Shown one piece after another: positions 1 through 64,000 of a DNA stretch of 64,000 nt. The notes beneath the pieces are model-generated. The model was not told the origin of the DNA, ran no database searches, and saw nothing but the letters and a program-made list of their open reading frames with translations. This DNA is from Bacillus nitratireducens (GTDB lineage Bacteria; Bacillota; Bacilli; Bacillales; Bacillaceae_G). Positions within the stretch are counted from its first letter, which is position 1. Every line of letters starts with the position of its first letter. The stretch lies in assembly GCF_001884135.1 (NCBI RefSeq), contig NZ_MAOC01000086.1:1-64000 (forward strand), read 5' to 3'. The translations under genes were made by a program, and so were the position numbers.

Positions 1-35
1 GACCTTGTCCCTGTGAGAGTAGGACGTCGCCAAGC
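1..35 (+). rRNA. rrf: 5S ribosomal RNA, 3' end (partial)
   Basis: The first 35 bases match the conserved 3' end of Bacillus 5S rRNA (GTGAGAGTAGGACGTCGCC then AAGC). The rest of the gene lies upstream of the window. An rRNA terminator follows directly, so this is the end of an rRNA operon. Confidence 0.93.
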
Positions 36-72
36 AAAAACCTAAGTCGTTTCGACTTAGGTTTTTTTGTGT
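36..72 (+). terminator. Rho-independent terminator of the rRNA operon
   Basis: AAACCTAAGTCG / CGACTTAGGTTT stem with a tiny TTT loop followed by a T run. It sits immediately after the 5S end. Confidence 0.9.
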
Positions 73-99
73 TTATTTTTATTTACCGAATGTTAAAAT

Positions 100-360
100 C
101 TATAAATTTAATAACGCCAAAGATGAAAAAAGAATAAAATAGAGGCTGTTTAAAATAATAGCAATGATTTTTTGTGCTCCTGATTTTCCGAATGCTCCTA
201 AAATAATACCTAAGATAGGAGGTATTATTTCTATCATAAGTATATATCTAAAATAATGAGAGTAGAAAAAATGGGATGATATAAATAAGTATTCAATAAT
301 TACAGCAATTATCGCGATAGAGAAACATAAATAGGATAATAGCACAGGTATTTTTTTCAC
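100..360 (-). CDS. Small hypothetical membrane protein (86 aa)
   Basis: I do not recognise this protein. It begins with GTG at 360, placed 7 nt after a strong AAGGAGG, which supports a real gene. The protein has three hydrophobic stretches (about residues 5-28, 38-58 and 64-84), so it is predicted to be an integral membrane protein with three helices and short loops. A GAFGKSG loop separates helices 2 and 3. No catalytic motif is visible. It is a single gene on the minus strand, converging on the rRNA terminator, and shows no link to the purine operon. The function is unknown. Confidence 0.7.
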   Translation of the reverse strand: MKKIPVLLSYLCFSIAIIAVIIEYLFISSHFFYSHYFRYILMIEIIPPILGIILGAFGKSGAQKIIAIILNSLYFILFSSLALLNL

Positions 361-549
361 GGTTATTCCTCCTTAGAAATTAAATGGTTATAATATAAGT
401 TCTATTGATGTATAGAATACAAGAGTATATATACTTTGGTTGAAACATACTGAAGTCAATTAGACATAAAATAGATCTCTAGAAATATATATTCTAATTC
501 CCTTTTCTTCTTGCATATAGTTGCAATTCTTCTTTTGAATATAACTAAA

Positions 550-593
550 ACACGAACGTTATCGATTGCTAATAAAAAAAACATTCGATTATT
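550..593 (+). promoter_or_regulatory. PurR operator (two inverted PurBoxes)
   Basis: CGAACGTT at 553-560 and the inverted AACATTCG at 580-587 are separated by 19 nt, just upstream of the -35. This matches the inverted CGAA-core PurBox pair bound by the Bacillus PurR repressor (family knowledge). PRPP would relieve repression. Confidence 0.7.
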
Positions 594-595
594 TG

Positions 596-625
596 TTGAC
601 ATTGTTTATGAAATATTGTTAATAT
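596..625 (+). promoter_or_regulatory. Sigma-A promoter of the purine operon
   Basis: TTGACA at 596-601 and TAATAT at 620-625, spacing 18. The start of transcription would be near 632, just ahead of the guanine riboswitch. Confidence 0.75.
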
Positions 626-651
626 AGCCATAGAAACAATAATATATAAGA

Positions 652-720
652 CCTCATATAATCGCGGGGATATGGCCTGCAAGTCTCTACCTAACGACCG
701 TTATTCGTTAGACTATGAGG
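652..720 (+). promoter_or_regulatory. Purine (guanine-type) riboswitch of the pur operon
   Basis: P1 is CCTCATA / TATGAGG. P2 carries the conserved GATATGG loop and P3 is TAACGA / TCGTTA. The junction CTCTACC and the GACTATG core are present; the C in GACTATG (position 74 in xpt numbering) predicts guanine/hypoxanthine rather than adenine. J2/3 reads GTCTCTACC instead of the common GTTTCTACC, a change at the flipped-out position 48 that should be tolerated. Confidence 0.95.
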
Positions 721-761
721 GAAAGTCACTCGGTATTTTTCTATTCACAAGGGATACGTAT

Positions 762-822
762 GCCTGAGTAGAGCGCTTTCTCTCATAGTAAAAGAGAAAC
801 TGTTCTATTTCAGGCTTTTTTT
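762..822 (+). terminator. Attenuator terminator of the pur leader
   Basis: GCCTGAGTAGA pairs with TCTATTTCAGGC around an inner TTTCTCT / AGAGAAA stem, followed by seven T. The competing antiterminator pairs CTATGAGGGAAAG (713-725, which includes the 3' strand of P1) with CTTTCTCTCATAG (776-788). Ligand binding should lock P1 and permit termination: an OFF switch. Confidence 0.9.
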
Positions 823-845
823 ATTTGAATCGGGGGGATTCTAAT

Positions 846-1331
846 ATGAAATCACTAGTTGGAGTCATAATGGGAAGTACGTCAGACTGGGAAACAATGA
901 AATATGCTTGTGACATTTTAGATGAATTAAATATACCGTATGAGAAAAAAGTTGTATCCGCTCATCGGACTCCGGATTATATGTTTGAATATGCAGAGAC
1001 AGCTCGTGAACGTGGATTAAAAGTTATTATTGCTGGAGCCGGTGGAGCAGCGCATTTACCAGGAATGGTTGCAGCGAAGACGAATCTTCCTGTAATAGGA
1101 GTTCCAGTTCAATCAAAAGCGTTAAACGGCTTAGATTCATTATTATCCATCGTCCAAATGCCAGGAGGGGTTCCAGTTGCAACTGTTGCAATTGGTAAGG
1201 CTGGTTCAACGAATGCTGGATTACTTGCTGCACAAATACTTGGATCATTTCATGATGATATACATGATGCATTAGAGTTGAGACGAGAAGCTATTGAAAA
1301 AGATGTGCGCGAAGGTAGTGAGCTAGTATGA
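846..1331 (+). CDS. purE: N5-carboxyaminoimidazole ribonucleotide mutase
   Basis: PurE moves the carboxylate of N5-CAIR to C4 to give CAIR in de novo purine synthesis. The 161-aa length fits class I PurE. The N-terminal [13 protein letters not shown] motif, the SAHRTPD motif and the GGAAHLPGM loop that shape the active site are visible. I chose ATG 846, 8 nt after GGGGGG; an upstream TTG at 825 overlaps the ribosome site and the attenuator tail. It is the first gene of the operon and overlaps purK by 4 nt (ATGA). Expression is controlled by the PurR boxes and the guanine riboswitch. Confidence 0.98.
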
Positions 1332-2479
1332 CGAGAATCATTTTACCTGGAAAAACAATCGGCATTATTGGAGGCGGCCAGCTAGGAAGAATGATGGCAT
1401 TGGCAGCTAAGGAGATGGGATATAAAATTGCTGTTTTAGATCCTACAAAGCATTCACCATGTGCACAAGTTGCTGATATTGAAATTGTTGCACCATATGA
1501 CGATTTAAAAGCAATTCAGCATTTAGCGGAGATCAGTGATGTTGTCACATATGAATTTGAGAATATTGATTATAGATGTTTACAATGGCTTGAAAAACAT
1601 GCTTACTTACCGCAAGGCAGTCAGTTGTTAAGTAAAACACAAAATCGTTTTACAGAAAAGAATGCGATTGAGAAAGCTGGGCTACCAGTAGCAACGTATA
1701 GATTGGTTCAAAATCAAGATCAGCTAACTGAAGCAATCACTGAGTTATCATATCCTTCCGTCTTAAAAACGACGACAGGCGGATATGATGGGAAAGGTCA
1801 AGTTGTTTTAAGAGGTGAGGCTGACGTTGATAAAGCGCGAGAGCTTGCGAATGCAGCAGAGTGTATTTTAGAGAAATGGGTGCCTTTTGAAAAAGAAGTA
1901 TCAGTTATTGTGATTCGTAGTGTAAGTGGTGAAACGAAAGTATTTCCGGTAGCGGAAAATATTCATGTAAATAACATTTTGCATGAATCTATCGTTCCAG
2001 CCCGCATTACAGAAGAACTTTCTCAAAAAGCAATTGCTTACGCAAAGGTACTTGCGGATGAACTAGAACTTGTGGGAACACTAGCGGTAGAGATGTTTGC
2101 TACAGCTGACGGTGAGATTTACATTAATGAATTAGCACCAAGACCTCACAATTCAGGACACTATACACAGGATGCATGTGAAACGAGTCAATTTGGTCAA
2201 CATATTCGAGCAATCTGTAATTTACCTCTTGGCGAAACAAATTTGTTAAAACCAGTTGTCATGGTAAACATTTTAGGCGAACATATAGAAGGGGTCCTAG
2301 GACAAGTGAATAGACTAACCGGGTGCTATTTACACTTGTATGGAAAAGAAGAAGCAAAAGCGCAGCGAAAAATGGGGCATGTTAATATTTTAAATGATAA
2401 TATTGAAGTCGCTCTAGAAAAAGCGAAGAGTTTGCATATTTGGGACCATCAAGAACAACTGTTGGAGGGAAAAAGATGA
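1328..2479 (+). CDS. purK: N5-carboxyaminoimidazole ribonucleotide synthetase
   Basis: ATP-grasp ligase that makes N5-CAIR from AIR, bicarbonate and ATP, supplying PurE. The 383-aa protein begins with the GGGQLGRMM nucleotide-fold motif (about residues 14-23). It carries ATP-grasp signatures [12 protein letters not shown] (near 150) and [11 protein letters not shown] (near 270). It overlaps purE at its start and purB at its end by ATGA, indicating translational coupling. Nothing is missing. Confidence 0.98.
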
Positions 2480-3783
2480 TTAATCGTTATACACGCCCTG
2501 AAATGGGTGCAATTTGGACGGAAGAAAACAAATTTAAGGCATGGTTAGAAGTTGAGATTTTAGCTTGTGAAGCATGGGCTGAGCTTGGCGACATTCCAAA
2601 AGAAGATGTTAAAAAAATTCGTGAGCATGCATCATTTGATATTGATCGTATTTATGAAATTGAAAAAGAGACACGTCATGACGTAGTTGCATTCACTCGC
2701 GCTGTATCAGAAACACCAGCATTAGGTGAGGAACGTAAATGGGTTCATTACGGTTTAACATCTACAGACGTAGTAGATACAGCGTTATCTTACATCTTAA
2801 AACAAGCGAATGAAATCATATTAAAAGACTTAGAAAACTTTGTAAGCATTTTAGCTAACAAAGCGAAAGAGCATAAATACACGATCATGATGGGAAGAAC
2901 ACACGGTGTTCATGCAGAACCAACAACATTTGGTTTAAAACTTGGTCTTTGGTATGAAGAAATGAAACGTAACGTAGAGCGTTTCAAACAAGCTGCTGAT
3001 ACAGTTCGCGTTGGTAAATTATCGGGTGCGGTTGGTACATACGCGAATATTGATCCATTCGTAGAAAAATTTGTTTGTGAAAACTTAGGATTAGAAGCAG
3101 CACCAATTTCTACACAAACATTGCAACGTGATCGCCATGCTCATTACATGTCAACACTTGCACTAATCGCAACATCTATTGAAAAGATGGCAGTTGAGAT
3201 TCGTGGTTTACAAAAGAGTGAAACACGTGAAGTTGAAGAGGCTTTCGCAAAAGGCCAAAAAGGTTCTTCTGCAATGCCACATAAGCGTAATCCAATTGGA
3301 TCTGAAAATATGACTGGTTTAGCTCGTGTTATCCGCGGTTATATGATGACAGCTTACGAGAATGTTCCATTATGGCATGAGCGCGATATTTCTCACTCTT
3401 CAGCAGAACGCGTAATTTTACCAGATGCTACAATCGCGTTAAATTACATGTTAAATCGCTTTGGTAATATCGTTAAAAACTTAACTGTATACCCAGAGAA
3501 TATGAAACGCAATATGACAAGAACATACGGCTTAATTTATTCTCAGCGCGTAATGCTTACATTAATCGACAAAGGTATGGTACGTGAAGAAGCTTATGAT
3601 ATCGTACAGCCTAAAGCGATGGAAGCTTGGGAAACACAAGTACAATTTAAAGAGCTTGTAGAAGCTGATGAGCGTATTACGAGCAAGTTATCACAAGAAG
3701 AAATTAATGAATGCTTCAACTATGAGCATCATATGCAACACGTTGATACAATCTTTGAACGCCTTGGGTTAAACGAAGCGTAA
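2476..3783 (+). CDS. purB: Adenylosuccinate lyase
   Basis: Cleaves SAICAR to AICAR plus fumarate, and adenylosuccinate to AMP plus fumarate. The 435-aa protein has the fumarase/aspartase-superfamily signature [10 protein letters not shown] at about residues 263-273, on the loop that bears the catalytic serine, and the TSTDVVDTA motif near residue 85. I chose ATG 2476, preceded by TTGGAGGG, rather than the in-frame upstream codon at 2440 inside purK. A strong hairpin follows before purC. Confidence 0.98.
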
Positions 3784-3791
3784 AATTTCAT

Positions 3792-3821
3792 ATGGCACAG
3801 AATAGAGTCATTCTGTGCCAT
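3792..3821 (+). other. Intercistronic hairpin between purB and purC
   Basis: Perfect 12-bp stem ATGGCACAGAAT / ATTCTGTGCCAT with a 6-nt loop, followed by TCTTTAT. The tail is too weak to be a confident terminator. It may cause partial termination or mark an mRNA processing or stability site. Confidence 0.6.
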
Positions 3822-3871
3822 TCTTTATAAAAACATTATTCACATTTTTCAAACTACAGGGGGCTTGCGAA

Positions 3872-4591
3872 ATGCAAAAGCTAGAATTGCTGTATGAAGG
3901 TAAGGCAAAAAGAATTTATCGTACAGAATCAGCAGATATGGTTTGGGTAGAGTACAAAGATAGTGCGACTGCTTTCAATGGGGAGAAAAAAGAGACGATT
4001 ACAGGAAAAGGTCGTTTGAACAATGAGATTACAACTTTATTGTTCAGAAAGTTACAAGAAGTAGGAATAAAAACACATTTTTTAGAGAAGTTATCTGAAA
4101 CAGAGCAACTTGTTAAAAAAGTGAGTATTATTCCTCTAGAAGTTGTCACAAGAAATGTAATTGCAGGAAGTCTTTCAAAACGATTAGGAATGGAAGAGGG
4201 AACTGTACTTGCAGAACCAATCGTAGAATTTTACTTCAAAGATGATGATTTAGGAGATCCGCTTGTAACGGAAGATCATATTCGTGTATTAAACGTTGCA
4301 TCACCAGAGCAAGTAAGCGTATTACGAGATATGGCTCTACAAATCAATCAAGTGTTGATTGATCATTTCGCAAGCTGTCGTGTAAGATTAGTAGATTTTA
4401 AATTAGAGTTTGGTGTAACAGATGAAGGAGAAATCATTTTAGCGGATGAAATTTCACCAGATACTTGCCGTTTATGGGATGAAACGAGCAATGAAAAATT
4501 TGATAAAGACGTATTCCGTCGTGACCTTGGAAATTTAACAGAAGCTTATGAAGAGATTTTAAAACGTTTAGGGGGAATTTCACATGTATAA
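3872..4591 (+). CDS. purC: SAICAR synthetase
   Basis: Phosphoribosylaminoimidazole-succinocarboxamide synthase joins CAIR and aspartate using ATP. The 239-aa length is normal for Bacillus. Both family signatures are present: IPLEVVTRNVIAGS near residue 87 and LVDFKLEFG near 173, followed by the DEISPDTCRLWD segment. I chose ATG 3872 after a GGGGG ribosome site; the in-frame start at 3815 would add residues encoded within the hairpin spacer. The end overlaps purS by 8 nt. Confidence 0.98.
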   Translation: MQKLELLYEGKAKRIYRTESADMVWVEYKDSATAFNGEKKETITGKGRLNNEITTLLFRKLQEVGIKTHFLEKLSETEQLVKKVSIIPLEVVTRNVIAGSLSKRLGMEEGTVLAEPIVEFYFKDDDLGDPLVTEDHIRVLNVASPEQVSVLRDMALQINQVLIDHFASCRVRLVDFKLEFGVTDEGEIILADEISPDTCRLWDETSNEKFDKDVFRRDLGNLTEAYEEILKRLGGISHV

Positions 4592-4838
4592 AGTTAAGGT
4601 ATATGTAACGTTAAGAGAAAGCGTATTAGATCCACAAGGAACAGCAGTAAAAGGGGCACTTCATAGTCTTTCGTTCACAGAAGTACAAGACGTTCGAATC
4701 GGAAAATATATGGAATTAACAATTGATAAATCAGTATCTGACCTTGACGCAAAGGTAAAAGAAATGTGTGAAAAACTATTAACAAACGTTGTAATGGAAG
4801 ACTTCCGTTATGAAGTTGAGGAGGTTGTCGCACAGTGA
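4584..4838 (+). CDS. purS: FGAM synthase, PurS subunit
   Basis: The 84-aa PurS is the small bridging subunit of the three-part formylglycinamidine ribonucleotide synthase. It links PurL and PurQ and helps channel ammonia. The typical start [19 protein letters not shown] and an alpha/beta fold of normal length are seen. It overlaps both purC and purQ, consistent with coupled translation of the complex. Confidence 0.97.
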
Positions 4839-5518
4839 AATTTGCAGTCATAGTATTCCCAGGTTCGAACTGTGATGTCGATATGTTCCATGCAATTAAA
4901 GATGAGCTTGGTGAAGAAGTAGATTACGTTTGGCACGATAGAGAGAATTTAGATGAATATGATGCAATTTTACTACCTGGTGGATTCTCTTACGGTGACT
5001 ATTTACGTTGTGGTGCTATTTCTCGCTTTGCTAACGCAATGAAAGCAGTGCAAAAAGCTGCTGAGCAAGGAAAACCAATTTTAGGAGTGTGTAATGGATT
5101 CCAGATTCTTGTTGAATCAGGATTACTACCAGGAGCACTAATGAGAAACGAAAACTTAAAATTTATGTGTCGCACTGTTCAGTTACGCGTTGAAAATAAT
5201 GAAACGATGTTTACATCACAATATGAAAAAGATGAAGTAATCAATATTCCAATTGCACATGGTGAAGGGAATTACTATTGTGATGAAGCGACTCTTAAAC
5301 AATTAGAAGAGAATAATCAAATCGCATTCCGTTATGTAGAAAATCCGAACGGTAGCGTTTCAGATATTGCTGGTATTGTAAATGAAAAGGGAAATGTACT
5401 TGGTATGATGCCACACCCAGAGCGTGCTGTAGATGAATTGCTTGGTGGTGCTGAAGGGTTAAAAGTCTTTCAATCTATCTTAAAACAGTGGAGGGAAACA
5501 TATGTCGTTAATGCTTGA
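4835..5518 (+). CDS. purQ: FGAM synthase, glutaminase subunit PurQ
   Basis: Class I glutamine amidotransferase (227 aa) that supplies ammonia to PurL. The nucleophile is Cys86 in LGVCNGFQ, and the His-Glu pair is in MMPHPERAV near residue 193. The oxyanion-strand motif [16 protein letters not shown] is also present. Translation starts at GTG 4835, overlapping the purS stop; its 3' end overlaps purL by 17 nt. Confidence 0.98.
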
Positions 5519-7721
5519 ACCAAATCCAACACAAATTAAAGAAGAGCGCATATATGCGGAAATGGGGCTAACAGACGAAGAGTTTGCCATGGTTGAAAAG
5601 ATTTTAGGCCGTCTGCCAAATTATACAGAAACAGGATTATTCTCTGTTATGTGGTCTGAACATTGTAGTTATAAAAATTCGAAGCCAGTACTTCGTAAAT
5701 TCCCAACGACGGGTGAGCGCGTTCTACAAGGGCCTGGAGAAGGTGCTGGAATTGTAGACATCGGTGATAATCAAGCGGTTGTATTTAAAATGGAAAGCCA
5801 TAACCACCCTTCTGCTATTGAACCATATCAAGGAGCAGCAACAGGCGTTGGTGGTATTATTCGTGACGTATTCTCTATGGGAGCACGTCCAGTAGCTCTA
5901 TTAAACTCACTTCGCTTCGGTGAATTACAATCACCACGTGTGAAATATTTATTCGAAGAAGTAGTAGCAGGAATCGCAGGATACGGTAACTGCATCGGTA
6001 TTCCTACTGTTGGCGGCGAAGTACAATTTGATCCATGTTATGAAGGAAATCCACTTGTAAATGCAATGTGCGTAGGTTTAATTAACCATGAAGATATTAA
6101 AAAAGGGCAAGCGCACGGTGCTGGTAATACAGTAATGTACGTAGGAGCATCAACTGGTCGTGATGGTATTCACGGTGCAACATTCGCATCTGAAGAGCTA
6201 TCTGAAAGCTCAGAAGCGAAACGTCCGGCAGTTCAAGTAGGAGATCCATTTATGGAGAAACTTCTTATTGAAGCTTGCTTAGAACTTATTCAGTCGGATG
6301 CACTTGTTGGAATTCAAGATATGGGAGCTGCTGGTTTAACGTCATCTTCTGCAGAAATGGCAAGTAAAGCAGGTATGGGTATTGAAATGTACTTAGATGA
6401 TGTACCACAGCGCGAAACAGGAATGACACCATATGAAATGATGCTATCTGAATCACAAGAACGTATGTTAATTGTTATAAAAAAAGGTAGAGAGCAAGAA
6501 ATAGTAGATTTATTTGAGAAGTATGGTCTTGCAGCAGTTACGATGGGGAAAGTAACGGAAGACAAAATGCTTCGCTTATTCCATAAAGGTGAAAAGGTAG
6601 CTGAAGTACCAGCAGATGCTCTTGCAGAAGAAGCACCAATTTATCATAAACCATCAAAAGAAGCAGCATACTTTGCTGAGTTCCAGCAGATGAAAATGGA
6701 AACACCAAAAGTAGAAAATTATAAAGAAACGTTATTCGCTTTATTACAACAACCGACGATTGCGAGTAAAGAGTGGGTTTATGATCAATATGATTATCAA
6801 GTTCGCACAAGCACAGTTGTTACACCAGGTTCAGATGCAGCAGTTGTACGTGTACGCGGTACAGAAAAAGGATTAGCAATGACGACAGATTGTAACTCTC
6901 GCTACATTTATTTAGATCCAGAAGTGGGCGGTAAAATTGCAGTAGCAGAGGCAGCACGTAATATCGTATGTTCTGGGGGAGAGCCACTTGCAATTACAGA
7001 TTGCTTAAACTTCGGTAATCCAGAAAAACCAGAAATCTTCTGGCAAATTGAAAAATCAGTAGATGGTATGAGTGAAGCTTGTCGCACATTACAAACGCCA
7101 GTTATCGGCGGAAACGTATCAATGTATAACGAGCGTAGTGGTGAAGCAGTATATCCAACACCGACAGTTGGGATGGTTGGACTTGTACACGATTTAAAAC
7201 ATGTAACAACACAAGAGTTTAAGCAAGCTGGCGATTTAGTTTACGTAATCGGAGAGACGAAAGCTGAGTTTGGTGGAAGTGAATTACAGAAAATGGTCCA
7301 CGGCAAAATTTTCGGCCAATCACCAAGTATCGATCTAGATGTAGAATTAAAACGCCAAAAACAAGTATTAGAAGCAATTCAAGCTGGCCTTGTTCAATCC
7401 GCACATGATGTTGCTGAAGGTGGTTTAGCAGTTGCAATTTCTGAAAGTGCAATTGGTGCTAACGGTTTAGGTGCTAATGTGAAATTAGATGGAGAAGCAA
7501 CAGCAGCATTATTCTCTGAGTCACAATCTCGCTTTGTTATAACTGTAAAACGTGAAAATAAAGAAGCATTCGAGAAAGTGGTAGAAGCAATTCAAGTTGG
7601 AGAAGTAACAAATACAAATGAAGTAACAATTCATAATGAAGAAAATGAAGTATTACTTACAGCAAATGTAGATGAAATGAGAAAGGCTTGGAAAGGGGCA
7701 ATCCCATGCTTGCTGAAATAA
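5502..7721 (+). CDS. purL: FGAM synthase, large subunit PurL
   Basis: ATP-dependent synthetase that converts FGAR to FGAM using ammonia from PurQ. At 739 aa it is the small Gram-positive PurL, lacking the fused glutaminase domain of the enterobacterial enzyme, which agrees with separate purS and purQ genes. Active-site segments [11 protein letters not shown] (near 50), [20 protein letters not shown] (near 90) and the second-half repeat with [16 protein letters not shown] are seen. Start ATG 5502 has a GGAGGG ribosome site inside purQ. Confidence 0.98.
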
Positions 7722-9121
7722 AGGGGTTAAATGAAGAATGTGGCGTTTTCGGAATTTGGGGGCATGAAAATGCAGCACAAGTTTCGTACTACGGATTGCA
7801 TAGTTTGCAGCACCGTGGTCAAGAAGGCGCAGGCATCGTCGTAAATAATGGGGAAAAAATCATCGGTCACAAGGGGTTAGGTTTAATATCAGAAGTGTTT
7901 TCAAGAGGTGAGCTAGAAGGATTAAACGGAAAATCGGCAATTGGACACGTACGATATGCGACGGCTGGTGGAAGTGAAGTTGCTAATGTTCAACCATTAT
8001 TATTCCGCTTTTCCGATCATAGTATGGCGTTAGCTCATAACGGAAATTTAATTAACGCAAAAATGCTTCGCCGTGAATTAGAGGCGGAAGGAAGTATTTT
8101 TCAAACTAGTTCAGATACAGAAGTACTTTTACATCTCATTAAACGTAGTACGAAAGATTCTTTAATTGAAAGTGTAAAAGAAGCTCTAAATAAAGTGAAA
8201 GGTGCGTTCGCATACCTTTTACTAACTGGAAATGAAATGATTGTTGCGCTAGATCCGAATGGATTCCGTCCTCTTTCAATTGGAAAGATGGGGGATGCTT
8301 ACGTTGTAGCATCAGAAACATGTGCTTTTGATGTAGTAGGTGCAACATACATTCGTGATGTAGAACCTGGTGAATTACTTATCATCAATGATGAAGGAAT
8401 TCACGTAGATCGTTTTACAAATGAAGTAGATCATGCAATTTGTAGTATGGAGTACATTTACTTTGCACGTCCGGATTCTAATATTGCAGGTATTAACGTC
8501 CATGCAGCACGTAAAAACATGGGAAAACGTTTAGCGGCGGAAGCACCTATTGAAGCTGATGTTGTTACTGGTGTACCAGACTCTAGTATTTCAGCAGCAA
8601 TTGGTTATGCGGAGGCGACAGGCATTCCATATGAGTTAGGACTAATTAAAAATCGTTACGTTGGACGTACGTTTATTCAACCTTCTCAAGAACTGCGAGA
8701 GCAAGGGGTTAAGATGAAACTTTCAGCAGTAAGAGGTGTAGTTGAAGGAAAACGAGTTGTTATGATTGACGATTCTATCGTAAGAGGAACAACAAGTAAA
8801 CGAATTGTTCGTATGCTTCGTGAGGCTGGAGCGACAGAAGTTCATGTAAGAATTGCTTCACCACCTCTTAAATATCCATGCTTCTATGGTATTGATATTC
8901 AAACGAGAAAAGAATTAATTGCAGCAAATCATACAGTAGAAGAAATCCGTGAAATAATCGGTGCAGATTCACTAACATTTTTAAGTGAAGATGGATTAGT
9001 AGATGCAATTGGACGTCCATATGAAGGGAAATATGGCGGTCTATGTATGGCTTACTTCAATGGTGACTATCCAACAGCTCTTTATGATTATGAGCAAGAG
9101 CTTTTAGAAAGTATGAAATAA
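7706..9121 (+). CDS. purF: Amidophosphoribosyltransferase
   Basis: First committed step: PRPP plus glutamine to phosphoribosylamine. An 11-residue propeptide precedes Cys12 (NEECGVFG), which becomes the N-terminal nucleophile after processing, as in B. subtilis PurF. The C-terminal half carries the phosphoribosyltransferase PRPP motif [14 protein letters not shown]. Cysteines in the C-terminal half (for instance CFYGID and LCMAYF) fit the Fe-S form of the enzyme. I chose ATG 7706; a TTG at 7688 would overlap the ribosome site. The start lies inside the purL 3' end, and the mature enzyme is 460 residues. Confidence 0.97.
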
Positions 9122-9130
9122 GAAGAAAAA

Positions 9131-9158
9131 AGCTTCTACTTCCTTTGATGTAGAAGCT
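9131..9158 (+). other. Intercistronic hairpin between purF and purM
   Basis: Nine-bp stem AGCTTCTAC / GTAGAAGCT, extended imperfectly by flanking AAGAA and TTCTT. There is no clean T run afterwards. A candidate for partial termination or RNA processing within the operon. Confidence 0.5.
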
Positions 9159-9222
9159 AGCTTCTTTCTTAAAACGGCCCGCCCTGGATGGGGAGAAATT
9201 AAAAGACGAGGTGTAAATAACG

Positions 9223-10263
9223 ATGGCGAATGCATATAAGCAAGCAGGAGTAGATATTGAAGCTGGATATGAAGCGGTATCTCGCATGAAAAAACACGTA
9301 CAAACAACAATGAGAAAAGAAGTACTAGGCGGTTTAGGCGGTTTTGGAGGTATGTTTGATCTATCAAAATTTGCATTAGAAGAACCTGTATTAGTATCTG
9401 GAACAGATGGCGTGGGAACGAAATTGATGCTCGCTTTTATGGCAGATAAACATGACACAATTGGTATTGATGCAGTAGCAATGTGTGTAAATGATATTGT
9501 TGTCCAAGGAGCAGAACCGCTTTTCTTCCTTGATTATATTGCTTGTGGTAAAGCTGAACCTAGTAAAATTGAAAACATCGTCAAAGGTATATCAGAGGGC
9601 TGTCGCCAAGCTGGTTGTGCATTAATTGGTGGAGAAACAGCTGAAATGCCAGGGATGTATTCTACGGAAGAATACGATTTAGCTGGTTTTACAGTTGGAA
9701 TTGTTGATAAAAAGAAAATTGTAACAGGTGAAAAAATTGAAGCTGGTCAAGTATTAATTGGCCTAGCATCTAGCGGTATTCATAGTAATGGTTACTCTTT
9801 AGTACGAAAAGTGTTACTAGAAGATGGCGAACTATCTTTAGATCGCATTTATGGACGCTTAGAGCTACCTCTTGGTGAAGAATTATTAAAACCAACGAAA
9901 ATTTATGTCAAACCTATTTTAGAACTATTGAAGAAACATGAAGTATACGGTATGGCACATATTACAGGTGGCGGATTCATTGAAAATATTCCACGTATGT
10001 TGCCAGAAGGAATTGGTGCTGAAATTGAGCTAGGAGCTTGGGAAATTCAGCCGATCTTCAGTTTACTTCAAGAAGTTGGGAAACTAGAAGAGAAAGAAAT
10101 GTTCAATATTTTTAACATGGGTATTGGTATGGTAGTAGCGGTGAAGGAAGAAGATGCAAAAGATGTTGTTCGTCTTCTTGAAGAGCAAGGAGAAACAGCT
10201 CGTATTATTGGACGTACTCTACAAGGGACCGGTGTTACTTTCAATGGGGGCACAGCACTATGA
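9223..10263 (+). CDS. purM: Phosphoribosylformylglycinamidine cyclo-ligase (AIR synthetase)
   Basis: Closes the imidazole ring of FGAM to AIR using ATP. The 346-aa protein has the PurM/PurL-superfamily glycine-rich [12 protein letters not shown] segment (residues 37-48) and the GTDGVGTK loop. [11 protein letters not shown], near residue 140, is a typical metal/ATP-binding motif of the family. It starts at ATG 9223 after GAGGTG and overlaps purN by 4 nt. Confidence 0.98.
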
Positions 10264-10847
10264 GTAGATTAGCAGTTTTTGCTTCTGGAAGTGGATCTAA
10301 CTTTCAATCTCTCGTTAATGCGGTAGAAGAAAAAAGATTGGATGCAGAAATTAGTTTATTAGTATGTGATAAACCAGAAGCACGTGCTGTTGGACGGGCA
10401 CATTATCATCATATTCCGTGTTTCGCCTTTTCAGCGAAAGCATATGAGTCAAAAGAAGCATTTGAAAAAGAAATATTAAAGAAGCTAGAAGAGTATGAAA
10501 TTGATTATGTTATTTTAGCTGGATATATGCGCTTAATTGGACCGACTTTACTAGGAGCGTACGGTGGGAAGATTATTAATATTCATCCATCACTATTACC
10601 GAGTTTTCCAGGGAAAGATGCTGTTGGTCAAGCGTTAGAAGCAGGTGTGAAAGTAACTGGAGTAACGATTCATTATGTAGATGCAGGTATGGATACAGGT
10701 CCGATTATTGCGCAAGAAGCAGTAGTTGTTTCTGAAGGGGATACGAGAGAAAGCTTACAAAAGAAAATTCAACAAGTTGAACATAAATTATACGTAAATA
10801 CAGTGAATCAAATTGTTCAGTCTGTGAAAGAACCAACTGTTAACTAA
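10260..10847 (+). CDS. purN: Phosphoribosylglycinamide formyltransferase
   Basis: Transfers a formyl group from 10-formyl-THF to GAR. At 195 aa it is a normal PurN. The catalytic Asn/His pair is in [13 protein letters not shown] (near residue 108) and the Asp is in [11 protein letters not shown] (near 143). The N-terminal [11 protein letters not shown] binds the phosphate. Coupled to purM by an ATGA overlap. Confidence 0.97.
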
Positions 10848-10871
10848 CATACAACCAGGGGTGAAGGATAA

Positions 10872-12407
10872 ATGAAAAAGCGTGCATTAGTAAGTGTTTC
10901 AGATAAAACAGGAGTAGTAGAATTTGTTAAAGGTTTACTAGAACAAGGGATTGAAGTTATTTCAACAGGTGGTACGAAAAAATTACTAGAAGAAAACGGT
11001 TTACAAGTAATCGGTATTTCTGAAGTAACTGGTTTCCCAGAAATTATGGATGGCCGTGTAAAAACATTACATCCAAATATTCATGGTGGTCTATTAGCAG
11101 TTCGTGATAATGAAACACATGTAGCGCAAATGAATGAATTAGGCATTCAACCAATTGACTTTGTTGTTGTTAACTTATACCCATTCAAAGAAACAATCGC
11201 TAAGCCTGATGTAACATTTGCTGATGCAATTGAAAATATTGATATCGGTGGCCCAACAATGATTCGCTCTGCTGCGAAAAATCATAAATTTGTATCGGTA
11301 ATTGTAGATCCAGTAGATTACGATGTTGTATTAGCAGAACTGAAAGAGAACGGCGAAGTCAAAGAAGAAACGAAACGTAAATTAGCAGCGAAAGTATTCC
11401 GTCATACAGCGGCATATGATGCGTTAATTTCTAACTACTTAACAGAGCAAATGGGTGAAGAAAGTCCAGAAACATTAACGGTGACATTTGAGAAAAAACA
11501 AGATTTACGCTATGGAGAAAATCCACATCAAAAAGCAACATTCTATAAAGCGCCATTCGCTGCAACTTCTTCTGTTGCATACGCAGAACAATTACACGGT
11601 AAAGAATTATCTTATAACAATATTAACGATGCAGACGCAGCGCTTAGCATCGTAAAAGAATTTACAGAACCAGCAGTAGTAGCGGTAAAACATATGAATC
11701 CATGTGGCGTTGGAGTAGGAACTGATATTCACGAAGCATACACTCGTGCTTATGAAGCGGATCCAGTATCAATTTTTGGCGGTATTATTGCAGCTAATCG
11801 TGAAATTGATAAAGCTACAGCTGAAAAGTTACATGAAATTTTCTTAGAAATTGTTATCGCACCTTCTTTCTCACAAGAAGCTTTAGAAGTATTGCAAAGT
11901 AAGAAAAATTTACGTTTACTAACTGTAAATATTGAAAAGGCAACAAGCGCAAGTAAAAAGCTAACTTCTGTACAAGGTGGACTTCTTGTTCAAGAGGAAG
12001 ATACGTTATCATTAGATGAAAGTACAATTTCAATTCCAACGAAACGTGAACCATCAGAGCAAGAGTGGAAAGATTTAAAACTAGCTTGGAAAGTTGTAAA
12101 GCATGTGAAATCAAATGCAATTGTTTTAGCGAATGATAACATGACAGTTGGTGTAGGTGCGGGACAGATGAACCGTGTAGGTTCTGCAAAAATCGCAATT
12201 ACACAAGCTGGCGAAAAAGCACAAGGTAGCGCACTTGCATCTGATGCTTTCTTCCCGATGCCAGATACAGTAGAAGAAGCAGCAAAAGCTGGTATTACAG
12301 CAATCATTCAACCAGGCGGATCAATCCGTGATGAGGATTCTATTAAAGTGGCAGATAAGTATGGGATTACGATGGTGTTCACTGGCGTACGTCATTTCAA
12401 ACACTAA
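10872..12407 (+). CDS. purH: AICAR transformylase / IMP cyclohydrolase
   Basis: Bifunctional enzyme for the last two steps to IMP. The N-terminal 200 or so residues form the MGS-like IMP cyclohydrolase domain (SVSDKTG at the start, ISTGGT). The remainder is the formyltransferase with [10 protein letters not shown] and the catalytic [11 protein letters not shown] segment near residue 275. 511 aa is the usual length. A 378-nt spacer containing two long repeats separates it from purD, which is unusual for this tightly packed operon. Confidence 0.98.
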
Positions 12408-12411
12408 TAGA

Positions 12412-12568
12412 GGATGTTTAAAAGGTCCGGTCGAGATAACTGTCGCATGTCGTCGTTGCATTGCCAGTGCGGTACTCATGTAGGAAAGCTACACTCCGTG
12501 TCCTCCTGGCAAATGCGCCTCGACCTGCTCGGTTCTCTCGATCCTCCCTTTTAAACTTCTATTGATAC
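12412..12568 (+). repeat. Structured intergenic repeat, copy 1 (about 157 bp)
   Basis: First of two nearly identical head-to-tail units (period 157 bp). The ends are inverted: GTTTAAAAGG near the left and CCTTTTAAAC near the right, with a second nested pair (TCGAGATAAC against the complement of the right TCTCGA region) and an inner GCATTGCCAG / CTGGCAAATGC stem. The unit is visibly more GC-rich than the flanking genes. Size and fold resemble the bcr-type repeats of the B. cereus group, but family membership is not proven here. Confidence 0.85.
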
Positions 12569-12725
12569 GGATGTTTAAAAAGCCCGGTCGAGATAACTGT
12601 CGCATGTCGTCGTTGCATTGCCAGTACGGTACTCATGTAGGAAAGCTACACTCCGTGTCCTCCTGGCAAATGCGCCTCGACCTGCTCGGTTCTCTTGATC
12701 CTCCTTTTTAAACTTACATTGATAT
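12569..12725 (+). repeat. Structured intergenic repeat, copy 2
   Basis: Second tandem copy, differing from the first at only a handful of positions (for example AAAAGCCC for AAAGGTCC, CAGTACGG for CAGTGCGG, TCTTGATCC for TCTCGATCC). Some changes sit in the arms of the predicted stem. It contains no open frame of note. It lies inside the purine transcript. Confidence 0.85.
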
Positions 12726-12730
12726 GAAAA

Positions 12731-12757
12731 CAAACTAGGAGCATAGCTTCTAGTTTG
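12731..12757 (+). other. Hairpin in front of purD
   Basis: CAAACTAG / CTAGTTTG arms with an inner AGC / GCT, followed by TACTTATTTAATTATT. The T content after the stem is poor, so this may be a weak terminator or a stability element. Confidence 0.45.
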
Positions 12758-12782
12758 TACTTATTTAATTATTGGGGGATGA

Positions 12783-14057
<1,275 letters not shown>

Positions 14058-14061
14058 TATA

Positions 14062-14094
14062 AAAATCCCGCTGATTTCTCAGCGGGATTTTTTA
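14062..14094 (+). terminator. Terminator of the pur operon
   Basis: AAAATCCCGCTGA / TCAGCGGGATTTT with a 4-nt loop and following T run. Its last bases overlap the stop codon of the convergent gene at 14092. Confidence 0.93.
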
Positions 14095-14256
14095 TTCATC
14101 TTTATCTTTTTTCAATTTTCCTTTTTGCTTTGCCATTTCTCGAAGCAAATACTCGATGTGTGCATTGACGCTACGAAACTCATCATTTGCCCATTTTTCG
14201 ATGACTGCGTGTAATTCAGGATCAATACGTAATGGAAAGCTTTTCTTTTTAGCCAT
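14092..14256 (-). CDS. Ribbon-helix-helix (Arc-type) DNA-binding protein, 54 aa
   Basis: A short basic protein whose N-terminal FPLRIDPELHAVIEKWA, then RSVNAHIEYLLREMA, fits the Arc/MetJ ribbon-helix-helix pattern: a strand KSFPLRI contacting DNA and two helices. It ends in a lysine-rich tail. It lies 16 nt downstream of the SPFH gene and is probably co-transcribed with it. By analogy with other ribbon-helix-helix proteins it could repress its own operon. A palindrome in the SPFH promoter region (15131-15160) is a candidate target. Alternatively it could be an orphan antitoxin, but no toxin gene is adjacent. Confidence 0.8.
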   Translation of the reverse strand: MAKKKSFPLRIDPELHAVIEKWANDEFRSVNAHIEYLLREMAKQKGKLKKDKDE

Positions 14257-14272
14257 AATTATTTACAACCTT

Positions 14273-15118
14273 TTAATATAGGCTTCCTGTATTAATAACT
14301 GGTTGCGCACCTTTATCTGAAACGATGGCAACTAATAAATTGTTCACCATATTTGCTTTACGCTCGTCATCGAGTTCCAGTACGCCTTCTTCATCTAACA
14401 TATGGATTGAATCTTTCGCCATCTTCACAGCACCTTCAACAATCTCTTTTCTAGCAGCTAATACTGCTTTTGCTTGTTGACGTTGGAGCATTGCATGGGC
14501 AATTTCTGTTGCGTAAGCTAAATGTGTTAAACGAGTTTCTAATACTTCTACACCAGCAATTTCAAGGCGTGCTTCTAGCTCACGCTTTAATTCTTCAGAG
14601 ATTTCTTCAGTGTTTCCTCGTAACGTGATACAAGTTTCATCTTGGAAATTATCATAAGGATATTTTGTTGCAACGTGGCGGATTGCTGTTTCGCTTTGAA
14701 TTTCTACGAATCGATCGTAATGTTCAACACCAAACATTGCTTTTGCAGAATCAACAACTTTATATACGATAACAGCTGCAATTTCAATTGGATTTCCCTC
14801 AACATCATTTACTTTTAATTTCTTACTGTTAAAGTTTTCAACACGTAAAGATACAGTTTGACGGAATGCAAACGGAATTGTTAAAAATAAACCGTTTTGA
14901 CGAATTGTTCCTAAATAATTACCGAAGAACGTAATAACTTTCGCTTGATTCGGTTGAACGATACCGATACCTGTAGCTAAAACAGATGCTAATATGAGAA
15001 CTAAAATAGCTATTACAAACATTTCTTGTACAAGGCAAAATACACCGATAGCGGCTAAAAATAAAATTCCAATAACGCCGAGAAATCCATTAACATAAAA
15101 TACTTGTTTTTCTTTCAT
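14273..15118 (-). CDS. SPFH/Band 7 (prohibitin-like) membrane protein
   Basis: 281-aa protein with two N-terminal membrane segments (about residues 8-28 and 32-50) followed by an SPFH/Band 7 domain (about 55-215: [21 protein letters not shown] and later [14 protein letters not shown]). The C-terminal part is helical with [16 protein letters not shown], typical of SPFH oligomerisation regions. Such proteins form large membrane-attached assemblies and organise membrane microdomains or partner enzymes. The precise partner is unknown. It starts at ATG 15118 after AGGAGG and is followed by the ribbon-helix-helix gene. Confidence 0.88.
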
Positions 15119-15130
15119 ATGATCGCCTCC

Positions 15131-15160
15131 TGATATAAAAATGATATCACTTTTATATCA
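15131..15160. promoter_or_regulatory. Palindromic operator candidate before the SPFH operon
   Basis: Perfect inverted repeat TGATATAAAA / TTTTATATCA with the centre ATGATATCAC, itself containing TGATATCA. It overlaps the likely promoter and the ribosome-binding region of the SPFH gene. It looks like a repressor site. The regulator is unproven. Confidence 0.6.
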
Positions 15161-15273
15161 TTCTATGCAAGGGGTTTACACCTAATTTTCTGAATTTTAT
15201 CGCTTGATGTTTTTTATGTATGTTTTAGGGGTGAGAATAAGAATGTACGTTCTGTTTTGTGGTAAAATAAAGA

Positions 15274-15305
15274 AGACTTAACCGCCCACTGCAGCAGCTA
15301 AGTCT
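15274..15305 (-). terminator. Terminator of the DUF2892 gene
   Basis: Read on the minus strand: AGACTTA, a GC-rich loop, TAAGTCT, then TCTTTATTTT. It lies 30-65 nt downstream of the gene's stop codon. Confidence 0.6.
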
Positions 15306-15337
15306 CTTTGAGAGCATCTTGCATCGTGACAAATGAT

Positions 15338-15715
15338 TCAAAGCGGTTTTGCCAGGATTAATTCTTCAATCGCTGACTCAATCTCTTTGTCAGAAGTATC
15401 ATAACTTCCATTTGACTTTGGTTTGTCATGACTGGAAGCTTGATTCACTTCTTCTTTAGCATGTCCTTTTTCAGTAAAATTCATGCTAGGCATTTTAAAT
15501 GCGCCCATATTCATATATTTTCCAAACTTACATGCTTCAACGATAGGGCAGAAACGAACGATGCCCTCTGCAATTTTCATGGCACCAATCCATAGTAAAA
15601 CTTTAGACCAAGTGCACCTAGGTTTACGTACGAGTTTAGCTGTACTACAACCGAAGAGGATAAGTCCGAGTGTGATTCGAATTAGAGCACTAATTGTACC
15701 GATGTTTTGCTTCAT
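15338..15715 (-). CDS. DUF2892 (YgaP-type inner membrane) protein
   Basis: 125-aa protein with an N-terminal DUF2892-like region: NIGTISALIRITLGLILFGCS is the first membrane helix, followed by a second near LLWIGAMKIAEGIVRFCPIVEACKF. In YgaP-like proteins this region forms a two-helix membrane hairpin. The C-terminal third is hydrophilic and low in complexity. I chose ATG 15715, 9 nt after AAGGAG; a longer frame to 15808 has no ribosome site. No rhodanese domain is fused here. The function is unknown. Confidence 0.8.
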   Translation of the reverse strand: MKQNIGTISALIRITLGLILFGCSTAKLVRKPRCTWSKVLLWIGAMKIAEGIVRFCPIVEACKFGKYMNMGAFKMPSMNFTEKGHAKEEVNQASSHDKPKSNGSYDTSDKEIESAIEELILAKPL

Positions 15716-15801
15716 TAGAAAAACACTCCTTTTTGATGAACTTCGAAATAGAAATACTATTTCATTTGTTAGTATTCCGTATAAGTTTTTTGATATGTAA
15801 T

Positions 15802-16011
15802 CCAACATTTAACGTTGAAAAAGATGTTGGAATGGGCGTGTGTGTAAGTAGCTTTTTTTGTTATAATGAAAGAATGCATAAAAGGGAGCGCGAAACTTGA
15901 CTCGCCTTTGTGAACAGATGTAGTAGAAGAACTTCAAAAATCCTAATAAAAACTAACTGCTTTTTTGAGCAGGGATATAGATATGATTAGAAAAAAAGAA
16001 AGGGTGTTTTC
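15802..16011. other. Intergenic region upstream of pcrB
   Basis: Contains an imperfect inverted repeat CCAACAT / ATGTTGG (15802-15830) and a TATAAT at about 15860-15865 preceded by a T run, a likely promoter for the pcrB operon. An AAGAAAGGGTG ribosome site lies just before ATG 16012. I see no other gene. Confidence 0.5.
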
Positions 16012-16701
16012 ATGTACGATATTTCCAAATGGAAACATGTATATAAGCTAGATCCAAATAAGGAGCTAAGCGATGAACATTTAGAAATGATTTGTGAGTC
16101 TGGAACGGATGCTGTTATTGTGGGCGGAAGTGATGGTATAACAATTGATAATGTATTACACATGCTAGTTAGCATCCGCAGATATGCAGTTCCTTGTGTG
16201 TTAGAGGTTTCTGATGTGGAGGCAATTACACCAGGATTTGATTTTTATTATATCCCAAGCGTTTTAAATAGCCGAAAAGTAGAATGGGTAACAGGTGTTC
16301 ATCATGAGGCATTGAAAGAATTTGGGGATATTATGGACTGGGACGAAATTTTCATGGAAGGGTATTGTGTTTTAAACCCTGAAGCGAAAGTAGCCCAGCT
16401 TACAGATGCGAAATGTGATTTAACAGAAGATGATGTGATTGCATACGCGCGTTTAGCAGACAAGTTATTACGTTTACCGATATTTTATTTAGAATACAGC
16501 GGTACGTATGGAGACATTGAACTTGTTAAAAATGTAAAAGCAGAATTGAAACAAGCTAAGCTATATTATGGCGGTGGAATTTCTAATGCAGAGCAAGCGA
16601 AAGAAATGGCGCAGTATGCTGATACAGTAGTTGTTGGAAATATTATTTATGATGATATAAAATCCGCGTTAAAAACAGTTAAAGCAGTAAAAGGAGAGTA
16701 G
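16012..16701 (+). CDS. pcrB: Heptaprenylglyceryl phosphate synthase
   Basis: TIM-barrel prenyltransferase of the GGGP-synthase family. In Bacillus PcrB transfers heptaprenyl diphosphate to glycerol-1-phosphate. Seen: [13 protein letters not shown] at the start, the phosphate-binding [11 protein letters not shown] (near residue 42), and the C-terminal LYYGGGISN and [13 protein letters not shown] loops. 229 aa is normal. The stop codon directly abuts the start of pcrA, as in B. subtilis, indicating an operon. Confidence 0.96.
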
Positions 16702-18957
16702 GTGCAGGCGTATATGAGTACGACAGATAGGTTATTAAATGGTTTAAATCCAGAGCAACAAAAAGCAGTACAAACAACGAATGGACCACTTCTATTAATG
16801 GCAGGTGCAGGTAGTGGTAAAACACGTGTGTTAACACATCGTATTGCGTATTTACTTGGTGAAAAAGGTGTAGCACCATGGAATGTACTAGCTATTACCT
16901 TTACAAATAAAGCAGCTCGTGAAATGCGCGAGCGTATTGATACACTTGTCGGACCAGAAGCAGAAGATATTTGGATTTCTACGTTCCACTCTATGTGTGT
17001 ACGTATTTTACGACGTGATATCGATCGTATTGGTATTAATCGTAACTTTACAATCTTAGATTCAGGCGATCAGTTGACTGTAGTCAAGAAAATTATGAAA
17101 GAGCGCAATATTGATCCGAAAAAATTTGAGCCGCGCTCTATTTTAGCTGGTATTAGTAATGCGAAAAATGAATTGTTATCTGCAGATAAATATGCGAAAA
17201 AAATTACAATCGCTGATCCATATGAAAAATTAACGAGCGATGTATATACAGAGTATCAAAAACGTCTTTTGAAAAATAATTCATTAGACTTTGATGATTT
17301 AATTATGACAACGATTCAGCTATTTGAACGTGTTCCAGAAGTACTAGAGTTTTATCAGCGTAAGTTCCAATACATTCACGTGGATGAGTATCAAGATACG
17401 AACAAAGCGCAGTACCTTCTTGTTAAACATTTAGCAACACGTTTTAAAAATTTATGCGTTGTAGGTGACTCAGATCAGTCTATTTATCGCTGGCGTGGGG
17501 CTGACATTTCTAACATTTTGTCATTCGAAAAAGACTATGAGAATGCGCAAGTTATTCTGTTAGAACAAAACTATCGTTCGTCACAAAATATTTTAAATGC
17601 AGCGAATGCTGTTATCGAAAAAAATACGAATCGTAAACCGAAGAAATTATGGACAGATAATCAAGTTGGAAGCAAAATCTCGTATTACCGTGCTGCAACG
17701 GAAAAAGACGAAGCATATTTTGTTGCGAAAAAAATTCGTGACGATATTCAAATGGGGAAACGAAAATATACTGATTTTGCAGTATTATATCGTACAAATG
17801 CCCAGTCTCGTATGGTCGAGGAAATTTTCCTGAAATCTAATATTCCTTACAAAATTGTCGGCGGTACGAAGTTCTACGATCGTAAAGAGATTAAAGACAT
17901 TTTGGCGTACTTACGTTTAATTGGGAATCCAGATGATGAGATTAGTTTCGCACGTATTATTAACATGCCGAAGCGTGGAATTGGTGCAACTTCTATCGAT
18001 AAAATTATTAATTACGGTGTACAAAATGGAATTTCATTAACTGCTGTGTTCGATGAGATTGAACATGTTGGAGTAAGTGCGAAAATTACAAAGGCAGTAA
18101 AAGAATTCGCAGGTTTATTACACAACTGGGTAAATATGCAAGAGTATTTATCTGTTACAGAATTGGTTGAAGAAGTTATTGAAAAGACAGGCTATCGCGA
18201 CATGCTGAAAAATGAGCGTACTTTAGAAGCAGAAGGTCGTCTAGAGAACTTAGATGAGTTTTTATCTGTTACGCAAACATTTGAATCTCAAAGCGAAGAT
18301 AAGAGCCTTGTTGCATTCTTAACAGACTTAGCGCTTGTTGCTGATATTGATCGTGTAGATGAAGATCCAACTGCTGGTGAAGAAGTTATTTTAATGACGA
18401 TGCACTCAGCAAAAGGATTAGAGTTCCCAGTTGTCTTTATTGTTGGTTTAGAGGAAGGGATATTCCCGCATACTCGTTCTCTGATGGAAGAAGATGAAAT
18501 GCAAGAAGAACGTCGTCTTGCTTATGTAGGTATTACTCGTGCAGAAGAAGAATTATATTTATCCAATGCACAAATGCGTACTTTATTTGGTAGAACAAGT
18601 ATGAACGCATCATCTCGATTTATTACAGAAATCCCGGCAGAACTAGTGGAATCATTAAATGAAACAGCGCCGAAGCGTGAAACTTCGTTTGGGGCAAAAG
18701 GAAGAACGAAAAGTACAACAACAAGTACAACTACAACACGTTCTCGTTCAGCTTTCGTACGTCCTGCAGCTAAGACAACGGGCGGCGAACAAATTGGCTG
18801 GGCGGTAGGTGATAAAGCTTCCCACCAAAAATGGGGAGTCGGTACAGTTGTAAGTGTAAAAGGTGAAGGTGATGCAAAAGAATTAGATATTGCGTTCCCA
18901 AGCCCAATTGGTGTTAAACGTTTATTAGCAAAATTTGCACCTGTGACGAAACAATAG
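16702..18957 (+). CDS. pcrA: ATP-dependent DNA helicase PcrA
   Basis: UvrD/Rep-type superfamily 1 3'-5' helicase used in repair, plasmid replication and removal of RecA. Walker A GAGSGKT is at about residues 35-41, DEYQDT (Walker B) near 228, then [11 protein letters not shown] and the C-terminal [14 protein letters not shown] motif. The last 60 residues resemble the Tudor-like RNA polymerase-interacting domain ([17 protein letters not shown]). Start: GTG 16702 lies 5 nt after AAGGAG. ATG 16714 gives a 747-aa protein and is an alternative, but its spacing is long. Confidence 0.97.
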
Positions 18958-20982
<2,025 letters not shown>

Positions 20983-20998
20983 GAGGTGCAAACTTACG

Positions 20999-22195
20999 AT
21001 GAAAAAAATAGCGTTAGCGGTATTAAGTCTTAGCCTACTTGTAAGTGGGTGTAGCATGGGTTCTAACAAAGATGAAAAAACAGTTGAGAAATCAGGGAAA
21101 GCGAAAGAGCAAGCTGTTATCTCAAAATATTCCATTTCGGATGAATATTATAAGACAACATTTCCATTTGATCCAGGTCGTGCACGTGGTTTAGTTGGAC
21201 AAAGTTTGAACAATCGTCTAGATATAGATGAATTTGAAACGGGACTAATGCGCATTGCGAAAGAATCATTTAGCACGAAAGATTATTTCTTTAAAGGCGG
21301 AAAGTTTCTAGAGGCTCAAGATATACAAATGCTTGTAAAAAGAAAGCGTACAGATGCCGAACAAAAAGAGCTAGAGGATAAGTTGAAAAAAGATGCAGTT
21401 AAATTTCCAAATATCGGACTGAATCCAGCCTTAAGTGAAGGTTCGGAGTCACTAGAAGTAAAAAATACAAAAAATCCAATGTATATCTCAAATATTTTGG
21501 AACATGACTATTACTTACAAAATGGTGATAAAAGTACTGAGCCTGATGGTGTTGTAGTTGGATTAGCGATGAATTCGGTTCATTATTACGAGGAAGAGCA
21601 TGGTTATCCGCGTGAGGCTAAAATCGAGCAAGAAAAAATGTTAGCTGAAGGGAAAAAAATGGCACAAGAAATCTTGAAAGCCATGCAGCAAAAAAGCCCT
21701 GGAATAAAAGATGTTCCGGTTACATTTGCAATTTATCGTCAAGGTCCAAAGTCTTCACTTGTGCCAGGGAATTTTGTTTCTTATGCTAAGGTAGAAAAAG
21801 GTAGTGAAACGGTTGAGGATTGGAAGCCGATTAATGAGAAATACTATTTGTTCCCGTCTGAACAAGCAAAATCGGATAATAAACGTGAAGATCTTGCAAG
21901 GGTGTCAAACTTTAAAGCGAAATTAAGTGAGTATTTCCAAGGCGATTATACAGCTGTTATCGGTACTGGAATGTATAGAGATGATGAATTAAAAGAAATG
22001 AAGCTCGATATTCCTGTTCAATTCAATGGGGAAGCTGAAGTGATTGGCTTTACACAATATGTAGCGGGACTTGTTATGGAATACTTCCCAAATTATATGA
22101 GAGTACAAGTGACAATTAAATCAGTGGAACGTCCAGAAGCAATTATTATACGTGAAGCGAAGCAAGATGAACCACTTGTGAAAATTTTAGATTAA
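20999..22195 (+). CDS. camS: CamS-family lipoprotein (sex pheromone precursor family)
   Basis: 398-aa exported lipoprotein. The signal peptide ends in the lipobox VSGC, giving lipidated Cys18. The family is named for enterococcal cAM373 pheromone precursors, whose signal peptide yields the pheromone, but a signalling role in Bacillus is not established. The mature part is hydrophilic with no catalytic motif I recognise. It follows ligA by 16 nt with GAGGTG as ribosome site. The name reflects the family only. Confidence 0.9.
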   Translation: MKKIALAVLSLSLLVSGCSMGSNKDEKTVEKSGKAKEQAVISKYSISDEYYKTTFPFDPGRARGLVGQSLNNRLDIDEFETGLMRIAKESFSTKDYFFKGGKFLEAQDIQMLVKRKRTDAEQKELEDKLKKDAVKFPNIGLNPALSEGSESLEVKNTKNPMYISNILEHDYYLQNGDKSTEPDGVVVGLAMNSVHYYEEEHGYPREAKIEQEKMLAEGKKMAQEILKAMQQKSPGIKDVPVTFAIYRQGPKSSLVPGNFVSYAKVEKGSETVEDWKPINEKYYLFPSEQAKSDNKREDLARVSNFKAKLSEYFQGDYTAVIGTGMYRDDELKEMKLDIPVQFNGEAEVIGFTQYVAGLVMEYFPNYMRVQVTIKSVERPEAIIIREAKQDEPLVKILD

Positions 22196-22200
22196 AGATG

Positions 22201-22233
22201 AAAGCTGTTTCTATAAAGGAACAGCTTTTTTTC
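22201..22233 (+). terminator. Terminator of the pcrB-camS operon
   Basis: AAAGCTGTTTC / GAACAGCTTT stem and T run directly after the camS stop. Confidence 0.9.
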
Positions 22234-22290
22234 TTGAAAAATTTTGTTATAATTTTAAATGTTACAAATAAAGGGGTAAGGGGTAAGATC

Positions 22291-23061
22291 ATGGAAGAAC
22301 TAAGCTTTCAAGTCATTATTTTATTAATTGCATTCGGGTTTTTAGCTGCTTTTATTGATTCGGTTGTTGGAGGAGGAGGGTTAATTTCGCTTCCTGCACT
22401 TATGTTTGTCGGTTTATCACCAGCTTCGGCAATCGCAACAAATAAATTAGCTGCAACGATGGGGACGCTTACGAGTACAATTTATTTTATTCGATCAGGT
22501 AAGGTTGATTTTCGAATTGTAGGAAAGTTAATCCCGTTAACTATTATTGGAGCAGTTGCAGGTGCTTTAGTAGTAAAGTTTATTCCGCCTGATATTTTGC
22601 GTCCACTAGTACTTGTGATGTTGGTTTTTATTGCCATTTATATTATTGCGAAAAAAGATTGGGGAAGTGCATCTACCTATAAAAAGATGACAAAAGGAAA
22701 AACATTAATGTTTTTCTTTGTTATTTTAATGATTGGGTTTTATGATGGATTTTTTGGACCGGGGACAGGATCCTTTTTAATTTTTGCATTTTTATTAATT
22801 GGTTTGGATTTTATTCAAGCGGCAGCATCTGGAAAACTTTTGAATTTCGTTAGTAATATCGTATCTTTAATTACTTTTTTATTTTTAGATGTGATTCATT
22901 TTGAATACGGTATTATTATGGGGTTATCAATGATTTTAGGTGCTTATTTTGGATCGAAGTTTGCGGTTCAAAAAGGTGTTGGATATGTAAGGACTTTATT
23001 TTTATTAGTTACTATTTTATTGATAGGGAAAAATGTTTTGGAATATACTCATATTTTGTAG
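22291..23061 (+). CDS. TauE/SafE-family sulfite/anion exporter
   Basis: 256-aa membrane protein with about eight hydrophobic helices. The two internal repeats show the family motif: AAFIDSVVGGGGLISLPAL near the N-terminus and GFYDGFFGPGTGSFLIF in the second half. Members export or import sulfite, sulfoacetate or other small anions, but the substrate cannot be deduced. I chose ATG 22291 after GGGGTAAGG. The longer frame from 22198 is rejected because it runs through the camS terminator. Confidence 0.9.
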   Translation: MEELSFQVIILLIAFGFLAAFIDSVVGGGGLISLPALMFVGLSPASAIATNKLAATMGTLTSTIYFIRSGKVDFRIVGKLIPLTIIGAVAGALVVKFIPPDILRPLVLVMLVFIAIYIIAKKDWGSASTYKKMTKGKTLMFFFVILMIGFYDGFFGPGTGSFLIFAFLLIGLDFIQAAASGKLLNFVSNIVSLITFLFLDVIHFEYGIIMGLSMILGAYFGSKFAVQKGVGYVRTLFLLVTILLIGKNVLEYTHIL

Positions 23062-23094
23062 ATTCATACGTATGTATGAATCTCTTTTTTTTTA
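23062..23094 (+). terminator. Terminator of the TauE/SafE gene
   Basis: GATTCATAC / GTATGAATC stem, then TCTTTTTTTTT. Confidence 0.9.
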
Positions 23095-23142
23095 TTATAT
23101 TTTAAAAATTTATTAATTTTTAAAATATAAGTCTAGGAATAT

Positions 23143-23171
23143 TTGAATAAATCTAAATTATCGTGTAGAAT
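23143..23171 (+). promoter_or_regulatory. Sigma-A promoter of rocA
   Basis: TTGAAT (23143-23148), 17-nt spacer, TAGAAT (23166-23171). An AT-only inverted repeat lies upstream at 23096-23129. Confidence 0.65.
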
Positions 23172-23183
23172 AATGTTGTAAAA

Positions 23184-23197
23184 TGTAAACGTTTTTC
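23184..23197 (+). promoter_or_regulatory. Candidate CcpA (cre) site
   Basis: TGTAAACGTTTTTC differs from the cre consensus TGWAARCGYTWNCW only near its 3' end. It lies just downstream of the expected transcription start, where a bound CcpA would block elongation. Confidence 0.5.
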
Positions 23198-23215
23198 TAA
23201 GGGGAGGCTAAAAAA

Positions 23216-24763
23216 ATGGTAGTAGCATACAAACATGAGCCATTTACAGATTTTTCAGTAGAGGCTAACAAATTAGCGTTTGAAGAGGGTTTAAAGAAAG
23301 TAGAATCTTATCTTGGACAAGACTATCCATTAATTATCGGGGGAGAAAAAATCACTACAGAAGACAAAATTGTTTCTGTAAACCCTGCAAATAAAGAGGA
23401 ACTTGTTGGTCGCGTTTCAAAAGCAAGCCGTGAATTAGCTGAAAAAGCAATGCAAGTAGCGGATGCAACATTCCAAACTTGGAGAAAGTCAAAACCAGAA
23501 ATGCGTGCAGACATTTTATTCCGTGCTGCAGCAATCGTTCGTCGTAGAAAACATGAGTTCTCTGCTATTCTTGTAAAAGAAGCAGGTAAACCATGGAATG
23601 AGGCAGATGCTGATACAGCAGAAGCAATCGACTTTATGGAATATTATGCTCGTCAAATGTTAAAATTAAAAGACGGTATTCCAGTAGAAAGCCGTCCAAT
23701 TGAATATAATCGTTTCTCTTACATTCCATTAGGAGTAGGTGTTATCATTTCTCCTTGGAACTTCCCATTCGCAATTATGGCAGGTATGACAACAGCTGCT
23801 TTAGTTTCTGGTAACACAGTATTACTAAAACCAGCTAGTACAACTCCTGTAGTAGCAGCGAAATTTATGGAAGTATTAGAAGAAGCTGGTTTACCAGCTG
23901 GCGTAGTAAACTTCGTTCCAGGTAATGGTTCTGAAGTTGGTGACTACTTAGTAGATCACCCTCGTACACGTTTCGTTAGCTTCACTGGATCTCGTGATGT
24001 AGGTATCCGTATTTATGAGCGTGCAGCGAAAGTAAACCCAGGCCAAATTTGGTTAAAACGTGTTATCGCTGAAATGGGCGGTAAAGATACAATCGTTGTT
24101 GATAAAGAAGCAGATCTTGAATTAGCAGCTAAATCTATCGTTGCATCAGCATTCGGATTCTCAGGACAAAAATGTTCTGCATGTTCTCGTGCAGTAATCC
24201 ACGAAGATGTATACGATCACGTATTAAATCGTGCTGTTGAATTAACAAAAGAATTAACAGTAGGTAACCCAGAGGCGAAAGATATCAACATGGGACCTGT
24301 TAATGACCAAGCTGCATTCGATAAAGTAATGAGCTATGTTGCAATTGGTAAAGAAGAAGGTAAAATCGTATCAGGTGGCGAAGGAGACGACTCTAAAGGC
24401 TGGTTCATCCAACCAACAATCGTTGCTGACGTTGCAGAAGATGCTCGCTTAATGAAAGAAGAAATCTTCGGACCAGTAGTAGCATTCTGTAAAGCAAAAG
24501 ACTTTGATCATGCACTTGCAATTGCAAACAATACAGAATACGGTTTAACAGGAGCAGTTGTTACTAACAACCGTGACCATATTGAAAAAGCACGTGAAGA
24601 CTTCCACGTTGGTAACTTATACTTCAACCGTGGATGTACTGGTGCAATCGTAGGTTACCAACCATTCGGTGGCTTTAACATGTCTGGTACAGACTCTAAA
24701 GCTGGTGGCCCTGATTACTTAGCACTTCACATGCAAGCAAAAACTACTTCTGAAACTTTATAA
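23216..24763 (+). CDS. rocA: 1-pyrroline-5-carboxylate dehydrogenase
   Basis: Aldehyde dehydrogenase-superfamily enzyme (515 aa) that oxidises P5C/glutamate semialdehyde to glutamate with NAD, in arginine and proline catabolism. Seen: NAD-binding PWNFPFAI (near residue 180), general base Glu in AEMGGKD (near 286) and catalytic Cys in [10 protein letters not shown] (near 320). The length and N-terminal extension match RocA/PutC rather than short-chain ALDHs. Single gene with its own promoter, candidate cre site and terminator. Confidence 0.95.
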
Positions 24764-24773
24764 GAAATAGTAG

Positions 24774-24810
24774 AAAAGATCTTCACAGACTGTGAAGATC
24801 TTTTCTTTTT
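24774..24810 (+). terminator. Terminator of rocA
   Basis: AAAAGATCTTCACAG / CTGTGAAGATCTTTT stem followed by CTTTTT. Confidence 0.92.
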
Positions 24811-24995
24811 GAGAAACTCTCGATAATAGAAGCTAGTTAATTTCAATTAAGAAAGGGTTACCGAATATTACTATTTGTTCTTTGGAATTAGTTAAACCCT
24901 ATTAATAGTGGGATAAACATGTAAATAGAAACAAAACAGCGAGAAAAATTGACTTATTAGTCATATTTTTTAGTATTCATTTTGAGAATTTCCTG

Positions 24996-25077
24996 TATAA
25001 TACAATTTGAAAGAAAATCTATGGTTAGACAAGAGAACACTCCTTTCGGTTTTGCTCACTGAAAGGGGTGTTTTTTT
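24996..25077 (+). ncRNA. Candidate small RNA with its own terminator
   Basis: TATAAT at 24996-25001 would start transcription near 25008, but the -35 region is poor. A strong terminator follows at 25036-25077 (AACACTCCTTTC / GAAAGGGGTGTT plus seven T). rocA already has a terminator and no other plus-strand gene precedes this one. A 13-codon frame (ATG at 25021) ends in the loop, but has no ribosome site. The transcript would be about 70 nt. Confidence 0.35.
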
Positions 25078-25621
25078 ACGTCGCCAAAAACTCTGCTGTA
25101 CTCGTTACATTTGCGTATACTCCATTTAAACTCGCCAAAATTGTATTATGAATATAAACAGCTGGTATAGTAGCATTCTTAAATGAAAGATCTTTTGTAG
25201 CACAAGCATCGTGTATTAGGGTACAGTGAAGGCCAAAATCAAAAGCAGCCCTTACCGTAGCATCAATACACATATGGGTCATCATCCCGCATATTACGAC
25301 GTGCTCAATTCCTGAACGTTGTAATCGTTCTAGAAGATCAGTTTCTCGAAAGCTATTTGGATAATGTTTAAGGATAACGGTTTCCTCTCTAAGTGGACGG
25401 ACATTTTCATGAATATGGACACCTTCTGTATTGGGTAGGAAAAAAGTAGCGTTATCTTTTATAGCTACATGCTGGATATGAAAAATAGGTTCGTTTCTTA
25501 TTCTAAAATGTTGCAGTAGCTGATTAGCATATTCACTTGCTTCTACTGGATTACGTAATTCCATCTTTCCATTTGGAAAATAATCATTTTGAATATCGAC
25601 GAGCAAAAGGGCTGTTTTCAT
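25076..25621 (-). CDS. Isochorismatase-family cysteine hydrolase
   Basis: 181-aa alpha/beta hydrolase of the isochorismatase/nicotinamidase type. The triad is visible: Asp in LLVDIQNDYF (near residue 9), Lys in VILKHYPNSF (near 84) and the nucleophilic Cys in GMMTHMCIDAT (near 117). Substrates in this family include nicotinamide, isochorismate and carbamoyl compounds, and the sequence does not decide between them. It starts at ATG 25621 downstream of GGAGG. It is a single gene facing the small-RNA terminator. Confidence 0.88.
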   Translation of the reverse strand: MKTALLLVDIQNDYFPNGKMELRNPVEASEYANQLLQHFRIRNEPIFHIQHVAIKDNATFFLPNTEGVHIHENVRPLREETVILKHYPNSFRETDLLERLQRSGIEHVVICGMMTHMCIDATVRAAFDFGLHCTLIHDACATKDLSFKNATIPAVYIHNTILASLNGVYANVTSTAEFLAT

Positions 25622-25788
25622 ATATTCATCTTCCTCCGAGTTTCATATTCAAATAATGTTATTCAATTCATAGAGAGGATTCTCCTTTTAAAAAATATGA
25701 GGGAGGAGAATTTAACATAATATTGTATTGTAATTTTTTATTTGAAAATTTCAATAGAGAAATAATTAATATTTTTCCGAAAAATGTA

Positions 25789-25817
25789 TTGACTCTTATT
25801 ATTCTGAGTTCTATAAT
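25789..25817 (+). promoter_or_regulatory. Sigma-A promoter of metNIQ
   Basis: TTGACT (25789-25794), 17-nt spacer, TATAAT (25812-25817). Confidence 0.85.
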
Positions 25818-25850
25818 GAGAATTAATTAAATGACAATTAAATCGATACA

Positions 25851-25957
25851 CTCTTATCCAGAGAGGTGGAGGGACTGGCCCTACGATACCTCAGCAACGG
25901 GTTTTTTAATACCGTGCTAATTCCAGCAAGCTTAAAGTAAGCTTGGAAGATGAGAAG
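25851..25957 (+). promoter_or_regulatory. SAM-I (S-box) riboswitch
   Basis: Classical S-box: P1 CTCTTATC pairs with GATGAGAAG, and conserved GAGGTGGAGGGACTGGCCC and CAGCAACGGG segments and the GCTAATTCCAGC core are present. Its P1 3' strand can instead pair with CTTCTTATC in the downstream terminator, forming the antiterminator. SAM binding should switch metNIQ off. Confidence 0.97.
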
Positions 25958-25976
25958 ATGTGAACGAGTACATATA

Positions 25977-26028
25977 AGTGCTCTCCTTCTTATCTTTTAC
26001 AAGTGATAAGAAGGAGAGCACTTTTTAT
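25977..26028 (+). terminator. Attenuator terminator of the metNIQ leader
   Basis: An 18-bp stem (AGTGCTCTCC... / ...GGAGAGCACT) with a 10-nt loop and a TTTTTA tail, between the riboswitch and metN. Confidence 0.95.
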
Positions 26029-26079
26029 TTTACCTCGAAAGCTCTACTTCAAGTTTTACAGCATATAGGAGGGAAGAAA

Positions 26080-27099
26080 ATGATTTCTTTTAACAATATA
26101 AGTAAAGTATATGAATCAGGTGGGCAATTTGTTCATGCAGTGGAGGATGTAACGCTATCAGTTGAAAAGGGAGAAATTTTTGGCATTATCGGATTTAGTG
26201 GTGCTGGAAAGAGTACGTTATTACGTTTAGTAAACATGCTAGAGAGACCAACTGAGGGAACGATTTCAATAGATGATAAAGATATTACATCATTATCGAC
26301 GAAAGAATTAAGGAAGCTAAGACAAAGAATCGGGATGATTTTTCAAAGTTTTAATTTATTTAATTCAAGAACAGTGTTTGGGAATATTGCTTATCCATTA
26401 AGGTTAGCGAAAGTATCAAAGAATGAAATAAAAGAAAGAGTAAATGAACTGCTGAAGTTTGTAGGATTAGAAGATAAAGCAAACTATTATCCAGAGCAAC
26501 TATCAGGTGGTCAAAAGCAACGTGTTGGTATTGCTAGGGCACTTGCAACATCGCCAGATATTCTTATATGTGATGAGGCAACATCAGCTTTAGATCCAGA
26601 AACGACGACAGAGATATTAAACTTATTAAAGAAAGTAAATCGAGAATACAATGTAACGATTCTTCTTATTACACATGAAATGCACGTGGTGAAAGAAATT
26701 TGTCACCGTGTAGCTGTAATGGAGAAGGGGAAAGTTATTGAAGAAGGGAAACTATTTGACGTTTTCACACAACCAAAAACAAAAACAACTCAAAACTTTG
26801 TACGTTCTGTTATTAATGATCACTTACCGGAAAGTGTGCTAGCGAAAATTCAAAACGGAGGTCAGATTTACCGCTTAACGTTTACTGGTGAGGAGACAGG
26901 ACAGCCTGTACTATCATATATTGCGAAAAATTATAACGTTGATGTAAATGTTCTTTACGGAAATATTATTGAACTCCAAAATGTTTTATTTGGAAATCTT
27001 CTAGTAGAACTACAAGGTGAACAAAGAGAGATTCAAAAAGCATTACAACATCTAAGACTGCAAGTGCAGCTGAAGGAGGTAGAAGCTCATGCGAGTTGA
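26080..27099 (+). CDS. metN: Methionine ABC transporter, ATP-binding protein
   Basis: 339-aa ATPase of the D-/L-methionine importer. Walker A GFSGAGKST is at residues 38-46, the ABC signature LSGGQKQR near 141, Walker B ILICDEATSALDP near 160, and a C-terminal NIL domain (about 260-335) senses methionine in this family. I chose ATG 26080 after AGGAGG; the frame extending back to 25978 crosses the attenuator. It overlaps metI by 11 nt. Confidence 0.97.
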   Translation: MISFNNISKVYESGGQFVHAVEDVTLSVEKGEIFGIIGFSGAGKSTLLRLVNMLERPTEGTISIDDKDITSLSTKELRKLRQRIGMIFQSFNLFNSRTVFGNIAYPLRLAKVSKNEIKERVNELLKFVGLEDKANYYPEQLSGGQKQRVGIARALATSPDILICDEATSALDPETTTEILNLLKKVNREYNVTILLITHEMHVVKEICHRVAVMEKGKVIEEGKLFDVFTQPKTKTTQNFVRSVINDHLPESVLAKIQNGGQIYRLTFTGEETGQPVLSYIAKNYNVDVNVLYGNIIELQNVLFGNLLVELQGEQREIQKALQHLRLQVQLKEVEAHAS

Positions 27100-27754
27100 T
27101 TGGAGTATATTTTGGCCTCGCATATTAGATGCGACGGGGGATACCCTCTTAATGGTAATTGTAACTCTTATATTTGCTACAATTCTCGGTATACCTCTAG
27201 GTTTACTGTTGTATGTAACGAGAAAAGGAAACTTTTTAGAAAATAAATGGGTCTTTTCTATTCTTAATATCATAATTAATACAATTCGTCCGGTTCCATT
27301 CATTATCTTTTTAGTAGCTTTAAGCCCACTAACAAGAAGTGTTATCGGAACGACGATTGGAACAGCAGCAGCAATCTTCCCAATGACGTTAGTTGCATCA
27401 ATTGGTATTGCTAGAATGGTTGAAACAAATCTGGTTTCTGTTCCGAAAGGGGTAATTGAAGCAGCGCAAGCAATGGGAGCTTCACCAATTAGAATTGTTT
27501 TTGAAATTCTTGTGCCAGAAGCGTTAGCGCCATTAATCTTGGGTGTTACGTTTATGACAGTTGGTTTAATTGAATTTTCTGCAGTTGCTGGGCTTGTCGG
27601 TGGTGGCGGTCTTGGTGACTTAGCAATGACATATGGTTATCAACGTTTTGATACGTCAGTTATGTTTGTAACGGTTGTTTTACTTATTATTCTCGTACAA
27701 ATAGCTCAAAATTTAGGAAACTACTTTGCAAAAGTCTTTTTACGTAGATCATAA
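27089..27754 (+). CDS. metI: Methionine ABC transporter, permease
   Basis: 221-aa inner membrane subunit with about five to six hydrophobic helices and the permease EAA-type loop VIEAAQAMGASPIRIVFEILVPEALAP that contacts MetN. Starts at ATG 27089 within the metN 3' end. It belongs to the SAM-controlled metNIQ operon. Confidence 0.97.
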   Translation: MRVDWSIFWPRILDATGDTLLMVIVTLIFATILGIPLGLLLYVTRKGNFLENKWVFSILNIIINTIRPVPFIIFLVALSPLTRSVIGTTIGTAAAIFPMTLVASIGIARMVETNLVSVPKGVIEAAQAMGASPIRIVFEILVPEALAPLILGVTFMTVGLIEFSAVAGLVGGGGLGDLAMTYGYQRFDTSVMFVTVVLLIILVQIAQNLGNYFAKVFLRRS

Positions 27755-27775
27755 AAAGGAAGAGGGGAAAAGAAA

Positions 27776-28630
27776 ATGAAGAAAATTTTAGCATTTGCAT
27801 TATCAGCGATCGTAGGAATTACAGCTTTAAGCGGCTGCTCAGGTGGAGATACGGGTGCAGGAGCGAAAGAGAAAGTAGTTCGCGTCGGTGTAACTGGAAC
27901 AGATGGAGACGCTTGGGAAATTTTGAAGAAAAAAGCTGAAAAAGAAGGGATTAAAATTAAACTGGTTGAGTTCTCTGATTACACAACGCCAAATAAAGCG
28001 TTAGCTGATGGAGATATTGAATTAAACTCATTCCAGCATATCGCTTTCTTAGAGCAATTTAAAAAGGAGCATAAGTTAGATATTACAGCTGTCGGTACAA
28101 CGCAAATTGCACCAATGGGCTTATACTCTGAAAAATATAAGAAAGCAAATGAAATCCCAGATGGTTCAGAAATTGCTATTCCAAATGATCCAACGAACCA
28201 AGCACGCGCATTAAAACTTCTTGATGCAGCTGGATTATTAAAGCTTAAGAAAGATTTCGGCCTATTTGGGGATCCAAGTGGTATCGCTGAAAATCCGAAG
28301 AAGCTAAAGATTACACCGGTTATCGCACAGCAAACACCTCGTGTATTAAAAGATGTAGCAGCTTCAGTTATTAATAATGGTGTTGCTGGTCAAGCTGGAT
28401 TAGATCCAGCGAAGGATCCTATTTTCTTAGAAGATCCAAAGAATGAAAATGCGAAACCTTATATTAATATTTTCGCAGCTCGTACGAAAGACAAAGATGA
28501 TCCAACGCTGAAAAAAGTAATTGAATTGTATCATTCAAAAGAAGTAACAGATGCAATTAAGAAAGAAACGAATGATGGTTCAATTTCAGTAGATCTTTCA
28601 CTTGAGGAGCTTGAAAAAATCGTAAAATAA
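27776..28630 (+). CDS. metQ: Methionine-binding lipoprotein MetQ
   Basis: 284-aa NlpA/MetQ-family substrate-binding protein. The lipobox LSGC puts the lipidated Cys at residue 21. Family motifs in the mature protein: VRVGVTGTDGDAWEILK, ADGDIELNSFQHIAFLEQF and IAIPNDPTNQARAL. It captures methionine outside the cell and hands it to MetI/MetN. Last gene of the operon; a terminator lies at 28773. Confidence 0.97.
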   Translation: MKKILAFALSAIVGITALSGCSGGDTGAGAKEKVVRVGVTGTDGDAWEILKKKAEKEGIKIKLVEFSDYTTPNKALADGDIELNSFQHIAFLEQFKKEHKLDITAVGTTQIAPMGLYSEKYKKANEIPDGSEIAIPNDPTNQARALKLLDAAGLLKLKKDFGLFGDPSGIAENPKKLKITPVIAQQTPRVLKDVAASVINNGVAGQAGLDPAKDPIFLEDPKNENAKPYINIFAARTKDKDDPTLKKVIELYHSKEVTDAIKKETNDGSISVDLSLEELEKIVK

Positions 28631-28643
28631 TTATTGGGTTTAA

Positions 28644-28772
28644 CGACTAACAGTAGGAACCCCTCCGCTGTTAGCTCGTTCAACATAGAATCTACTTAAC
28701 AAACAAAACCCTAATTCTGTACCTTCCAATTTTGTATAACATAGAATCCAATGTTTGTTAAGTAGAGTGATG
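28644..28772. other. Structured intergenic segment after metQ
   Basis: Contains a CTAACAG / CTGTTAG hairpin, a perfect 13-bp inverted repeat CTACTTAACAAAC (28692-28704) / GTTTGTTAAGTAG (28753-28765), and an AACATAGAATC direct repeat near both arms. No open reading frame is seen. It may be a small dispersed repeat or a 3' structure protecting the metNIQ mRNA. Confidence 0.5.
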
Positions 28773-28800
28773 GACCAGGAGTTTTCCTGGTCTTTTTTTT
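28773..28800 (+). terminator. Terminator of metNIQ
   Basis: GACCAGGA / TCCTGGTC stem with GTTT loop and eight T. Confidence 0.92.
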
Positions 28801-28801
28801 A

Positions 28802-29284
28802 TTAATGAAAATAGCTAGCAAATAGTAAGGTAATCCAAGTTATAACGGGATAAGAAAATAAGCTGAAAAGGAGTGTAATTACGAATTGCTTTTTATGAAT
28901 GAAGTATTTTTCGGATAACAAGAAGAAAATAGAAAAGATGACAATGAAAACGGCTGATATTACCCCAGGATTATAAGAACGATAAATGAAATACAAGATA
29001 ATATGCTGAACGGCGTTAAAGAAGATACAGCTCTGTATAAAAAGGATCAAGTAAATAGAAGATATGATGCTTAATTGATATAGAATGACTATGATTAAGA
29101 CGAAGGTTGTTAATATGGAAATTGCAATGAAAAATTGTTTGTTAGTTATAAAATGGATTGAAAATCGATTAGCGATATATTGTGGCATTCGGAAAGCTTC
29201 TTCGAGGTTATGAAAAAAGAATAGAAGGGGGATTAGCCAGATTATATTAGTGGTGAAATGTCTTGTTGAAGATGTTTTAATCAA
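28802..29284 (-). CDS. HXXEE-domain membrane protein
   Basis: 160-aa protein with about four to five hydrophobic helices. It carries the diagnostic HNLEE (H-x-x-E-E) motif at about residues 25-29, followed by a short amphipathic segment FRMPQYI and later a histidine in the membrane (QHIILYFIY). The HXXEE family has no established activity; conserved His and Glu in the membrane could bind metal. It begins at ATG 29284. A 63-nt gap separates it from the ArsA-like operon upstream, so co-transcription is possible. Confidence 0.75.
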   Translation of the reverse strand: MIKTSSTRHFTTNIIWLIPLLFFFHNLEEAFRMPQYIANRFSIHFITNKQFFIAISILTTFVLIIVILYQLSIISSIYLILFIQSCIFFNAVQHIILYFIYRSYNPGVISAVFIVIFSIFFLLSEKYFIHKKQFVITLLFSLFSYPVITWITLLFASYFH

Positions 29285-29347
29285 CTTATATCAGCTCCAA
29301 TAAAGGGATAGAAAGCCTATAAGAAAAGGCTTTCTACAAGGGTATAG

Positions 29348-29539
29348 TTATTCAATTATGATGCTTTTTAAATTACTCTCAGGTTGCGGTTGTTCTTCCG
29401 CATAAGAGGAGAGCTCCTCTTGCAAAATATTTAGTGCTTGCTTAGCTGATTGCTGAATCGGATTCGGTAGCTCTTCTAATATACGCATACCGACTTTTAT
29501 TTTTGTACGAATTATTCTTCTTAGTAGCTCCTCATGCAT
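29348..29539 (-). CDS. Small hypothetical protein coupled to the ArsA-like ATPase (63 aa)
   Basis: I do not recognise this protein. It is hydrophilic and mostly helical, with a basic N-terminus (RRIIRTKIKVGMRILEELP) and an acidic, proline-containing C-terminus. The start codon overlaps the stop of the ATPase gene by 8 nt, implying coupled translation and a joint role. It is too short to be a membrane protein. It could be an adaptor or regulator of the ATPase. Confidence 0.65.
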   Translation of the reverse strand: MHEELLRRIIRTKIKVGMRILEELPNPIQQSAKQALNILQEELSSYAEEQPQPESNLKSIIIE

Positions 29540-30713
29540 GCACTACACCTCCAAACCGAATGTTTAGTACATCTTCTTCAAACTTCGCTCCTTGAATAGA
29601 AAGGTGTGTTAATGTTTTTGGTAATGTGATGTTCCGTTTAACAGAACCAGCTCGAATAATAAGTTCATCACCTTTTTGATTTAATGAAAGTTCACTTTTG
29701 TTTGAGAAGGGAATGGATAGAACGAAAATATACTCATCGCCATCTTTTTTCACATATTGTGTGCGGCCATTAAATTTCACTTCAGTAGGAGAAGGGTCTG
29801 ATTTAAATAAAGCATTTCCTACACGCTCTAACATAGGTAAACCAACAACTTCTTGTTCAAACATGGGAGCTTCGTAAATAGGAAGTGGCTGAAAACTATC
29901 TTTAATTAACGCCTTATATTTCTTTTGTGTATCTTTCCATGCCTGAAAGTAAGGGTCGGTAACAGTGTTAGGGATGACGCGGTTAATCATAATGGCATCA
30001 ACGTTATAATCGTATAAGTTTAAATACGTAAAGCTGCGCTGAGCTTCTTTAATGACCATTTTTTCAGGATTTACAACGATGCGGATACTTGTTACCTCTC
30101 GGTTTGATAAAATATCTCTCATTTCTCCAAGCTGTTCAAGTGTATTTGTTAATTCGTCCATAATATCATCGGTTGGAAGGGGGACACCAAGAAGTGGTTG
30201 AGCTACAGGACGAACAACTTTTAAAATCTTCCTTTTAATAGGAAAGAGTTTTTCCATCCACCAGCCGAGCATGTCTGGAAAGCTAAGCATTGCTAAAGTT
30301 TCTCCAGTCGGTGCGCAATCAATAATGATGACGTCGTAAGTGTTGTTTTTATAGTAATCGAGTACTCGAAGTAAGCTAATTAAATCTTCCATACCAGGGA
30401 ACATCGTTAATTCTTCTGTTGTAATATCATCAGCTGCTTTGGAAGTGAAGAGTAGTGTAATATATTTCTGCAATTTCCCCCAGCCTTTTTCCATTTCATA
30501 AATCGTATTAATCTCTTGTGCCCATAAATTTTTACGAATTTCTAATGGCTCAGAAGATAGTTTTATGCCAAATGAATCTCCTAAGCTATGAGCAGGATCT
30601 GTACTCATTACTAATGTTTTTAATCCTTGTTTTGCACTTTGGATTGCTGTTGCTGCTGAAATGCTAGTTTTTCCTACGCCGCCTTTACCTGTATACAGAA
30701 TAATTCTCATCAT
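29532..30713 (-). CDS. ArsA/Get3-family ATPase with C-terminal HSP20-like domain
   Basis: 393-aa P-loop ATPase. The deviant Walker A YTGKGGVGKTS is at residues 7-17, switch I-like DPAHSLGDSF near 40 and IIDCAPTGETL near 130, as in ArsA/Get3. The last 80 residues (YVKKDGDEYIFVLSIPF to the end) look like the ArsA_HSP20 beta-sandwich. There is only one ATPase half, and no ArsB, ArsC or ArsR gene is nearby, so arsenite pumping is unlikely. A chaperone-like role for membrane or envelope proteins is inference. It lies downstream of, and probably under, the MarR regulator. Confidence 0.87.
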   Translation of the reverse strand: MMRIILYTGKGGVGKTSISAATAIQSAKQGLKTLVMSTDPAHSLGDSFGIKLSSEPLEIRKNLWAQEINTIYEMEKGWGKLQKYITLLFTSKAADDITTEELTMFPGMEDLISLLRVLDYYKNNTYDVIIIDCAPTGETLAMLSFPDMLGWWMEKLFPIKRKILKVVRPVAQPLLGVPLPTDDIMDELTNTLEQLGEMRDILSNREVTSIRIVVNPEKMVIKEAQRSFTYLNLYDYNVDAIMINRVIPNTVTDPYFQAWKDTQKKYKALIKDSFQPLPIYEAPMFEQEVVGLPMLERVGNALFKSDPSPTEVKFNGRTQYVKKDGDEYIFVLSIPFSNKSELSLNQKGDELIIRAGSVKRNITLPKTLTHLSIQGAKFEEDVLNIRFGGVVHA

Positions 30714-30739
30714 TAATATCCCCTTTGTTTCGAATATCG

Positions 30740-30762
30740 AATATTACGAGTGTCGAAATATT
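30740..30762. promoter_or_regulatory. MarR-type operator before the ATPase operon
   Basis: Near-perfect palindrome AATATTACGA-GTG-TCGAAATATT (one mismatch). The same pattern occurs at 31288-31310 upstream of the marR gene itself. Confidence 0.65.
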
Positions 30763-30789
30763 TAATTGAATAAAAACCCAACTAGGGTC

Positions 30790-31272
30790 TTATTCAATCG
30801 GAATGTTTTTCATTTTAGGTGTAGAAACCTTTTCTTCTGTTTTTTGCTGTGACGTAGCAATGTGATTCATGATCTTTTGGAATATTTGTAGTAAGAATGC
30901 TTTTTCTTCTTCTGACAATGCGTCTGTCACTAGGCTAAAGTAATGGGCTGCATTTTGTTTTACTTCTTGAACGAGCATTACGCCGTTTTCTGTTAAGCGA
31001 ATTAATACAATACGTCGATCGCTTTCATTCCGGTAGCGCTCAATATACCCCTTTTTTACAAGACGGTTTACAACGCCTGTCGTTGTACTCATCGGTATAT
31101 CAAGAAGGTCGGCGATTTTTGTCATTGTAATATCTGTATTGCGCTCCATCCAAAGTAAACAAAATACTTCTGTTTTAGAAAGTGTTAAATCAAGGCTTAC
31201 CCATTCTTCAGGATAGAAAAGTTTCTTGGCGTTATCTAGCAGTAAGTCTAAAAAATGTTCATATTGCAGCAA
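30790..31272 (-). CDS. MarR-family transcriptional regulator
   Basis: 160-aa winged-helix protein. TMTKIADLLDIPMSTTTGVVNRLVKKGYIER (residues about 50-80) is the recognition helix region, followed by the wing NESDRRIVLIRLTENG typical of MarR. Long N- and C-terminal helices would form the dimer. It starts with TTG at 31272, 9 nt after GGAG. Paired operators flank the gene, so it probably represses itself and the ATPase operon. The ligand is unknown. Confidence 0.9.
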   Translation of the reverse strand: MLQYEHFLDLLLDNAKKLFYPEEWVSLDLTLSKTEVFCLLWMERNTDITMTKIADLLDIPMSTTTGVVNRLVKKGYIERYRNESDRRIVLIRLTENGVMLVQEVKQNAAHYFSLVTDALSEEEKAFLLQIFQKIMNHIATSQQKTEEKVSTPKMKNIPIE

Positions 31273-31287
31273 TTATTTCCACTCCCG

Positions 31288-31310
31288 TATATTTCGAGGT
31301 TCGTAATATT
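31288..31310. promoter_or_regulatory. MarR-type operator before the marR gene
   Basis: TATATTTCGA-GGT-TCGTAATATT, matching the inverse of the 30740 site with the same half-sites and 3-nt spacer. Confidence 0.65.
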
Positions 31311-31503
31311 TGTTTTTATTTTATGTGGAATTGAAATAAATGTCAATAATTTTAACTGTTTTTTCAGATTAGACAGAAATCTATCTTTAAAATAATATTT
31401 TTTTATGATAGATTTATAAATAGCAAAATAGAATTTACATAAAAATCCATCATGATAAATATATTTATCTATAATGGGTGTATAGCTAACGAGGGGGAGA
31501 ACG

Positions 31504-31740
31504 ATGAGAAGACGAAATACGCAAGCGTTCACGTTTTTAGCATGGACTTCATTTGTTTGCGCGCTTTCAGGTATGCTAATTGGGATTTATACGTTAGATG
31601 AAACGCTTAGTGTAAAAGGATACTATTTAATTGGAACATTATTTTTAACAATGTCTTGTTTTGTGTTACAAAAAACAATTCGTGATAATGAAGAGGATAA
31701 CGAGAGATTTCCAAAAAATAAACCGTTAGATAAAGAGTAA
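31504..31740 (+). CDS. YiaAB two-helix membrane protein
   Basis: 78-aa protein with two membrane helices (AFTFLAWTSFVCALSGMLIG and GYYLIGTLFLTMSCFVLQ) joined by a short YTLDETLSVKG loop. This is the YiaAB two-helix domain. The C-terminal tail is charged. The function is unknown. ATG 31504 follows GAGGGGGAG, and a terminator closes the gene, so it is monocistronic. Confidence 0.8.
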   Translation: MRRRNTQAFTFLAWTSFVCALSGMLIGIYTLDETLSVKGYYLIGTLFLTMSCFVLQKTIRDNEEDNERFPKNKPLDKE

Positions 31741-31745
31741 ATCGT

Positions 31746-31773
31746 AAAGAAAGGCATTTGCCTTTCTTTTTTT
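31746..31773 (+). terminator. Terminator of the YiaAB gene
   Basis: AGAAAGGC / GCCTTTCT stem and T run. Confidence 0.88.
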
Positions 31774-31881
31774 ATGTAAAAATACCGTAAGTGCCGTGTG
31801 TTGACTTGCTTGAAGTACTGAAAATTTGGTATCATCAATAGTATTGTAGATTGAACGATATATTATGGAGGTGGCCTAGCC

Positions 31882-32172
31882 GTGTCAAGAATTTCCGTTG
31901 AGAATGTAAAGCACGTAGCACATTTAGCACGTCTTGCAATTACTGATCAAGAAGCAGAAAAATTCCAAAAACAACTAGATGCAATTGTTACATTTGCAGA
32001 ACAGTTAAATGAATTAGATACAACTGATGTAAAACCAACAACTCACGTATTAACTATGAAAAATGTTATGCGTGAAGATGTACCAGAAAAAGGTTTACCA
32101 GTAGAAGAAGTATTAAAAAATGCACCGGATCACAAAGATAATCAAATCCGTGTTCCAGCAGTATTAGAATAG
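31882..32172 (+). CDS. gatC: Asp/Glu-tRNA amidotransferase subunit C
   Basis: 96-aa GatC, which wraps around GatA and stabilises the GatCAB complex that converts Glu-tRNA(Gln) and Asp-tRNA(Asn) to Gln- and Asn-tRNA. Typical [12 protein letters not shown] near the start and [20 protein letters not shown] at the end. GTG 31882 lies 9 nt after GGAGG. First gene of gatCAB. Confidence 0.97.
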
Positions 32173-32186
32173 AGGAGGGAATTTCG

Positions 32187-33644
32187 ATGTCATTATTTGA
32201 TCATTCGGTATCAGAGTTACATAAGAAATTAAACAACAAAGAAATTTCCGTTACGGATTTAGTAGAAGAATCTTACAAACGTATTTCGGATGTTGAAGAT
32301 AACGTAAAAGCTTTTCTTACATTAGATGAAGAAAATGCACGCGCGAAAGCGAAAGAATTAGATGCAAAGATTGGTGCTGAGGATAATGGCTTATTATTCG
32401 GTATGCCAATCGGTGTAAAAGATAACATTGTAACTAACGGTCTTCGTACAACTTGTGCGAGCAAAATGTTAGCAAATTTCGATCCAATTTACGATGCGAC
32501 AGTTGTACAAAAGCTAAAAGCTGCTGACACAGTTACAATCGGTAAATTAAATATGGACGAGTTCGCAATGGGTTCTTCAAATGAAAACTCAGGTTTCTAC
32601 GCTACGAAAAACCCATGGAACTTAGATTACGTTCCAGGCGGATCTAGTGGTGGTTCTGCAGCAGCTGTAGCAGCAGGAGAAGTATTATTCTCTCTAGGTT
32701 CTGATACGGGTGGTTCTATCCGTCAGCCAGCTGCATATTGCGGCGTTGTAGGTTTAAAACCAACTTACGGACGCGTATCTCGTTACGGATTAGTAGCATT
32801 CGCATCTTCACTTGACCAAATCGGACCGATTACGCGTACAGTAGAAGACAATGCATACTTATTACAAGCTATTTCAGGTATTGATCGTATGGATGCAACT
32901 TCTGCAAACGTTGAAGTTGGAAACTACTTAGCTGGTTTAACAGGCGACGTTAAAGGTTTACGCATTGCTGTACCGAAAGAATACTTAGGCGAAGGTGTTG
33001 GCGAAGAAGCTCGTGAGTCAGTACTAGCTGCGTTAAAAGTGTTAGAAGGTATGGGCGCAACTTGGGAGGAAGTATCTCTTCCACACTCTAAATACGCTCT
33101 AGCAACGTATTACTTATTATCTTCTTCTGAAGCATCTGCTAACCTTTCACGCTTTGATGGCGTACGTTACGGTGTTCGTTCTGATAATGTAAATAACTTA
33201 TTAGATCTTTACAAAAACACACGTAGCGAAGGTTTCGGAGATGAAGTAAAACGTCGTATTATGCTTGGTACATTTGCTCTTAGCTCTGGTTACTATGATG
33301 CATATTACAAAAAAGCACAACAAGTACGTACATTAATTAAAAACGACTTTGAAAATGTATTTGCTAACTATGATGTTATTATCGGACCAACAACGCCAAC
33401 TCCGGCATTTAAAGTGGGCGAAAAAGTGGACGATCCAATGACAATGTATGCAAATGACATTTTAACAATCCCAGTAAACTTAGCGGGTGTTCCAGCGATT
33501 TCTATCCCATGTGGATTCGGTGCTAACAACATGCCACTTGGTCTACAAATCATTGGTAAACACTTCGATGAATCGACAATTTACCGCGTTGCACATGCGT
33601 TTGAGCAAGCAACAGACTATCATACAAAAAAAGCAAGTCTGTAA
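32187..33644 (+). CDS. gatA: Asp/Glu-tRNA amidotransferase subunit A (amidase)
   Basis: 485-aa glutaminase of GatCAB. The amidase-signature catalytic triad is present: Lys in GVKDNI (near residue 79), Ser in [14 protein letters not shown] (near 154) and Ser nucleophile in [13 protein letters not shown] (near 178). ATG 32187 lies after GAGGAGG, 14 nt from gatC. Confidence 0.98.
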
Positions 33645-33658
33645 GGAGGCGAGCATAG

Positions 33659-35086
33659 ATGAATTTAGAAACAATTATTGGTTTAGAGGTTCACGTTGAG
33701 TTAAAAACAAATTCGAAAATTTTCTCTGCGAGTCCAACAGAATTCGGAGCGGAGCCAAATACACAAACAAGTGTAATTGACTTAGGATACCCAGGGGTAC
33801 TTCCTACTTTAAATAAAGAAGCAGTTAACTTTGCAATGAAAGCTGCAATGGCATTAAACTGTGAAATCGCAACGGAAACGAAGTTCGACCGTAAAAACTA
33901 TTTCTACCCAGATAATCCGAAAGCTTACCAAATCTCTCAATTTGATAAGCCGATTGGTGAAAATGGTTGGATTGAAATCGAAGTAGACGGTAAAAAGAAA
34001 CGTATCGGTATTACACGTCTTCATTTAGAAGAAGATGCTGGTAAATCAACGCATACAGCTGATGGTTCATTAGTAGACTACAACCGTCAAGGTATGCCTT
34101 TAATCGAGATCGTATCTGAGCCAGATATGCGTACTCCAGAAGAAGCATATGCATACTTAGAGAAGTTAAAATCAATCATTCAATATACAGGCGTATCTGA
34201 TTGTAAGATGGAAGAAGGTTCTCTTCGTTGTGATGCGAATATTTCACTTCGTCCTGTTGGACAAGAGAAATTCGGTACAAAAGCAGAACTGAAAAACTTA
34301 AACTCATTCACTTACGTACAAAAAGGTCTTGAGCATGAGCAAGTGCGCCAAGAAAAAGAATTATTATCTGGTGGTATCATCCAACAAGAAACACGTCGTT
34401 ATGATGAAGCAACGAAGAAAACAATCTTAATGCGTGTGAAAGAAGGATCTGACGATTACCGTTACTTCCCAGAGCCAGACTTAGTTGAACTTTACATCGA
34501 TGATGAGTGGAAAGAAGAAATTCGTGCTTCGATTCCAGAACTTCCAGATGCACGTAAAGCTCGCTATGTTGCAGAAATTGGCTTGCCAGCTTATGATGCA
34601 CACGTATTAACATTAACGAAAGAGATGTCTGATTTCTTTGAAGCAGCAATTGAAGATGGAGCAGATGCGAAATTAACATCAAACTGGTTAATGGGTGAAG
34701 TGCTTGCATACTTAAACAAACAGCAAAAAGAATTAAAAGACGTTGCATTAACGCCTGCTGGTTTATCTAAAATGGTTCAATTAATTGAAAAAGGTACAAT
34801 TTCTTCTAAAATCGCGAAGAAAGTATTTAACGAATTAATTGAAAAAGGTGGAGACCCAGAAGAAATCGTTAAAGCGAAAGGTCTTGTTCAAATTTCTGAC
34901 GAAGGTACACTTCGTAAGGTTGTAACAGAAATTCTTGATAATAATGAGCAATCTATCGAAGACTTTAAAAACGGTAAAGACCGTGCAATTGGCTTCTTAG
35001 TTGGTCAAATTATGAAAGCGACAAAAGGACAAGCTAACCCACCGCTTGTTAACAAAATCTTACTTGAAGAGATTAATAAGCGATAA
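33659..35086 (+). CDS. gatB: Asp/Glu-tRNA amidotransferase subunit B
   Basis: 475-aa kinase/tRNA-binding subunit that phosphorylates the misacylated tRNA. The signature [10 protein letters not shown] is at the start, and [20 protein letters not shown] and [15 protein letters not shown] follow. The C-terminal 150 residues form the helical and tail (YqeY-like) domains. Starts at ATG 33659 behind AAGGAGG, 14 nt after gatA. Confidence 0.98.
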
Positions 35087-35149
35087 AAATAAAAGAGGAA
35101 TTCTTATTTTTGAGCGCTAAAATAGTATAGATTCTTAAAGATTAAACAG

Positions 35150-35178
35150 AAAAAACACCCGTATTTGGGTGTTTTTTC
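35150..35178 (+). terminator. Terminator of gatCAB
   Basis: AAAAAACACCC / GGGTGTTTTTT with a GTATTT loop. Confidence 0.93.
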
Positions 35179-35182
35179 TGAG

Positions 35183-35237
35183 TTAATCAAACGTTTGTTT
35201 AAATGGTGAAAAATAATTTAAATAAACGTTTGATTAA
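35183..35237. promoter_or_regulatory. Twin palindrome / long inverted repeat (operator candidate)
   Basis: Two 22-nt arms (35183-35204 and 35216-35237) are inverted copies with a single G/T difference and an 11-nt centre. Each arm is itself almost palindromic around AAACGTTT. There is no T run, so it is not a terminator. It resembles tandem operators of a TetR-type repressor, lying 40-90 nt upstream of an extended -10 promoter (TGG then TATGAT at 35276-35281). Confidence 0.6.
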
Positions 35238-35302
35238 CTGTCAAAAGTGAAAAAATGTTTGTATAGCAACTATGGTATGATAGTTGCAAAAAGGTGGGAA
35301 TA

Positions 35303-35507
35303 ATGATAAATCTAGACATAGAGGTTTTTTTCATCTCATGAAATAATAGATAATTATTATTCGTTATATGTAAATTGTTGTGAGGAAATAGATGGACATA
35401 AATTTTTTTGTCAAATAAAGCAAAACCATTATGAGAGAATGTTACTTATGATGGACTACACGAATCGGGTTCTTACTGCCTGTTTGAGCGGGATAAAAGA
35501 AGGATAG
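35303..35507 (+). pseudogene. Small gene disrupted by a frameshift in a T7 tract
   Basis: ATG 35303 has a good AAGGTGG ribosome site (spacing 5). The frame stops after 12 codons (TGA at 35339). Seven T at 35325-35331 precede a continuous open frame in +1 that runs to TAG 35505. Removing one T joins them into a 67-residue product with a normal amino acid mix (DNYYSLYVNCCEEIDGHKFF, then MDYTNRVLTACLSGIKEG). The second part has no start of its own until ATG at about 35442. The product is not recognised. This could be a true mutation, a slippage-controlled gene or a sequencing error. Confidence 0.55.
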
Positions 35508-35595
35508 GAAGATGAGAGGAGGTAGGCATAGGGATACTGAATAAGGGTTCGGTGTATTCTTTTTTCAATGAATAAAGAATTTCCTGTGCTAATAC

Positions 35596-36501
35596 ATGAT
35601 GAAGCGAGCAAGGATTATTTATAACCCTACTTCTGGACGCGAGTTATTTAAGAAGAGCTTACCAGAAGTATTACAAAAATTAGAACAAGCTGGATATGAA
35701 GCATCTTGTCATGCGACAACTGGTCCTGGAGATGCAACTGTGGCGGCGAGGCAAGCTGCGGATCGTAAGTTTGATGTTGTTATCGCAGCTGGTGGTGATG
35801 GTACGTTAAATGAAGTGGTGAACGGTTTAGTAGGACATGAACATCGTCCAAAGTTTGGAATTATTCCAGTTGGAACGACAAATGATTTTGCGCGTGCGAT
35901 CGGTGTACCTCGTGCTATTGAAGAGGCTGCGGATATTATTTGTGAAGGGAAAACAGTTCCGTTAGATCTTGGTAGAGCGAATGATACATATTTCATTAAT
36001 ATCGCTGGTGGCGGCCGTATTACAGAATTAACATATGAAGTGCCAAGTAAGCTGAAAACGGTATTAGGTCAACTTGCTTACTATTTAAAAGGAATCGAAA
36101 TGTTACCATCATTACATCCAACATATGTTGAAATCGAGTATGATGGGAAGTTACTACAAGAAGAAATTACGATGTTTTTAATTACAAATACTCGTTCAGT
36201 TGGTGGATTTGAAAAGGTAGCACCATATGCGTCTATTAACGATGGGTTATTTGATTTATTAGTGCTGAAAAAAGGTTCTATCGCTGATTTAATTAAAGCA
36301 GCAACACAAGCGCAGCGTGGGGAACATATTAACAATCCAAAAGTGCTATATACACAAGCGAATCGAATTAAAGTGCATTCACCAGATAAACTAATGATTA
36401 ATTTAGATGGTGAATATGGTGGAGATGCACCGATGGAATTCGAAAATATATATCATTGTCTGGAACTATTTGTTCCTGAACATCAAGAGGATGCCCTGTA
36501 A
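35596..36501 (+). CDS. dgkB: Diacylglycerol kinase
   Basis: 301-aa soluble DagK/YegS-family lipid kinase that recycles diacylglycerol left from lipoteichoic acid synthesis. Seen: RARIIYNPTSGRE at the start, the nucleotide motif AAGGDGTLNEVVNGL (near residue 65) and IPVGTTNDFARAIG (near 95). The frame is limited by TAA at 35590, so the start must be ATG 35596 or 35599. Neither has a Shine-Dalgarno nearby; the closest GAGGAGG lies about 70 nt upstream. This is unusual here and may mean weak or structured translation initiation. Confidence 0.93.
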   Translation: MMKRARIIYNPTSGRELFKKSLPEVLQKLEQAGYEASCHATTGPGDATVAARQAADRKFDVVIAAGGDGTLNEVVNGLVGHEHRPKFGIIPVGTTNDFARAIGVPRAIEEAADIICEGKTVPLDLGRANDTYFINIAGGGRITELTYEVPSKLKTVLGQLAYYLKGIEMLPSLHPTYVEIEYDGKLLQEEITMFLITNTRSVGGFEKVAPYASINDGLFDLLVLKKGSIADLIKAATQAQRGEHINNPKVLYTQANRIKVHSPDKLMINLDGEYGGDAPMEFENIYHCLELFVPEHQEDAL

Positions 36502-36516
36502 AGGCATCTTTTTTTT
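36490..36516 (+). terminator. Terminator of dgkB
   Basis: GATGCC / GGCATC stem spanning the stop codon, then eight T. Confidence 0.9.
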
Positions 36517-36695
36517 GCTTTTATCTCACTATTTGCGAGTAATAAGACTCTCTCGCTGATTAAAGTTTCACTTTATACAGATGAATTGTAAATTGGAAGT
36601 TAGTTTGATTTTCATGGTATTTTTACAAACCGTTTATTTTATATCCATATTTTATTGATAAACTAGAAGAGATAAGAAATGAGAGGTAGGATGCT

Positions 36696-37442
36696 ATGGA
36701 GAAGGTAAAAGCAATATTATTTGATAAAGATGGGACATTAATGGATTTTCATTCAATTTGGATAAAAGTAGCAGAAGAGCTTGTAGCTGAATGTATAAAT
36801 TTATATCAATTACCAGAATCAATGCAGCAGGTTATATTAAAAGAGATTGGCGTGGACGGAGCAGTCGTTCATCCGCATAGTGCGCTAGCAGCAGGAACGA
36901 GCCTTGATGTAGCGAAGGGGATTTGTAAATATATCGTATCATCTAGAGAAGAAGAGATGCATGAATGGGTAAGTGAAAAATTGTTTTCTCTTATGTATGA
37001 GCATCGAGAACATATGAGAATGACGGCAGATTTACCAAAAATTTTACAAGTATTAAAGGATAGAGGGTTTATTTTAGGTGTCGTCACAGCTGATGATTTT
37101 GCACCGACAGAATTATTTTTAAAGCAGTATCAATTAGAGCCCTTTTTTGATTGTGTCATAGCCTCAGATACGTTTCCGGCACAGAAACCAGATAAAAGAA
37201 TTGTAGAATCGTTTTGTGAGAGATTTAATTTAGAAACATATGAAGTAGCGGTCGTCGGGGATACACCGACGGATTTACATTTAGCGAAAAATGGTGGCGA
37301 CTGCTATGCAATTGGCGTACTATCTGGTACGGGTGATCGTCAAACGTTAGAACCACTTGCAGATTTAGTGTTACAATCTGTTGAAGATTTAATTTCTCAT
37401 TCAAGTGAGTTTATTTGGAAACAAGGAAAGTCTAATGTATAA
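36696..37442 (+). CDS. HAD-family hydrolase (Gph-like phosphatase)
   Basis: 248-aa haloacid dehalogenase-superfamily protein. Motif I ILFDKDGTLMDF contains nucleophile Asp10 and Asp12; motif II Thr is in LGVVTADD; motif III Lys is in AQKPDKRIV; motif IV is VVGDTPTDLHLAK. An alpha-helical cap lies between motifs I and II, as in phosphoglycolate-type phosphatases. The substrate is not predictable. ATG 36696 follows GAGAGG. Monocistronic. Confidence 0.9.
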   Translation: MEKVKAILFDKDGTLMDFHSIWIKVAEELVAECINLYQLPESMQQVILKEIGVDGAVVHPHSALAAGTSLDVAKGICKYIVSSREEEMHEWVSEKLFSLMYEHREHMRMTADLPKILQVLKDRGFILGVVTADDFAPTELFLKQYQLEPFFDCVIASDTFPAQKPDKRIVESFCERFNLETYEVAVVGDTPTDLHLAKNGGDCYAIGVLSGTGDRQTLEPLADLVLQSVEDLISHSSEFIWKQGKSNV

Positions 37443-37446
37443 ACGG

Positions 37447-37492
37447 ATAAGTCTATAAAGACTCTTTATGAGTCTTTATAGACTTATTTTTT
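37447..37492 (+). terminator. Long terminator hairpin after the HAD gene
   Basis: An 18-bp perfect stem (ATAAGTCTATAAAGACTC and its complement) with a TTTAT loop and a T tail. It lies about 50 bp upstream of the gabT sigma-54 promoter, so it could also serve as a protein-binding palindrome. Confidence 0.85.
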
Positions 37493-37537
37493 ATGCCGCG
37501 ATATTAAGAGAATGGGATGAATACTAGAAAGGGGAAG

Positions 37538-37555
37538 TTGGCATACATCTTGCAA
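37538..37555 (+). promoter_or_regulatory. Sigma-54 (SigL) promoter of gabT
   Basis: TTGGCATACATCTTGCAA: the invariant GG (37540-37541) and GC (37552-37553) are separated by exactly 10 nt, as required for -24/-12 promoters. The sigma-54 activator gene lies just downstream of gabT. Confidence 0.9.
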
Positions 37556-37596
37556 TATAAAGAGAAAACATTGTATAGAAAAGGATGGGGTACACA

Positions 37597-38961
37597 ATGA
37601 ACACAAAAAAATTTGCTAAAGTAAATGAACAAATTCCAGGACCGAAAGCAGCGTCTTTATTAGAACGCCGCCAAAATATAGTACCAAAAGGAGTAAGTAA
37701 TGGTATTCCAACATTCGTACAGTCTGCAGATGGAGCTCTTGTAACAGATGTTGATGGTAATCAGTACATTGATTTTGCAGGAGCGATAGGGACAATTAAC
37801 GTAGGACATTGTCATCCAGCTGTTAAAGAAGCACTTCATAAACAAGTAGATCAATATATTCATACGGGATTTAATGTCATGATGTATGAGCCATATATTG
37901 AATTAGCGGAAAAGCTTGCTGCATTAGCGCCAGGAAGTTTTGATAAACAAGTCCTGTTTTTAAACAGTGGTGCAGAAGCAGTTGAGAATGCGGTGAAAAT
38001 CGCTCGTAAATATACGAAGAGACCTGGGATTATCGCATTTTCTAAAGGGTTTCACGGGCGTACATTAATGACAATGACGATGACAAGTAAAGTAAAACCA
38101 TATAAATTTGGATTTGGCCCATTTGCTCCAGAAGTATATAAAGCGCCATTCCCATATGAATACCGTCGTCCAGAAGGATTAACAGAAGAGCAGTATGATG
38201 ATTTTATCATTGAAGAGTTTAAAAACTTCTTCATATCAGAAGTAGCACCAGAAACAATTGCAGCTGTTGTAATGGAACCTGTTCAAGGGGAAGGTGGATT
38301 TATCGTTCCAAGTAAGAAATTTGTTCAAGAAGTACGCAGCATTTGTTCAGAGCACGGTATTTTATTTGTAGCGGATGAAATTCAAACAGGCTTTAGTCGT
38401 ACCGGAAAATACTTTGCAATTGATCATTATGATGTCGTTCCAGATTTAATTACGGTTTCTAAATCATTAGGTGCTGGTGTACCGATTAGTGGTGTTATTG
38501 GCCGTAAAGAAATTATGAATGAGTCTGCACCGGGAGAACTGGGCGGAACGTATGCAGGAAGCCCACTAGGATGTGCGGCTGCATTAGCAGTACTTGATGT
38601 AATAGAAAAAGAGAATTTAAATGATAGAGCGATAGAAGTAGGAAAAGTCGTAATGAGCCGATTCGAAGAGATGAAAAATAAATATAATTGCATTGGTGAT
38701 GTGCGCGGTTTAGGAGCAATGTGTGCATTTGAGCTCGTTCAAGATCGTAAGACGAAAGCGCCTGACAAAACATTGGCAGCTAATTTATGTGCGGAAGCAA
38801 ATAAACGCGGATTACTTCTACTATCAGCAGGAACATATGGAAATGTTATTCGTGTGTTAATGCCATTAGTTATTACAGATGCGCAGCTAGAGGAAGGTTT
38901 AACAATAATTGAAGAATCATTGCAAGCTTGTTATGAGCAAGCAAACATCGCTCGTGTTTAA
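37597..38961 (+). CDS. gabT: 4-aminobutyrate aminotransferase
   Basis: 454-aa class III PLP aminotransferase that moves the amino group of GABA to 2-oxoglutarate, giving succinate semialdehyde. Seen: LNSGAEAVENAVKIAR (cofactor phosphate), FHGRTLMTMT, the Asp of FVADEIQTGFSR and the PLP lysine in TVSKSLGAGVP (near residue 291). I chose ATG 37597 behind AAGGATGGGG rather than ATG 37585 inside the ribosome site. It is transcribed from a sigma-54 promoter, and neighbours gabD and a permease complete the GABA shunt. Confidence 0.96.
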   Translation: MNTKKFAKVNEQIPGPKAASLLERRQNIVPKGVSNGIPTFVQSADGALVTDVDGNQYIDFAGAIGTINVGHCHPAVKEALHKQVDQYIHTGFNVMMYEPYIELAEKLAALAPGSFDKQVLFLNSGAEAVENAVKIARKYTKRPGIIAFSKGFHGRTLMTMTMTSKVKPYKFGFGPFAPEVYKAPFPYEYRRPEGLTEEQYDDFIIEEFKNFFISEVAPETIAAVVMEPVQGEGGFIVPSKKFVQEVRSICSEHGILFVADEIQTGFSRTGKYFAIDHYDVVPDLITVSKSLGAGVPISGVIGRKEIMNESAPGELGGTYAGSPLGCAAALAVLDVIEKENLNDRAIEVGKVVMSRFEEMKNKYNCIGDVRGLGAMCAFELVQDRKTKAPDKTLAANLCAEANKRGLLLLSAGTYGNVIRVLMPLVITDAQLEEGLTIIEESLQACYEQANIARV

Positions 38962-39015
38962 AAACTAAATTATAAATCGCAAACATTCTAGCTTACTCTA
39001 TATAAAATGCAGAAA

Positions 39016-39047
39016 ATTCACTTTATAATAAAGGTAGTAAAGTGAAT
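39016..39047. promoter_or_regulatory. Inverted repeat over the -10 of the activator gene
   Basis: ATTCACTTTA (39016-39025) / TAAAGTGAAT (39038-39047) brackets TATAAT at 39024-39029. A plausible autoregulatory site. Confidence 0.5.
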
Positions 39048-39076
39048 CGATGGATATGAAGTAGGGAGTGGCTAGG

Positions 39077-40459
39077 ATGGTTGCAGAAAAGGAACGAGTG
39101 TTGATGGATTTACAAGATGTATTTGAATATGCATTTGACGAAATTTTTGTTACAGATGATAAAGGAATCGTTGTGCGTGTAAATAGTATGTGTGAAAGAC
39201 ATTACCAGCTCTCTGCTAAGGAATTAGTAGGAAAGCATGTAAAAGAACTACAAAAAGAAGGGATTTTTTATCCGTCTGCAACGTTAGAAGTAATTGAAAA
39301 GAAAAGGCCAGTTGAACTTGTTCAAACAACGAAATCAGGAGAGTATTTGCATGTTCGTACAAGACCTGTTTTTGATGATGAGGGAAATTTAAGAAGAGTG
39401 ATTAGTTATTCCCGAGATCTTACAGAACTCTATCAATTACGTCAAAAGGTAGAGGAAATGGATAATCAGTTAAAAACATATAAAAAGGAATTAAGAGAAA
39501 CATATGAACACGAAGGACTTATTTTTAAAAGTATCGCTATGCAAAAAATAGTCGAAACAATCAAAAAAGTATCTGTGGTGGATAGCACTGTTCTCGTATT
39601 AGGTGAGACGGGAGTAGGAAAAAGCCGATTAGTACGCCATTTGCATGAAGTAAGTCACCGGAAGAATGAAAGTTTCTATGAAATTAATTGTGCGGCATTG
39701 CCGACGAATTTAATTGAATCAGAGCTTTTTGGATATTCAGGTGGGTCTTTTACAGGGGCAAATCGTGAAGGGAAAAAGGGATTACTAGAATCAGCACATA
39801 AAGGGACCCTTTTCTTAGATGAAATTGGTGAAATGCCGCTTGAAATTCAAGCGAAGCTTTTGCAAGTATTACAGGAGAAAACATTTCGGCCGGTAGGAGG
39901 AAGAGACTTAAAAAAAGTAGACGTTCGTATAGTCGCGGCTACGAATAGAGATTTAAGTAAAATGGTAAAAGAGGGAACATTTAGGAAGGATTTGTATTAC
40001 CGCCTAAATGTAATCCCAATTTCAATTCCTCCGCTTCGTGAAAGAACAGAAGATATATTACCGTTAGTCTATCATTATTTACAGCACTTTAATAAAAAGT
40101 ATGGACGTGATGTGAAGCTAGCTCCTAGTACGTTACAAATGTTTGTAGGGTATTCATGGGAGGGAAATAATAGAGAGATAGAAAACGTAATCGAGAGGAT
40201 TGTTATAACTGCTGACGATGTTATCACGATAGAAGATTTACCGATATCGATGCAGGAGTCTACAGTTGAGCAATCGGGTCAAAGTCTCTATAAAATGTTA
40301 GAAGAAGTGGAACGAAACATTATCTTAAAAACATACAAAACACATGGATCCAGTTATAAAGTCGCAGAATTCTTGAAAATAAGCCAATCTGCTGCTACTA
40401 GGAAAATTAAGAAGTTTATAGAGGAGGATTATATAGTTGGAGGAGAAGAAGGAACTTAA
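39077..40459 (+). CDS. gabR: Sigma-54-dependent activator of the gab genes (PAS-AAA-HTH)
   Basis: 460-aa enhancer-binding protein. An N-terminal PAS domain (about residues 15-110) senses the signal. The AAA+ domain has Walker A GETGVGKSR (near 178), the sigma-54 contact loop GSFTGA (GAFTGA variant) near 222, and Walker B GTLFLDEIGEM. A Fis-type HTH lies at the C-terminus (SSYKVAEFLKISQSAATRKI). A role in activating the nearby gabT promoter is inferred from position and agrees with the sigma-54 control reported for the B. thuringiensis gab cluster. ATG 39077 is preferred to GTG 39068. Confidence 0.9.
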   Translation: MVAEKERVLMDLQDVFEYAFDEIFVTDDKGIVVRVNSMCERHYQLSAKELVGKHVKELQKEGIFYPSATLEVIEKKRPVELVQTTKSGEYLHVRTRPVFDDEGNLRRVISYSRDLTELYQLRQKVEEMDNQLKTYKKELRETYEHEGLIFKSIAMQKIVETIKKVSVVDSTVLVLGETGVGKSRLVRHLHEVSHRKNESFYEINCAALPTNLIESELFGYSGGSFTGANREGKKGLLESAHKGTLFLDEIGEMPLEIQAKLLQVLQEKTFRPVGGRDLKKVDVRIVAATNRDLSKMVKEGTFRKDLYYRLNVIPISIPPLRERTEDILPLVYHYLQHFNKKYGRDVKLAPSTLQMFVGYSWEGNNREIENVIERIVITADDVITIEDLPISMQESTVEQSGQSLYKMLEEVERNIILKTYKTHGSSYKVAEFLKISQSAATRKIKKFIEEDYIVGGEEGT

Positions 40460-41846
40460 AAAAGTGCTATCACGTTTTGATGTTCTTTTCCTTGCGATAG
40501 GCGCCATGCTTGGATGGGGTTGGGTTGTACTCTCAGGGGATTGGGTTACATCGGCTGGTTCTATAGGGGCAGTTATTGCTTTCGTTATAGGAGGATTACT
40601 TGTTATTTTCGTTGGACTAACATATGCTGAACTTGCTTCTGCCATGCCGGAAACAGGCGGTGGTTTACTATATGTAAAAAAAGCATTTGGGAAAAAATCA
40701 GCATTTATCGCATCGTGGGCAATGGTACTTGGATATGTATCAGTTGTTACTTTTGAAGCTGTTGCTTTACCAACAGTGGTAGATTATATACTGCCAAATT
40801 ATCAAAGTATTTATTTATGGACGATAGGAGGTTGGGATGTATACTTGACGTGGGCGATGATTGGAATGGGCGGGGCATTACTTATTACAATCATTAACTA
40901 CTTTGGTGTCAAAACAGCCGCTGTATTTCAAAGTATATTTACAATATTTATTGTAGCGACGGGCATTATGCTCGTTTTTGGATCTAGTTTTAACGGGGAT
41001 ACAAAAAATTTAGAGCCATTTTTTATAAATGGTGCAGGCGGAGTAATGGCTGTCCTTATAATGGTTCCATTTCTGTTTGTCGGATTTGATGTAATCCCGC
41101 AAGTAGCGGAAGAAGTGAATCTTCCGTTTAAAGAAATTGGAAAACTTTTAATATTCTCTGTTGTTTGTGCGGTCGTATTCTATCTACTTATTACAGTTGG
41201 AGTTTCGATGGCATTAGATCAAAATGCACTCTTGAATACAAAATTGGCAACTGCTGATGCGATGGGAGCAGTATTTGGATCGAAAATATTTGCGAATATT
41301 TTAATCTTTGGCGGGTTAGCTGGAATTGTTACAAGTTGGAATGCTTTTATTATTGGAGGTAGTCGTGTGTTATATGCGATGGCTAAAAATGAAATGATTC
41401 CAGCTTGGTTTGGAAAAGTACATCCGAAATATAAAACACCTACTAATGCGATTATGTTCCTAGGGATGTTATCATTTTTTGCTCCGTTACTTGGAAGACC
41501 AGCACTTGTATGGATTGTAAATGCAGGTGGACTTGGGATTGTTGTTTCATATTTATTAGTTAGTTTATCATTTTTAAAGTTACGCAAAACAGAACCTAAT
41601 ATGGCTAGACCGTTTCGCGTGAAGAATGGAAAAGTAGTCGGGAGTATAGCAGTAATATTAAGTATTGGTTTTATTTTATTGTATATGCCAGGGATGCCTG
41701 CTGCATTAATTTGGCCGTACGAATGGCTAATGGTGTTAGGCTGGACGATTTTAGGTGGTTATTTCTTTATGAGAATGCTGTTTGATAAGTATAAGAACAA
41801 TTCTAATGAGAATGAAGATATAGAGGAGGAAGAAAACATTGGATAA
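40437..41846 (+). CDS. APC-family amino acid permease (probable GABA permease)
   Basis: 469-aa membrane protein with about 12 hydrophobic helices and the APC-type N-terminal motif FLAIGAMLGWGWVVLSGDW. A charged tail with an acidic run closes the protein. TTG 40437 lies 9 nt after GAGGAGG, and the gene overlaps the activator by 23 nt and gabD by 8 nt, so it is part of the gab operon. GABA as substrate is inferred from the cluster. Confidence 0.85.
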   Translation: MEEKKELKKVLSRFDVLFLAIGAMLGWGWVVLSGDWVTSAGSIGAVIAFVIGGLLVIFVGLTYAELASAMPETGGGLLYVKKAFGKKSAFIASWAMVLGYVSVVTFEAVALPTVVDYILPNYQSIYLWTIGGWDVYLTWAMIGMGGALLITIINYFGVKTAAVFQSIFTIFIVATGIMLVFGSSFNGDTKNLEPFFINGAGGVMAVLIMVPFLFVGFDVIPQVAEEVNLPFKEIGKLLIFSVVCAVVFYLLITVGVSMALDQNALLNTKLATADAMGAVFGSKIFANILIFGGLAGIVTSWNAFIIGGSRVLYAMAKNEMIPAWFGKVHPKYKTPTNAIMFLGMLSFFAPLLGRPALVWIVNAGGLGIVVSYLLVSLSFLKLRKTEPNMARPFRVKNGKVVGSIAVILSIGFILLYMPGMPAALIWPYEWLMVLGWTILGGYFFMRMLFDKYKNNSNENEDIEEEENIG

Positions 41847-43290
41847 AAAAGCGACGTTCGTAAACTTAGAGAAAAAGGCGATGTATATAAATGGTGAGTG
41901 GATTACACTGCAAGAACAAATCGAAGTAAATAATCCAGCGACAAAGGAAGTATTTGCAACTGTGCCAAAGGGCGGGATTACAGAGGCAAAGCAAGCAGTT
42001 GATGCTGCACATGAAGCTTTTAAATCATGGTCAAAATTAACTGCAGCAGATCGCGCAGTTAAGTTGAAAAAATGGTTCACACTCATTGATGAAAATAAAG
42101 AAGAAATTGCAGCAATTATGACGAGAGAACAAGGAAAGCCGTTTGCAGAAGCACTTGGTGAAGTAAATTATGCAAATAGTTTTGTTGAATGGTACGCAGA
42201 AGAAGGAAAGAGAGTATACGGTGAAATGATTCCTGCTTCTCATCCGAATAAACGTATTTTAGTTATAAAGCAACCAGTTGGGGTTATGGCAGCTATTACA
42301 CCATGGAACTTCCCAGCTGCTATGATTACGAGAAAGGTAGCTCCAGCGCTTGCAGCGGGCTGTACAGCGGTTGTGAAACCAGCGAGCCAAACACCATTAA
42401 CGGCATTGAAGTTAGTTGAATTAGCACATGAAGCAGATATTCCAAAAGGTGTAATAAATATTGTAACAGGTAGTGCAAAAGCAATTGCTGATACGTGGAT
42501 GGAAGATGAGCGTGTTCGAAAGGTTTCCTTTACAGGATCAACTGAAATTGGGAAAGAATTAATGGCTAGCGCTGCACAAACGATGAAAAAGGTTTCACTT
42601 GAGTTAGGTGGTCATGCTCCATTTATTATTATGAATGATGCTGATTTAGATAAAGCGGTAGAAGCGGTAATCGGTTCGAAATTCCGTAACGCAGGACAAA
42701 CGTGTATATGTACAAACCGCGTCTTCGTTCAAGAAGCAGTGTACGAAGAATTTGCAGGAAAGTTCACAAAAGCTGTAGAGCAGCTTAAAGTTGGGGACGG
42801 ATTCGGTGAAGGAACAACTGTAGGTCCACTTATTGATGCGAATGCAATTTCGAAAGTACAAGAACATATTGAAGATGCAATTCAAAAGGGTGGAGAAGTT
42901 TTATACGGTGGCCATAAATTTGCAGAGTTAGATGGATATTTCATTCAGCCAACAGTAATTGGATTGGCAAATGACACGATGCTTTGTATGAATGAAGAAA
43001 CATTTGGGCCGGTTGCACCAGTCGCTAAATTTAAAACGGTTGAAGAAGTAATCGAACGCGCAAATAATACACCATATGGCTTGGCTGCTTATATTTTCAC
43101 AAAAGATATTAGTCAGGCATTCCAAATTAGCGAAGCATTAGAGTACGGAATTATCGGCTTAAATGATGGACTTCCATCAGTTGCACAAGCACCATTTGGT
43201 GGCTTTAAAGAAAGTGGTATCGGCCGTGAAGGAGGCCATTTCGGTATCGAGGAATATTTAGAAATTAAATATATTTCGTTAGGGCTATAA
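41839..43290 (+). CDS. gabD: Succinate-semialdehyde dehydrogenase
   Basis: 483-aa aldehyde dehydrogenase that oxidises succinate semialdehyde to succinate. Seen: TPWNFPAAM (near residue 155), NAD-fold FTGSTEIGKEL, general base Glu in LELGGHAPFI and catalytic Cys in NAGQTCICTNR (near 288), where the paired cysteines are typical of GabD. The start is TTG 41839 after GAGGAGG; ATG at codon 15 is a weaker alternative. It completes the GABA to succinate route with gabT. Confidence 0.94.
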   Translation: MDKKATFVNLEKKAMYINGEWITLQEQIEVNNPATKEVFATVPKGGITEAKQAVDAAHEAFKSWSKLTAADRAVKLKKWFTLIDENKEEIAAIMTREQGKPFAEALGEVNYANSFVEWYAEEGKRVYGEMIPASHPNKRILVIKQPVGVMAAITPWNFPAAMITRKVAPALAAGCTAVVKPASQTPLTALKLVELAHEADIPKGVINIVTGSAKAIADTWMEDERVRKVSFTGSTEIGKELMASAAQTMKKVSLELGGHAPFIIMNDADLDKAVEAVIGSKFRNAGQTCICTNRVFVQEAVYEEFAGKFTKAVEQLKVGDGFGEGTTVGPLIDANAISKVQEHIEDAIQKGGEVLYGGHKFAELDGYFIQPTVIGLANDTMLCMNEETFGPVAPVAKFKTVEEVIERANNTPYGLAAYIFTKDISQAFQISEALEYGIIGLNDGLPSVAQAPFGGFKESGIGREGGHFGIEEYLEIKYISLGL

Positions 43291-43295
43291 GTAGT

Positions 43296-43339
43296 ATACT
43301 AGAATCTCGATAAGGTAACAGAGAAGGAGATTCTAGTAT
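43296..43339 (+). promoter_or_regulatory. Hairpin sequestering the SMR gene start
   Basis: A perfect 13-bp inverted repeat, ATACTAGAATCTC (43296-43308) / GAGATTCTAGTAT (43327-43339), with an 18-nt loop. The right arm covers the 3' half of the AAGGAG ribosome site and the first two bases of the ATG. No T run follows. It would block translation when folded. Confidence 0.7.
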
Positions 43340-43661
43340 GGTATATTGGCTATTATTACTCGTAACAATTATTTTTGAAGTGGCTGGAACGATTGCGATG
43401 AAATTATCGAACGGTTTAACAAAGCCCGTTCCAAGCGTACTTATTTTCGTATTCTATGGAATTTGTTTCAGTGTGTTTGCTATCGTTGTTAAAAAGATTC
43501 ATTTAAGTATTGCCTATGCAATTTGGTCTGGTGTAGGAACACTACTTATTACAATCATTAGTGTGTACTTTTTTAAAGAGCATATTAATTTATTCCAAGC
43601 ATTTTGTATTCTCTTTATTGTTTTAGGAGTAATTGGACTTAAGGTTTCATCAGCATCATAA
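43338..43661 (+). CDS. Small multidrug resistance (SMR) family transporter
   Basis: 107-aa four-helix membrane protein. The invariant Glu14 in the first helix (LVTIIFEVAGTIAMKLS) couples proton and cation exchange, and AYAIWSGVGTLLITIIS is the third-helix signature. The family includes quaternary ammonium exporters (EmrE, EbrAB, YkkCD) and guanidinium exporters (Gdx/SugE). A partner gene is absent, so a homodimer is likely. ATG 43338 is fixed by AAGGAG, which is partly masked by a hairpin. Confidence 0.9.
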   Translation: MVYWLLLLVTIIFEVAGTIAMKLSNGLTKPVPSVLIFVFYGICFSVFAIVVKKIHLSIAYAIWSGVGTLLITIISVYFFKEHINLFQAFCILFIVLGVIGLKVSSAS

Positions 43662-43699
43662 AAGGCTATCTTCCGGTGTGGAAGATAGCCTTTTATTTG
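43660..43699. terminator. Bidirectional terminator (SMR gene / ampS)
   Basis: AAAAGGCTATCTTCC / GGAAGATAGCCTTTT with a 5-nt loop. The A and T flanks serve both convergent genes. Confidence 0.9.
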
Positions 43700-43701
43700 T
43701 A

Positions 43702-44931
43702 TTAAAATGCCCAGTTACCTTTACGGAAAATAGGCTCATGTCTTCCATCAGCTGTAATACCATCGATATCAAGCTCAGCTGATCCGATCATGAAGTCATT
43801 GTGTGTAATACTAGTGTTTGCTCCGTTTTCAGCAAGTTCTTCTTTAGACATTGTTTTTCCGCCAACTAAGTTGAATGCATAAGCACTTCCGATTGCAAGG
43901 TGGCAAGATGCATTTTCATCAAATAGCGTATTGTAGAATAAAATATTTGTGTTTGAAATTGGTGAGTCATGAGGTACTAAAGCCACTTCTCCTAAGAAGT
44001 GAGAACCTTCATCTGTTTCTACTAAATGTTTTAAAGACTCTTCACCAGTTTCAGCTTTGTAGTCTACGATACGTCCGTTTTCAAATGTTAACGTGAAGTG
44101 ATCGATAATGTTACCTGCAAATGCTAACGGTTTTGTGCTAGATACTTGGCCGTTCACACCTGTTTTAAGTGGCATTGTAAATACTTCTTCAGTTGGAATG
44201 TTAGCCATAAATGGTACGTCCTTTTCATTTAAGCTACCAGCACCAGCCCATACATGCTTTTCTGGAAGTTCGATCGTTAAATCTGTTCCAGGGCCTGTAT
44301 AGTGAAGAGCTTTATAATGCTTTTCATTTAAGTAATCTACTTTTGTATGTAGCGTTTCATCATGTTCTTTCCATGCTTCCACAGGATTCTCTAAATCAGC
44401 ACGAGTAGCTTTGAAGATAGCATCCCATAGTTTAGCTTCTTGTTCCTCTGGCGCTACATCAGGGAATACTTTCGCAGCCCATTCTTTCGTAGGAACAGAA
44501 ATGACACACCAGCTTACTTTGTCCGCTTGTACGTAATCACGGTATACTTTCATCGCTTCACCGGCTACTTTATGAGCAGTTGCGATACGAGTTGGTTCTA
44601 CGCCTTTTAATAAATCCGGATTTTCTGCATAAATAGACATAAATGCAGCGCCTTCTTTTGCTAATTCTTCACGAGCATGTGCTTTCCAAGAAGGAAATTC
44701 AGAGAAAGCTTCTTCAGGAGCTAGATCGAACTTTAAGCGTGTTAACGTCTCATCATTCCAATCAACATATACGTGTTTTGCACCAGATTTATATGCTTTT
44801 TCTGTAACGAGGCGTACAAACTGTACAGCCTCAAGAGGTGCACTAATTGATAAAGTTTGTCCGGGTTGAATATTAACACCAACATTGACTGCAAGAGCAG
44901 CATATTTCTCTAACGTTTGTTCAAATGACAT
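43702..44931 (-). CDS. ampS: M29-family aminopeptidase
   Basis: 409-aa cytoplasmic metalloaminopeptidase of the AmpS/PepS/aminopeptidase T family, which removes N-terminal residues from peptides. Conserved C-terminal metal-ligand regions are visible: IVDYKAETGEE, LGEVALVPHDSPIS, NASCHLAIGSAY and ITHNDFMIGSAELDIDG. I chose ATG 44931, 8 nt after GGAG; the longer frame to 45027 starts in the intergenic region with no ribosome site. Confidence 0.93.
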   Translation of the reverse strand: MSFEQTLEKYAALAVNVGVNIQPGQTLSISAPLEAVQFVRLVTEKAYKSGAKHVYVDWNDETLTRLKFDLAPEEAFSEFPSWKAHAREELAKEGAAFMSIYAENPDLLKGVEPTRIATAHKVAGEAMKVYRDYVQADKVSWCVISVPTKEWAAKVFPDVAPEEQEAKLWDAIFKATRADLENPVEAWKEHDETLHTKVDYLNEKHYKALHYTGPGTDLTIELPEKHVWAGAGSLNEKDVPFMANIPTEEVFTMPLKTGVNGQVSSTKPLAFAGNIIDHFTLTFENGRIVDYKAETGEESLKHLVETDEGSHFLGEVALVPHDSPISNTNILFYNTLFDENASCHLAIGSAYAFNLVGGKTMSKEELAENGANTSITHNDFMIGSAELDIDGITADGRHEPIFRKGNWAF

Positions 44932-45018
44932 ATGTATAATCTCCTTTAGTTTGAAAGATTTCTTACTATATATAATACAAGAAAATTCTAAAAATATATA
45001 TAAATATAAAGTAAAAAG

Positions 45019-45043
45019 AGAGCTCAAAATGTATTGAGCTCTA
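45019..45043 (-). terminator. Terminator of the polysaccharide deacetylase gene
   Basis: AGAGCTCAA / TTGAGCTCT hairpin followed on the minus strand by CTTTTTACTTT. Confidence 0.75.
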
Positions 45044-45047
45044 ATAG

Positions 45048-46130
45048 TTATTTAATCGAAGAAGCAAATTGTTCTACAGTCGTTGTATGGTGTATGCGAA
45101 CACGCTTCATTTTTAACAACTCATCAGGTTCACCCTTCGTAATGAATTGTCCAGGTTTCGTTGTCGTTGCAAATTGATAGTATTTCTTTGTTTCTGCGAC
45201 AACTTTATCGTCTACATGACCGAATGGATAAGCAATTGCGATAACAGGCTTACCTGTTATTTTTTCGAGCTTCTCTTTCGATCCTTTTAATTCTTCTTCA
45301 TAGTTTGTAATTTTCGGCAAGTCTGCATGTGTTGCTGTGTGAGATTGTACAGAAAAAATACCTGAATCAACCATTTCTTTTATTTCAGATGTAGAAAGAG
45401 CGCCTTCTACATCAACGTTATCAACAATCATATATTCAGTTGCTGTCGGTTTGAAAGTATCATCTTTTAGCTTTTGTAAAATGCGAAATGCATTCATATT
45501 ATTTTTCATACCGTCATCAAATGTAACGAAAATGGGTTTATTTACTTTATTAATATCGCCCCAACGTTCAAATGTTAATAATGTATAACCATTGTCTTTT
45601 AAATACTTCATTTGAGCTTCAAAGTTAGCAGGCGATACGAATAAATCTTTAATACCCTGCCCGTGATAATCATCAATTGCGTGGTACATGAGAACAGGTA
45701 CTTTTTGCTCGAAAGTAATAGTAGATTTCGTAAGTGGAATAGCTTTTCCACCCTCTATTATTCCTGTTGCTTCAATTTGGAATTCACCGCGTTTTCCTTC
45801 AAATTCTTTTATATCAAAAGGAAGTGTAAATTGTTTCTCCTTTTCTTTAGAAGAAAAAGATTTAGTATTTTCTTTTCCATCAGCAGTACGCCAAATTTTA
45901 TACTGCACTTCGGTTAAAGAATCTTTTATATCTGTTATATGAATGGCTGTGTTTGTAGATTCGTGCGTAATTGGATTATAAGAAATTTTACCTTGTGTTT
46001 GTACAGTCTCTTCTTGTTTTTTTACTTCTTGTACCTTTTTCTCTTTTGCAGGTTCTGGGCTAGCATTATTTGTGTTACAGCCTGCTAGAATGGCAGACGT
46101 ACATAAAGCAATTGCTGCATATTTTCTCAT
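45048..46130 (-). CDS. Polysaccharide deacetylase-family lipoprotein
   Basis: 360-aa exported lipoprotein. The lipobox LAGC places the lipidated Cys at residue 18. After a spacer and a beta-rich region (about 45-145), a NodB-type deacetylase domain follows: VPVLMYHAIDD, the metal/catalytic FVTFDDGMKNN (motif 1) and VQSHTATHADL (motif 2, H-x3-H). The C-terminal IAYPFGHVDD is motif 3. The likely substrate is peptidoglycan or a secondary wall polysaccharide. It sits outside the membrane. Confidence 0.9.
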   Translation of the reverse strand: MRKYAAIALCTSAILAGCNTNNASPEPAKEKKVQEVKKQEETVQTQGKISYNPITHESTNTAIHITDIKDSLTEVQYKIWRTADGKENTKSFSSKEKEKQFTLPFDIKEFEGKRGEFQIEATGIIEGGKAIPLTKSTITFEQKVPVLMYHAIDDYHGQGIKDLFVSPANFEAQMKYLKDNGYTLLTFERWGDINKVNKPIFVTFDDGMKNNMNAFRILQKLKDDTFKPTATEYMIVDNVDVEGALSTSEIKEMVDSGIFSVQSHTATHADLPKITNYEEELKGSKEKLEKITGKPVIAIAYPFGHVDDKVVAETKKYYQFATTTKPGQFITKGEPDELLKMKRVRIHHTTTVEQFASSIK

Positions 46131-46174
46131 GAAATCACCTTCTATTGTGTATTATGTTGCATACTTACATTAAA

Positions 46175-46204
46175 ATCCCCACCGCTATAAGAGAGGTGGG
46201 GATA
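46175..46204 (-). terminator. Terminator of the small membrane protein gene
   Basis: On the minus strand ATCCCCACC / GGTGGGGAT then TTTTAAT. Confidence 0.8.
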
Positions 46205-46243
46205 TACCCTTGTTCATCATATCATTTTTAGATATGGGATAGG

Positions 46244-46417
46244 TTAGTGACTCTGAATAGATGTATTCTTTCGTTTTTTATTAGAATTGATAATAATATA
46301 ACCGACTACAAAGATAAGAGGAATAATGAAGACATAGATAGGCATTCCCCATAAATAATAGCTTTTCATGGTCAAGACTAGTAAATGTAAGAAGTCGAAA
46401 AGGGCGTGGGCTTTCAT
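46244..46417 (-). CDS. Small membrane protein (57 aa), hypothetical
   Basis: Single strong hydrophobic helix, MPIYVFIIPLIFVVGYIII, followed by a basic tail (NSNKKRKN), so the C-terminus probably lies in the cytoplasm. An N-terminal semi-hydrophobic segment (LFDFLHLLVLTMKSYYLW) may be a second helix. I chose ATG 46417 with TGGAGG 6 nt upstream, instead of a TTG at 46429 inside the ribosome site. The family is unknown. Confidence 0.65.
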   Translation of the reverse strand: MKAHALFDFLHLLVLTMKSYYLWGMPIYVFIIPLIFVVGYIIINSNKKRKNTSIQSH

Positions 46418-46633
46418 AATATCCTCCAATATTTTTTACAAATTATAACATTTTTCGTTTGTGATTTGTATATTTTGGTAAATGTTTTAAGTTAATTTTA
46501 AAGTAAGAGAAAGGTTTATTAATATGCAATTTTGCATATATAGAGTGATTTCTATTTAAATATTAGGATTTTAGACTATAATAAGAACCGCTATAAATGT
46601 AAGCAAGAATGATGTACGGAGTGGAGAACAGAA

Positions 46634-47341
46634 ATGAAATATAAAAAACTAGTATATATACTTTTCATATCGCTATTCATAGTCGGTTGTCAAAGTGAAG
46701 TGAGTAAAGCGAATAGTGTGGAGGAGTATATTCCATCACGCCTTATGAATGCGGAAGTTACGGCGGATATTATGACGATTGAGATGGATCGTGATACCCG
46801 TAAAAAAGTAGAGGGTATTACTAAAAAAATGAGAAATCATGTGGAAAATGATCAAGAATGGTATGTAAACTACATATCGGGGCATATAGATAAACAGGTG
46901 AAACCTTATCATCCTAATTTTGGTGTTACGGAAGAAGAATATAATTTTTTTAGAAATGCCGTTGAGAATAGTAGTTTATCTAATACAAGTGATGGGAAAC
47001 TTAAATTTAAGCAAAAAAGTAACCATGAGATAGAAATTATTTCAAGTAAAAATCTGGAGCTATTTCATAATATAGTAATTGATACGGAGAAAAATATAGT
47101 GAAAACTTCGTTTGGAGAATGTCAGTATGTTGGAGAAGAGGAAACACCTTTGGAACAAAAGATAACGGGGCCCTGGCATGGCAAGCAATGGATGCTAAAA
47201 GAACAAAATTTAATTTACGTATTTTCTTTGGGGAAACTTGAAGGAGAGAATAAATCCATTATTGATATTTCAGTAAAAGGTATACATGAAGGAAAGCTTA
47301 TTAGTAAAGAAGAAGTAGTTGAATTTCGTTCAGTTTCATAA
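46634..47341 (+). CDS. Hypothetical lipoprotein (235 aa)
   Basis: I do not recognise this protein. It has a signal peptide ending in lipobox IVGC (Cys19), so it is anchored outside the membrane. The mature part is rich in Lys, Glu and Asn, with a long helix near VEGITKKMRNHVE and a beta-rich C-terminal half; no active-site pattern is visible. ATG 46634 follows GGAGTGGAG. A TATAAT box at about 46577 and a bidirectional terminator at 47348 bracket it as a single transcription unit. Confidence 0.75.
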   Translation: MKYKKLVYILFISLFIVGCQSEVSKANSVEEYIPSRLMNAEVTADIMTIEMDRDTRKKVEGITKKMRNHVENDQEWYVNYISGHIDKQVKPYHPNFGVTEEEYNFFRNAVENSSLSNTSDGKLKFKQKSNHEIEIISSKNLELFHNIVIDTEKNIVKTSFGECQYVGEEETPLEQKITGPWHGKQWMLKEQNLIYVFSLGKLEGENKSIIDISVKGIHEGKLISKEEVVEFRSVS

Positions 47342-47347
47342 AGCATC

Positions 47348-47386
47348 AAAAAATCACCTTACTTAAACAAGTAAGGTGATTTTTTG
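47348..47386. terminator. Bidirectional terminator (lipoprotein gene / nupC)
   Basis: AAATCACCTTACTT / AAGTAAGGTGATTT with an AAAC loop and A/T tails on both sides. Confidence 0.92.
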
Positions 47387-48583
47387 TTAAATAAACAATC
47401 CAGCGATTGTTGCAGATAAAATAGAAGCAAGTGTTGATGCAAATAGCATTTTCCAACCAAATTTGGATACGACGCTTCCTTGCTTTTCAGAAAGGGCACG
47501 GATTGTACCAACGATTGCACCAATTTGGCTAATACTTGCGAAGCTAATTAAGAATACAGTAACGATTCCAACTGTACGTGGATCTAATGTTGCAGCAGCG
47601 CCTTTTAAATCAAGGATTGCTACGAATTCATTTAAGACAATCTTCGTACCCATAATACCACCAGCTGGGATAATATCATGAGTTGGGATACCCATTAAGA
47701 ATGCGAATGGAGCAAGTATATAACCGAAGATTTGTTGTAAAGTAACAGCATGTCCCATTGCACCTGAAGCAGCGCTGATTACGTAGTTTACAACTTCCAT
47801 AACACCGATAAAGGCGATCATTAATGCGGCAACGATACCAGCTACTTTTAAACCATCAAGTGCACCGTTAATCATTGCGCCGATAAAGCTGTCTCCGAAT
47901 AAACTTCTATCAAATTTTTGAATCACTTCATCTTCCTTTTTCGTATCAACTGGTGTTAATAACGAACAAACGATTAAGCTTGAGAATAAGTTTAGCGGAA
48001 GGGCTGCTAGTACATATTTCGCATCCAACATCATTACGTATGATGCTGTAACAGAAGCAGAAACTGAGCTCATCGCAGAACAACAAATGATAAACATACG
48101 GTTTTTATTGAAATGTTGTAAATCATTTTTAATAACGATTAACGCTTCACTTGAACCGAAGAATACAGAGTTTACTGCGTGGAATGATTCAACGCGTGGT
48201 AAACCAGTAATTTTTGAAATTGCACCGCCGACAACGCGAACGATGAATGGTAAAACACCTAGATAACTAAAGATTGAAAGTAGTGCTGAGAAAAATACGA
48301 TAATTAATAATACATTTAAGAAAAAGACAAAATCTCTTTGAATTCCATTAAAGAGAAAATCAACACCTGTCGTACCAAGTTTAATTAGTTTGTTGAAAAC
48401 TTTACCAATGAAAACAATGATTTGTTGACCAATCTTTGTGCCAAACATAAACCAACCGATTAAAATTTGAAAACCAATCATAATAGCAATTGCACGGAAG
48501 TTGATTTTACTTTTGTTGTTTGACAAAGCAAAACATAAACCTAAAACGACAAGAATGCCGATAATGCTCATTACATATTGCAT
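47387..48583 (-). CDS. nupC: NupC-family nucleoside transporter (CNT)
   Basis: 398-aa concentrative nucleoside transporter with about ten hydrophobic helices. Family motifs: FFGSSEALIVIKNDL (near residue 155) and the C-terminal GTKIVLNEFVAILDL and FLISFASISQIGAIVGTIRAL. It imports nucleosides with protons or sodium. A guanine-type riboswitch and terminator in its leader predict purine nucleoside (guanosine/inosine) uptake. ATG 48583 follows AAAGGGG. Confidence 0.95.
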   Translation of the reverse strand: MQYVMSIIGILVVLGLCFALSNNKSKINFRAIAIMIGFQILIGWFMFGTKIGQQIIVFIGKVFNKLIKLGTTGVDFLFNGIQRDFVFFLNVLLIIVFFSALLSIFSYLGVLPFIVRVVGGAISKITGLPRVESFHAVNSVFFGSSEALIVIKNDLQHFNKNRMFIICCSAMSSVSASVTASYVMMLDAKYVLAALPLNLFSSLIVCSLLTPVDTKKEDEVIQKFDRSLFGDSFIGAMINGALDGLKVAGIVAALMIAFIGVMEVVNYVISAASGAMGHAVTLQQIFGYILAPFAFLMGIPTHDIIPAGGIMGTKIVLNEFVAILDLKGAAATLDPRTVGIVTVFLISFASISQIGAIVGTIRALSEKQGSVVSKFGWKMLFASTLASILSATIAGLFI

Positions 48584-48708
48584 GTAGTTGCCCCTTTCAG
48601 AAGTTCGTATAAAGTTTGTACATAAAACGCTCGTTATATTACTAAAAATAAAGTAATAGAGGTTTTATGTCATACGTAAGATGTCTGACCTTTTTGAAAA
48701 TAAAAAAT

Positions 48709-48773
48709 AAAAAAAGACCCCTATGGATTCACTTTCATCTATGAGAGAAAGCTAATCAATAGGAGTCTTTTTA
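48709..48773 (-). terminator. Attenuator terminator of nupC
   Basis: On the minus strand AAAAAGACTCCTAT pairs with ATAGGGGTCTTTTT, with a long loop containing the 14-nt antiterminator strand (48739-48752), identical to that of the pur leader. Confidence 0.9.
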
Positions 48774-48799
48774 TACATAGGCTAATATTCATTAGTTTT

Positions 48800-48868
48800 C
48801 CCCATAGTCCAGCAATTTAAGGTTGCCGGGTAGAAACTCTCGATCCATATTATCGACTATATATGAGG
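48800..48868 (-). promoter_or_regulatory. Purine (guanine-type) riboswitch of nupC
   Basis: On the minus strand: P1 CCTCATA / TATGGGG, P2 TCGAT / ATCGA with the AATATGG loop, J2/3 GTTTCTACC, P3 with CCGGCAACC, and GACTATG with C at position 74, predicting guanine. The distance to nupC is about 217 nt, with the attenuator in between. Confidence 0.94.
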
Positions 48869-49007
48869 TAACATCGTCCGTATTAAATTAGTAGTAGCGT
48901 AACATTACTAGAGAACTATCGTCAATAGCTTTTTTTCTTCCAATAGAAATAGACCATATAAGTATGATAAAATGTAACGCAGTGTTATGAAAAAGAGAGG
49001 TCGGAAA

Positions 49008-50384
49008 ATGAGTACAAAAATGACGCCACCAGTTGAAAAAAACGAGTTTATAGATGTAGTGTTTGAAGATTTAACACATGATGGTGCCGGTGTTGCGAAA
49101 GTAAAGGGATATCCTATTTTCGTTAAAAACGGATTACCAGGTGAGGAAGCGCAAATTAAAATTATTAAAGTGAAGAAAAACTTCGCGTTTGGTCGTTTAA
49201 TGAAGCTTCATCAAGAAAGTCCATATCGTAAAGATGCAGAATGCCCCGTGTACAACGAGTGCGGCGGTTGTCAGCTTCAGCACTTAACATATGAAGGACA
49301 ATTACAAGCGAAAGAAAAACAAGTACGCGACGTTATGCAGCGCATCGGCGGACTAAGCGATGTTCCTGTTCATCCTGTACTTGGCATGAAAAACCCGTGG
49401 GTATACCGTAATAAAGCACAAGTGCCAATTGGAGAACGTGAAGGTGGACTTGTGGCTGGTTTCTATCGTCAAGGAACGCATGACATCATTAATATGGAAT
49501 CATGCTTAATTCAGGCGGAAGAAAACGATACATTAATTCAAGAAGTAAAACGTATTTGTGAAAAGCACGGTATTTCGGCTTACAATGAAGAGCGTAACAA
49601 AGGAACACTTCGCCACGTAATGGCTCGCTACGGGCAAGTAACAGGGGAAATTATGCTTGTCTTCATTACTCGTACAGCAGAATTGCCGAATAAAAAAGCA
49701 ATCATTGAAGAAATTGCAGCGAAATTCCCTGAAGTAAAATCGATTGTACAAAACGTAAACACGAAGCGTACAAACGTAATCTTCGGAGACACAACGACAG
49801 TACTGTACGGATCAGAATATATTTATGACTTTATCGGTGACATTAAATTTGCGATTTCAGCACGTTCATTCTATCAAGTAAACCCAGAACAAACGAAAGT
49901 GCTATACGATAAAACGTTAGAATACGCACAATTAGATGGTAACGAAACTGTAATCGACGCATACTGCGGAATCGGATCAATTTCCTTATTCCTAGCACAA
50001 AAAGCGAAAAAAGTGTACGGTGTTGAAATCGTCCCAGAAGCAATCGAAGACGCAAACCGAAACGCAGCACTAAACAACATGACAAACGCTGAATTTGGTG
50101 TAGGAGAAGCAGAAGTAGTTATTCCAAAATGGTATAAAGAAGGCGTAATCGCTGACACAATGGTCGTAGATCCACCGCGTAAAGGTTGTGATGAGGCACT
50201 ACTAAACACAATCATCGATATGAAGCCAAAACGCGTCGTATACGTATCATGTAACCCAGCAACGTTAGCACGTGACTTAAAAGTACTAGAAGAAGGCGGA
50301 TATAAAACGCAGGAAGTACAACCTGTTGATATGTTCCCGCATACTACTCATGTAGAGTGTGTAGCTTGGCTTAAGTTGGTATAA
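49008..50384 (+). CDS. rlmD: 23S rRNA (uracil-5-)-methyltransferase, RlmD/TrmA family
   Basis: 458-aa SAM-dependent RNA methyltransferase. An N-terminal TRAM domain (about residues 8-65) is followed by an Fe-S cysteine cluster [13 protein letters not shown] (near 80), RNA-binding region, SAM fold [15 protein letters not shown] (near 312), [14 protein letters not shown] and the catalytic Cys in [13 protein letters not shown] (near 415). Low-GC Gram-positives carry paralogues, so the exact target uridine is uncertain. I chose ATG 49008 after GAGAGG; 48987 lies upstream without a site. Confidence 0.93.
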
Positions 50385-50388
50385 TAGA

Positions 50389-50428
50389 AAAGCAGTTGAT
50401 ATAGAAAAAATCTATACCACCTGCTTTT
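50389..50428 (+). terminator. Terminator of the rlmD gene
   Basis: AAAGCAG...TATAG / CTATA...CTGCTTT imperfect stem followed by T's. Confidence 0.8.
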
Positions 50429-50545
50429 TGGTTTATAAAAATACCATTCAGCAACGCTTTTAGTCAAAATAAATATTGCTGATTTTTACAAATTATAAAT
50501 TGAGAGTTTGAAATTGTATTCATATTGAGAGGATTTGAATTTGAA

Positions 50546-51535
50546 ATGATAGATAATTTTTGGAATGATTTACCACGACCGTTTTTCGTACTTGCACCAA
50601 TGGAAGATGTGACAGATGTTGTTTTCCGTCACGTAGTAAGCGAAGCTGGTCGTCCAGATGTATTTTTCACAGAGTTTACAAATTCGGATAGCTATTGTCA
50701 TCCAGAAGGTATGAAAAGTGTACGTGGCCGTTTAATTTTTACAGAAGATGAACAGCCAATAGTGGCACATATTTGGGGAGATAATCCTGAATATTTCCGT
50801 CAGATGAGTATTGGTATGGCAGAGTTAGGATTTAAAGGCATCGATATTAATATGGGCTGCCCTGTACCGAACGTAGCATCAAGAGGAAAAGGTAGTGGCC
50901 TTATTCTACGTCCAGACGTTGCGGCAGAACTTATTCAAGCAGCAAAAGCAGGCGGACTACCTGTCAGCGTAAAAACACGACTTGGCTTTAAAGAGTTAAG
51001 TGAGTGGGAGGATTGGTTAACGCACATTTTCAAACAAGATATTGCGAACCTTTCTATTCATTTACGCACAAGAGAAGAAATGAGCCAAGTAGACGCGCAC
51101 TGGGAACTAATTCCAGAAATTAAAAAATTACGTGACCGCATTGCACCAAATACGTTAATAACAATCAATGGAGACATTCCTGACCGTCAAACTGGAATGG
51201 AACTTGCTGAAAAATACGGTATTGATGGAGTTATGATCGGACGAGGTATCTTCAAAAATCCATTTGCTTTTGAAAAAGAGCCAAGAGAGCATAGTAGTAA
51301 AGAACACCTTGATCTTCTAAGACTGCAGCTTGATCTTCAAGATCAATATGCAGAAGTATTACCACGCTCTATCACAGGGCTTCACCGCTTCTTCAAAATT
51401 TATGTAAAAGGCTTCCCTGGAGCTGCTGAACTAAGAAATCAATTAATGAGCACGAAATCAACTGATGAAGTGCGTGCGTTGCTTGATAAGTTTGAGGCGA
51501 GCGTTGATGTGGTAGAAAATAGTGAAACGGTGTAA
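50546..51535 (+). CDS. tRNA-dihydrouridine synthase
   Basis: FMN enzyme that reduces uridines in the tRNA D-loop. TIM barrel with [15 protein letters not shown] at the start, [19 protein letters not shown] (catalytic Cys near residue 93) and [15 protein letters not shown] (FMN phosphate). 329 aa from ATG 50546. A weak GAGAGG lies 13 nt upstream; a TTG at 50525 is the alternative. The family (Dus) is clear, but the position on tRNA that it modifies is not. Confidence 0.93.
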
Positions 51536-51562
51536 CTTTTGAAAGTTACACTGTTTCATTTT
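51521..51562 (+). terminator. Terminator overlapping the dus stop codon
   Basis: GAAACGGTGTAAC / GTTACACTGTTTC with a TTTTGAAA loop, then ATTTTAATT. Confidence 0.85.
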
Positions 51563-51719
51563 AATTAAGGTGAACTGTATCATAAGTAAGTGAGGTATTC
51601 TATGTAAAACAAGAGTAAGAAAAGAATACAGGAGAAAATCGAAAATGGCGGGTTGGTCTTGATTTTCACTGATATTATCATGTTTATTTTATTATGCCTA
51701 TAACTTGGAGGCTATGTGA

Positions 51720-53738
51720 ATGTTAAGTGATCAGACGAGATATTCTAGGCTCGCGAATATAACAAAGATAATAAATACAAAATTAGAACTACGTGAAGTA
51801 TTGCAGCGTGTAACAATGGCGATATCAGAGGAGATTGTTAGGTGCAACGCTGTTGGAATTTATTTACCTCAGGAAGATGGAACATTTAGAGGGTTTGCAG
51901 GAAAACCAGAGACCATAAGTGGCGTAACGATTGATACTCAGGTAATTGATCCTGAAATAGATTTACTAGCAAAAGAAGTTATTGAAACAAAAAAAACCAT
52001 CTATATCCCTGATACCTCAAAGGATAATCGGCCGGACCCGAGACCAGTTGATGCGTTCAAAATTAAGTCCTTATTAGCCCTGCCTATCTCATTTGGGCAA
52101 GAGTTATTTGGTCTGGTTTTTTTATTTGATTATGGAACTCCAATGAACTTAACAGATTCAGAAATTCAGAGTGTTGAAGCTTATGTAAATATGGCTGCGG
52201 TCGCAATTCAAAACGCAAATAATTTAACACAAAAGGAAAACCTCATTGCCGAGAAGCAGCTGTTACTAAATGTTACCCGTGATTTATCAATGTGTTCCTC
52301 GATACAGGAAAGTTTTGATAAATGTTTTTTTTACTTAGGACAGATTTTAGAGAGTAAAAACGTGGCTATCCACCTTTTAGACCCGCTAGACAAAACGACG
52401 ATTAAAACAACGAAGTTAAGCAAGGACTGTGATTGGGCAGAAGCGTATTGGATGGAGAAAAGCTATGAAGCCAAGATCCAAGAGGTTATTCAAACAAAAA
52501 ATATAGATAGTAAGGGTCTACTGATGATTCCATTGGTTTCAATGGGAGAAGTATTAGGGGTAATCGTCGTTGGTAAAGAGGGAAAAGCTCACAATTACGA
52601 TAATTCCCAAATTCAACTGGCAAAATCTATCGTTGATGCTACAGCTCCTACGTTTTCAAACTTGTTATATACGGATCGACTTGAAAGCATGGTGGAAGAG
52701 CGAACGAGAGAACTAGCTACTGCTAATGAAAAAGTTACAAGTGTGATTGAAAGTATTACGGATGGATTCTTTACTTTGAATAATAAATGGGAATTTACGT
52801 ACGTAAATAAGCATCAATATTTTCCACAAAGAAAAACAGCAAAAGATGTATTAGGCAAGAATATACGGGAAGTTTTCCCGAGTAGCGTCGACACAGTCAT
52901 GTATAAGGAATTTCATCGTGCAATGTCAGAGCGAACTACAGTTCATTTCGAATTTCTCTCTACCTCTGATGAATATTGGCACGAAGTTATTGCATACCCG
53001 TATGATGATGGTATTTGTTGTATTTTTAAAAACATAACGGAAAAAAAGCGATATGAGCAGGAATTGAAGAGGTTATCCAACATAGATTTAATAGGGCAAA
53101 TGGCAGCAGGTATCAGCCATGAGATTAGAAATCCAATGACAACAGTACGAGGATTTTTGCAGTTATTAAAAGAAGAGAGCATCTATGAGAAACATAATAA
53201 GTACTTTAATTTAATGATTGAAGAACTTGACCGTTCCAATTCTATTATTACTGAATTTCTCTCAATAGGTAATACAAGGAAATCAGATTTGCAGATGTTC
53301 GATTTAAATTCAATTATCCACGATAGTATTCCTTTAATAAAAATTGATACGTATAATCAAAATAAATATATTCAAGTCGATACAAATGACATTCCGGAAT
53401 TACTTTTAAATCGTAATGAGATACGGCAATTATTAATAAACTTATACCGAAATGGCTTAGAAGCGATGAGCACAGGGAAAGTTCTAACCATTAGTACCTA
53501 CAAGGAAGGTCAAAATTGTGTGGTGCTTGCAGTGCGGGATCAAGGAAAAGGTATCAGGCCTGAAGTATTAGAGAAACTGGGTACTCCATTTTACACGACC
53601 AAAGATAATGGAACTGGATTGGGGTTAGGCATATGTTATGCCATTGCTGCCCGTCATAATGCAAAAATAGAAATTCAAACAGGATCGGAAGGCACTACCT
53701 TTTTTGTTAAATTTAATTATGAAAATAATGAACAATAA
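51720..53738 (+). CDS. Orphan sensor histidine kinase (GAF-GAF-PAS-HisKA-HATPase)
   Basis: 672-aa cytoplasmic kinase with no membrane helix. Order: GAF (about residues 18-165), second GAF (about 185-325), coiled coil near MVEERTRELATANEKV, PAS (about 342-455), HisKA with phospho-accepting His near residue 466 in AAGISHEIRNPMTTVRGF, N box QLLINLYRNGLEAM (near 565), G1 RDQGKGI and G2 NGTGLGLGI (near 630). The H-box style resembles Bacillus sporulation kinases. No response regulator lies next to it, so it may phosphorylate a distant partner such as Spo0F. ATG 51720 follows TTGGAGG. Confidence 0.9.
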   Translation: MLSDQTRYSRLANITKIINTKLELREVLQRVTMAISEEIVRCNAVGIYLPQEDGTFRGFAGKPETISGVTIDTQVIDPEIDLLAKEVIETKKTIYIPDTSKDNRPDPRPVDAFKIKSLLALPISFGQELFGLVFLFDYGTPMNLTDSEIQSVEAYVNMAAVAIQNANNLTQKENLIAEKQLLLNVTRDLSMCSSIQESFDKCFFYLGQILESKNVAIHLLDPLDKTTIKTTKLSKDCDWAEAYWMEKSYEAKIQEVIQTKNIDSKGLLMIPLVSMGEVLGVIVVGKEGKAHNYDNSQIQLAKSIVDATAPTFSNLLYTDRLESMVEERTRELATANEKVTSVIESITDGFFTLNNKWEFTYVNKHQYFPQRKTAKDVLGKNIREVFPSSVDTVMYKEFHRAMSERTTVHFEFLSTSDEYWHEVIAYPYDDGICCIFKNITEKKRYEQELKRLSNIDLIGQMAAGISHEIRNPMTTVRGFLQLLKEESIYEKHNKYFNLMIEELDRSNSIITEFLSIGNTRKSDLQMFDLNSIIHDSIPLIKIDTYNQNKYIQVDTNDIPELLLNRNEIRQLLINLYRNGLEAMSTGKVLTISTYKEGQNCVVLAVRDQGKGIRPEVLEKLGTPFYTTKDNGTGLGLGICYAIAARHNAKIEIQTGSEGTTFFVKFNYENNEQ

Positions 53739-53955
53739 CCTTATTTAGATTAGTTACGGTGAACCGTACCACAAATAAAAAGGAAAACCTAAGTAAACAC
53801 AATCAATATATTTCACCTGAATTTTGCGTAACATTCATGTTTGAGTTGCCCACTAAATTAGAGTTGCATAAAAAGAAATGGACTAACCTATATCAGGTTA
53901 GTCCATTTTCAAGTGTGTTAATTAATAGTAAATCCCCATCCGTAGTTTCGCACGA
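53739..53955. other. Intergenic region after the kinase gene
   Basis: Near 53755 is the palindrome TACGGTGAACCGTA, similar to AAGGTGAACTGTAT before the kinase (about 51566). A strong hairpin lies at 53876-53911. A 71-aa frame at 53759-53974 runs through the hairpin and lacks a ribosome site, so I do not call it. Confidence 0.5.
53876..53911. terminator. Bidirectional terminator
   Basis: AAATGGACTAACCT / AGGTTAGTCCATTT with a short ATATC loop. T-rich on both strands, best on the minus strand (TTTCTTTTT). Confidence 0.85.
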
Positions 53956-54060
53956 TTATCCCATTATTTTTTGATGTTTTAAAATCATCCCCAAAAGCAT
54001 TAATCCACCTAAGACTACAAAACCTCCCCCTAAAATGTTAAAGTAGTAACTTAACGACAT
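53956..54060 (-). CDS. Possible 34-aa single-helix membrane peptide
   Basis: A short frame encodes a glycine-rich hydrophobic helix (NILGGGFVVLGGLMLLGMIL) and a basic end (KHQK). It sits between a divergent gene and a terminator oriented to serve it. No clear ribosome site precedes ATG 54060 or the in-frame ATG 54072, so it is tentative. Confidence 0.35.
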   Translation of the reverse strand: MSLSYYFNILGGGFVVLGGLMLLGMILKHQKIMG

Positions 54061-54114
54061 TAATTTACACATGCTAAAAGCATTATTATAATCAACATTT
54101 CAGGAGGAAAAACA

Positions 54115-54633
54115 ATGGCAATGAGCAACAACGATATATTAAAAAGAGTAAGGTACGCTTTAGATATAAGAGATATAGATATGGTAGAAATCTTTGAACT
54201 TGGCGGGATGGAAGTAACGAAAGAGGACGTACTTGATATGCTTACAAAAGTAAAGAGAAGTCCACAACATGAAGCGGAAGATGATGATGTAATCGAAGAT
54301 GAGTACGTATTAACATGCGACATGATGATGCTAGAGGCATTTTTAAATGGATTTATTACTTTAAAAAGAGGGAAGCAAGATCCGAAACCAGGGCAACCGG
54401 CACCTGTACAGAGCAAGGAGAGTGCCAATAACCTTCTTCTAAAGAAAATGAAAATAGCACTATCTTTAACGAGTGAAGATGTGCTTGATATATTAGACAG
54501 CGTAGGCGTTACGGTAACAAAAGGAGAGTTAGGCGCTCTGTTAAGAAAAAAAGGCCATAAGCATTACAAAGAGTGCGGCGATAGATACGCAAGGAATTTC
54601 ATTAAGGGATTAGGCGTAAAGTATAGAGGATAA
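54115..54633 (+). CDS. DUF1456 (YehS-family) protein
   Basis: 172-aa protein with two copies of the DUF1456 helical module: NDILKRVRYALDIRDIDMVEIFELGG near the N-terminus and NLLLKKMKIALSLTSEDVLDILDSVG near residue 105, each followed by a conserved VTK segment. A linker with acidic and proline-rich sequence joins them. YehS family proteins are widespread but of unknown function. ATG 54115 is 7 nt after AGGAGG; a terminator closes the gene. Confidence 0.9.
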   Translation: MAMSNNDILKRVRYALDIRDIDMVEIFELGGMEVTKEDVLDMLTKVKRSPQHEAEDDDVIEDEYVLTCDMMMLEAFLNGFITLKRGKQDPKPGQPAPVQSKESANNLLLKKMKIALSLTSEDVLDILDSVGVTVTKGELGALLRKKGHKHYKECGDRYARNFIKGLGVKYRG

Positions 54634-54668
54634 TAAGTTCGTTAAAACGGTAAATGATATAATAGGTA

Positions 54669-54701
54669 GAGTAGGAAGTTTGTATCCTACTCTTTTTTAT
54701 T
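54669..54701 (+). terminator. Terminator of the DUF1456 gene
   Basis: AGAGTAGGA / TCCTACTCT stem and T run. Confidence 0.9.
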
Positions 54702-54728
54702 TGTAAAAATAATACACTAGGTGATGAA

Positions 54729-55436
54729 ATGGTACATACATATTTAGGTGAGACAATTAATTTTCATATAACTTATAAGAAGAAAAAGTCCGTGCGTCTT
54801 TTTGTAGATTCTTACGGAAATGTTGAGGTGCAAGCTCCGAAAGGGACGCCTGTTGAATACTTAGTCCAATTGTTAGAGGAGAAATGGGATTGGATTCAGA
54901 AAACACGTAAGGAAATGCAGGAGAGAGTGCGTGGTCCACAGGAAAAGGCTTATGATCAAGGAGAGGGGTTTCTGTATTTAGGGCATACATATCCGATACA
55001 GATTTCTCAAGATGCAAGTATAGAGCAAGATAACGCGGTGTTTGAAGGGGATAAGCTACATATTTATGTGAAAGAATTTAAGGATGAGAAAATACAACAA
55101 GCTTTAAAACGATTTTACTATAAGCAGTGTAAGGCGTTAGTAGAGAAGAGTATTAAAGCACATCAAAATAACTTTAAAACAAAACCGCGTTCTATTCGTA
55201 TTACAGATAGTAGTCGTACGTGGGGAACTTGTGATTCAAATCTACAGCTAACATTCAATTGGAAGTTAGCGATGGCGCCACAGCGGGTAATTGACTATGT
55301 AGTCGTTCACGAAATGTGCCATATGGTTCATTTAAATCATGATCGCTCTTTTTGGCGCCTTGTCGGGAAGATAATGCCTGATTATAAGGAAATGGAGAAT
55401 TGGTTAGCATTATCTAGTTGGAAGATGACGGTTTAG
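54729..55436 (+). CDS. YgjP-type M48-like metallopeptidase (DUF45)
   Basis: 235-aa soluble protein with the zinc motif VVHEMCHMVHLNH (HExxH, near residue 195) followed by the aromatic DRSFWRLV. The N-terminal half is beta-rich with VEVQAPKGTP. This is the YgjP/DUF45 family, often considered a minimal gluzincin. Substrates are unknown. ATG 54729 follows AGGTGATGAA, a weak site. Single gene, ending in an intergenic region with a bidirectional terminator. Confidence 0.88.
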   Translation: MVHTYLGETINFHITYKKKKSVRLFVDSYGNVEVQAPKGTPVEYLVQLLEEKWDWIQKTRKEMQERVRGPQEKAYDQGEGFLYLGHTYPIQISQDASIEQDNAVFEGDKLHIYVKEFKDEKIQQALKRFYYKQCKALVEKSIKAHQNNFKTKPRSIRITDSSRTWGTCDSNLQLTFNWKLAMAPQRVIDYVVVHEMCHMVHLNHDRSFWRLVGKIMPDYKEMENWLALSSWKMTV

Positions 55437-55441
55437 TAGGG

Positions 55442-55470
55442 AATATCGATTTTTGTCGGTAAAGCGATAT
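55442..55470. other. Short inverted repeat AATATCG / CGATATT
   Basis: Seven-bp arms separated by 15 nt, in the gap between the metallopeptidase and the GNAT genes. It could be a repressor site, but no dependent promoter is clear. Confidence 0.3.
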
Positions 55471-55530
55471 TTCTTATCGAACCGTTGATATAATTTCATT
55501 TATCAAGGAATTTTTCAATGGGGAGAAAGT

Positions 55531-55564
55531 AAAAGGAGATGTCACAGCAGACATCTCCTTTTTG
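55531..55564. terminator. Bidirectional terminator
   Basis: AAAAGGAGATGTC / GACATCTCCTTTT with an ACAGCA loop, between the convergent metallopeptidase and GNAT genes. Confidence 0.9.
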
Positions 55565-55577
55565 TCGGGCGTAGGAA

Positions 55578-56273
55578 CTATCGTCCAAACTTCACAACGA
55601 AATCTCCATCCACTTTCTCCATCTCATATCCACGATACCCCTCTGAAAGTAACGTTTGCTTTTCACTAACATCACTCATCGGAACATCTTTAATATCCGT
55701 CCAATTGTTTTCTTTATCCCCACGCAATTCCTTCACAAAAACATACCGCATACTACCACCATACTTCTCCTTCAATGCAGCAATTTCCATCCCTTGCGCA
55801 AATTTATCCTTTAAACTAGGAATGTTAAAAGGTGCAACGGTGCAGCAAACATAATCATATTTGCTGTCTTCTTTTTGTAATTCATCCATAATGACTGTGG
55901 CTAATATTTTTTGCATCCCATTTCCTCGGCAGTTCGGATGAACGTTTGATATTTCTTGATAGATGACGCGGTGTAGTTCGTTTTCTGATAAGCCAATATC
56001 AAGTCCTAAATGTTCATCATCAATAGGAGGGACGAGCAGGGCACGAAATGCGATGAGTTCGTTTTCGATAAAAGCACCGATCATCATGCCGTTTCCTTCT
56101 AGAATGTATTGAAATTCTTCCAGTGAGAGCGGTTGTAAACGACCTTTATCTTCTAATGCTTCAACTACAACATTTTGTAATGATAAAATTTGTTCCATAT
56201 GTTCTAAAGATAGTAATGTAACGTGAAATGGATCGTTATTTTGTTTTAATGTTCCTTCGTATAGAACTGTCAT
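55578..56273 (-). CDS. GNAT-family N-acyltransferase (candidate N-succinyltransferase)
   Basis: 231-aa GNAT fold. The acyl-CoA pyrophosphate loop is in VHPNCRGNGMQKILA (R-G-N-G, near residue 115), with a preceding beta strand IAFRALLVPP. It lies 14 nt downstream of the racemase gene in the same operon. In Geobacillus a GNAT enzyme of this kind succinylates D-amino acids for the racemase (family knowledge). The same role here is inference. ATG 56273 has AAGGAGG at good spacing. Confidence 0.82.
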   Translation of the reverse strand: MTVLYEGTLKQNNDPFHVTLLSLEHMEQILSLQNVVVEALEDKGRLQPLSLEEFQYILEGNGMMIGAFIENELIAFRALLVPPIDDEHLGLDIGLSENELHRVIYQEISNVHPNCRGNGMQKILATVIMDELQKEDSKYDYVCCTVAPFNIPSLKDKFAQGMEIAALKEKYGGSMRYVFVKELRGDKENNWTDIKDVPMSDVSEKQTLLSEGYRGYEMEKVDGDFVVKFGR

Positions 56274-56287
56274 GTGTTAGTCCTCCT

Positions 56288-57397
56288 TTAGCGTACAACG
56301 TCTTGAAAGACGATTAGTTCTTGTAATGTATCTTCGTTTATTTCAATGCCGAGTCCTGGCTTTTCGTTTAAGCGAATGAATGGTACGTCGTAATGTAAGT
56401 TCCCGATGTCTTTCGTGAACTTTAATGGTCCTGTAAGTTCGACGCTCGTAATGATTTTTTTCGAGAAAGCGACATGGAATCCTGCAGAAGAGGCAACGGA
56501 TGATTCGACCATGGATCCAACTTGGCATTCAATGCCTGCCATTTCAGCTTGATGAGCGAGTTTTACAGCGGGATATATGCCGCCGCATTTCATTAGTTTT
56601 ATATTTACTTTATCAGCTGCGTCTAATTTAATAATTTGGCGCATTTCACGAGAGCCTTTTAATCCTTCATCAATCATGAGCGGAAGGTCTGTTTTATAAC
56701 GAATATGAGCCATTGCGTCAATATCATCCGCTATAACAGGTTGCTCAATCCAATCGATGTTTAAATGTCCTAATGAACGAAGTGCCGTTAATGTGTTTGC
56801 GCTATTTTTCCACCCTTGGTTTACATCAACGCGAATCGCGATATCACTTCCTACACGTTCACGTACTGCTTCAATTCGTTTTACATCTTCTTTTACATTT
56901 GTACCGACTTTCATTTTGAAAGATTGGTAACCTTTCTGAATCATAGAGACAGCTTCTTCAGCCATGTCTTCTGGGTCTGCGATACTTAAGACGTGAGTGA
57001 CAGGAAATTCTTCATGGTAGCGCCCGCCAATTAATTGATATACAGGTTGGTTTAATTTTTTGCCCATTATATCAAAACAAGCAATATCTATCGCAGCCTT
57101 CGCAGTAGGTACACCGTAAATTGTATTGTCCATCATATCGTGTATTTTCTCGATGTTCATTGGATTTTGTCCAATGAGCGTAGGAGCTAGTGTATGTTTT
57201 AAAGTATGGAAAGTACTTTCCCATGATTCGCCTGTAACGTGATCATCAGCAACGCCTTCACCGTAACCGATAACGCCGTCATTTGTTTCCATTTTGATGA
57301 TAATAGAAGGCATATCAGAATAAGAACCATAACTAATAACAAACGGATCGCGAAGCGGTAAACGAATTGCATAAAGGTGAATAGCTGTAATTTTCAT
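56288..57397 (-). CDS. N-succinylamino acid racemase (Arg/Lys type), enolase superfamily
   Basis: 369-aa member of the MLE/dipeptide-epimerase subgroup. The catalytic pair is K161 and K267 (SFKMKVG, VNIKLMK), with K163 as the second Lys of the KxK motif, and D191 (RVDVNQGW), E218 (WIEQP) and D243 (MIDEG) are the metal ligands. The whole sequence agrees closely with my memory of the B. cereus protein BC0371, which was shown to racemise N-succinyl-Arg/Lys. N-succinyltransferase and deacylase genes nearby strengthen this. It could be annotated wrongly as L-Ala-D/L-Glu epimerase. Confidence 0.9.
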   Translation of the reverse strand: MKITAIHLYAIRLPLRDPFVISYGSYSDMPSIIIKMETNDGVIGYGEGVADDHVTGESWESTFHTLKHTLAPTLIGQNPMNIEKIHDMMDNTIYGVPTAKAAIDIACFDIMGKKLNQPVYQLIGGRYHEEFPVTHVLSIADPEDMAEEAVSMIQKGYQSFKMKVGTNVKEDVKRIEAVRERVGSDIAIRVDVNQGWKNSANTLTALRSLGHLNIDWIEQPVIADDIDAMAHIRYKTDLPLMIDEGLKGSREMRQIIKLDAADKVNIKLMKCGGIYPAVKLAHQAEMAGIECQVGSMVESSVASSAGFHVAFSKKIITSVELTGPLKFTKDIGNLHYDVPFIRLNEKPGLGIEINEDTLQELIVFQDVVR

Positions 57398-57449
57398 TGG
57401 GTAGAGACCCCTTCCTGTTTACAATAGTTTTGTACATTTGATATAGTTG

Positions 57450-57470
57450 ACGTTAAATAGTCGTTAATTA
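57450..57470. promoter_or_regulatory. Direct-repeat operator candidate
   Basis: Two CGTTAA hexamers (57451-57456 and 57462-57467) are spaced by 11 bp, one helical turn, in the 92-bp divergent gap between the racemase and regulator genes. Confidence 0.4.
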
Positions 57471-57489
57471 ATGATAAGGAGTTAGAGAA

Positions 57490-58761
57490 ATGATGATAAA
57501 AATTGCAGTTGTCGGTTCAAAGGAGTTTATGGAGAATCTTTTGCCTATTGCTCATAAACTAGAAGAAATAGAGATTGATCCATATATTTACCTTCATCCG
57601 GCGGAATCTTCGGAACTTTTAAAGCGTTTAAAGCCTTGTGATTTCATCTTTTTCTCAGGTGCTTTACCTTATTATATGGCAAAAGAAATAAGAGAACAAT
57701 TAAGAATTCCAAGTACGTACTTACAGCAAGACGAGGCAACTGTCGCATCTTCCATTCTTTCTGTCATGTATCACCAACGTATTCAACCACATAAAATTTC
57801 AATTGATTTAGTAGACCGCTCATTCATTATAAATGTGTTCCATGATATCGGTATAAAAGAAAGTCCACAAGTGTTTGATTATGAAAATATGCTTTGGAGT
57901 AAAGATGAGATAAAGAGAGTTATTGATTTTCATGTAGCTAAATATCAATCTGGAGATGCTCATTTAGCTTTAACTAGTATTCACGCTGTCTATGATGAAC
58001 TTCAAAAAATAGGTATTCCTTCAGAGCGTATGATAGATCCGAAGCAATCCATTATACATGGGTTAAAAGATGCGAAAATAAAAGCTGAGTTAGCAAAAAG
58101 CCATTCAGCTACTGTTGGTGCTTGTATGATTTCTTCTTTAAAATTACGAGAAGGTTTGCTTGAGCAATTAGATGTCATTTCAAAAGAACTACGTGGTTCA
58201 TTTAAAAAAGTTGATGAAATGACGTTCATTTTGTATACGACTCGTGGTGATATTGAATCGATTATAAAAACAAATATGATAAATAATTTATTTGCGAGTA
58301 TAGAAGGAACGATAGCTATTGGATTTGGTTACGGAAAAACTGTGAAGGAAGCAGAGCAAAATGCTAAAATCGCTCAAGGTTTCGCGAAGAATAATCCAAT
58401 AGACCACTGTTTTTATATACTAACAAGTGATAAAGAACTATTTGGTCCGTTCCCGAAAGAACAGAGAGTACAAAGTTTGAAGAATGACAACCCAGAACTA
58501 ATGAAAATAGCGAAGGAAACGAAACTTAGTCCAGCAAACTTGTCAAAAATTATTCAATTTAGTCAATCGCATCCGTCATTGAAGTTTACAGCAGCAGATC
58601 TTTCTGAATACTTACAAGTGACTCGGCGATCAACAGAAAGGTTATTAAAGAAACTAGTTGATTATAGATATGCTCATATTTGCGGCGAGGAAATGCCCTA
58701 TCAACAAGGGCGCCCTCGCGCAATATATGAACTGAATTTACCGTTATCTTTAAGCTTCTAG
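57490..58761 (+). CDS. Multidomain transcriptional regulator (sensor + GGDEF-like + winged HTH)
   Basis: 423-aa protein of unusual build. Residues 1-190 form a Rossmann-like region resembling PrpR-type receiver domains (KIAVVGSKEFMENLLPIA). The central part (about 210-330) recalls a degenerate GGDEF or GTP-cyclohydrolase III fold, with VDEMTFILYTTRGD and AIGFGYGKTVKEAEQNAKIA. The C-terminal HTH (LSEYLQVTRRSTERLLKKLVD) binds DNA. It sits divergently from the racemase, so it is probably its regulator. Its 3' end overlaps the convergent transporter gene by 12 nt. Confidence 0.75.
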   Translation: MMIKIAVVGSKEFMENLLPIAHKLEEIEIDPYIYLHPAESSELLKRLKPCDFIFFSGALPYYMAKEIREQLRIPSTYLQQDEATVASSILSVMYHQRIQPHKISIDLVDRSFIINVFHDIGIKESPQVFDYENMLWSKDEIKRVIDFHVAKYQSGDAHLALTSIHAVYDELQKIGIPSERMIDPKQSIIHGLKDAKIKAELAKSHSATVGACMISSLKLREGLLEQLDVISKELRGSFKKVDEMTFILYTTRGDIESIIKTNMINNLFASIEGTIAIGFGYGKTVKEAEQNAKIAQGFAKNNPIDHCFYILTSDKELFGPFPKEQRVQSLKNDNPELMKIAKETKLSPANLSKIIQFSQSHPSLKFTAADLSEYLQVTRRSTERLLKKLVDYRYAHICGEEMPYQQGRPRAIYELNLPLSLSF

Positions 58762-60171
58762 TTGAGCCTTTTGTTTTTTTAGTAGTTCTGCTTTTTCAAT
58801 ATCTGATAGTTTCGTAATTGTGAGACCAGTTATGCCGTAAATGATTGAAATAATAGGTACGATGAAATTCAATATAGCATAAGGAGCATATTCGAATGCG
58901 CCAACTCCAAGTGTTGCGAGTATGAATACACCACATGTATTCCAAGGTACGAAAACAGAAGTTAATGTTCCGCCATCTTCTAATGCTCTGGATAAATTTT
59001 TAGAATGTAGTCCTTTTTCTGTGTATGCATTTGCGTACATTCTTGAGGGAACAACAATCGAAATATATTGTTCAGAGCAAGTAAGATTTGTTGCAAAGCA
59101 AGATGCGATAGTAGAAGCGATAAGTCCTTTTGCTGATGTCGCTAATTTTAAAATTTGATTTACAATTGAGCGAAGAATACCAGTATGTTCTAGTACTCCT
59201 CCGAAAGTCATAGCAACAATTGTCATAGAAACTGTATTCATCATCGAATCTAAGCCACCGCGGTTAAAGAGTTCGTCTACTAGCTTGTTTCCAGTGTCTA
59301 TGACAAATCCATTTTGGAGTGCACCGACAGATGCGGAGACAGAACCGCCTTGAATAAAGACTTGTGATAAGAATCCTAAAATAATACCTACAAGAATAGC
59401 TGGTATAGCAGGAACTTTTTTAGCGACCAATACCATAACGACTACGGGTATGATTAATAGGAAAGGCGAGATAACAAAGTTTTGTTGCAATACTTGTAAT
59501 GTTTGCTCTATGCTTTTTGCATCAATATTGTTAGCGCCAAAGCTTCTTCCTAAGAACGCATAAACGATAAGAGTAATAATTAAACCTGGAATTGTAGTAA
59601 ATAACATATGACGAATATGTGTGAATAAATCTGTATTTGTTAATCCTGCGGCTAAGTTTGTTGTGTCTGAAAGCGGTGACATTTTATCGCCGAAATAAGA
59701 ACCGGAAATGATAGCACCGGCAACCATTGGAGCTGGGATTCCCATACTTAGGCCAATGCCCATTCCTGCAACACCAATTGTTCCCATTGTAGACCAAGAG
59801 CTACCGATAGCTAATGCAACAATAGAACAAATAATTGTAATTGAGACTAAAAATAGTGATGGAGTTAAAAGATTTAAACCGTAATAAATCATTGTTGCGA
59901 CGATTCCGCCGCCAATCCAAGCACCGATCGTTAAACCTACTAGAATAATGATAACGATAGCGGGTAATGCGAGGCGAATTCCTTTATACATTGCTTCTTC
60001 AATGTCGTTCCATTTGTAACCGTAACGCCAGGCAACGATAGAAGCAACGGTTGTACCGATAATAAGTGGGACGTGAGGGCTTTGTTTTAATACAACAATT
60101 GTAACCATCATAACTGCAACTGTAATGATAATAGGGATTATTGCTACGCCAAAAGGTATTTCTTTTTTCAT
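58750..60171 (-). CDS. NhaC-type Na+/H+ antiporter family transporter
   Basis: 473-aa membrane protein with about 11-12 helices and NhaC features such as WSTMGTIGVAGMGIG, ISGSYFGDKMSPLSDTTNLA (family signature) and SCFATNLTCSEQYISIV. Family members exchange Na+ for H+, and some move amino acids or organic acids (malate/lactate). Because it lies in a D-amino acid cluster it might import or export a basic amino acid; this is inference. I chose ATG 60171, 7 nt after AGGAGG; the 66 upstream residues of the longer frame have no ribosome site. Confidence 0.85.
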   Translation of the reverse strand: MKKEIPFGVAIIPIIITVAVMMVTIVVLKQSPHVPLIIGTTVASIVAWRYGYKWNDIEEAMYKGIRLALPAIVIIILVGLTIGAWIGGGIVATMIYYGLNLLTPSLFLVSITIICSIVALAIGSSWSTMGTIGVAGMGIGLSMGIPAPMVAGAIISGSYFGDKMSPLSDTTNLAAGLTNTDLFTHIRHMLFTTIPGLIITLIVYAFLGRSFGANNIDAKSIEQTLQVLQQNFVISPFLLIIPVVVMVLVAKKVPAIPAILVGIILGFLSQVFIQGGSVSASVGALQNGFVIDTGNKLVDELFNRGGLDSMMNTVSMTIVAMTFGGVLEHTGILRSIVNQILKLATSAKGLIASTIASCFATNLTCSEQYISIVVPSRMYANAYTEKGLHSKNLSRALEDGGTLTSVFVPWNTCGVFILATLGVGAFEYAPYAILNFIVPIISIIYGITGLTITKLSDIEKAELLKKQKAQLEA

Positions 60172-60437
60172 AAACTGCCTCCTCATTATGTATGTTTGTA
60201 TTTTTAGAATTGTCGCAAAATAGACGTTTATTAAGTTATAATAACTAAAAATACATGTAAGCGTCAATAAAAAACAGAAAATAAGGAATGTTCTATCTGT
60301 ATAAAGTGAGTTGTCGATAGTATTTAAAAATAAATAATTGACTTTTTTCTTAAAATTCAATATGTTCATAAAAACATCTGTTTTTCATAAGTATAATTAA
60401 CCTGAATGGTTTGTAATTTGGGAAGGAGAATGTGGCT
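60172..60437. promoter_or_regulatory. Divergent promoter region (transporter / M20)
   Basis: Minus-strand promoter: TTGACG (complement near 60265) with TATAAC 18-20 nt on. Plus-strand promoter: TTGACT near 60339 and TATGTT 17 nt further. Direct repeats like those at 57451 are not obvious. No small gene is seen. Confidence 0.45.
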
Positions 60438-61553
60438 TTGAAAACATTAGAACTACAAGAGCGTTTAATGGAAATTTTTCAGCATTTGCATGAAAACCCT
60501 GAAGTGAGTTGGAAAGAGTATGAAACGACAGCGTATATTACTAACTTTTTAAAAGAAGAAGGAATTTCATATAAAACATTTGATGATTGTCCAGGCGTAA
60601 TCGCTGAAATCGGAAGCGGGAACCCAGTTATTGCGATTCGTGCTGATATGGATGCACTATGGCAAGAAGTAGACGGAGAATTTAAACCGAATCATTCATG
60701 TGGTCACGATGCTCATATGACGATTGTAATGGGTCTTATTTTACAATTGAAAAATATGAGATGGGATAGTGGAACGGTTAGATTTATTTTTCAACCGGCA
60801 GAGGAAAAAGGAAATGGTTCTTTAAAGATGGTAGAGAAAGGCGCCGTGGATGATGCTGATTTCTTATTTGGTGTTCATTTAAGGCCGATTGAAGAACTGC
60901 CTTTGAAACAAGCTGCCCCATCTATTCGTCACGGAGCAGCAGGATTTTTAGAAGGGTTGATTCACGGAGATGATGCACATGGGGCACGCCCGCATCAAGG
61001 GATAAATGCGATTGATGTCATCACGATGATTAATATTGGATTGAAAAATATATGGCTACCACCGCAGACGTCGTATTCTGTTAAGATGACGAGATGCCAA
61101 GCTGGTGGTGATAATCTAAATATTATTCCAGGTAACGGACATTTTAGTTTAGATGTAAGAGCAGAAAATAACATATTACTAAATGAATTAAAGCAAAAAA
61201 TAGAGCAAGTAATTCAGTCAGCTGAATCAATGGGATCTAAACTTTCTTATGAGTGGATTGATCTTGCACCAGGGGCTGAAGTGTCAGAAGAAGCTGAGCG
61301 CTTTATGCGTAAAGGTATTCTTGAAGTGTATGGGGAAGAGGGATGTACTGGACCACTGTATACGACAGGAAGCGATGATTTCCATTACTACACAGTGAAG
61401 AGGCCACATTTAAAAGCTGTCATGCTTGGACTAGGGGCAAACCTACAACCTGGATTACACCATCCGTATATGAAGTTTGACCATTCTTGCATAATGGATG
61501 GAGTAGAAATATTGAAACAAACTGTATTGAAAGTATTAGAAAACAGGGGCTAG
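60438..61553 (+). CDS. M20-family amidohydrolase (candidate N-succinyl-amino acid desuccinylase)
   Basis: 371-aa M20D-type deacylase. Metal ligands and catalytic acids are in CGHDAHMT (near residue 94), FIFQPAEEKGNG (EE near 122) and FLFGVHLRP, with a lid domain from about 170-285. Members remove N-acyl groups from amino acids (aminoacylases, hippuricase). With the racemase and GNAT genes it would release the free L-amino acid. TTG 60438 lies 9 nt after AAGGAG; GTG 60432 is only 3 nt away and less likely. A terminator overlaps its stop. Confidence 0.85.
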   Translation: MKTLELQERLMEIFQHLHENPEVSWKEYETTAYITNFLKEEGISYKTFDDCPGVIAEIGSGNPVIAIRADMDALWQEVDGEFKPNHSCGHDAHMTIVMGLILQLKNMRWDSGTVRFIFQPAEEKGNGSLKMVEKGAVDDADFLFGVHLRPIEELPLKQAAPSIRHGAAGFLEGLIHGDDAHGARPHQGINAIDVITMINIGLKNIWLPPQTSYSVKMTRCQAGGDNLNIIPGNGHFSLDVRAENNILLNELKQKIEQVIQSAESMGSKLSYEWIDLAPGAEVSEEAERFMRKGILEVYGEEGCTGPLYTTGSDDFHYYTVKRPHLKAVMLGLGANLQPGLHHPYMKFDHSCIMDGVEILKQTVLKVLENRG

Positions 61554-61572
61554 AAAGCTCCTGTTTTTTTTG
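61544..61572 (+). terminator. Terminator of the M20 gene
   Basis: ACAGGGGCT / AGCTCCTGT stem overlapping the stop codon, then eight T. Confidence 0.85.
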
Positions 61573-61704
61573 TAGGAATTTGTTGTTAAGTCGATATATT
61601 CGATTTTGCGATAATATAATTTCGCGTACCAATTAATTTGATAAAAATGAGCATTCAGTACGTGGTGTATAATAATAGTAATATTTCTTAATAGGAGCAA
61701 ACGA

Positions 61705-62313
61705 ATGAACGAACAATATTACGATGCTGTATTAAATATAAAAACTGTCGGCGAGCAAAAAGGATTTAATAAGTCTATGCATTATCACCGTTATGAACCG
61801 ACGCCATATAGCGGATTAGATGAGTTATTGAATCAATATGAAATAAGAAGTAGCGACCAGGTTGTAGATTTTGGGTGCGGAAAAGGACGATTAAACTTTT
61901 ACATGCACCATAAGTGTGGTGCTTCGGCCGTTGGGATTGAAATGAATGAAGAGTTTTATAAAGAAGCAATGGATAATCGTGATCGTTATGCGCGAAAAGT
62001 GAGAAACAGTAAAGATAAAATTCGGTTTGAATGCTGTTTAGCGCAGGAATATGAGATTGATCCACGTGATAACCGGTTTTATTTCTTCAATCCATTTTCT
62101 GCCCAAGTATTTATGAACGTAGTAAATAACATTTTACTTTCGGTAGAAGAAACGGAGAGAGAAGTAGATATCATTTTATACTATCCTTCTGAAGATTATA
62201 TTTTCTTCTTAGAGAACCAGACTGCGTTTGAATTGAAGAGAGAGGTTAGATTGCCGGGTGCTTATGAGAAGAATGGGAATGAGAGATTTTTAGTTTATAC
62301 ATTAGGATTATAA
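61705..62313 (+). CDS. SAM-dependent class I methyltransferase
   Basis: 202-aa Rossmann-fold methyltransferase. The SAM motif I is VVDFGCGKGRLNF (near residue 52), with an acidic motif II, AVGIEMNEEF, and a motif IV region around FFNPFSAQVF (NPF near 130). The substrate is unknown. It begins at ATG 61705 behind TAGGAGC and has a terminator shared with the convergent ahpF. Its proximity to the M20 gene appears incidental. Confidence 0.85.
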   Translation: MNEQYYDAVLNIKTVGEQKGFNKSMHYHRYEPTPYSGLDELLNQYEIRSSDQVVDFGCGKGRLNFYMHHKCGASAVGIEMNEEFYKEAMDNRDRYARKVRNSKDKIRFECCLAQEYEIDPRDNRFYFFNPFSAQVFMNVVNNILLSVEETEREVDIILYYPSEDYIFFLENQTAFELKREVRLPGAYEKNGNERFLVYTLGL

Positions 62314-62347
62314 AAAAAGCAGGTGCCAAGGCACCTGCTTTTTTTAA
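62312..62347. terminator. Bidirectional terminator (methyltransferase / ahpF)
   Basis: AAAAAAAGCAGGTGCC / GGCACCTGCTTTTTTT with an AA loop. Confidence 0.92.
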
Positions 62348-62363
62348 ACTCACGTCTATATAA

Positions 62364-63890
62364 TTAGTTACGGATTAAGTAATCAAATGCACCTAAAGCT
62401 GCGTTTGCACCTGAACCCATAGAGATGATGATTTGTTTGTAAGGATTATTTGTACAGTCACCTGCAGCAAACACTCCTGGTACGTTTGTAGCGCCGTGCT
62501 TGTCTGTTACGATTTCACCGCGAGCGCGTTCAACTGTTTCGCCTAACCAGTCTGTGTTTGGCACAAGACCGATTTGTACGAATACACCTTGTAATTCAAC
62601 GTGATGAACTTCTTCAGTTTCACGATCGATGTAAGAAATACCGTTTACTTTATCAGTACCAGTAATTTCTTTCGTTTGAACGTTTTTCAGAACAGTTACG
62701 TTTGGTAAGCTCTTAAGACGCTCTTGTAATACAGCATCAGCTTTTAATTCTGGCATGAATTCAAGAACAGTTACATGCTTAACAATACCTGCTAAGTCGA
62801 TAGCTGCTTCGATACCAGAGTTACCTCCGCCGATAACCGCTACGTCTTTTCCGATGAATAATGGACCGTCACAGTGTGGGCAGTATGCTACACCTTTATT
62901 TTTGAACTCAGCTTCACCTGGTACGCCAACATTACGCCAGCGAGCACCTGTAGAAACGATTACGCTCTTACTTTTCAGAACAGCGCCGTTTTCAAGTTCC
63001 ACTTCAATAAGTTCTTTTTTCTCTAAACGTTTCGCACGTTGTAGATTCATTACATCGATGTCGTATTCTTTTACGTGCTCTTCAAGACTTGCTACTAGCT
63101 TAGGACCTTCAGTGCGTTTTACGCTGATGAAGTTCTCAATGCCCATAGTATCCATTACTTGACCACCGAAGCGCTCAGCAACGATACCAGTGCGGATGCC
63201 TTTACGTGCTGCATAAATTGCTGCACTTGCACCAGCAGGGCCGCCACCAACAACAAGAACATCGTATGGATCTTTATCAGAAAGCTCTGATGCATCTGGA
63301 CCGTTACCCATTTTAGCTAAAATTTCTTCAAGTGTCATACGACCGCTTCCGAAAGATTCGCCGTTTAGGTACACAGTTGGTACTGCCATGATGTCTTTAC
63401 TTTCTACTTCCTCTTTGAATGCAGCGCCATCAATCATAGTATGTGTAATACCAGAGTTAAGAACGCTCATTACGTTAAGAGCTTGTACAACATCAGGACA
63501 GTTATGACAACTTAGGCTGATATAAGATTCAAAATGATATTCGCCTTGAATGTTTTTGATTTGATCGATTAATTTTTGTTCAACTTTTGGAGCACGTCCA
63601 CTAACTTGAAGTAAAGCTAACACTAATGAAGTAAATTCGTGTCCTAATGGAATACCAGCGAATACGACACCAGTGTCTTCACCAGGGCGATTTACGCTAA
63701 AGCTTGGTGTTCTCTCTAATTCAACTTTTTCTACTGTAATCTTAGATGACATAGTAGCTAATTCGTCTACTAGAGCTAACATATCTTTAGATACGTTATC
63801 GTCTCCTGCGCTTACTTTAAGTAAAATATCGTTCTCCATTAACTGAAGGTATTGGGATAGTTGTGTTTTTATATCTGCATCTAGTATCAT
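62364..63890 (-). CDS. ahpF: Alkyl hydroperoxide reductase subunit F
   Basis: 508-aa flavoprotein that passes electrons from NADH to AhpC. The N-terminal 200 residues form tandem thioredoxin-like folds, the second with CHNCPDV. The FAD-binding [17 protein letters not shown] follows, then the redox-active disulfide CPHCDG (near residue 337), NAD-binding [16 protein letters not shown] and [16 protein letters not shown]. Normal length. Start at ATG 63890 after AAGGAG, 14 nt downstream of ahpC. Confidence 0.97.
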
Positions 63891-63904
63891 TTTGATCGAA
63901 CTCC

Positions 63905-64000
63905 TTAGATTTTGCCTACAAGGTCAAGGCTTGGTTTAAGTGTTGCAGAACCCTCTTGCCATTTAGCTGGGCAAACTTCACCTGGGTTGTTACGTACGTA
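63905..64000 (-). CDS. ahpC: Alkyl hydroperoxide reductase subunit C (C-terminal part)
   Basis: Only the last 31 residues and stop are in the window: [19 protein letters not shown] then [15 protein letters not shown] carries the resolving cysteine of typical 2-Cys peroxiredoxins. The gene continues past position 64000 and precedes ahpF in one operon. Confidence 0.95.

What the first reader, a model, noticed from the sequence alone, without database searches (positions are those of the whole stretch)
55578..61553. A D- to L-amino acid salvage module built around an N-succinylamino acid racemase
Three enzyme types that can convert a D-amino acid irreversibly to its L-form sit within 6 kb: GNAT acyltransferase, racemase with full K161/K163-D191-E218-D243-K267 set, and an M20 deacylase. 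They sit alongside an NhaC-family transporter and a divergent regulator. The logic (N-succinylation, epimerisation, desuccinylation) was established for Geobacillus; the Arg/Lys preference comes from the B. cereus racemase I recognise. Roles of the GNAT, M20 and transporter here are inference, and the regulator's ligand is undescribed.
Basis: partly seen in the sequence, partly recalled or inferred. Interest (0 to 1): 0.75.

Follow-up and report, generated by a model that had tools for sequence, protein, structure and literature searches.

The report
Regulated salvage module for D-arginine/lysine
A five-gene cluster in a Bacillus cereus-group chromosome very probably turns D-arginine or D-lysine back into the usable L-form, and it comes with its own unclassified switch protein and matching DNA switch sites, which makes its control directly testable.

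Summary
Observation confirmed: GNAT, racemase, divergent regulator, NhaC-family transporter and M20 deacylase lie at 55578-61553. The racemase is 354/369 identical to PDB 2p88, the B. cereus enzyme reported as an N-succinyl-arginine racemase. Around 80 racemase loci from other Bacillales, GNAT occurs in 78, the regulator in 70, the transporter in 59 and M20 in 44. The M20 is 45-47% identical to the M20 beside NSAR/OSBS-type racemases of Anoxybacillaceae. Arginase, dimethylargininase-like and LysP-like neighbours in some relatives point to basic amino acids.

The new part is the control. The regulator has no significant Pfam or NCBIfam match; its model shows a PrpR_N-type sensor, a nucleotide-cyclase-like domain and a winged helix. 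A direct-repeat operator (TTAACGAC-TAT-TTAACGAC-AA) lies beside it in 70/70 loci with the regulator and 0/10 without, and before the transporter in 44/55. In 249 genomes, 16 of 18 exact sites belong to regulator-family loci. Conserved promoters place it over the start points of regulator and transporter, as for an autorepressor. Regulator paralogues sit beside other M20, AbgT or YfcC genes. Known pathway logic; regulatory circuit is a new variant.

The parts
55578..56273 (-). GNAT-type acyltransferase (proposed D-amino acid N-succinyltransferase)
   Evidence: Directly downstream of the racemase; neighbour in 78 of 80 loci; GNAT assignment through relatives; substrate inferred
56288..57397 (-). 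N-succinyl-Arg/Lys racemase (enolase superfamily)
   Evidence: PDB 2p88 at 800 bits, 354/369 identical; catalytic set invariant in 81 of 81
57418..57447 (+). Predicted promoter of the regulator gene (TTTACA, 18 bases, TATAGT)
   Evidence: 10 of 12 consensus positions, but the scan as a whole finds no more sites than shuffles; the same placement relative to the operator in 59 of 69 gaps against a mean of 4.1 with shuffled flanks
57447..57467 (-). Operator 1: TTAACGACTATTTAACGTCAA, between regulator and racemase
   Evidence: 32.3 bits; 70 of 70 loci with the regulator, 0 of 10 without
57490..58761 (+). Regulator: PrpR_N-like sensor (about 1-205), nucleotide-cyclase-like domain (about 207-325), winged helix (about 334-416)
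   Evidence: Model pLDDT 88.3, pTM 0.70; PDB comparison; Pfam of 46 relatives
58750..60171 (-). NhaC-family transporter (longest ORF runs to 60369)
   Evidence: TIGR00931 483 bits, cut-off 370; ArcD model NF052307 389 bits, below its cut-off 650; start read
60210..60230 (-). Operator 2: TAAACGTCTATTTTGCGACAA, before the transporter, between transporter and M20
   Evidence: 21.0 bits with a matrix not trained on such sites; 44 of 55 loci with regulator and full-length transporter
60238..60267 (-). Predicted promoter of the transporter (TTGACG, 18 bases, TATTAT), ending 7 bases before operator 2
   Evidence: same placement in 44 of 46 sites against a mean of 2.7 with shuffled flanks
60432..61553 (+). 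M20 deacylase (proposed N-succinyl-L-amino acid desuccinylase)
   Evidence: PF01546, TIGR01891; C90, H92, E124, E125, H149 and H343 in 45 of 45; 45-47% identical to M20 beside NSAR/OSBS-type racemases

Best explanation
A locally regulated D-to-L salvage module for basic amino acids. The NhaC-family transporter (or a substitute in relatives) brings in D-Arg/D-Lys or a related compound (inferred). The GNAT puts a succinyl group from succinyl-CoA on the D-amino acid (inferred). The racemase interconverts N-succinyl-D and N-succinyl-L forms (in print for the 96% identical B. cereus enzyme). The M20 enzyme removes succinate from the L-form only, which makes the net conversion one-way (inferred from the Geobacillus scheme and M20 kinship). 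The divergent regulator binds a tandem direct repeat of TTAACGAC with an 11-base period at its own and the racemase promoter and at the transporter promoter, and most likely represses them, itself included, until an N-acyl or D-amino acid binds its PrpR_N-like sensor lobe (operator shown by conservation; binding, repression and ligand inferred).
For: Conserved neighbourhood in 80 loci. Racemase identity and residues. M20 kinship. Arginase directly upstream of racemase-GNAT in L164, dimethylargininase-like gene in 8 of 80 loci, LysP-like permease in 3 of 80, YfcC-like transporters in second-type modules. Operator: 70 of 70 loci with the regulator, 0 of 10 without; 44 of 55 transporter promoters; 16 of 18 exact sites in 249 genomes at regulator-family loci. 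Promoters: transporter -10 just upstream of the operator in 44 of 46, regulator -10 at its edge in 59 of 69, with shuffled means of 2.7 and 4.1. Regulator architecture.
Against: No activity shown here. M20 missing within 10 kb in 36 of 80 loci, transporter in 21, regulator in 10. GNAT relatives away from the racemase: 16 of 31 hits; transporter relatives away from it: 33 of 44. NhaC and ArcD models both match the transporter, so its substrate is open. The acyl group is not settled by sequence. The substrate clues each come from few, partly related loci (7 of the 8 dimethylargininase-like cases are Sporosarcina). L009 has an operator before its transporter but no close regulator. The operator counts come from related species and are not independent.
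Confidence: 0.75

Rival explanations
1. The module scavenges N-acylated amino acids from outside rather than free D-amino acids: transporter and M20 take up and deacylate them, the racemase lets an L-specific deacylase use both enantiomers, and the GNAT has another role.
For: Second-type modules L112, L166 and L167 have regulator, YfcC- or DcuC-type transporter, M20 and a 53-61% racemase but no GNAT beside them; 9 of 9 tested amidohydrolase neighbours of regulator paralogues are M20-type, and 5 tested transporter neighbours are AbgT.
Against: In the module studied here GNAT directly follows the racemase in 78 of 80 loci, which fits an acylation step inside the pathway.
Confidence: 0.2
2. The purpose is protection against D-Arg/D-Lys released by competitors rather than feeding; the chemistry is the same.
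For: D-Arg and D-Lys are released by Vibrio cholerae as signals, and a cited paper says secreted D-Arg controls microbial biodiversity (abstract and passages of PMC10390336). An acyltransferase step is also a common way to disarm amino compounds (general knowledge).
Against: A transporter and arginase in such clusters fit use as food better; the direction of the transporter is unknown.
Confidence: 0.25
3. The regulator is an activator rather than a repressor.
For: The operator ends 26-50 bases before the racemase start codon, and a racemase promoter with its -10 next to the operator was found in only 21 of 69 gaps, so its layout there is not decisive.
Against: At the transporter the repeat lies at about +1 to +21 (44 of 46) and at the regulator's own promoter over the start (59 of 69); the 21 racemase promoters found would have their -35 inside the operator.
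Confidence: 0.2
4. The racemase is a dipeptide epimerase and the cluster recycles cell-wall peptides.
For: The next best solved relatives are dipeptide epimerases (3jva 264 bits, 1jpm 227 bits).
Against: 800 bits to 2p88; the D-x-D of 1jpm aligns with residues 320-322, which are E-L-T in 81 of 81.
Confidence: 0.02

Closest known systems
B. cereus N-succinyl-Arg/Lys racemase (Song et al. 2007; PDB 2p88, 2p8b, 2p8c; seen only as cited)
   Same: Same enzyme: 354/369 identical over the full length
   Different: The partners, operator and regulator described here are not in the passages I saw
Geobacillus-type GNAT - NSAR/OSBS - M20 pathway (Sakai et al. 2006; seen only as a reference)
   Same: Same three enzyme types; M20 45-47% identical
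   Different: Racemase only about 24-27% identical and of the TIGR01928 branch; the GNAT of L171 is not found with P0002 at 1e-3
PrpR-type regulators (2pju, 2q5c)
   Different: No sigma-54 ATPase part; a cyclase-like domain and a winged helix instead
NhaC / ArcD / YfcC-type antiporters
   Same: Over the NhaC cut-off; also matches the ArcD model below its cut-off
   Different: Substrate unknown; LysP-like or peptide ABC transporters stand in at some loci

Membership tests
N-succinyl-Arg/Lys racemase (enolase superfamily) | Lys-x-Lys and Lys bases with Asp-Glu-Asp metal ligands | tested here: met
   K161, K163, D191, E218, D243, K267 in 81 of 81
N-succinyl-Arg/Lys racemase (enolase superfamily) | Close identity to the characterised enzyme | tested here: met
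   354/369 identical to 2p88 (counted by me)
N-succinyl-Arg/Lys racemase (enolase superfamily) | Activity on N-succinyl-Arg/Lys | not testable with these tools
   In print for B. cereus ATCC 14579 as a docking-based prediction (passage); the assay is recalled
Dipeptide epimerase | D-x-D motif (recalled as defining) | tested here: not met
   E-L-T at 320-322 in 81 of 81
GNAT - NSAR - M20 D-to-L pathway | The three genes together | tested here: met
   GNAT 78 of 80, M20 44 of 80
GNAT - NSAR - M20 D-to-L pathway | M20 related to the M20 of NSAR/OSBS loci | tested here: met
   45-47% in 4 of 5 regions
GNAT - NSAR - M20 D-to-L pathway | Same GNAT type as at the NSAR/OSBS loci | tested here: not met
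   P0002 finds nothing at 1e-3 in L169-L173; but L157 combines a P0002-type GNAT with a TIGR01928 racemase
GNAT - NSAR - M20 D-to-L pathway | Succinylation of D- and desuccinylation of L-forms | not testable with these tools
   Needs assays
GNAT superfamily (P0002) | GNAT sequence profile | tested here: met
   Weakly: 9 of 46 relatives (best 7.2e-5), 1mk4 E 7.9e-4; window protein alone no match; not modelled
PrpR-type sigma-54 activators | PrpR_N sensor | tested here: met
PrpR-type sigma-54 activators | Sigma-54 ATPase domain | tested here: not met
   Not among the 25 Pfam families shown of 77; residues after the sensor match cyclase folds and winged helices
NhaC antiporters | TIGR00931 over its cut-off | tested here: met
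   483 against 370; substrate not testable
ArcD (NF052307) | Score over the curated cut-off | tested here: not met
   389 against 650

The most novel reading that the evidence does not exclude
The regulator belongs to an unclassified family of one-component repressors (PrpR_N sensor, degenerate nucleotide-cyclase-fold domain, winged helix) that across Bacillales switches on scavenging of N-acyl amino acids of either hand; subfamilies are paired with particular M20 deacylases and transporters (NhaC, YfcC, AbgT, peptide ABC), and the one here senses an N-succinyl or D-form of Arg/Lys and acts through a tandem TTAACGAC repeat with an 11-base period.
Probability: 0.5. Interest if true: 0.75.

Novelty: new variant of a known kind. 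Interest (0 to 1): 0.6.

Why it matters
A racemase known to me mainly from a function-prediction study gets a physiological setting: partners, uptake and a dedicated switch. D-Arg and D-Lys are released by some bacteria as signals, so a conserved route that uses or removes them is ecologically interesting. The operator and regulator make the pathway testable by simple reporter and binding assays, and the regulator family could help to assign other M20, AbgT and YfcC clusters in Bacillales. The assortment of parts (related M20 and GNAT enzymes found with two different racemase branches) shows how such pathways are put together.

Tried and rejected
Dipeptide epimerase reading: rejected on residues 320-322 and on the 2p88 match. 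Regulator as a PrpR-type sigma-54 activator: rejected, no ATPase part seen. A catalytic cyclase in the regulator: judged unlikely, because among residues kept in 90% or more of 46 sequences the middle domain has no Asp or Glu apart from D183 at its very edge; which residues cyclases need is recalled. A wider regulon: exact-pattern sites lie almost only at regulator-family loci (16 of 18; 9 of 9 in 18 chosen genomes), so none is claimed; the pattern misses the Lysinibacillus spacer form (0 sites in G004) and other variants, so it is a lower bound. Promoter mode at the racemase: not settled. A first shuffle control for promoter positions tested the reverse strand only and gave up to 18 at one position; one search is the proper control.

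Limits: 46 of 71 regulator sequences and 46 of 79 GNAT sequences were given to the alignments. Of the paralogue loci only the best-scoring ones were fetched (L092-L111, plus larger regions L112-L115, L166, L167), and gene names are by eye unless a Pfam or NCBIfam call is cited. The 80 loci and the 249 genomes overlap (for example L002 is in G001, L007 in G126, L063 in G113). The PDB comparison of the regulator is a second look at Foldseek's own matches; families not listed are not excluded. The GNAT was not modelled, and a plain Foldseek search was not done, because the machine stayed busy. Song 2007 and Sakai 2006 are not held; what I say of them beyond the cited passages is recalled. In the listings and passages that I saw, nothing described the regulator, the operator or the partners of this racemase (passages); this covers an open-licence library only. 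One table row lists BC0371, the racemase gene of B. cereus ATCC 14579 by my recall, at -0.6 in a SigB-related comparison (passage of PMC9912610). My notebook gives 7 reversed-pattern control sites; the recount is 6.
Full report
What is there. Window 55578-61553 holds, on the minus strand, a GNAT-type enzyme (55578-56273) and a racemase (56288-57397); divergently, a 423-residue regulator (57490-58761); tail to tail with it, an NhaC-family transporter (58750-60171 from the likely start); and divergently from that an M20 enzyme (60432 or 60438-61553). The racemase matches PDB 2p88 over its whole length at 800 bits, 354 of 369 residues identical by my count of the printed alignment, which places the window in the Bacillus cereus group (inference). 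No whole genome is held for the window.

Is it more than chance? The one genome-contig scan with the racemase kept the best 80 of 209 confirmed stretches, all in contigs of other species (one is labelled Arthrobacter), 68-80% identical. tblastn of the five window proteins finds GNAT in 78, regulator in 70, NhaC in 59 and M20 in 44 of the 80. The two loci without GNAT are a contig that ends just past the racemase (L022) and L026, where none of the four partners was found. In an even draw of 249 genomes from one order, 16 racemase hits are 65% identical or more; 15 of them have the GNAT nearby, one (G219) with a gene inserted between. Seen from the GNAT, 16 of 31 hits lie elsewhere, so the GNAT family is wider than this pathway. 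Seen from the transporter, 11 of 44 hits are at the racemase. The 249 genomes and the 80 loci overlap in part.

The enzymes. K161, K163, D191, E218, D243 and K267 are invariant in 81 of 81 sequences, and so is D51, with E (65) or D (16) at 52. The D-x-D of the B. subtilis epimerase 1jpm aligns with residues 320-322, which are E-L-T in 81 of 81. I take the acidic pair 51/52 as a possible reader of a basic side chain; that is inference. The B. [quoted passage not shown] The primary papers, Song 2007 and Sakai 2006, are not held. M20 residues C90, H92, E124, E125, H149 and H343 are kept in 45 of 45 sequences. The window M20 is 45-47% identical to the M20 beside TIGR01928 (NSAR/OSBS-type) racemases in 4 of 5 Anoxybacillaceae regions looked at; the fifth (L169) showed menaquinone-type genes by eye, and with shorter flanks 9 of 15 such loci showed an M20. 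Against the nearest solved M20 enzymes it scores only 126 and 119 bits. A tree of 30 M20 proteins puts the window M20 with those of L001, L002 and L007 (97/99) and these next to the other module M20s (84/81), with the NSAR/OSBS ones as neighbours; long branches make the deeper order unsure.

Mix and match. In L171 the NSAR/OSBS operon has a GNAT (PF00583) that P0002 does not find at 1e-3. In L157 a P0002-type GNAT (47%), a TIGR01928 racemase (368 bits, cut-off 201) and an M20 (40%) stand together. In L154 an M20 and the GNAT stand side by side without a racemase in the fetched stretch. So the scheme seems to be assembled from exchangeable parts.

Which amino acid? In L164 an arginase gene (TIGR01229, 359 bits, cut-off 228) lies directly upstream of racemase and GNAT on the same strand. 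Eight of 80 loci (seven Sporosarcina, one Psychrobacillus) have a dimethylargininase-like gene within 5.4 kb upstream of the racemase (PF19420 over its cut-off; NF045659 below its cut-off; family calls made on two of the eight), and three Lysinibacillus loci have an amino acid permease of the LysP-like NF008094 type (705 bits, cut-off 735, scanned in L059) where the transporter is reduced to fragments or missing. Two second-type modules have transporters that match the model named putative basic amino acid antiporter YfcC (420 and 408 bits, cut-off 500). The window transporter scores 389 bits with the ArcD arginine/ornithine model, below its cut-off of 650, and passes the NhaC model. Each clue is modest; together they favour Arg/Lys. 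In L063 and L160 a peptide-type ABC system and an M81 (MlrC-like) enzyme stand with the module, which suggests peptide sources there.

The operator. Reading the regulator-racemase gaps side by side showed a direct repeat, TTAACGAC-TAT-TTAACGAC-AA. A matrix was made from 64 gaps (63 loci and the window). Over 1,608,283 bases it gives 118 hits of 20 bits or more, against 0 in one set of shuffled loci and 0 with the reversed matrix. At 12 bits or more, 3 of 125 hits are away from the module promoters, and one of these (L063) stands just before the peptide transporter gene. A site of 18 bits or more lies at the regulator-racemase gap in 70 of 70 loci with the regulator (63 had gone into the matrix) and in 0 of 10 loci without it. 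It lies before a full-length transporter in 44 of 55 loci with the regulator; none of these sites went into the matrix. One of two such loci without a local regulator (L009) also has one; its genome holds only a distant regulator relative (27%). In the window the sites are 57447-57467 and 60210-60230; a looser pattern with two mismatches finds the same two and no other, with 0.27 expected, and 1 of 100 shuffles reached two. In 249 whole genomes the exact pattern occurs 18 times in 13 genomes: 13 sites in racemase modules, 3 beside regulator paralogues (G084, G192, G044) and 2 elsewhere (G035, G053); the pattern read backwards occurs 6 times (with coordinates). In 18 chosen genomes 9 sites were found in 6, all within the fetched module loci.

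How the regulator may work. The 10 hits of 350 bits or more in the 249 genomes all lie 88-111 bases from the racemase, divergently. Before the transporter, a sigma-A-type -10 element starts 10-13 bases upstream of the operator in 44 of 46 sites (shuffled flanks: mean 2.7, maximum 5), so the repeat would lie at about +1 to +21. For the regulator's own promoter a -10 element sits at the operator's far edge in 59 of 69 gaps (shuffled: mean 4.1, maximum 9), so the repeat would cover its start point. In the racemase direction a promoter with its -35 inside the operator is found in 21 of 69 (shuffled: mean 2.9, maximum 7). This fits an autorepressor that also blocks the transporter, and less clearly the racemase. 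The sequences are related, so the counts are not independent.

The wider family. 82 of 249 genomes have a regulator relative at 1e-20. Of 20 paralogue loci read (L092-L111, the best-scoring ones), by my reading 16 have an M20-type, AbgT- or YfcC/DcuC-type gene next to the regulator and 4 do not. Pfam confirms Peptidase_M20 in 9 of 9 such neighbours tested, AbgT in 5 of 5 and DcuC in 2 of 2 transporters tested. Three second-type modules (L112, L166, L167) join a regulator, a YfcC/DcuC-type transporter, an M20 (28%) and a 53-61% racemase. The repeat is found in L112, L166, L093-L095 and L097, but not at 15 bits or more in L167.

Verdict. Observation confirmed. The salvage reading is supported by comparative genomics but not by assay. 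The pathway type is known; the regulator-operator system is the new part.

Noticed in passing
window 37585-43290: A run of genes that looks like GABA use (aminotransferase, sigma-54-type regulator, amino acid permease, aldehyde dehydrogenase), named by eye from the translations.
   Followed up: no
L009 8475: A 27-bit operator before the transporter in a genome whose only regulator relative is 27% identical: a relic, or another protein reads it.
   Followed up: partly
L018 5591-13951: Racemase-GNAT beside a cytosine-permease-type transporter, a hydantoinase-type gene and an Amidohydro_3 gene: a possible hydantoin or N-acyl-D-amino acid version.
   Followed up: partly
L063 1315-8623; L160 1288-10107: Peptide-type ABC transporter and M81 (MlrC-like) enzyme with the same operator before the transporter: a possible version for D-amino acid peptides.
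   Followed up: partly
L056 8284-9849; L160 12797-14020: Transposase-like genes inserted between regulator and racemase (L056) and between racemase and GNAT (L160), by eye.
   Followed up: no
L030: A record labelled Arthrobacter carries a Sporosarcina-like module (racemase 71%): mislabelled, contaminated or transferred.
   Followed up: no
L154 4995-6936: M20 and GNAT side by side without the racemase in the fetched 13.5 kb; no racemase at 1e-120 in that genome, G223.
   Followed up: no
L092-L115: Regulator paralogues beside AbgT, YfcC/DcuC and M20 or carbamoylase-type genes: a broad, unnamed regulator family in Bacillales.
   Followed up: partly
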